From positions 1 through 23,415 of IMG/VR virus record IMGVR_UViG_3300035177_000003: DNA of 23,415 nucleotides; one strand, written 5' to 3'. A program made the translations under genes and the position numbers. Below, in pieces: positions 1 through 23,415 of this stretch. This stretch comes from a virus. Within the stretch, counting starts at the first letter, position 1, and each line of letters opens with the position of its first letter. The notes below the pieces were generated by a model. The model had not been told where the DNA came from. It saw nothing but the letters and a program-made list of their open reading frames with translations, and searched no databases.

Positions 1-53
1 CCGCGCTTGTAGTGGTTTGCACTCGGGGGCAGCAGTGGAACCGTGATGGTCAT
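1..53 (-). CDS. rusA: RusA-type Holliday junction resolvase, first 17 codons only
   Basis: Only the N-terminus lies in the window: MTITVPLLPPSANHYKR, running off the left edge. The pattern of a short hydrophobic beta strand followed by LPPSANHY is the characteristic opening of RusA endodeoxyribonucleases, dimeric enzymes that cut Holliday junctions and are common in phages, where they process recombination or replication intermediates before packaging. The ATG overlaps the TGA of the zinc-finger gene before it in an ATGA junction, which supports this start. The catalytic Asp residues of the family lie further downstream and cannot be seen. The call rests on one N-terminal motif plus phage context. 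Confidence 0.72.
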   Translation of the reverse strand, partial: MTITVPLLPPSANHYKR

Positions 54-244
54 GCCGCGCCCCAATACCTGCCGCCCTGCTTGGCAATCTCGCGCCGTGC
101 ATCGGCATATGCTCCCCGGATCGCCATAGCGTCCGCACGGGCGAGGATGACCTGGCAGCGGATGCAAAACCCCGCCATCGTCAGGTGGTGGGCAAGCCGC
201 TGGCAAGCGCGGCATTGCTGCGTCGGGACGTTCCCGCGCTTCAT
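50..244 (-). CDS. Small CxxC-CxxC zinc-finger-like protein (64 aa)
   Basis: A 64-residue basic protein with Cys11-x2-Cys14 and Cys27-x2-Cys30, separated by 12 residues: a four-cysteine zinc-knuckle pattern. The C-terminal half is predicted helical and rich in Ala and Arg. Such small phage proteins often bind nucleic acid or act as adaptors, but the exact role is not recognised. It starts with an ATGA overlap on the gene before and ends with an ATGA overlap onto the RusA gene, so all three are translationally coupled. The pairing with RusA suggests a DNA-transaction role, which is inference only. Confidence 0.7.
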   Translation of the reverse strand: MKRGNVPTQQCRACQRLAHHLTMAGFCIRCQVILARADAMAIRGAYADARREIAKQGGRYWGAA

Positions 245-612
245 GCCGTCACCTGCAATACGTGGTCGCCGGAGTTCCAGACGGCTTCACGGGTGGCGAG
301 GTCGAGAATGATGCAGCCCTCGCTGGCCAGGTGTTCGCCCGCGTGCGCAACTTCGTCCCCGTGAATCAGGAAACCGTCGCGTCCGCAGCAGTCGGTGTCG
401 GCATGGGGAATCAGCGGCAGGACATACGGGCCATGCGCGGGCGTGTCGCGCGGCGGAGCAATGCTCCAGAGGCCGCGCGGTATCGGGCCGATTCCCACCA
501 CGTTCTGCATGGCACCATCGTTAAGGCCAACACCATGACCGCTGTAGCCCGTCGCTACGCACTTGCCCGTGGCGTCCAAGAGGGCACCGGAGGATTGACG
601 AAACGTCCACAT
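241..612 (-). CDS. Tlde1/DUF2778 L,D-transpeptidase-like peptidoglycan enzyme, candidate lysin (123 aa)
   Basis: The order W-x-F-x-QSSG-x-L, GYSG, GPIPRGLW, GP-x-x-LPLIPH, GFLIHGD and SEGCIIL is the signature of the Tlde1/DUF2778 family. Members have an L,D-transpeptidase-like fold and act on peptidoglycan stem peptides (L,D-carboxypeptidase or exchange activity) as T6SS effectors or phage and toxin domains. His84 in IHGD and Cys100 in SEGC match the catalytic His and Cys of the fold. There is no N-terminal signal or membrane segment, so the protein would need a holin or injection to reach the periplasm. The ATG lies one base after the stop of the 475-residue candidate ejection protein, at the end of the structural block where lysis genes often sit. 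A virion-associated role is the alternative. Confidence 0.8.
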   Translation of the reverse strand: MWTFRQSSGALLDATGKCVATGYSGHGVGLNDGAMQNVVGIGPIPRGLWSIAPPRDTPAHGPYVLPLIPHADTDCCGRDGFLIHGDEVAHAGEHLASEGCIILDLATREAVWNSGDHVLQVTA

Positions 613-613
613 G

Positions 614-2041
614 CTATTTGTTCTTCTGGGTTGCGGCGGACGTGACCGCCGGAATCAGCCGCCGTGCAACGGGCGCGGCCTTGTCGAGTCCGCGCGCCGC
701 CAGCATCCGGGTTGCTGGCAGGCTCGCCAGTTCCTGTATAACGGGGGCGCTGATTGCCCCGACAGGGCCAGCAGCCTGCGCGCCAAGGATGGAGCTTGCC
801 AGCGCGCCAGTTCGCGCCGCGCCACGGTCCATGAGGCGCTGGGGCACGCCGGGGCCAAGGCCGCGTCGCAGCATGGCGTTCTTGATGGCAATGAGGGAGC
901 CTTCGCGGTTGCCCAACAGGCCGAACTCCGGCCCCAGCAACTTCTCCAGTTCCAGCTCGTTTGCCGCACGGCCCGCAAGCGCGGCAGACGCGCTGTCCGG
1001 GTGGCCGGTTCCCGGCATCCGGCCAAAGTCAACATGGCGCGACATAGCGCGGCTGAGGTTCAGCGCCTCAGGCGCGGTCATCTGCTCAGGGAAACGGCCA
1101 ATCTGGGCGTGGATGTCCCGTGCTGGGCCCGGGTTCTCATGGAACTCCGTCTCCAGCGTGTCGGCCAGTCCCCCGGCCGCGTTCTCCGCTGGTGCGCGGG
1201 GAATGGTGCCCGTCGCCGCGTTTGTCATCGCTGCGCGTCGGGCGTGGATCGAACCGATGGAATCTTCCGCCGAGTCGGCGACCGTACCCGGGCGAATCCC
1301 GTTGGTGAAGTCCAAAATGTCGCGGCCCGGTGCGCGGCCAAACTTCCGCATCTTGGGCAGCACTCCAGCTGCGCCCTCCGCGAAACCCTCCGCTGCCTTT
1401 CGCAGCCCACTGGATGCCGCCGAACCGGCAGCGCCAGCGAGCGCGCCGTAGCCAGGATTGCCGCCCTGCAACGCCGTGACGCCAGCGGAAGATAGCGCAG
1501 ACGGGATGGCCCGCAGTGCCACGTGGGCGGCGGCCGGCGCTTCCGGAGCCAAGCTCAGCAGCTTCTCGGCAGCGGCATCCTCGGCACCGCCCGGAATGAA
1601 GAACTCTCCGATCTTCTCTCCGCCGTACCCAATGTTCTGCGCGGGTCCGCGTGGCGTGAGGTCTACTTTGCTGATGGCACGGGCGGCAAGCGATGGCCGT
1701 GGCGGCGGGACGCGATAATCCGGGAGTCCGGGCGCGTGCAACACCAGTGGCGCACCCTGCGGTTGCTGCGGCGTCCCAACCGTTCTGACCGTCTGGCCCG
1801 CGCCCTTCAGCGCACCAGCACCGATGCCCAGAAGGCCGCTGCCTGCTTCGCCCAAAAGGCGCTCGGCGGCGTGTAGGTAGGGGTGCGGATCGGGAGGCGG
1901 CGCGACATACTGCGACGACCCGTCTTGCGGCGCGGCAGTTGACGCGGAGTATTTCTCCCACGGCGCTTGCGGGTTTGCTGGCGTCGGCTGCGGAACAGGT
2001 GCAGCCGCGTACTTGGCCCACGGCCCCGGCGGCGTTGTCAC
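614..2041 (-). CDS. Putative internal virion / DNA-ejection protein with PWxKY motifs (475 aa)
   Basis: This is a large Ala/Gly/Pro-rich protein. The N-terminus carries two copies of a PW[AE]KY motif (residues 7-11 and 27-31) in a disordered linker. Long Gly/Ala-rich, probably amphipathic helical stretches follow (about 65-90, 180-225 and 415-470). Such composition, and position last in a set of three after the tail hub, is typical of podovirus ejection proteins that leave the capsid and form the trans-envelope channel. I chose the GTG at 2041 because it overlaps the preceding TGA (GTGA) and has AGAAGG seven bases upstream; a TTG six codons earlier is also possible. No enzymatic motif such as a transglycosylase is recognised. 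Homology is not certain. Confidence 0.72.
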   Translation of the reverse strand: MTTPPGPWAKYAAAPVPQPTPANPQAPWEKYSASTAAPQDGSSQYVAPPPDPHPYLHAAERLLGEAGSGLLGIGAGALKGAGQTVRTVGTPQQPQGAPLVLHAPGLPDYRVPPPRPSLAARAISKVDLTPRGPAQNIGYGGEKIGEFFIPGGAEDAAAEKLLSLAPEAPAAAHVALRAIPSALSSAGVTALQGGNPGYGALAGAAGSAASSGLRKAAEGFAEGAAGVLPKMRKFGRAPGRDILDFTNGIRPGTVADSAEDSIGSIHARRAAMTNAATGTIPRAPAENAAGGLADTLETEFHENPGPARDIHAQIGRFPEQMTAPEALNLSRAMSRHVDFGRMPGTGHPDSASAALAGRAANELELEKLLGPEFGLLGNREGSLIAIKNAMLRRGLGPGVPQRLMDRGAARTGALASSILGAQAAGPVGAISAPVIQELASLPATRMLAARGLDKAAPVARRLIPAVTSAATQKNK

Positions 2042-3675
2042 GGGTTCACCTTCTCCCAATTCGCTTTGTCGGCGGGGTCACCGCCCTTGAAGCGGTAGCC
2101 GCCCTCGACGGTGCCGACCGCAGGCCCGGTTCCGGTTTCGGCCTTGCTGCCCTTTATGCCGCCGATTCCCTTTGCCAGATTCCCGACCAGATTGTCGAAG
2201 ACGTTGAGCTGCTTGAGCGCCAGTTCCGTGCTGCCACTCGTAATGTTCGGAAGCGCCTTGATGATCGCGTGACGCATCGTGTCGGAGCCTTGCCCCATGC
2301 CCGCCACGCTCCGCAGCGACAGGGCGCGTTCCTGCATCGAGAACAGGTCCGCCACCAGGTCTTGCTGTTGCGGCGTCAGGCCAGACGCCATAAGGTCGGT
2401 AATGGCGTTCTTCATCGTGGACGGGTCCACGTCGCGCATGGCGAGTGACAACTGCGCCGTCTGCTTGGGGCTGAACGGCGCAAGGCCGCGAGCCGTCAGC
2501 GCAGACCGGAGGGCTTGGCTTCCCGATTGGATGTCGGCGATTTGCGCCTGACGGCCCATGACACTGTTCGCCAGCGAACCAGGGGCAGCGCCTCGCGCCT
2601 CCGCGTCCTTGGCGCTCATATAGACGAAGTTGCCGGTCTGAGGGTCAAACACGGCGACCGGGCGCGTTTCGTTGTAGCCCGCGCCATGAGCCTCTCCGCT
2701 CGCAGCGGCTTCATCATTCCTGATCTTCTCGATGGCCTTTCCCCAGCGGTCCAAGTCCGAAAGGTACTTGGGGTCTTTCGCTCCGCCGGGATAGTTCTTG
2801 GCGTCAGGCTCCGGCCCAACCGCCGCCGTAACTTGCGCGCCGATTTCCGGGGCGAGGCCGGTCGGCTTGGGTGCTGGCGGCATCACCGGCTGGCCGTTCA
2901 GCAGAAGCGGCGTTACCTTGCCGCTGCGGTCAACCATGACAAAACCGTTGTCGGTAGCGTGGATTTCCGGCGCGCCCTGCGGAGCGGGGGCCAAAACAGG
3001 TTTCCCGCCGAAGGTGACCGGCTCAACGTCGCCGGTGGCCTTGTTGATCCGCATGAGGCCACCGGCGGTATTTTGGACCTCGTAGGGAGGCACCGGACCC
3101 TGCGCAGCTTTAGCGGCGTCCGCGCTCGCCAACCCCGCGTCGGCCTGCGACTTCTCTATCCCGGCCTCCGTCGCCGCCTGCTTCTCCGCCCGGTCAGTCT
3201 GGCCCTCCGCCTGCTGGCGCCGGTCCTGATACCCAATGGTCCCGATGCCCAGCCGTTGCTCAATCCCGGGGGCGAACAGGCGTCCGGCGGCGTCCCCGAT
3301 CTTCTGGAGAACCCCGAGTTTCCCGGTATAGTTCGGAGGTCTGATGGCGCTCTCGTTCTGCTTGGCCTGCTGGACCGCCTCCATCGCGGGGGACGGACCC
3401 ATTGCGGGGGATGCAATCGCGGGGAGCGGCCCCATCGAGGCCCCGGGTGGCATCAGGGCTGGCGGCGGGGCGGCCGGGGGCGCGATGCCAGGTGCCCGCA
3501 GCGGCCCCGCAGTCGCGTCAGGACGCGGCGGAATCCCCGGGATGGTGTAGGCGCGGGGCGAAGGCCCCGGAGCCGCAATGGTGGGCTGCTGGGGCGCAAT
3601 GCTGGCCGCTAGGCGTGCGAGTGCCTGCTGGTCAAGCGGCAACGGGTTCAGGTTGGGGGGTGCGATGGTTGCCAT
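2038..3675 (-). CDS. Putative internal virion / ejection protein (545 aa)
   Basis: The first ~100 residues are proline-rich and disordered. A charged Ala/Gln/Lys stretch that may form a coiled coil follows (around 150-190), then short beta-rich repeats around VEPVTFGGKPVL and VTPLLLNGQPVM. The C-terminal half is helical and ends in GGYRFKGGDPADKANWEKV, a tail seen in many phage internal virion proteins. The protein most probably sits in the capsid and is ejected with the DNA. It starts 2 bp after the stop of the 176-residue gene and overlaps the 475-residue gene by GTGA. No catalytic residues are recognised. Confidence 0.75.
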   Translation of the reverse strand: MATIAPPNLNPLPLDQQALARLAASIAPQQPTIAAPGPSPRAYTIPGIPPRPDATAGPLRAPGIAPPAAPPPALMPPGASMGPLPAIASPAMGPSPAMEAVQQAKQNESAIRPPNYTGKLGVLQKIGDAAGRLFAPGIEQRLGIGTIGYQDRRQQAEGQTDRAEKQAATEAGIEKSQADAGLASADAAKAAQGPVPPYEVQNTAGGLMRINKATGDVEPVTFGGKPVLAPAPQGAPEIHATDNGFVMVDRSGKVTPLLLNGQPVMPPAPKPTGLAPEIGAQVTAAVGPEPDAKNYPGGAKDPKYLSDLDRWGKAIEKIRNDEAAASGEAHGAGYNETRPVAVFDPQTGNFVYMSAKDAEARGAAPGSLANSVMGRQAQIADIQSGSQALRSALTARGLAPFSPKQTAQLSLAMRDVDPSTMKNAITDLMASGLTPQQQDLVADLFSMQERALSLRSVAGMGQGSDTMRHAIIKALPNITSGSTELALKQLNVFDNLVGNLAKGIGGIKGSKAETGTGPAVGTVEGGYRFKGGDPADKANWEKVNP

Positions 3676-3677
3676 GA

Positions 3678-4208
3678 TTAACCGCCGTTGCTTCCACTGC
3701 CGCCGAACGAGAAGGACGTGCCCGGGATGCGGCCGGTAATACCGCCCAGCGCCTTCCCAAGCCCACCAGCGATGCCGCCCATGAGTTCGTTGCCGAACGT
3801 CGAGTTACTTGCGTTGTTGTAGAGGTCAAGCGCCTGCAACGCCTGCCCGCTGTTGGTGCCGAACAGCCCTTGCAGACCGGAGATCCCTTTATTGGCGTTG
3901 TCGGCGGTGATGCGGCCCGCGTCATTCGACAGGGTTTCCTGACCATTCCTGACCGCCTGATCGAGTTCAGGGGCGAAGCTCCCGGAGTTGCGGGTCCGGG
4001 CAGCCCGGAGGGCACCTTGCCCGAACGCCCCGGCGGTCGCGCCCCCCACGGACTGCTGGGCGGCGGTATTCTCCGCGATGCTCCCGGGGGTGGCGAGGCC
4101 ATTCGCCATCCGGGTATACATCGGGGTCAGGGTGCCTTCAAGGCTGTTGGCCCGGTTCTGGTCCTGAGTGGCCGTGTTGCGAGCGAGATTTGCTGCGCTT
4201 TTGCTCAT
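3678..4208 (-). CDS. Small Gly/Ala-rich internal virion protein (176 aa)
   Basis: A 176-residue protein rich in Ala, Gly, Asn and Ser. It has a soluble helical first half (residues 1-120) and a Gly-rich end with GGIAGGLGKALGG, which could insert in a membrane. The pattern recalls small podovirus ejection proteins (P22 gp7 or T7 gp14 type), by composition and position rather than identity. The ATG at 4208 overlaps the TGA of the GNAT-like gene (ATGA). An upstream in-frame extension exists but would be out of keeping with this coupling. It is the first of three consecutive candidate ejection genes. Confidence 0.72.
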   Translation of the reverse strand: MSKSAANLARNTATQDQNRANSLEGTLTPMYTRMANGLATPGSIAENTAAQQSVGGATAGAFGQGALRAARTRNSGSFAPELDQAVRNGQETLSNDAGRITADNANKGISGLQGLFGTNSGQALQALDLYNNASNSTFGNELMGGIAGGLGKALGGITGRIPGTSFSFGGSGSNGG

Positions 4209-4588
4209 ACTTTCCTCTGGTAGCAGTCCCACACCGGGCGGCTCCATCCCAGCCGCTCCATCAACTTCCTGCCGAATCCGCGGGCACGCCGTGGCTCCAG
4301 CCACACGTAGGCGCAATCAACCCCAGCCTGTCGCGCCATATCGGCCAACTGTTCCTGCATCGCGGCAACGGCCGCCCACCGGCGCGCCGGGGTGCCCCAC
4401 CGGTGGTCCAGCACCAGGACCACTTCAACGGCCCGGACCGTCACCGCGCCCGCGACAACCGCGCCGCCGTCCCGCACCACCACGGCATCGGCGATGGACC
4501 TCCCGGGGAACGGGTACGGTTCGCGCTGGCGTCCGTGCAGCCGTTCCAACTCCGCGACATCGTGGGCGTCCGCGCACTCGACCTTCAC
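4205..4588 (-). CDS. GNAT-fold acetyltransferase-like protein (127 aa)
   Basis: The strand/helix order fits a compact GNAT domain: an opening helix (DVAELERLHGR), beta strands at 34-50, a beta strand VEVVLVL followed by a basic turn DHRWGTPARRW and helix where acetyl-CoA normally binds, then a strand CAYVWLEP, a helix RGFGRKLMERLGW and a closing strand WDCYQRKV. The F-G-x-K-L-x-x-x-L-G-W ending is typical of GNAT enzymes. The pyrophosphate loop is not the canonical Q/RxxGxG/A, so it may be inactive or structural. The GTG start overlaps the stop of the gene before (GTGA). Some T7-like phages carry a GNAT-like gene just after the tail-tube/hub gene (internal virion protein A region), so a virion role is possible. 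Confidence 0.68.
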   Translation of the reverse strand: MKVECADAHDVAELERLHGRQREPYPFPGRSIADAVVVRDGGAVVAGAVTVRAVEVVLVLDHRWGTPARRWAAVAAMQEQLADMARQAGVDCAYVWLEPRRARGFGRKLMERLGWSRPVWDCYQRKV

Positions 4589-5145
4589 AGGAGCGACCGG
4601 GTGCTCCCGGGGGTTTCGGTCCGGGTCTGGGTCTGGCCGAAGCCCGCGCCCCCGAGTGTCCCGCTTGTGGGGGCGGTTCCGCTCCCCTTGGACGGCGGGT
4701 ACGCTGGCCCCGCCAATCCCCCCGGCTCAACCTTGGTCGGGCTGTTGGGTGTCCCGTGGAACACTGGCGCGGATGGTTTGCCGCTCGGGTACTGGCTATA
4801 GGCCCGCATGTAGATCGGCTGCGCCCCCAAAGCGCCCCGGTAATCCCGCGACGGCCCCGATTGCAACAGGGTCGGCTGGCTGAAGTTCGGTGTGGTGGAG
4901 GCCTCGAAGTGGTAAATGATCCCCCGGGTCACCGGCGAGTTATCGGTGATCTGGGCGTGGACGATCCCGCCCGCCGCCGCCACGTTCAGCGCCCCGACCT
5001 GGGGCGGCTGCGGCGGCTCGCCCGTTGGGTTGGCGTTGGTCTGCTGTGCCATCGTGTTGATCCGGCGCAACAGATCATCAAGGGCCTCCGCAAGCTGCGG
5101 GGACTGCTGGGCGATGTGGGGCCGGTTTCGGTAACCAGTGGACAT
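4585..5145 (-). CDS. Fibronectin-III-like virion protein (186 aa)
   Basis: Residues 1-36 form a predicted helix (QLAEALDDLLRRIN). Residues ~48-132 resemble a fibronectin type III sandwich, with YHFEASTTPNF and a late P-I-Y-M-R-A-Y-S-Q-Y strand followed by SGKPSAP, the usual end of an FnIII domain. The tail from 133 is Gly/Pro/Ser/Thr-rich and disordered. FnIII-like domains decorate tails of many phages and may bind glycans at the cell surface. The ATG overlaps the hub stop as TAATG. Function beyond a tail-associated surface protein is not known. Confidence 0.7.
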   Translation of the reverse strand: MSTGYRNRPHIAQQSPQLAEALDDLLRRINTMAQQTNANPTGEPPQPPQVGALNVAAAGGIVHAQITDNSPVTRGIIYHFEASTTPNFSQPTLLQSGPSRDYRGALGAQPIYMRAYSQYPSGKPSAPVFHGTPNSPTKVEPGGLAGPAYPPSKGSGTAPTSGTLGGAGFGQTQTRTETPGSTRSLL

Positions 5146-8100
5146 TAGGACGCCATCGGGAAGGGTGCCGAGGGGTTTGACCGTATCCCCACGACCAGTT
5201 TTTGCAACAGGAACCCGTTATCGGTCTGGCCGCTTACCGGCAGGCTCGCGACCTTGAAGAAGCACCGCGCGCCCTCAACATTGAGGCCAAATTGCAGGTC
5301 AGCGGCCGGCCCAATCGCGAGCGGCCATGCGGGCGGTGCGGGCCACACATTTGCCAGCGACTCGGTCGCGGGCGTCAGGGTCATGGTTCCCACGCCCGAA
5401 ACGTAGGCGGTCGCGAACGGGTACATCTTCTCGAAGCCCCCGACGCCAAGCTGCTGTTCTTCCTCGCGGCTAACAAACCCGTAGGTCCAGTAGAACGGGC
5501 TGATCTGGCCGTAGTCGTCGTCGGTCGAGAAGTACGCGCCCAACTGGTAGGCATTGCCGTTGCCCCCGGCCCCTCCCCCAAAGCAAACGCTGCTCAGGTT
5601 GAGGCTCAGGGCCAGCAACGCCCCGCAGTTCAGCGCGAGATTCCAACTGTTCCATTTCCGCGTCAGGTCACTCGCGATCATCTTGCCGGTAAAGCTAATG
5701 TGGATCGGGGGGCTGTCGGCGATCTGGGGGGCCGACGTTAGTTCCCGGAAGTCGAGCACGTAAACCGCCGTGACCGTTTCGATCCCGTTGAGTGGCAGCC
5801 CGACAAAGACCCGCTGGTTCGCGAGGTCGCACTGGACCCATACGTTTTGGCAGTAGGGCCACGAGATGTTGTTCCAAACCGACTGAATCTCCTGCGACAC
5901 CTTGCGCGGCTCCGCGCCCCAGTAGATGTAGAGGCCGTCGCGCGACGCGATAAATCCCCACTGCTCGCCCCCGATGCCGGTGCCCCACTGGCCCGCGTCC
6001 ACTGACCACGGCGACAGCGCCCCAACGGTCGCGGAAATCTGGGGAACCTCCCAGTCGGCAGGCTCGTTGTTGGGCGAATCGTTGGTGCCGTAGAGTCCCC
6101 CCTTCGTGTGGATGTTGAGGGTTCCGCGAAGCTGACTCATTGCCAGGATCGGGGTTGGGTCATCATCCGGGCCAAGCACCCCCGTTACCCCGTCGAACGA
6201 TTCCGGGTTCTCGATGTAGCTAAAAAGCGCCTGCGGAAACTGTGGTTCGGCGGTCGGGAACAGTTCGCACTCGTCAATCTTCACCACATCGCTTGACGCC
6301 TGGTTCTTGGCGTAGACCCGGAGAACCGCATCCGCCGGAATCTGCCCGGGGGTCGCGGCGTTGAAGTCCGCCTGAAAGAACTTCCCGGCGGTCCCGACCT
6401 CCGCGAGCGCGATAGTCGCGGTCGCCAGCACCCCATCGGTCGCGCTGTAGAGGTCCGCGATAACGTCTCCGGCGGTCCCGGTCGAGGTCAGCCACGCGCG
6501 AAACGTGTACTTGGTTGCGCCCTGCAGAATCGCGACGTTCAGGTAGTCCTGATAAACCGACTGGCTGATCTGGCCCTTGGGGTTGCTGGTCCCGTCCCCG
6601 GTAATCTGCCACGCGAAACCAAACTCAACCCCCGTGGTGGTGAGGGCGCCCCCGGAGGTAACGACGGTCCAGCCGGTCGGGACATTCGAGCTGATGTAGC
6701 CCCCGTCAAACCCCATGTTGAGCAGGTTTGGGAGCAGGTTCGGCATTCCCCACGCGGCCAACCGGGAAGCGTAGGCGAAGACCCCGATGCACGGCCCGAG
6801 CGTCTGTTGCTCAAACAGGTTGTTCCCGGGGATCCCGATTCCGGTCGCCGACAACAGGGCGTTGTCGGAGAAGTTCATGATGGCGCTGGTCGAGGTATTG
6901 TCCGGCACAACGGTCGCAGCCACCAAAATCTGGTCCGTCCCCGGGATGTTGCTCGGGAGCTTGATGGCGGTCGGGATCGTGAAGAAGTTGCTCCCGCCAG
7001 CCGCCGTGAACGCCAGGACCCGGGCGACAACATTGGGCGGCCCAATCGCCAAGTCCGTCACGTTCACCTTCTGGTTTCCCTGCGAACTGAACGCCACGGG
7101 AGGGGACGGCTTTGTCAGGGCACCATTGCGTGTCAGGAACATCTGGACGCACTGGTAGGTGCCCGCCGAACTGGAACCCCCAAACGTCGCGGTCCCCCCG
7201 GTGGTTGAGCCGTTGCTGCCGTTCAGCCCGGTAATCCCGATGGTGCTGATTGTGACGGTCGAGCCGCTCACCGCCGTTACCGACCAGGTCGCCGGGTTCC
7301 CCCCGGTGTTCGAGTCGTAGGGGTGGGTGCTGTCGCCCGCAACCGACCCCGTGATGTAGACGGTATCGCCCACCGCGACATTGCTGGGGGCGGCCGACAG
7401 CGTGATGGTGGCCCCTTGGGTCGCGACCCCCACGCTGTCGCGTTCAACGAGGGTCTGGATCATGACGGTCGCGCCCCCGCCACCGCTGTCATTGGCGGAG
7501 CCATTGTGGTAGGTGATCTGGGTCGAGGATGGGACGCTCGCGATGGTGTAGACGCCGTTGAGTCCCGAGTTGGGATTCCCGGTCACCAGGATGGTATCGC
7601 CCGTCAGCAGATTGTGGTTCTGGCCGAACGTGAGGGTCCCGACGCTCGGGGTCGTTACCGAGTAGGCGGTGGTGGTCAGGGGCACGAAAGCGTAGGTGAC
7701 CGTGAACGAGGTTGTTGACGGGACGCCCGTCACCAAATAGACCCCGTTGAACAGCGGGACACCAACGAGTGAAACGTACTGGCCCGACAGCAGCCCGTGG
7801 GCCGCCGAGGTTGTCACCACCAAGGTTGCGGTGGCGGCGTCCACGTTCGTGCTGGTCGTGATCGCGCTGATGGACTCCCCGACATTGGCGATGGACGTGA
7901 TCGTGCTGGTCGAGGAATACGGGGCGCACGCCGGGGCCGCGCCGGGGCCGTCCTGCGTCAGGCGGTCGAAGTTGGTTCCGTCGTACTGGCGCGGCACATC
8001 CGTCCCGATGTTGCCATCGGAGAACGCCATGTAGGCGCGGCCAAAGGCGTTCGCCAGCTTCATGCGGCACCCCGGCGTCACCGACGCAATGTTGGTGATG

Positions 8101-8396
8101 ACCCCGGGGGCATTGGCCACGTCTTCCTGGTACAGCGCGCCGTCGCTGTAGAGCACGAGGTTCAGGGGGTTGCCGTTCGGCTGGCGGAAGACCCCCTCCG
8201 ATACAACGGTGGTTCCGGCGCGCCCCGGGTACAAACGCCGAAGCGCTCGACGGCTGGTCACGGCCCCGGGTGAAAACTCCACGTCCCCGCATAACGGCGA
8301 GATTCCGGCCGGACAATCTGGAGGGGCAATCTCGGTGTCGAGACCTCCAAACAGATCGAGCGAACCTTCTGCCGTTATGCCGTAGGGAGTAGGCAT
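5145..8396 (-). CDS. Large tail hub / stabilisation-type protein with inserted beta modules (1083 aa)
   Basis: The N-terminus (LDLFGGLDTE, FSPGAVTSRRALRRLYPG, then VLYSDGALYQEDV) and the C-terminal half (GFIASRDGLYIYWG, QRVFVGLPLNG, YVLDFRELTSAP) follow the scheme of P22 gp10-like or T7 gp12-like tail proteins that close the head below the portal. Inserted in it are three small beta modules at about 194-235, 253-298 and 330-388 (pattern HxLLTGDxxxVTGxxxLNGVYxI) and a jelly-roll, carbohydrate-binding-like region at about 557-717. At 1083 residues it is longer than the usual 450-800 of the family because of these insertions. It starts as TAATG on the stop of the 133-residue gene. Confidence 0.78.
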   Translation of the reverse strand: MPTPYGITAEGSLDLFGGLDTEIAPPDCPAGISPLCGDVEFSPGAVTSRRALRRLYPGRAGTTVVSEGVFRQPNGNPLNLVLYSDGALYQEDVANAPGVITNIASVTPGCRMKLANAFGRAYMAFSDGNIGTDVPRQYDGTNFDRLTQDGPGAAPACAPYSSTSTITSIANVGESISAITTSTNVDAATATLVVTTSAAHGLLSGQYVSLVGVPLFNGVYLVTGVPSTTSFTVTYAFVPLTTTAYSVTTPSVGTLTFGQNHNLLTGDTILVTGNPNSGLNGVYTIASVPSSTQITYHNGSANDSGGGGATVMIQTLVERDSVGVATQGATITLSAAPSNVAVGDTVYITGSVAGDSTHPYDSNTGGNPATWSVTAVSGSTVTISTIGITGLNGSNGSTTGGTATFGGSSSAGTYQCVQMFLTRNGALTKPSPPVAFSSQGNQKVNVTDLAIGPPNVVARVLAFTAAGGSNFFTIPTAIKLPSNIPGTDQILVAATVVPDNTSTSAIMNFSDNALLSATGIGIPGNNLFEQQTLGPCIGVFAYASRLAAWGMPNLLPNLLNMGFDGGYISSNVPTGWTVVTSGGALTTTGVEFGFAWQITGDGTSNPKGQISQSVYQDYLNVAILQGATKYTFRAWLTSTGTAGDVIADLYSATDGVLATATIALAEVGTAGKFFQADFNAATPGQIPADAVLRVYAKNQASSDVVKIDECELFPTAEPQFPQALFSYIENPESFDGVTGVLGPDDDPTPILAMSQLRGTLNIHTKGGLYGTNDSPNNEPADWEVPQISATVGALSPWSVDAGQWGTGIGGEQWGFIASRDGLYIYWGAEPRKVSQEIQSVWNNISWPYCQNVWVQCDLANQRVFVGLPLNGIETVTAVYVLDFRELTSAPQIADSPPIHISFTGKMIASDLTRKWNSWNLALNCGALLALSLNLSSVCFGGGAGGNGNAYQLGAYFSTDDDYGQISPFYWTYGFVSREEEQQLGVGGFEKMYPFATAYVSGVGTMTLTPATESLANVWPAPPAWPLAIGPAADLQFGLNVEGARCFFKVASLPVSGQTDNGFLLQKLVVGIRSNPSAPFPMAS

Positions 8397-8797
8397 TAGC
8401 CACGCGGGAAGACGAACCGGCCAACGATGGTGTCGCCAGTGACGCCGGCCGGATAGGCCATCGCCCCGAGGTCCGCCAACGGGTCGCCCGCCGCCGCCCC
8501 CTGCACCAGGACCTGCATTTTGCCGTTGGCCTGGGTGGTGCCGGGTCGGTAGGCGTAGACGTAGCCCGAGACCCCGCTGGAGTTGGCCGACACAATCTCC
8601 GCGATGATGGGGAGCGTTTCGGCTGGGACACCGACCTGTCCTGCCGCGCCCGTCAGGGCGGTCAGGTCGAGGGTGTCCCCGAGGGCCGGGTAGTTGCCCG
8701 ACGCCGTGATCGTGACGTACACCTCAACGACGCGGGGGAGCGAAACGATCCCGACCGCGCCCTGTTGGTTCGCGTAAAGTGCTGCCGAAAGAGCCAT
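8396..8797 (-). CDS. Small beta-rich virion protein (133 aa)
   Basis: The composition is Ala/Gly/Val/Thr-rich and free of strong charge clusters, with beta-strand patterns throughout (VVEVYVTITASG, KMQVLVQG, DTIVGRFVFP). It lies between the head-tail adaptor and the tail hub and has its own strong SD, so it is probably an abundant neck, tail or decoration protein. It is not matched to a named family. The ATG has AAGGAG eight bases upstream. Its stop shares one base with the start of the hub gene (TAATG). Confidence 0.7.
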   Translation of the reverse strand: MALSAALYANQQGAVGIVSLPRVVEVYVTITASGNYPALGDTLDLTALTGAAGQVGVPAETLPIIAEIVSANSSGVSGYVYAYRPGTTQANGKMQVLVQGAAAGDPLADLGAMAYPAGVTGDTIVGRFVFPRG

Positions 8798-8805
8798 AGA
8801 GTGTT

Positions 8806-8811
8806 CTCCTT
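8806..8811 (-). promoter_or_regulatory. Strong Shine-Dalgarno for the 133-aa virion gene
   Basis: AAGGAG, eight bases before the ATG at 8797, within TTTAAGGAGAAC. Its first A's belong to the TAA stop of the adaptor gene. The same leader precedes the gene at 13602. Confidence 0.75.
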
Positions 8812-9595
8812 AAAGGGGGTTGTTGAAATCTCCGCCGTACCACGCGCCGGACCCAAGGGCGCCGGAGCGGTACGGACGCCGCCGGTGCTGCCCACGCTGC
8901 TTCTGCCGGATCGTGGGCCGAATCAGTTCCCGCATGGCCTGCTCCGCCTTGGCCTGCATCTGGGCGGTTCCCGCCGCGCCGCGCGACCGCATGAAGTGCT
9001 CGGCGATCAGGTAGGCGATGACGGCCTGTCCCATCGGGATCGGGATCGTCACGGTGTCGCCGAAGCTCGCAATGTCGGGGTAAAACTTCTGGTACAGCAT
9101 CCGGATGTCGTTCGACTGGAGCGCCCCGGGAAACTGGAGTTGGTTGTTCCGCCACTCCCACGATTGGAAGTAGGCCGACTGCGCAACGGCGGGCAGCCCG
9201 TCGTTCGACTGGCCAACCGGGAGGAACGGCGACGCGGTGTCGCCACTGAGCCTCTGCCACAACCGGAGCGGCATCACCATGTCGGGCGGGAGCACCGGGG
9301 TGGTGTAGAGGTTCACGCCATCAAAGTAGTTCTGCCAGTTGATGTAGACGAATGTTGCGGGGTCGGTGGTGGCGACCGGCAGCAGGTTCAACAGGACCGC
9401 GTAATTCGTCAGCGCCCGCACCCCGGCATTCGCGAGCGCCCGCTGGGCGAACCGATAGGCCGCGTTGAAGTTCGCGACCGTGTAGGTGGCGCTGTCGGCC
9501 AGCAGGTTTCCGCCAGCCGACGGAGCCACGTCGTTGCAGTACATCCGGGCCTCGGTCACGATGGCCTCGGCGGTGGGGAATGGAGGGGCTGCCAT
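8810..9595 (-). CDS. Head-tail adaptor / connector protein (261 aa)
   Basis: The protein is largely helical at the N-terminus (residues 1-65: TAEAIVTEARMYCND, NFNAAYRFAQRALANAGV), has a beta-rich centre (75-180) and a second long helix around 190-225 with QAVIAYLIAEHFMRSRG and basic residues after it. This arrangement and length fit podovirus head-completion adaptors that ring the portal and receive the tail hub (P22 gp4-like or T7 gp11-like roles). The ATG lies 18 bp after the fibre stop with no clear SD. The C-terminal tail is basic (residues 225-245), then Gly/Trp-rich. The role is inferred from shape and place. Confidence 0.68.
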   Translation of the reverse strand: MAAPPFPTAEAIVTEARMYCNDVAPSAGGNLLADSATYTVANFNAAYRFAQRALANAGVRALTNYAVLLNLLPVATTDPATFVYINWQNYFDGVNLYTTPVLPPDMVMPLRLWQRLSGDTASPFLPVGQSNDGLPAVAQSAYFQSWEWRNNQLQFPGALQSNDIRMLYQKFYPDIASFGDTVTIPIPMGQAVIAYLIAEHFMRSRGAAGTAQMQAKAEQAMRELIRPTIRQKQRGQHRRRPYRSGALGSGAWYGGDFNNPL

Positions 9596-9613
9596 ATCGC
9601 TAGCTCGGGTGCC

Positions 9614-12600
9614 CTAGTGGCACGTCCACGCGCTCCCATCCGACACCGCGATCATGACGGTTGATCCGCTGCCCGTGCAGACGCCGATCGTGGTGCTGGC
9701 GGCATCCGTCACAATAAACATGGCCCCGGACCCTGCACCGCTTGCGGTCGGGAGGGACGATACGATTGTGACCGGAAGATGGAAAGTACCAGCCGCTACC
9801 ACCGATACACCCGTGCCCCCGAGCGTTACGGTCGTGGTGCCGCTCGCGGTAGAGGCATCCAGCACCTGCTTGGACGCCGACGATATGGACCACTCCTTGG
9901 TGGTCCCATCGTTGCTCCAAACCTGTTGGGCAACGGTGCTGGACTGGTCATTGGCGACGAAGTTGATGCGGGCAATGCAGGTCGTGCCGCCGCACCCGAG
10001 TTGGCCGATCACGGAGTCCGCGTCCTTCGTCCCCAGCACTTCGAGCGGGTAGGTGCCAGTGAAATCCGATGGCAGGACCCCCGGGGCACCCAAGATCGTG
10101 TGGCCTATCGCGCCCCCGAACGTGCTGTAGTACCAGACCGGCACGTTGTGGGTGCCAGAAGGCCGCAAGTCCAGCAGGTTGAGGCCCGCGGTGAGTGAAC
10201 TCGGGATGTACTCCCCATTGGTTCCCCCGAAATCCGGGGTGAACGCGGCAATGCCCGACATGGCCTGCGGGGTCGCAATGACTTGGGCCGCGCGGTTCGC
10301 GTCCGTCCCGCTCCCGTTCGCCATCGTGTTGGCATTAAACACCGGGCCGGTCCCCGTGATGTAGCGATTTGCGGTTGGCCCCACAAGGCCAGGGTCAACA
10401 ATCACGGTGCCGACATCGCTCGTGCTGCTTTGGGTGCCGGTGAGGGCAAATGAGATGCTGGTTGAGGTCGCGCCAGTCAGTTGCCAGACGCCGTTGTACG
10501 CGGTATTGGTCAGGCCCGCGATGAAGACCCAATCGCCAGTTGCGAACGATTGCGTTCCGGTCGTCAGGGTCGCGGTCCCGCCGGTCCGGGCGACGGCGCT
10601 GACGGCGGCGCTCATGCCGGACCATACCTGATCGGACCCAAACAGCGTGGACTCGACGCACAGGCCGATGCAGTTCAGTTCCGCGCCGTTCGAGAGAATT
10701 ACCGGGAGGCCGTCGCTTTCGACGTCCCGAAGATTCACGCGCCCCTCGTTGGGAATCAGCATGGCCTGGTGGGGCGCATTGCTGGCGCTGGTTGAGCGCG
10801 TTAACCATCCGTCAACGGTCAAGGGGCTGCCGGACTGGCTGAGTAGCCCGTACCCGTTCTCGTCATAGATCGAGTTGAACGTGATGTTGGTCCCGCCCTC
10901 CACGTCCACCGACGGCTGGTTGACGCCGCCCAGCGGGGGCAGGTAGAGGTTGTCGAACGCGAATTTATTGCCGCTGTAGATCATCAGGGAGCGGTCACCA
11001 AACCCACGGCTTACCCCGTTGGCGATCCCCTGGCTGTTCGACATGGCGAAGTTAAAGTTGCCGTTCCCGATGTTGATTAGGTTCCCGCCCCCGTCCGCGA
11101 GGGTGGTTCCGTTACAGTTCGAGAACTGGAACCCGCACCCGCTCTGGCCCCACAGGAAGTTGTCCGCCGACGCCATCCCGAGGAACGTTCCCGCGAACGC
11201 GCTGCCATCAGGTTGACCCCACATCGCGCTCCAGTAGCGCCCCGCGAACGCCCCGACGTTCTGGACGTGCAGGGAAAAGATCGGGTCCACCGTGGTATCG
11301 GCCCACAGGGCGGCGGTCGCCAGTCCGCCAGCGTCGAGGGCGACATCCTGCACCGTGACGCCGGTCCCACTGATGCGTAGCAATGCGTTCTCAGTTCCCG
11401 AACCCGGCGCTCCCCCGGCAGTCCCGGCGTAGACAATGCGGGTGCCGTATCCGGTCTGGTTGTTTCCGCCGTTCCCGGCCCCCTCGATGGTCAGGCCGTC
11501 CGCCGCCTGCGCCACCATCGTGGAAGTCGTGATGTAGATGCCCGGCTCGAAAAACAGCTTGCTCTGTGCAATGGAGGCCGCCTGCGTGATCGCGGCGCTC
11601 ACCGCCGTGGTATCGTCTGTGCCCCAAAAAAATTGGGTTTGTCCTGCGGTAACGGACGATGGCGTCGCGGCCGCCAGGGTAACCTCAGTCGGCGACACGT
11701 AGGCCGCAATTGTGGTGGCGAACCCTTTGTTGCCGCTCCCGGCATTCTCGATCACGATGGTCTTGCCGACATCCCCGGACGCGAATACAGAATCCGTGGT
11801 TGTGAAATCCGTCGAGCTTGCGACGGCATGGCCGTGGTCATTGGCTTTCCCGTTCGTCGTGACATTGGGGATAACGACGTTGGCGATGCTGGTGGGGCTG
11901 ATGTTGGGCTGCGTGATGGTCACACCATGGAGGTTGTCAACAGCAAACTGCGTCCCGTGGTCCGCCGCGAACGTCAACTTCGACTCGCCCGCGGCAGACG
12001 CCACATTGGTGACGTTGAACGTGGTGTTGCCGGCCCAGGTGCTCACCGTGTAGGCGCTCAGGGTATTGCTCTGGTCGTTCTGGGTGACGCCGCTGACCGC
12101 CGTGGCGACGGCGCACGCGCAAGCTCCCGTGGGGGCGGTCGCCGTGGTGGTGCGGAGCACGTCGTAACTGTTGGCCCCCGTCACCGCCCCCCACGTCACC
12201 TTGTCGTAGTTGACGCCGCTGAGGGTGGCGGCGGCATTCGTGAGGGATGCGGCGGCGCTCGGGGCGGAGTTCCCGAGGGTGAAATTACTCACCACCCAGT
12301 AGTAGTAGGTGGTGCTGCCGGTTGTCCCGACTGGAACGACGCTGACCGTTGGGGGCGCGGCAGGCGCAATCGCGGTGACGCTGTACTGCTGGGCGGTGGT
12401 TGGGCCGAGCGAGATATTGATGGTGGTGACGGCCCCGATGGAGCCGCTCGGGGGCGTATAGGTGATGTAGTAATTTGCGGCGGCTGCATAGCCCGGGAGC
12501 TTGCCGTTGGCGTCGGCCACAAGGGGCTGGGCCAGCGGCACGGTCCCGGCGATGTCGCTAAAGATTGCGGCGGTCCCGGGGGCCGCGCAGGGGGTCGCCG

Positions 12601-12775
12601 GGGGCGTCCCCGCCGAATTGCCGGTGCACACGTAGGCCGTGCTCCCGGGCAGCACCGCGAGTAACTGGATGCTCCCGGGCTGCCCGGTCACGGCGGTAGC
12701 GATGGTGTTGAGGGGCTGCAACTGCGCGGCGCAGCCACACGCCAGCATCGCGACAATGAAGGCAATGCGCCGCAT
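9614..12775 (-). CDS. Tail fibre / spike with right-handed beta-helix and N-terminal secretion-type leader (1053 aa)
   Basis: Residues 1-18 form a Sec-type leader: Arg2-Arg3, a hydrophobic core IAFIVAMLACGC, then A-AQ. Residues ~40-125 hold a small domain ending in VPLAQPLVADANGKLPGY. Residues ~140-210 are FnIII-like (YYYWVVSN, SYDVLRTT). At 385-392 WGTDDTTAV opens a pectate-lyase-type beta-helix (about 385-720; e.g. GITIEGAG-like turns and GVTVQDVALDAGG). A TGDWVFIAGL-type beta module follows at 730-795, then a Gly/Thr-rich C-terminus ending in SAWTCH. It is the likely receptor-binding or glycan-degrading spike; no catalytic Asp/Glu pair was identified. The start is 2 bp after the preceding stop. 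A T7 homopolymer lies just before the helix. Confidence 0.85.
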   Translation of the reverse strand: MRRIAFIVAMLACGCAAQLQPLNTIATAVTGQPGSIQLLAVLPGSTAYVCTGNSAGTPPATPCAAPGTAAIFSDIAGTVPLAQPLVADANGKLPGYAAAANYYITYTPPSGSIGAVTTINISLGPTTAQQYSVTAIAPAAPPTVSVVPVGTTGSTTYYYWVVSNFTLGNSAPSAAASLTNAAATLSGVNYDKVTWGAVTGANSYDVLRTTTATAPTGACACAVATAVSGVTQNDQSNTLSAYTVSTWAGNTTFNVTNVASAAGESKLTFAADHGTQFAVDNLHGVTITQPNISPTSIANVVIPNVTTNGKANDHGHAVASSTDFTTTDSVFASGDVGKTIVIENAGSGNKGFATTIAAYVSPTEVTLAAATPSSVTAGQTQFFWGTDDTTAVSAAITQAASIAQSKLFFEPGIYITTSTMVAQAADGLTIEGAGNGGNNQTGYGTRIVYAGTAGGAPGSGTENALLRISGTGVTVQDVALDAGGLATAALWADTTVDPIFSLHVQNVGAFAGRYWSAMWGQPDGSAFAGTFLGMASADNFLWGQSGCGFQFSNCNGTTLADGGGNLINIGNGNFNFAMSNSQGIANGVSRGFGDRSLMIYSGNKFAFDNLYLPPLGGVNQPSVDVEGGTNITFNSIYDENGYGLLSQSGSPLTVDGWLTRSTSASNAPHQAMLIPNEGRVNLRDVESDGLPVILSNGAELNCIGLCVESTLFGSDQVWSGMSAAVSAVARTGGTATLTTGTQSFATGDWVFIAGLTNTAYNGVWQLTGATSTSISFALTGTQSSTSDVGTVIVDPGLVGPTANRYITGTGPVFNANTMANGSGTDANRAAQVIATPQAMSGIAAFTPDFGGTNGEYIPSSLTAGLNLLDLRPSGTHNVPVWYYSTFGGAIGHTILGAPGVLPSDFTGTYPLEVLGTKDADSVIGQLGCGGTTCIARINFVANDQSSTVAQQVWSNDGTTKEWSISSASKQVLDASTASGTTTVTLGGTGVSVVAAGTFHLPVTIVSSLPTASGAGSGAMFIVTDAASTTIGVCTGSGSTVMIAVSDGSAWTCH

Positions 12776-12777
12776 GG

Positions 12778-13602
12778 TTACTTGGCCTGACGGATGGGCT
12801 GGCCGGGGATCGGGGCGGCGACCCGGGGGGCCGGTTCAGCAGCGCCCTCCAGCTTGTCCTTGGGGATCAGGCCGGAAGCCGACCACATCCCGATAAACTC
12901 GCCGGCAGTGCTGTAGACCGCGCCGCAACCGTGCTGGCGCGCCCCTGGCTTCATCGGCTCCTGACACCACTGGCACGTCCCCATCGGGACGGCATTGGCG
13001 CTCCATTCAACCTTCTGGTTGGCATGGGCCGCTCCCCAGCGATGGGTGCCGCAAATCTTGTCCAGCTTCCCTTCCTTGGCGAGCTTCTGGCCGTCCTCGA
13101 ACCACAGCATCGCCATCTTCATGAGGCGCGCCTCGGCCGCTTGCAGTTCCGCCTCGGACGGCTCCGGGTTCTCCCGGGTGGCCGTCTCCGAAATGAAGAC
13201 GCCCCAATGCTCCCGATTGGTGGTGCCCAGTCCGAACGCCGGGGACGATGACCCGATCCCCACCACGTCCTTGGCGACTTCGGCCCCGAAGTCATGGAAG
13301 ATCCCCATGCGGCCCTGCGCGTCGCCCTGGTCATAGTCGAGCGGCAACACCCCCGTGATGTAGGGCTTGCCCCCGTGCTCAACCGGGCCACTGTACCGGG
13401 CACCCTCCGGCTTCGCCGGGATGATGAAGATGCCGTGCGACCCGAGCGAAACGCGGTACAGGAACGGCGCGACGCTGAAGACGAATGCCGGGGGCATCGT
13501 CTCCTTCAGGCGCTCGTGGTCCCCGGGGGCGCGGTGGCGGGCGTTATTGGCGGCGATGGCCGCTTTGATGGCCTCGCGCGGACTTTGAATGGCGGTTGCC
13601 AT
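12778..13602 (-). CDS. Unknown Cys-containing phage protein (274 aa)
   Basis: I do not recognise the family. Residues 38-140 look like a compact alpha/beta domain (FVFSVAPFLYRVSLGSHGIFIIP, then YITGVLPLDYDQG and GIFHDFG). Residues 145-180 are a helix. The end holds Cys184-G-T-H187, Cys210-x2-Cys213, His224 and Cys226, suggesting a zinc-binding knuckle. The last 25 residues are Pro/Ala-rich. It follows the 201-residue gene by 9 bp and has a strong AAGGAG. Its place between capsid and fibre suggests a virion or assembly role, which is inference. A DNA or protein adaptor with a zinc ribbon is an alternative. Confidence 0.7.
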   Translation of the reverse strand: MATAIQSPREAIKAAIAANNARHRAPGDHERLKETMPPAFVFSVAPFLYRVSLGSHGIFIIPAKPEGARYSGPVEHGGKPYITGVLPLDYDQGDAQGRMGIFHDFGAEVAKDVVGIGSSSPAFGLGTTNREHWGVFISETATRENPEPSEAELQAAEARLMKMAMLWFEDGQKLAKEGKLDKICGTHRWGAAHANQKVEWSANAVPMGTCQWCQEPMKPGARQHGCGAVYSTAGEFIGMWSASGLIPKDKLEGAAEPAPRVAAPIPGQPIRQAK

Positions 13603-13607
13603 AGGTT

Positions 13608-13613
13608 CTCCTT
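13608..13613 (-). promoter_or_regulatory. Strong Shine-Dalgarno for the 274-aa gene
   Basis: AAGGAG, five bases before the ATG at 13602, within TTTAAGGAGAACC. It overlaps the TAA stop of the 201-residue gene. Confidence 0.75.
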
Positions 13614-14217
13614 AAAGTTGCTGCGGGCCATGCGACCCTAACTGCTTGACGATCTCGGGGCGCGGCCGGATGATGATGTCGTCGGGGGTGCGTTTCCCCG
13701 GGTTGCCGCTCACCGGGTTGCCCCCGAACGGCCCCATCGCGTTGTCGAAGATGGCGTCGAACCTTTCGTCCCGTTCCTTTTGCTGGCGCTCCATCCGGGC
13801 CTTGACGGCGATTCGGCGCTGCTCATCGCTCAGGAGCTTGCCCCGCTCAATGCACTGGCACAGCAGTTGCAAAAGCCCGGGTTCCAGCGGGGAGCCTTCG
13901 CCGTCCGGGGTCTCAAACGTGAAGGTCCACTCGTAGTCCCCTTCAGCCGGGTACGGCCCGAGCGATGGCGTGCCATCCGGCTCCCGCATCGCTTCCCACG
14001 CTTCCCGGGTTCCGTAAGTCTCGGGCCCGCACCACCGCTCCACCATCCAGCGATTGCGCCCGTCCCCGTAGGTGCGGCGCGGCGCTCCGCACTCGAACCG
14101 CACGCGGTCCTCGGACCAAATGACGCGCCAGTTGGGCTGCCCGTAGATGTTGGTGCCGAACCGGCGCAGCAGCGTCGCGGCCCATGAGGGCGGTTTGCGG
14201 GAACAGGCGTCGCTCAC
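13612..14217 (-). CDS. Unknown phage protein, GTG start (201 aa)
   Basis: A soluble alpha/beta protein of unknown function. It contains GTNIYGQPNWRVIWSEDRVRFECG (residues ~22-45), an acidic beta stretch DYEWTFTFETPDGEG (about 93-107), a helix LLQLLCQCIERG and a long charged helix RRIAVKARMERQQKERDERFDAI (about 133-155). The GTG at 14217 is preferred because it overlaps the TGA of the gene before (GTGA). An in-frame extension of 46 codons upstream lies in that other gene and is a shadow. Its first codons carry the 16-bp repeat also found at the start of the Tat-like gene. It and the 274-residue protein may work together. Confidence 0.72.
   Translation of the reverse strand: MSDACSRKPPSWAATLLRRFGTNIYGQPNWRVIWSEDRVRFECGAPRRTYGDGRNRWMVERWCGPETYGTREAWEAMREPDGTPSLGPYPAEGDYEWTFTFETPDGEGSPLEPGLLQLLCQCIERGKLLSDEQRRIAVKARMERQQKERDERFDAIFDNAMGPFGGNPVSGNPGKRTPDDIIIRPRPEIVKQLGSHGPQQL
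14196..14211. repeat. 16-bp direct repeat, left copy
   Basis: TGCGGGAACAGGCGTC is identical to 14516-14531. On the minus strand both copies encode Asp-Ala-Cys-Ser-Arg in the same codon phase at the very start of two neighbouring genes. Confidence 0.9.
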
Positions 14218-14537
14218 TCGACACCCCGCAAGAACTCTGCGAATTCCGCCTTTGCCGCGCGCAGCTTGCCAGAGGGAACCTCTCGGCATCCCGCTGGAAC
14301 GGGGAACCGCTGGACGTACTCCTTGCCGCGTGCTGTCGCGGTCAAGAAGAAGCACCGGCCAGTCTCGAAGCCGCCGCGAGCGTCATGGCACCCGAAAACC
14401 TCTTGGCCCTCAACCCGGTACACGGAGATGCCGTCGTATTTCGCGGCGAGAGGAATGAGTGCGACAGCCGCCGAACCGGCGATCAGGCTCTTAATTGCGT
14501 GGCGTCTTGTCACGCTGCGGGAACAGGCGTCAGCCAC
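14214..14537 (-). CDS. Small exported protein with Tat-like signal (107 aa)
   Basis: Thr10-Arg11-Arg12-x-x-Ile-Lys matches most of the twin-arginine consensus (S/T-R-R-x-F-L-K, with Ala in place of Phe). A hydrophobic stretch SLIAGSAAVALIPLAA (17-32) follows, then a possible cleavage site before KYDG. The remaining 70 residues hold three Cys and a basic helix near the end. It could be exported or anchored in the inner membrane as a moron-type protein; a membrane-anchored lysis accessory is an alternative. The GTG start overlaps the end of the 73-residue gene by 8 bp; a second GTG at 14513 would put RR nearer the start. The whole gene lies between two 16-bp repeats. Confidence 0.62.
   Translation of the reverse strand: MADACSRSVTRRHAIKSLIAGSAAVALIPLAAKYDGISVYRVEGQEVFGCHDARGGFETGRCFFLTATARGKEYVQRFPVPAGCREVPSGKLRAAKAEFAEFLRGVE
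14516..14531. repeat. 16-bp direct repeat, right copy
   Basis: Identical to 14196-14211, exactly 320 bp apart. It lies over the start codons of the Tat-like gene and the last codon and stop of the 73-residue gene. Confidence 0.9.
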
Positions 14538-14751
14538 GCTTGACTACCTCGACCCGGCAAAACGCCGTCTCGAACACTTGTTCCAGCGCGAGCGATAGCT
14601 CTTGGATCAGCGCGATTGCGTCAGTGAATGTGAGGCTCTCGGCTTCTTCAATCCAATCCGACGCGCTGAAGGATAGAAGAATGTGACCACGGTCGTTCGG
14701 AGAAGGCTGAACCCGGAAAGGACGATGGGGCCGCTGCAAGAGGTCGCTCAT
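14530..14751 (-). CDS. Small unknown protein (73 aa)
   Basis: A 73-residue soluble alpha/beta protein with a central helix TDAIALIQELSLALEQVFETAF and a strand before it (HILLSFSASDW). It is not recognised. The ATG at 14751 has no clear SD. The gene is the first after the GC-rich hairpin downstream of the capsid gene and overlaps the Tat-like gene at its end, so it may be read at a lower level than the capsid. Confidence 0.6.
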   Translation of the reverse strand: MSDLLQRPHRPFRVQPSPNDRGHILLSFSASDWIEEAESLTFTDAIALIQELSLALEQVFETAFCRVEVVKRG

Positions 14752-14761
14752 AGAATTTGTT

Positions 14762-14785
14762 GGGGCCGATTACCGGCTCGGCCCC
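14762..14785 (-). terminator. GC-rich hairpin downstream of the capsid gene
   Basis: GGGGCCGA and TCGGCCCC form a perfect 8-bp stem with an 8-base loop, 14 bp after the capsid stop. There is no U-run after the stem, so it could be a leaky terminator, a 3' mRNA stabiliser or a processing site. Confidence 0.45.
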
Positions 14786-14799
14786 GAAGCCGCAAAAGG

Positions 14800-16062
14800 T
14801 TAGCCGTTGAAGCCGTTGGGCAACAGCAGCCCGTCAATGAATCCACCGGCGCGCGGATTGTCGAGGTACACGTTGAACCCGCACACCAGATAGCTGAGGT
14901 TGCTGGTCGCGACGGAACCGTCAGACCCGTACGCGGGGAACACCGTCTGGCCCCCGGACTCGTAAGGCCCGAGCTTCTGGGTCTCGGCGCGGCCCCAATG
15001 GTTGAGGATCAGGAGGTCGGTACGCCCCGGCTGCGCGTTCAGGCTGCACAGGATCGGGAGGTCGCCCATCCGCTTCGGCGCGGTCCGCTTGAGCATGTCT
15101 TCGCTCGCGCTCCCGCCCAACTGGTTCTGGATAACCTGCGTGACCACCAGGCCGACGTTTTCCCACGCCGATTCCTGGTCCTGGTTCATGTGCCAGATGC
15201 CGCCCTCGACGTTCGGGGTCTCGATGCCCGCCTGCATCCGCATCCGGGCTTGCAGGAGCCGAATCATCTGTGGGGTCAGGGGGCTGTTGCCGGCCGCGAC
15301 GTGCGGGGTCTTCAGCATCCCGGGATAGCTGGACCGGGGAAGCTGAAGGAACATCCCGGTATTCGAGTCCACCTGATAGGTCTCGATACCGGCCAGCGAA
15401 CTGTTGGCGATGCCGGGGGCGCCGTGAACCAACAGCAGGTCGCCCGCTTGGGTGGCCCCGCCGGTCGCCGGCAGTGGGCCGGTCGCGGTGATCTGGTTGG
15501 CGATCCCGTCCACGGTAAAGACGGTGAAGGTGCCGCGCTTGGTGCCCCCGAGGGCCGACCACACGTCAACCTGCCAGTTGCCCTTGAACTGGTTGGCGTT
15601 GGTCGCGACCGTGATGGTGCTGCCGGAAACCGAGGAAACGGTGTCGAGCGTTCCGCTCCCGTCGGTGTTGAGCAGCGACTCGATGAAGGTCCGCATCGTG
15701 GTGATGCCGCCCTTCAGGGTCTTCTTCACGCTGGACTCGATGGCCTTCTCTTTCGAGTCGGTCGCCGCGTCCATCAGCATCGTCCATTCCAGCGCGGTAT
15801 CGAAATACACGCTGGTGATCTGGCCGTAGTCGCTGTAGATGGCGGAGCCGCGCCCCAGGGGGCCGCCGTCGGGGTTGATCTGGCTGGGGCTGCCGCCAGG
15901 GATGATGTCGAGGGGAACGCGCATTGCCCGGCTGGAAATGCGCTGGAGGTTTTTGCCCTGCTGAATCTTGTCGAACAGGGTGTGGTCCTGCAAGAAAAGT
16001 TCCTGCGAGTTAGGCATGACCCTTTCGAGCTGGTACGCGATCGTTTGCGAATTGGATGGCAC
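14800..16062 (-). CDS. Major capsid protein, HK97-fold type (420 aa)
   Basis: The N-terminal arm (residues 1-45) is followed by MRVPLDIIPGGSPS and GGPLGRGSAIYSDYGQITSVYF, a pattern found in podovirus major capsid proteins. A helix with TDSKEKAIESSVKKTLKGGI (about 100-120) fits the HK97 spine helix. Residues ~138-212 look like an inserted beta domain with repeated VSGSTITV and NQITATG strands. The C-terminus returns to beta strands (YLVCGFNVYLDNPRAGG). Length is typical. The start is GTG at 16062 behind a strong AAAGGAG. Position after the portal and scaffold genes supports the call. Confidence 0.88.
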   Translation of the reverse strand: MPSNSQTIAYQLERVMPNSQELFLQDHTLFDKIQQGKNLQRISSRAMRVPLDIIPGGSPSQINPDGGPLGRGSAIYSDYGQITSVYFDTALEWTMLMDAATDSKEKAIESSVKKTLKGGITTMRTFIESLLNTDGSGTLDTVSSVSGSTITVATNANQFKGNWQVDVWSALGGTKRGTFTVFTVDGIANQITATGPLPATGGATQAGDLLLVHGAPGIANSSLAGIETYQVDSNTGMFLQLPRSSYPGMLKTPHVAAGNSPLTPQMIRLLQARMRMQAGIETPNVEGGIWHMNQDQESAWENVGLVVTQVIQNQLGGSASEDMLKRTAPKRMGDLPILCSLNAQPGRTDLLILNHWGRAETQKLGPYESGGQTVFPAYGSDGSVATSNLSYLVCGFNVYLDNPRAGGFIDGLLLPNGFNG

Positions 16063-16247
16063 TGGTAGGTTCTCCTTTGTTCTGGTGAACCCGCCGCGTT
16101 ACCGTATTCGCCCCGCACGGGGGCCAGCTTCGGCGCTGCTGTGCTGAAACGGACGGTTGTCTTGCTTACTGCGTGGACATGGCGCTCAACAGCCCGGTTT
16201 CGCCAATGGCCGGGGTGTCCGATCCCCGCGCTGCCCTGCGCCAAAAA
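16063..16247 (-). other. Capsid gene leader (185 bp, no convincing gene)
   Basis: The second-largest gap in the window. It holds only short overlapping shadows, a 5-bp GC stem at 16110-16124 and the capsid SD. A promoter or processing site for high capsid expression would fit here, but no convincing -35/-10 pair is visible. Confidence 0.5.
16072..16077 (-). promoter_or_regulatory. Shine-Dalgarno that decides the GTG start of the capsid gene
   Basis: AAGGAG nine bases before the GTG at 16062 (context AACAAAGGAGAACC). It supports GTG over in-frame later ATGs such as Met16. Confidence 0.7.
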
Positions 16248-17534
16248 CTATTCCCAGGCGTACAGTTCCTTGCGCCCGCGAATGTAGGCGCGACCGCTAA
16301 GGACGGCATCCTGCACGCTCGAATATCCGGGGGGCGTCCGGGTGTAATCAATCTGAAGGCCCGCCGCTGATGGCGTCTTCGTCCCCCGCGTAATCGTGTT
16401 GGCTCCCGGGCGCGCCACTGCGGGCGCCGGGGCCTGCGGCTTCGCGGGCGCCGTGGTAGCGCCCCGCGTGAACAGCCGGTAGACGGTCTTGGCGATGTCG
16501 GGCATCGCGGTTTCGATCTTGCGGCGATAGAGCTGCTTCAGGCCCTCGGCATCGCGCGCCTGCTGGAACCGGCCCTTGTTGGTCTGGAATGCCTGATCCT
16601 TGGTGATAGCGTCGGTCAACCGGGCATCGCATTCCTTGACCAGGGCGTTGAAGTAGTCCGGGTCATCGCGCCGGATGGCCTTGATGTCGGCGCCGCCCTG
16701 CGAGAAAAAGCGGCCGATCTGCTGTTCAATCGCGCTCTCCATGTGGCCCTTGGCATCGGAAATAACCGCGTGGTTGAACAACTGGTCGCGTTCCTGCTCG
16801 AACTGCTGGCGGTCGGCTTCGAGTTTCTGGCGCTCGGGGTCAACCCGGCGCTCGGGCATCTGCTGGGCCGTCTCGAAGACCGTGTTCCAGAACCGCACCA
16901 GCGGCTCCATCGCGGTGTGCACGTCCTTGTTCTGGGCAGCCAACTGCTCCAACCGCGCCAGTGCCTCGTAGGCCCCGAAACTCTGCATCGTGTTGAGCAT
17001 CGCGCGGCCCATCACATGGCGGTAGGCTTCCGGCGACTTCTCGGCAAACTTCTCAATCAACGCCGGGGCGAACTTCTCGGCGGCTTCCCGGTCTGCGGCA
17101 AACAGCCGCTCGGCCAACTGCGGGTCGGCGTTCGAGAAAAGGCCGTCCAGTTCCTCCCACGCCTCCAATTCGCCCCGCACCGCCTGAATGCCGCTCTGGC
17201 CGCCCATGTCCTCCAGCAGCTTCGCCTGCTCCCGGATGGTCTTCAGCCCCCCAAGCTGGCGCAGTTCGCGGTTCTCGAAGAACATAGCCCGCAGCTCGGG
17301 ATGCTGCTTGAACACCGGGGCGAGATTCGCGGGAATCTTCTTGCCGTCCTCGCCCGCGTAGATGTCCTTTTCCGGGTCCGCTGCCTTCTCGGGCGCGGCC
17401 TCGCGTTCCCCGCGTTCCTCGCCGTCGGGTTCGGCCCCATCGGTTGTCGGCTGCTCAACTTCGGGCTGTTCCACTGGCTCGGGCGCAGCGGTTTCCACCG
17501 GCGATTCCACCGGGGCTTCGAGTACGTCTTCCAT
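16248..17534 (-). CDS. Capsid scaffolding protein-like (428 aa)
   Basis: Residues 1-55 are strongly acidic, rich in Glu, Pro and Ala, and disordered. The rest is nearly all helical: KIPANLAPVFKQHPELRAMFFENRELRQL (65-93), KTIREQAKLLED (98-109), a coiled-coil-like stretch ERQKLEADRQQFEQERDQL (234-252) and a basic C-terminal segment GRAYIRGRKELYAWE that could bind the capsid protein. Acidic N-terminus, helical body, basic C-terminus and location between portal and capsid genes are the hallmarks of scaffolds. The ATG at 17534 has AGGAG four bases upstream; the in-frame 33-codon extension lies inside the portal gene and was rejected. Confidence 0.78.
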   Translation of the reverse strand: MEDVLEAPVESPVETAAPEPVEQPEVEQPTTDGAEPDGEERGEREAAPEKAADPEKDIYAGEDGKKIPANLAPVFKQHPELRAMFFENRELRQLGGLKTIREQAKLLEDMGGQSGIQAVRGELEAWEELDGLFSNADPQLAERLFAADREAAEKFAPALIEKFAEKSPEAYRHVMGRAMLNTMQSFGAYEALARLEQLAAQNKDVHTAMEPLVRFWNTVFETAQQMPERRVDPERQKLEADRQQFEQERDQLFNHAVISDAKGHMESAIEQQIGRFFSQGGADIKAIRRDDPDYFNALVKECDARLTDAITKDQAFQTNKGRFQQARDAEGLKQLYRRKIETAMPDIAKTVYRLFTRGATTAPAKPQAPAPAVARPGANTITRGTKTPSAAGLQIDYTRTPPGYSSVQDAVLSGRAYIRGRKELYAWE

Positions 17535-17538
17535 GTGT

Positions 17539-17543
17539 CTCCT
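17539..17543 (-). promoter_or_regulatory. Shine-Dalgarno that decides the scaffold start
   Basis: AGGAG overlapping the TAG stop of the portal gene (TAGGAG), four bases before the ATG at 17534. Confidence 0.75.
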
Positions 17544-19815
17544 ATTGCGCCGGTTGTCCCGGCGTGAGTCCTGCCTGTTGAAGCATCTGGCGCGCCGCCA
17601 TGGGGTCCGCAGCCGCCACGTCCTTGAACGCAATGACCTCGGCGGGTGGCTTCTGGGGCGGCTTCTGCTGTTCCTGCTGCTGCTGCAACTCCTGCCGGTG
17701 GGCCAGCGCGTGCAACTTCACGTTCGCAACCATGTCGGGGTCGCTCTTGCGCGCTTCCTGACCGGCGGCCGAGTTTATCCACCGGACACACTCGGCGAAA
17801 TGGGCCTCATGATCGTCAAAATCCGGGTCAATCGGGACGCTGCTGAAGAACTCGGGCGGCGCTGGCGTCTGGACCGGCTGGCCAGCCTGCGCGGCGAGTT
17901 GCGCCTGCGCGACAAACGTGGGGTAGTCCGGGTTCGGCACCGGCTTTGCCTTTTCCATCTCCTGAATCTCGGCCAGCTGGTTGTTGCGCCCCACAACCGA
18001 TTCGTCCACGAGGCCCTCGACCCCAATGGCATCGAGCAGGAGTGCCTGATTGTCCGGCTGCATCAAGAGCTTGCTTACCGCCGGACTCGACGCCGCGTTG
18101 TTCAGCAGCATCATGATTTTGTTGCTCCGGGCCGTGTAGCCCTCGGGGAAGTTCGCATCGGTTTCCGGGACGCAAACAAAGTCCCCGCGCAAGTCCCCGA
18201 TGTGGAGCGATACCGTCTCGACGCTCCGGCCACTCGCCGCCGCCACCAGCGCCTTGAGGGGACCCTTGTCGCGCGAGATGCCCGCCAGCCTTACGGCCTG
18301 CCCCATCGCTTCCGCGTAGAAGTCGCGGTAGGGCTGCCAGGTAAGCCCGATAACCCCCAGGGCCTGATCCCGCGCCAGCGCGTAGCCGCGCGCCGTGTCC
18401 TGGTTCTCCATCGAGGCACCACCGAGCACCGGGGGCGTTGAACTGAGCTTGTCGGCCAGTGGCCCAATCAACTGCTCCAGCATCCCCATTAGTTCCGGGG
18501 GAACCTGCGCCGGAGAGGTCTCGTGCACGTCGTCGCTCATTGGCCCCGGCGTGTTCTTCTCGACCGGGACAAAGCATCCCGGGCCCGCCCGCATATCCTG
18601 AACGGCATCAACGTCAATCAGGTTGTCATTCACCAGGGTCATTGGGATGACGTACCGGAAGGTTTCCTCCACCATCCCGAGCAGTTCATTGGTGACCCGC
18701 TGGGGGTCCATCATGGAGTCCCCGACCGATGGGCGCGCCTGCCCGTCGCCATCAAGCGCGTGCATGACCGCGATGTGCTCGTCCATGCACTCGGGCCGTT
18801 CCTCCGCCAAGGTCGAGCCGAAATACGTCAGGCAACAACCCTCCGGGTAGCGGTCCTGAAGCGCCTGCCGCATTTCCGGGTCCGAAACCCCGTGGAACGC
18901 CTCGGGCCTCAGCCACCAGCGCGAACGGGTCCGCAGGTACTTCGAAGTCGCGCCCCCGCCGTTGCGCCCGTTGCCTTGGCCCTCCGCGCAGGTAATGCGG
19001 GCCAGCCGCGCAAAGGTCGAGTCCACGTTCGAGGACGAATCCGCGTCCGTAATTTTCGATGCCACGTCCGGGTACATGGCCTTGGCAATCGTCTCATCGA
19101 GGTCATCCTCGATCTTGACGTAGGGGAACAGGCGCGGGTGCTCGCACACAATCGGCACCTTGGACTCCAACATGCCGTACAGGTGGATTTCCTCGCGGCC
19201 TTTCGGCTTGCCGGTACGGTCCACCCCGTACTGCTGCTTGTCCCGCACAAACTCCGTCACGGCGATCAGGCGGCCATCCGTCCAGCACAGCCGCGCCGCG
19301 CGTTGCGCCAGCTTGCGGGGCGGGTTGAATTTCTCGATGATGCGGCGCATCGTGTTGGCCGCTTCCGCCCCCGCGACATCATCGGGTTCGTCCGGGTCGG
19401 CGGGTTCAAACCGCAACCCCGGGGGCGTCTGGCTGAACGCCGCCGCCCAGGTGCGTTCCCGCGCGGCGAACACGTTGTAGCTGCGGCCCACCGGCGGACG
19501 GCTGACGGTATCGCCCCCCATGCCCGCCGGGGCCAGCCCGACTTCGGGCGCGGGGCTTACCTGAAACTGCTGGCTGTCCACGCTGGCGGCGGCATCGGCG
19601 AATCCCCGTTCCATCATGCGGCGACGCCAGACCGTGATGATGGCCCAGTTCTGGGCGTGGCGCTCCTGATCGTCAAACCGGCGCACCAGCGACAGCAACG
19701 CCGCTTCCTGCTCGTCGGTTAGCGCGTCCGATTCCTCGGGCCCATCGGGCGCACCGGCGGCAGGGGCCAGTTCTCCCGGCTCTGCCGCTTCTTCGATCTC
19801 GGCCACTTCCGCCAT
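17542..19815 (-). CDS. Portal protein (757 aa)
   Basis: A long portal of the podovirus type. Residues 1-30 are acidic. A helix follows at 33-70 (LTDEQEAALLSLVRRF, AIITVWRRRMMERG). Wing-like beta/alpha parts are near 110-350 (FAARERTWAAAF, LARITCAEGQG). Around 390-440 it has LIDVDAVQDMRAGPGCFVPV, then the conserved-looking GPLADKLSSTPPVLGGASMENQDTARGY (about 451-477) of P22-like portals. The end (668-710) is helical, with HEAHFAECVRWI and a Gln-rich barrel-like segment (709-720). It makes the dodecameric DNA channel where the terminase and adaptor dock. Start is ATG directly after the TAA of the DUF6582-like gene. Confidence 0.87.
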   Translation of the reverse strand: MAEVAEIEEAAEPGELAPAAGAPDGPEESDALTDEQEAALLSLVRRFDDQERHAQNWAIITVWRRRMMERGFADAAASVDSQQFQVSPAPEVGLAPAGMGGDTVSRPPVGRSYNVFAARERTWAAAFSQTPPGLRFEPADPDEPDDVAGAEAANTMRRIIEKFNPPRKLAQRAARLCWTDGRLIAVTEFVRDKQQYGVDRTGKPKGREEIHLYGMLESKVPIVCEHPRLFPYVKIEDDLDETIAKAMYPDVASKITDADSSSNVDSTFARLARITCAEGQGNGRNGGGATSKYLRTRSRWWLRPEAFHGVSDPEMRQALQDRYPEGCCLTYFGSTLAEERPECMDEHIAVMHALDGDGQARPSVGDSMMDPQRVTNELLGMVEETFRYVIPMTLVNDNLIDVDAVQDMRAGPGCFVPVEKNTPGPMSDDVHETSPAQVPPELMGMLEQLIGPLADKLSSTPPVLGGASMENQDTARGYALARDQALGVIGLTWQPYRDFYAEAMGQAVRLAGISRDKGPLKALVAAASGRSVETVSLHIGDLRGDFVCVPETDANFPEGYTARSNKIMMLLNNAASSPAVSKLLMQPDNQALLLDAIGVEGLVDESVVGRNNQLAEIQEMEKAKPVPNPDYPTFVAQAQLAAQAGQPVQTPAPPEFFSSVPIDPDFDDHEAHFAECVRWINSAAGQEARKSDPDMVANVKLHALAHRQELQQQQEQQKPPQKPPAEVIAFKDVAAADPMAARQMLQQAGLTPGQPAQ

Positions 19816-20058
19816 TTACCGGCGACCCGCCATCGCGGCTTTCCGGAGCGAGCCTGCCTTCTTCTTCTCGCCGATCCCGGGATAGTCGCGGTGGACCTCG
19901 GCCCGAACCTCGGCCTCGACCTCCCCTCCCTTGGCGCCGGCGCGGCTCAGCGCGTCGCGGGCATGGGATGCATCGGGAATTGGGAATTTGCGCTTCTTCG
20001 GGAACACGAAGTCCGAAGACGGCAATGCGTTCCGGGTTGCTGAGGTGAGTTTGGCCAT
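19816..20058 (-). CDS. DUF6582-like small phage protein (80 aa)
   Basis: The N-terminus TSATRNALPSSDFVFP followed by KKRKFPIPDASHARDALSRAGAKG closely follows the DUF6582 pattern (basic TAxRNxLPxxxF, YPIPDxxHAxNA) found in many phages and mobile elements. The last 30 residues are basic, with GIGEKKKAGSLRKAAMAGRR. The molecular role is unknown; many copies lie near capsid and portal genes. The ATG has AAGGA seven bases upstream and the stop abuts the portal start. Confidence 0.82.
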   Translation of the reverse strand: MAKLTSATRNALPSSDFVFPKKRKFPIPDASHARDALSRAGAKGGEVEAEVRAEVHRDYPGIGEKKKAGSLRKAAMAGRR

Positions 20059-20061
20059 GAG

Positions 20062-20328
20062 TCAGTCCTTAAACTTGGCGGGGACGCTGGTTGGATTTGA
20101 GCGACCAGTCAACTCCTGAGTCGTCTTGGAATATCGCTCTTCCCAGACGTTGCCCAGGGGGCCTCTGCCGCCAGTTAACTGGCGACCGTCCCCATAAATT
20201 GGACTGCTGCCCGACCACGCTTTGCCGATAGGCGATATACGGGCCTCCACGAATGGAGAGCCGTGGCTTTTCAATGCGCCTGGCCCCAGTCTCGCCGTGG
20301 GGATGCCGGTTTGCACCGGCACGCGCAT
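20062..20328 (-). CDS. Small unknown protein (88 aa)
   Basis: A basic Gly/Ser-rich protein with no recognised domain. It starts 41 bp after the 3' end of the tRNA and ends with AAGTTTAAGGAC TGA, whose AAGGA serves as SD for the next gene. The start has only a weak purine stretch upstream. It is retained for its position in the run of coupled genes; composition is similar to its neighbours. Confidence 0.5.
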   Translation of the reverse strand: MRVPVQTGIPTARLGPGALKSHGSPFVEARISPIGKAWSGSSPIYGDGRQLTGGRGPLGNVWEERYSKTTQELTGRSNPTSVPAKFKD

Positions 20329-20368
20329 GTTCCGCTGATTTAGGGCAGCAGGGGCTTTCGCCCGCGCT

Positions 20369-20444
20369 TGGAGCTACCGGAGGGCCTCGAACCCCCGACC
20401 CGCTGTTTACGAAACAGCCGCTCTACCAACTGAGCTACGGCAGC
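20369..20444 (-). tRNA. tRNA-Thr (anticodon CGU)
   Basis: A full cloverleaf can be folded: acceptor stem GCTGCCG/CGGTAGC (one G-U), D arm with AGTTGGTA loop, anticodon stem GCTGT/ACAGC with loop TTCGTAA (anticodon CGT, reading ACG, threonine), T arm GGGGG/CCCTC with loop TTCGAGG, discriminator T and encoded CCA. It is 76 nt long with CCA, in the same direction as all genes. It lies inside the structural module, so it is a phage tRNA that may help decode ACG in the Thr-rich fibre and hub; identity is secure. Confidence 0.96.
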
Positions 20445-20583
20445 AATCTTTGCGGTAGCGGGCCTCGACGGTGATCTCCGGGCCATCGAGGCTCTGAAAC
20501 CAGGCGTGCTCCATGACAGACGGGCTGCTATCAAGCGCAGCCCGGACATCCGCCGCCGTAAGGACGATCTGTTTCTGTGGCAT
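20407..20583 (-). CDS. Possible small ORF ending inside the tRNA (58 aa, doubtful)
   Basis: ATG at 20583 opens MPQKQIVLTAADVRAAL, which then runs 58 codons and stops at the TAA of the tRNA anticodon loop. Residues 1-47 have an ordinary protein-like composition, including MEHAWFQSLDGPEITVEARY. No SD precedes it, but the start lies in an unusually AT-rich spot. A TTG 28 codons upstream is also open. Real coding would mean that the last ~13 codons are tRNA sequence. It may be a genuine gene into which a tRNA was inserted, or chance. Confidence 0.35.
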   Translation of the reverse strand: MPQKQIVLTAADVRAALDSSPSVMEHAWFQSLDGPEITVEARYRKDCCRSSVGRAAVS

Positions 20584-20620
20584 AAAAATAAATCCGGGTT
20601 GGGGAGGCTCGGCAAATGAT

Positions 20621-20640
20621 GACGGCTCAGGTGAACCGTC
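20621..20640. promoter_or_regulatory. 20-bp near-perfect dyad (operator-like or RNA hairpin)
   Basis: GACGGTTCA and TGAGCCGTC on the minus strand pair nine of nine bases with one G-U and a 2-base spacer. As DNA it is a near-perfect palindrome that could bind a regulator. There is no U-run of terminator length after it. Confidence 0.4.
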
Positions 20641-20692
20641 CCGCGCCGCCGTTTTACCGCTGGGCAAACAGCCAGCCGGTTCCTCCCCATTG

Positions 20693-20711
20693 GGGCCGCC
20701 CGGAGCGGCCC
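20693..20711 (-). terminator. GC-rich hairpin downstream of the 281-aa structural gene
   Basis: A perfect 7-bp stem GGGCCGC/GCGGCCC with a 5-base loop, 22 bp after the stop of the 281-residue gene. No U-tract follows, so termination strength is uncertain. It resembles the hairpin after the capsid gene. Confidence 0.4.
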
Positions 20712-20733
20712 GGAGGGTTGGCGCGGACTATCG

Positions 20734-21579
20734 TTAGACTTCAGACAGCGTGATGTTCTTGAGGGACACGACCGTCCACAGGAGGTTGGCCGCCATCAAG
20801 ATGCAGTTGGCCCCGATATGGACCGCGCACGTCAGGGTGTCGCCGTTGGTGCCGCTGCCGTCCACGATCTTGTTGGCCGCGGTCGTGACGGTATGGGCCT
20901 CGGCCGTTTCGCTCTCGATGTAGAGCAGCTTGCAGTTGTCGGCCGCCGTCGGGGTCGCGAGCGTGTAGCTTCCGGCCGTCGCATCCGTCAGGCGCGCGAT
21001 GTTGACCTGCGCGGGGAACGTGATGGCGACGCTCCCGGCCGCTCCGGTGTAAATCTGGCCCAGCGTGCCCCGGTTGTCGAGGATCGAGACGCCGGCCGCC
21101 GGAGTGGCGGCGTTCAGGATCGCCTGCGTGCCCCCGAGGTTGGTCCACGCGGAATCCACCACCACGACGCCGCCGCCGGCGGCAGCGGCGGCATTCAGGG
21201 CCTCCTGCAACCCGACGGTGCCGGACAGGATCAGGGCGCCCTGCCCGTGGGTGTGGCTCAGGTTGGCCGTGATCGAAACCGTCCCGTCGGTGTTGATCGA
21301 AACCGCCGTCGGGGTCACGGTCTCGGGGTTGGCATCTTCAATCGTGATTGAGGCCGTGATGGCGTAGGGGTCTAGGTAGGAACCGTCCGGCAGGGTAACC
21401 TGCGCGGGCAGGAAAGGCTGGGGCGCCCGCACCACGATGACGCTCCCGGCGCCGGTCCCGGTATTGCCGGAGATCAGGACACCCCCGGGGAAGTCGTTGG
21501 CGTAGCCGTAGGCGAAGTTGCTGGCGACGAATACGCCAGCGACACGGGCCTGTTTTGCGGGCGGAATGAATTGGGACAT
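20734..21579 (-). CDS. Beta-rich structural (decoration- or fibre-like) protein (281 aa)
   Basis: The N-terminal half (1-110) is beta/Gly-rich. Residues 118-165 carry GLQEALNAAAAAGGGVVVVDSAW and TQAILNAA. The end, from TPTAADNCKLLYIESETAEAHTV to LWTVVSLKNITLSEV (about 209-281), follows a C-terminal domain seen in many phage coat-associated proteins. It is probably an abundant capsid decoration or head-fibre protein. The ATG has AAGGAG five bases upstream, fused to the TAA of the gene before. Two dyads follow its stop. Confidence 0.72.
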   Translation of the reverse strand: MSQFIPPAKQARVAGVFVASNFAYGYANDFPGGVLISGNTGTGAGSVIVVRAPQPFLPAQVTLPDGSYLDPYAITASITIEDANPETVTPTAVSINTDGTVSITANLSHTHGQGALILSGTVGLQEALNAAAAAGGGVVVVDSAWTNLGGTQAILNAATPAAGVSILDNRGTLGQIYTGAAGSVAITFPAQVNIARLTDATAGSYTLATPTAADNCKLLYIESETAEAHTVTTAANKIVDGSGTNGDTLTCAVHIGANCILMAANLLWTVVSLKNITLSEV

Positions 21580-21584
21580 GGTTT

Positions 21585-21590
21585 CTCCTT
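21585..21590 (-). promoter_or_regulatory. Strong Shine-Dalgarno for the 281-aa gene
   Basis: AAGGAG five bases before the ATG at 21579, in CACTAAGGAGAAACC. The A's are shared with the TAA stop of the 66-residue gene. Confidence 0.75.
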
Positions 21591-21789
21591 AGTGGGACTT
21601 CAAGCGTTGGGCTGCCCGCCGCAGCGACCCGGATTTTCTCTCAGGCAGGTTGCCGCTCGGCGTTGCGGCAAAATCATGGAGCTGCTGGTGCGTGAGGTTC
21701 AGCAGTGAACGGTCCTTGCGATACAGTTCGCCCGGCTTGTGCTCGGCCAAAGCGAATAGGCGTTGCTGCGCCTTGCTGGTCGCGGGCAT
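21589..21789 (-). CDS. DUF3008-like small basic protein (66 aa)
   Basis: The start MPATSKAQQRLFALAEHKPGE matches the MPAxSKAQQRxxG/A pattern of DUF3008-type proteins, which are small, basic and common in phages. LLNLTHQQLHDFAATP and a basic end GSLRRAAQRLKSH follow. The end resembles that of the DUF6582-like protein (GSLRKAAMAGRR). The role is unknown. The ATG is in a TGATG overlap on the gene before. Confidence 0.75.
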   Translation of the reverse strand: MPATSKAQQRLFALAEHKPGELYRKDRSLLNLTHQQLHDFAATPSGNLPERKSGSLRRAAQRLKSH

Positions 21790-22001
21790 CAGATCCCGTC
21801 CGTTCGCAGCACGCCCTTGCGGTAGAGGAACTGGCGGAACGAGCGCCAGAACAGTGGCCGAATCGCCACCTTCCGAATGACGTTGTGCTCAGGGGAGGGG
21901 TCGCACACGTTCACGGCGACTTTCCCGCGCGCTGCCACAAATCGAAAGCCTCTATCGGACTGGTAGACGACCTCTCGGAACAGCCTTGCGGTAAGTGGCA
22001 T
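21789..22001 (-). CDS. Small basic unknown protein (70 aa)
   Basis: A 70-residue basic protein with alternating beta patterns (FREVVYQSDRGFRFVAARG) and a C-terminal aromatic/basic stretch RPLFWRSFRQFLYRKG. It has no named family. It is coupled at both ends by TGATG junctions, which supports it as a real gene despite its size. Confidence 0.62.
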   Translation of the reverse strand: MPLTARLFREVVYQSDRGFRFVAARGKVAVNVCDPSPEHNVIRKVAIRPLFWRSFRQFLYRKGVLRTDGI

Positions 22002-22378
22002 CAGTAGCTTCCGCCCCCGAGCGTGCTCATCAGGCCCTCGGGCGCGCCGGACTCCGGCTGCTCGCCTTCGCCGCCCTGCTCGTGCGCCCCCTCCATCTCG
22101 CCCCGGGCATGGTCCATCGCTTCATCGAGCGAGCCGTGGTCGGAGTGCTCCACGCCATGCGGATGATGCGCCGCGACATGGTGGCCGCCCGCCTCATCCT
22201 TGAAGATGTGGACGCTATGGGCGCCTCCGCTGTGCTCCGGGCGTTCCCCGGGCGCTTCGGCCCCGCGTTCGGGCGCCTTTTTCTCGGGTGCGGGCCGATC
22301 CGACGCCTCCGAGCGCTCGTGGGCGCGTCCCAGCGCCGGGTTGGCAAAGTAACGACCGCTTTTGGTTGTCATCCCCAT
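22001..22378 (-). CDS. His- and Glu-rich unknown protein (125 aa)
   Basis: A disordered, very hydrophilic protein with a central His-rich stretch (HHVAAHHPHGVEHSDHG) and several Glu/Gly runs; it opens with SGRYFANPALGRAH. The His cluster could bind metal. The ATG at 22378 has GGAAGG nine bases upstream, while a second ATG at 22372 overlaps the TGA before it (ATGA); both give nearly the same protein. Role is unknown. Confidence 0.65.
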   Translation of the reverse strand: MGMTTKSGRYFANPALGRAHERSEASDRPAPEKKAPERGAEAPGERPEHSGGAHSVHIFKDEAGGHHVAAHHPHGVEHSDHGSLDEAMDHARGEMEGAHEQGGEGEQPESGAPEGLMSTLGGGSY

Positions 22379-22701
22379 GGTGGTAAACCTTCCTTTTGCC
22401 TCTGGCGTGCGGCTTCCAGCCGCTTAAACTCGTTCGACTGGCGATATTCCCAACTGGCCGCCAAATCCGACTGGCTGCGCCGCATCCTGAAGGGCCGGAG
22501 GGCCTTTTTCGGAGCTTCGGTCGGAGTTAGGCTCACGGGATCATCGGTGCGCGTCAGCCCATTCGCGATCATGCGCCCGTTGAAGCTGATATGCGGCTCC
22601 GGCGTCTCCGGCAGTGCATCGCGCCACGCCTCATCGCAAAACGTGGCCCACCACAGGCGAATCGGCCCCGCGATGATGTTCCAAGCGTTCTTCACCGTCA
22701 T
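22369..22701 (-). CDS. Small unknown protein next to terminase (110 aa)
   Basis: The N-terminus carries an aromatic helix (AWNIIAGPIRLWWATFCDEAWRDAL, residues 6-30), too polar to be a clear membrane span. The C-terminal half is basic and helical (SDLAASWEYRQSNEFKRLEAARQRQKEG). It is not recognised. The ATG overlaps the terminase stop as ATGA, so it is made together with the terminase and may help in packaging, by inference from position. Confidence 0.65.
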   Translation of the reverse strand: MTVKNAWNIIAGPIRLWWATFCDEAWRDALPETPEPHISFNGRMIANGLTRTDDPVSLTPTEAPKKALRPFRMRRSQSDLAASWEYRQSNEFKRLEAARQRQKEGLPPWG

Positions 22702-23415
22702 CTCCGCAACCTGAAGGTCCGCAATTTCCGCCCGACCGTCCCCATCAGACGCCGGTGCTCCATCGCACGCTCGGTCATGTCTTCGATGGGGGCCAGTTTT
22801 TCCTGCATCTCGACCTCAATGGGCTTTCTCGCGGGCCGCAACCGGCTCATCAGGCCGTACCGGCACATGTCGGCCGCATCGTCCCCGCCTTCGCCCTGCT
22901 CGTTGGCGTCGAACTTCTCGCAATCCTCCGGCTTCTCCTTGCTCACCGCCATTAGGGCGATGGTTTCGGCCGTGCGCTTGCACCGGGGCGACATCACGAA
23001 CTCGGGGGCCTGCCCCGCGTCATCCTCGGACGGCAATTTCCCGATCAACTCCGACATCAGGCGCCACCCGCCCACGCGGTCACGGTTCGCCAATCCGGCC
23101 AACGGAAGTCCGCGCTTCCTGAACACCTGGTTCAGCCGGTCATACGGGGTGTCGCCCGAGTCGCGCTCGCTTTTCGCGTCCGACCCGATGTAGATGGCGT
23201 CAATTTCCTCGCCTTCCGAGAGGTCCGCGATCTTGTTTGCGAGGTCGCCCGAGTCCATCCGGTTCCTGATGAACTCCCGGTACTGCCAATAGAGGGGCTT
23301 CGCCGTGTCGTCGCCCCGGTACCCTTGGGTGAACCACCCGACCGCCGCGTTGTGGTGAAACCCCCAGTCAATCGCGATCCACCGCTTGAACCACGGGCGC
23401 CAGTGCATCTCCTCG
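22698..23415 (-). CDS. terL: Terminase large subunit, C-terminal nuclease part (5' end outside window)
   Basis: The frame is open through the right edge, so only the last ~238 residues are seen. RWIAIDWGFHHNAAVGWF is the first beta hairpin and catalytic Asp of the RNase H-fold nuclease of large terminases; IYIGSDAKSER carries the second acidic site and GGDDAADMCRYG the third. The ATPase with Walker A and B must lie beyond 23415. The protein cuts concatemeric DNA and, with the portal, drives packaging. The stop is in an ATGA overlap with the 110-residue gene. The ATG at 23408 is internal and not the true start. Confidence 0.9.
   Translation of the reverse strand, partial: EEMHWRPWFKRWIAIDWGFHHNAAVGWFTQGYRGDDTAKPLYWQYREFIRNRMDSGDLANKIADLSEGEEIDAIYIGSDAKSERDSGDTPYDRLNQVFRKRGLPLAGLANRDRVGGWRLMSELIGKLPSEDDAGQAPEFVMSPRCKRTAETIALMAVSKEKPEDCEKFDANEQGEGGDDAADMCRYGLMSRLRPARKPIEVEMQEKLAPIEDMTERAMEHRRLMGTVGRKLRTFRLRR

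Follow-up and report, generated by a model that had tools for sequence, protein, structure and literature searches.

The closest described counterparts of the locus reported here are the morons of P22-like and lambdoid phages, such as the ant moron (PMC2629481), which are extra genes at one place of the late operon, absent in some relatives, variable between relatives in length and content, and unrelated in their cargo. Among the P22-like phages compared, morons occupy a single place in the morphogenetic cluster, beside the tailspike gene (PMC2629481), whereas the variable site described below lies directly behind the capsid gene. A promoter and a terminator of its own are the usual, not obligatory, traits of a moron. 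Two other known elements resemble parts of the locus, namely the free-standing HNH/endonuclease VII genes located between phage genes and the Tat signal peptides (PF10518).

The whole stretch of DNA that was analysed (the window) is a 23,415-bp IMG/VR record whose terminase, portal, capsid and tail-type genes all share a strand; the names of the portal and tail genes come from their position and from relatives. Between the late genes, at 20369-20444 on the minus strand, there is a tRNA-Thr gene (anticodon cgt). Single-protein scans of viral contigs with g107, the capsid protein, g201, the portal and the terminase returned nothing, and relatives emerged only with alignments. The window terminase is about 26% identical to those of phages such as ctMlz233 and HMO-2011, and an alignment of terminases from phages of this sort led to L007 and L008, both of which keep the window gene order; capsid alignments then yielded 44 loci from viruses and 30 from cellular genomes. 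All of them are distant, with a capsid identity to the window of 32-48%, that is, 48% at best. The tyrosine integrase domain PF00589 was found in none of 11 related viral contigs. As the cellular-genome loci are titled Acidobacteriota or its groups in all but one (L131, labelled Patescibacteria), the host of the phage, judged from these sequence relatives, is probably an acidobacterium. The exception, L131 (JAGWWT010000009.1), is a 45-kb contig that was binned as Patescibacteria, possibly misbinned, and carries a phage of this group.

The region between the capsid gene and the conserved gene g201, hereafter the slot, holds the following features in the window, from upstream to downstream.

14800..16062, minus strand: major capsid protein gene, which bounds the slot on the left (match at 7e-7 to PHROG 14242, major head protein; relatives 32-48% identical)
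14762..14785, minus strand: hairpin GGGGCCGAGCCGGTAATCGGCCCC, conserved in relatives where g201 directly follows
14530..14751, minus strand: g73, orphan 73-aa gene whose GC3 is the lowest, probably belonging to one insert with g107 (by homolog search in relatives and GC3)
14516..14531, minus strand: 16-bp direct repeat, upstream copy, in the first codons of g107
14214..14537, minus strand: g107, orphan 107-aa gene with a Tat-like N-terminus, putative accessory insert (weak coding-frame score, GC3 0.72)
14196..14211, minus strand: 16-bp direct repeat, downstream copy, in the first codons of g201
13612..14217, minus strand (start GTG 14217): g201, conserved 201-aa gene whose function is unknown, which bounds the slot on the right (homologs at the same place in L007, L008 and most relatives)

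Measured from the capsid stop codon to the g201 match, the slot is between 69 bp and 5.2 kb long in the 57 distinct relatives in which it could be measured, and the distance from g201 to g274 never exceeds 119 bp where both were found; other late junctions, for example around the scaffold and tail genes, are also variable in length. The slot contains no gene in L131, L007 and L088, the three relatives nearest to the window by path in a capsid tree in which the window sits on a long branch of its own and its exact placement is unsure. In the empty form, represented for example by L007, L088, L117, L121, L123 and L130, the capsid gene is followed by the hairpin and then directly by g201. Capsid flanks may be about 93% identical and yet enclose slots that differ by hundreds of bases, as in L121 (78 bp) and L127 (605 bp, including a gene for endonuclease VII), and the pairs L146/L147 and L145/L157 likewise combine about 93% identical flanks with unlike slots. 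The cargo of other slots comprises genes for Endonuclease_7, Cpn10, Fic/Doc, a rhodanese with a signal-like N-terminus, a universal stress protein (Usp) and a SpoU methylase. Therefore, the slot lengths, the empty slots of the nearest relatives and the unlike cargo support the slot as an accessory-gene site with g73 and g107 as its cargo in the window, and the original prediction of an extra gene at an insertion site is supported by the empty slots of the three nearest relatives and the unrelated cargo of others.

Free-standing endonuclease genes are represented in the same slot by the Endonuclease_7 genes of L105, L126 and L127, whereas g73 and g107 match no nuclease family. Co-chaperonin 10 genes lie directly behind the capsid gene in L115 and L120 (Pfam Cpn10) and, by likeness, in L116 and L125, and perhaps serve capsid folding. 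Another gene, g133 (133 aa; window 8797-8396, minus strand), lies among the tail genes of the window and has its homolog in the capsid slot of L099, L109, L110 and L112; by these sequence matches it is a gene that changes place between phages.

The hairpin behind the capsid gene, located at 9847-9872 in L007 and at 7261-7286 in L088, has a core in which 22/22 bases are identical in the window, L007 and L088, the capsids of these relatives being less than 50% identical to that of the window, and its pairing is kept by compensatory changes in other relatives. It may tune capsid expression against the downstream genes. In the window, g73 and g107 sit between this hairpin and g201.

No homolog of g73 was detected in the relatives, and no credible homolog of g107 was found in PHROGs, Pfam, NCBIfam, PDB, phages, GTDB contigs or 396 genomes of an Acidobacteriota MAG's phylum; the best genome matches of g107, at 3.6e-4 (with a stop inside) and 1.6e-3 (E per genome, with 396 genomes scanned), are near chance level. 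One of these, L167, was inspected and falls within unrelated genes, and the earlier match L161 was inspected too. GC3 is 0.66 in g73 and 0.72 in g107, against a mean of 0.84 in equal-length pieces of the other window genes, of which 0.2% and 4%, respectively, are as low; in GC3 both genes thus differ in base composition from their neighbours, as morons do, and low GC3 in genes this short is weak evidence for insertion. Because g73 also lacks a detectable homolog in the relatives and has an even lower GC3, the insert probably consists of two genes, of which the original prediction had only g107; the empty relatives are without both g73 and g107, not g107 alone. By codon use, the own frame of g107 has the best coding-frame score of the six, but weakly. 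Translation could start at GTG 14537 for the full form or at the internal GTG 14513, which would give 99 aa (MTRRHAIK...). The single-sequence fold of g107 (pLDDT 42) is unusable.

Unlike morons, g73 and g107 have start and stop codons that overlap those of operon genes, and no promoter of their own or convincing terminator was found for them. A consensus scan, from which Acidobacteria promoters may differ, detected no minus-strand promoter-like site in 12700-16200, and the one minus-strand terminator-like site is inside g107, such sites being no commoner than in shuffles. Save for the promoter and terminator, the pair fits a moron-type insertion, and the capsid-adjacent slot adds one more case to a type of cargo slot that is already known.

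The N-terminus of g107, TRRHAIKSLIAGSAAVALIPLAA, shares with Tat signal peptides the T-R-R-x-x-I-K pattern (TRRHAIK) followed by a hydrophobic stretch, but lacks F where one is usually found and shows no evident A-x-A cleavage site, and Pfam TAT_signal (PF10518) reaches 13.0 bits (E 0.11), below the 22.7-bit cut-off. The description of g107 as Tat-signal-like thus holds for the twin arginine and the hydrophobic stretch but not for the family score, and the case for twin-arginine export is suggestive only. From this N-terminal pattern, the g107 product may be a small exported or membrane-anchored accessory protein. Separately, a 1053-aa fibre-like protein of the window (12775-9614, minus strand) has a signal-peptide-like start, MRRIAFIVAMLACGCAAQ, and its relative in L007 (from 11291; match over residues 1-123) also has a signal-like start, MRKLLCTIAALGIAALGQ; it would be unusual for a phage fibre to bear a signal for secretion.

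The direct repeat reads GACGCCTGTTCCCGCA on the minus strand, where its copies (14531-14516 and 14211-14196) are exactly 320 bp apart (as TGCGGGAACAGGCGTC, exact at 14196-14211 and 14516-14531, spacing 320), and the window holds a single other match to the 16-mer at up to 3 mismatches (3269-3284, 3 mismatches). Both copies have the same codon phase at the starts of g107 and g201. The upstream copy stands in GTG GCT GAC GCC TGT TCC CGC AGC GTG ACA AGA CGC (M-A-D-A-C-S-R-S-V-T-R-R), the g107 protein starting with MADACSRSVTRRHAIK, and the downstream copy in GTG AGC GAC GCC TGT TCC CGC AAA (M-S-D-A-C-S-R-K), the g201 protein starting with MSDACSRKPP. The g107 stop and g201 start overlap as GTGA, the g73 stop and g107 start overlap by 8 nt, and an SD-like GAGGT precedes the upstream GTG. 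Coordinates and phase of the exact repeat at two gene starts agree with the original prediction, as does the outcome of a 320-bp deletion between the copies, which by sequence would leave g201 in frame with an intact GTG, reading MADACSRKPP; exact flanking direct repeats and an in-frame next gene after deletion are what a removable cassette would have. A second exact repeat of 12 bp, CGCCGGTTCGGC (minus strand), occurs at 14470-14481 and 14155-14166 with a spacing of 315, a register close to that of the 16-bp repeat, though the codon frame differs, and 2 of 2000 banded shuffles reach this match. The duplicated stretch could once have been longer; no alignment was found for the sequence between the 16-bp and 12-bp matches, and homology extending upstream of the 16-bp repeat was looked for and was not significant.

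In 300 codon shuffles of the window, in which every gene kept its own codons, an exact repeat of at least 16 bp occurred anywhere in 39% and an exact 16-mer repeat within 500 bp in 3.7%; the window itself holds one longer exact repeat (17 bp, copies 10.3 kb apart), and short near repeats also occur in other phage loci of the group. The shuffles and these near repeats speak for a coincidence, or a purely local duplication of the start region unrelated to the gain of g107. Against this reading, which we hold to be unlikely, 16-nt matches that share their register at the starts of neighbouring genes are far rarer (a rough, post hoc estimate from simple codon matching gives an expectation of about 2.5e-6 for the window), and one copy borders a gene absent from the relatives. 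The 16-bp repeat is probably non-random, and it is not strong evidence alone. The earlier argument that so close an identity is unlikely by chance stands for the short distance and the register, but not for the presence of some repeat of at least 16 bp, which over a third of the shuffles contain.

The relatives give no support for removal through the repeat. Among their fetched loci (capsid identity 48% at best) there was no single-copy form lacking the 320 bp, and the 16-bp repeat was in none of the loci, by sequence search of the earlier ones and slot comparison of the later ones. At other occupied slots no copy of the g201 start of at least 14 bp was found, except in L102, the occupied slot of which has an 18-bp palindromic intergenic repeat, and in the cleanest natural insertion, L127 versus L121/L123, an endonuclease gene replaced the intergenic region with no flanking repeat. 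Nearly all other occupied slots are without such repeats, and repeats as the general route of insertion into the slot were rejected. It had been allowed that the repeat might reflect a widespread conserved protein N-terminus; this was refuted, as the N-termini of g201 differ and DACSR is in no homolog examined. From these sequence comparisons the repeat seems confined to this phage and, with differing g201 N-termini, a shared protein motif therefore fails to explain it.

If the repeat were an active deletion element, the population would mix g107-plus and g107-minus phages, and in the latter g73 would overlap a g201 reading MADACSRKPP. The same phase of the copies, the open frame after deletion and the SD-like GAGGT before the upstream GTG agree with such an element, but it is made distinctly unlikely by the missing single-copy form, by a repeat seen in no other locus with nothing comparable at nearly all other occupied slots, and by its length. 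Sixteen bp is short for general recombination, although slippage at repeats of this kind takes place anywhere at a low rate. We give least credence to a contingency element that would switch between g107-plus and g107-minus states, turning a small exported protein on and off with the g201 start always in frame. Repeat-mediated removal is possible in principle; of the predicted removable cassette, or moron, the accessory gene in a variable slot is retained, whereas removal through the repeat and an insert of one gene are not. The source being a metagenome contig, the 16-mer might also be an assembly artefact at which g107-plus and g107-minus strain variants were joined, and short words shared between sequences are where assemblies typically misjoin; however, operon-style start/stop overlaps link three genes across both copies, which would rarely come from a misjoin, and we regard an artefact as very improbable.

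Because the repeat is private to this phage, the g201 N-terminus is not conserved and nearly all other occupied slots have no such copy, the repeat is best read as a scar of the gain of g107, and it is probably such a scar or by-product rather than an active switch. Based on these findings we propose, with moderate confidence, that the slot gained g73 and g107 on the lineage of the window, that the repeat is the scar of this gain, and that the genes belong to the late operon and g107 encodes an exported or membrane-bound accessory protein. First, accessory genes of this phage group would insert at the capsid-g201 junction, and g73 and g107 would have come in there on the window's lineage. Second, recombination, either short-homology or illegitimate, would have brought g107 into g201 at its 5′ end, leaving the first codons of g201 in copy on both sides of g107, and with its start codons duplicated g201 would therefore have kept a working start. 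Third, g73 and g107 would be translated within the late operon through the overlapping start and stop codons, and the g107 product would most likely act on the infected cell and not be part of the virion. Such a scar is not seen to recur, as nearly all other occupied slots lack a comparable duplication; the window is one metagenome contig, and at the distance of the relatives (none above 50% capsid identity) the insertion junctions and date are unreadable.

The repeat alone is minor, and the slot is the more useful finding, being a capsid-operon site in a little-studied Acidobacteriota-associated group at which accessory genes are gained and lost among close relatives. It points to a place in soil phages where new genes for host interaction can be sought.
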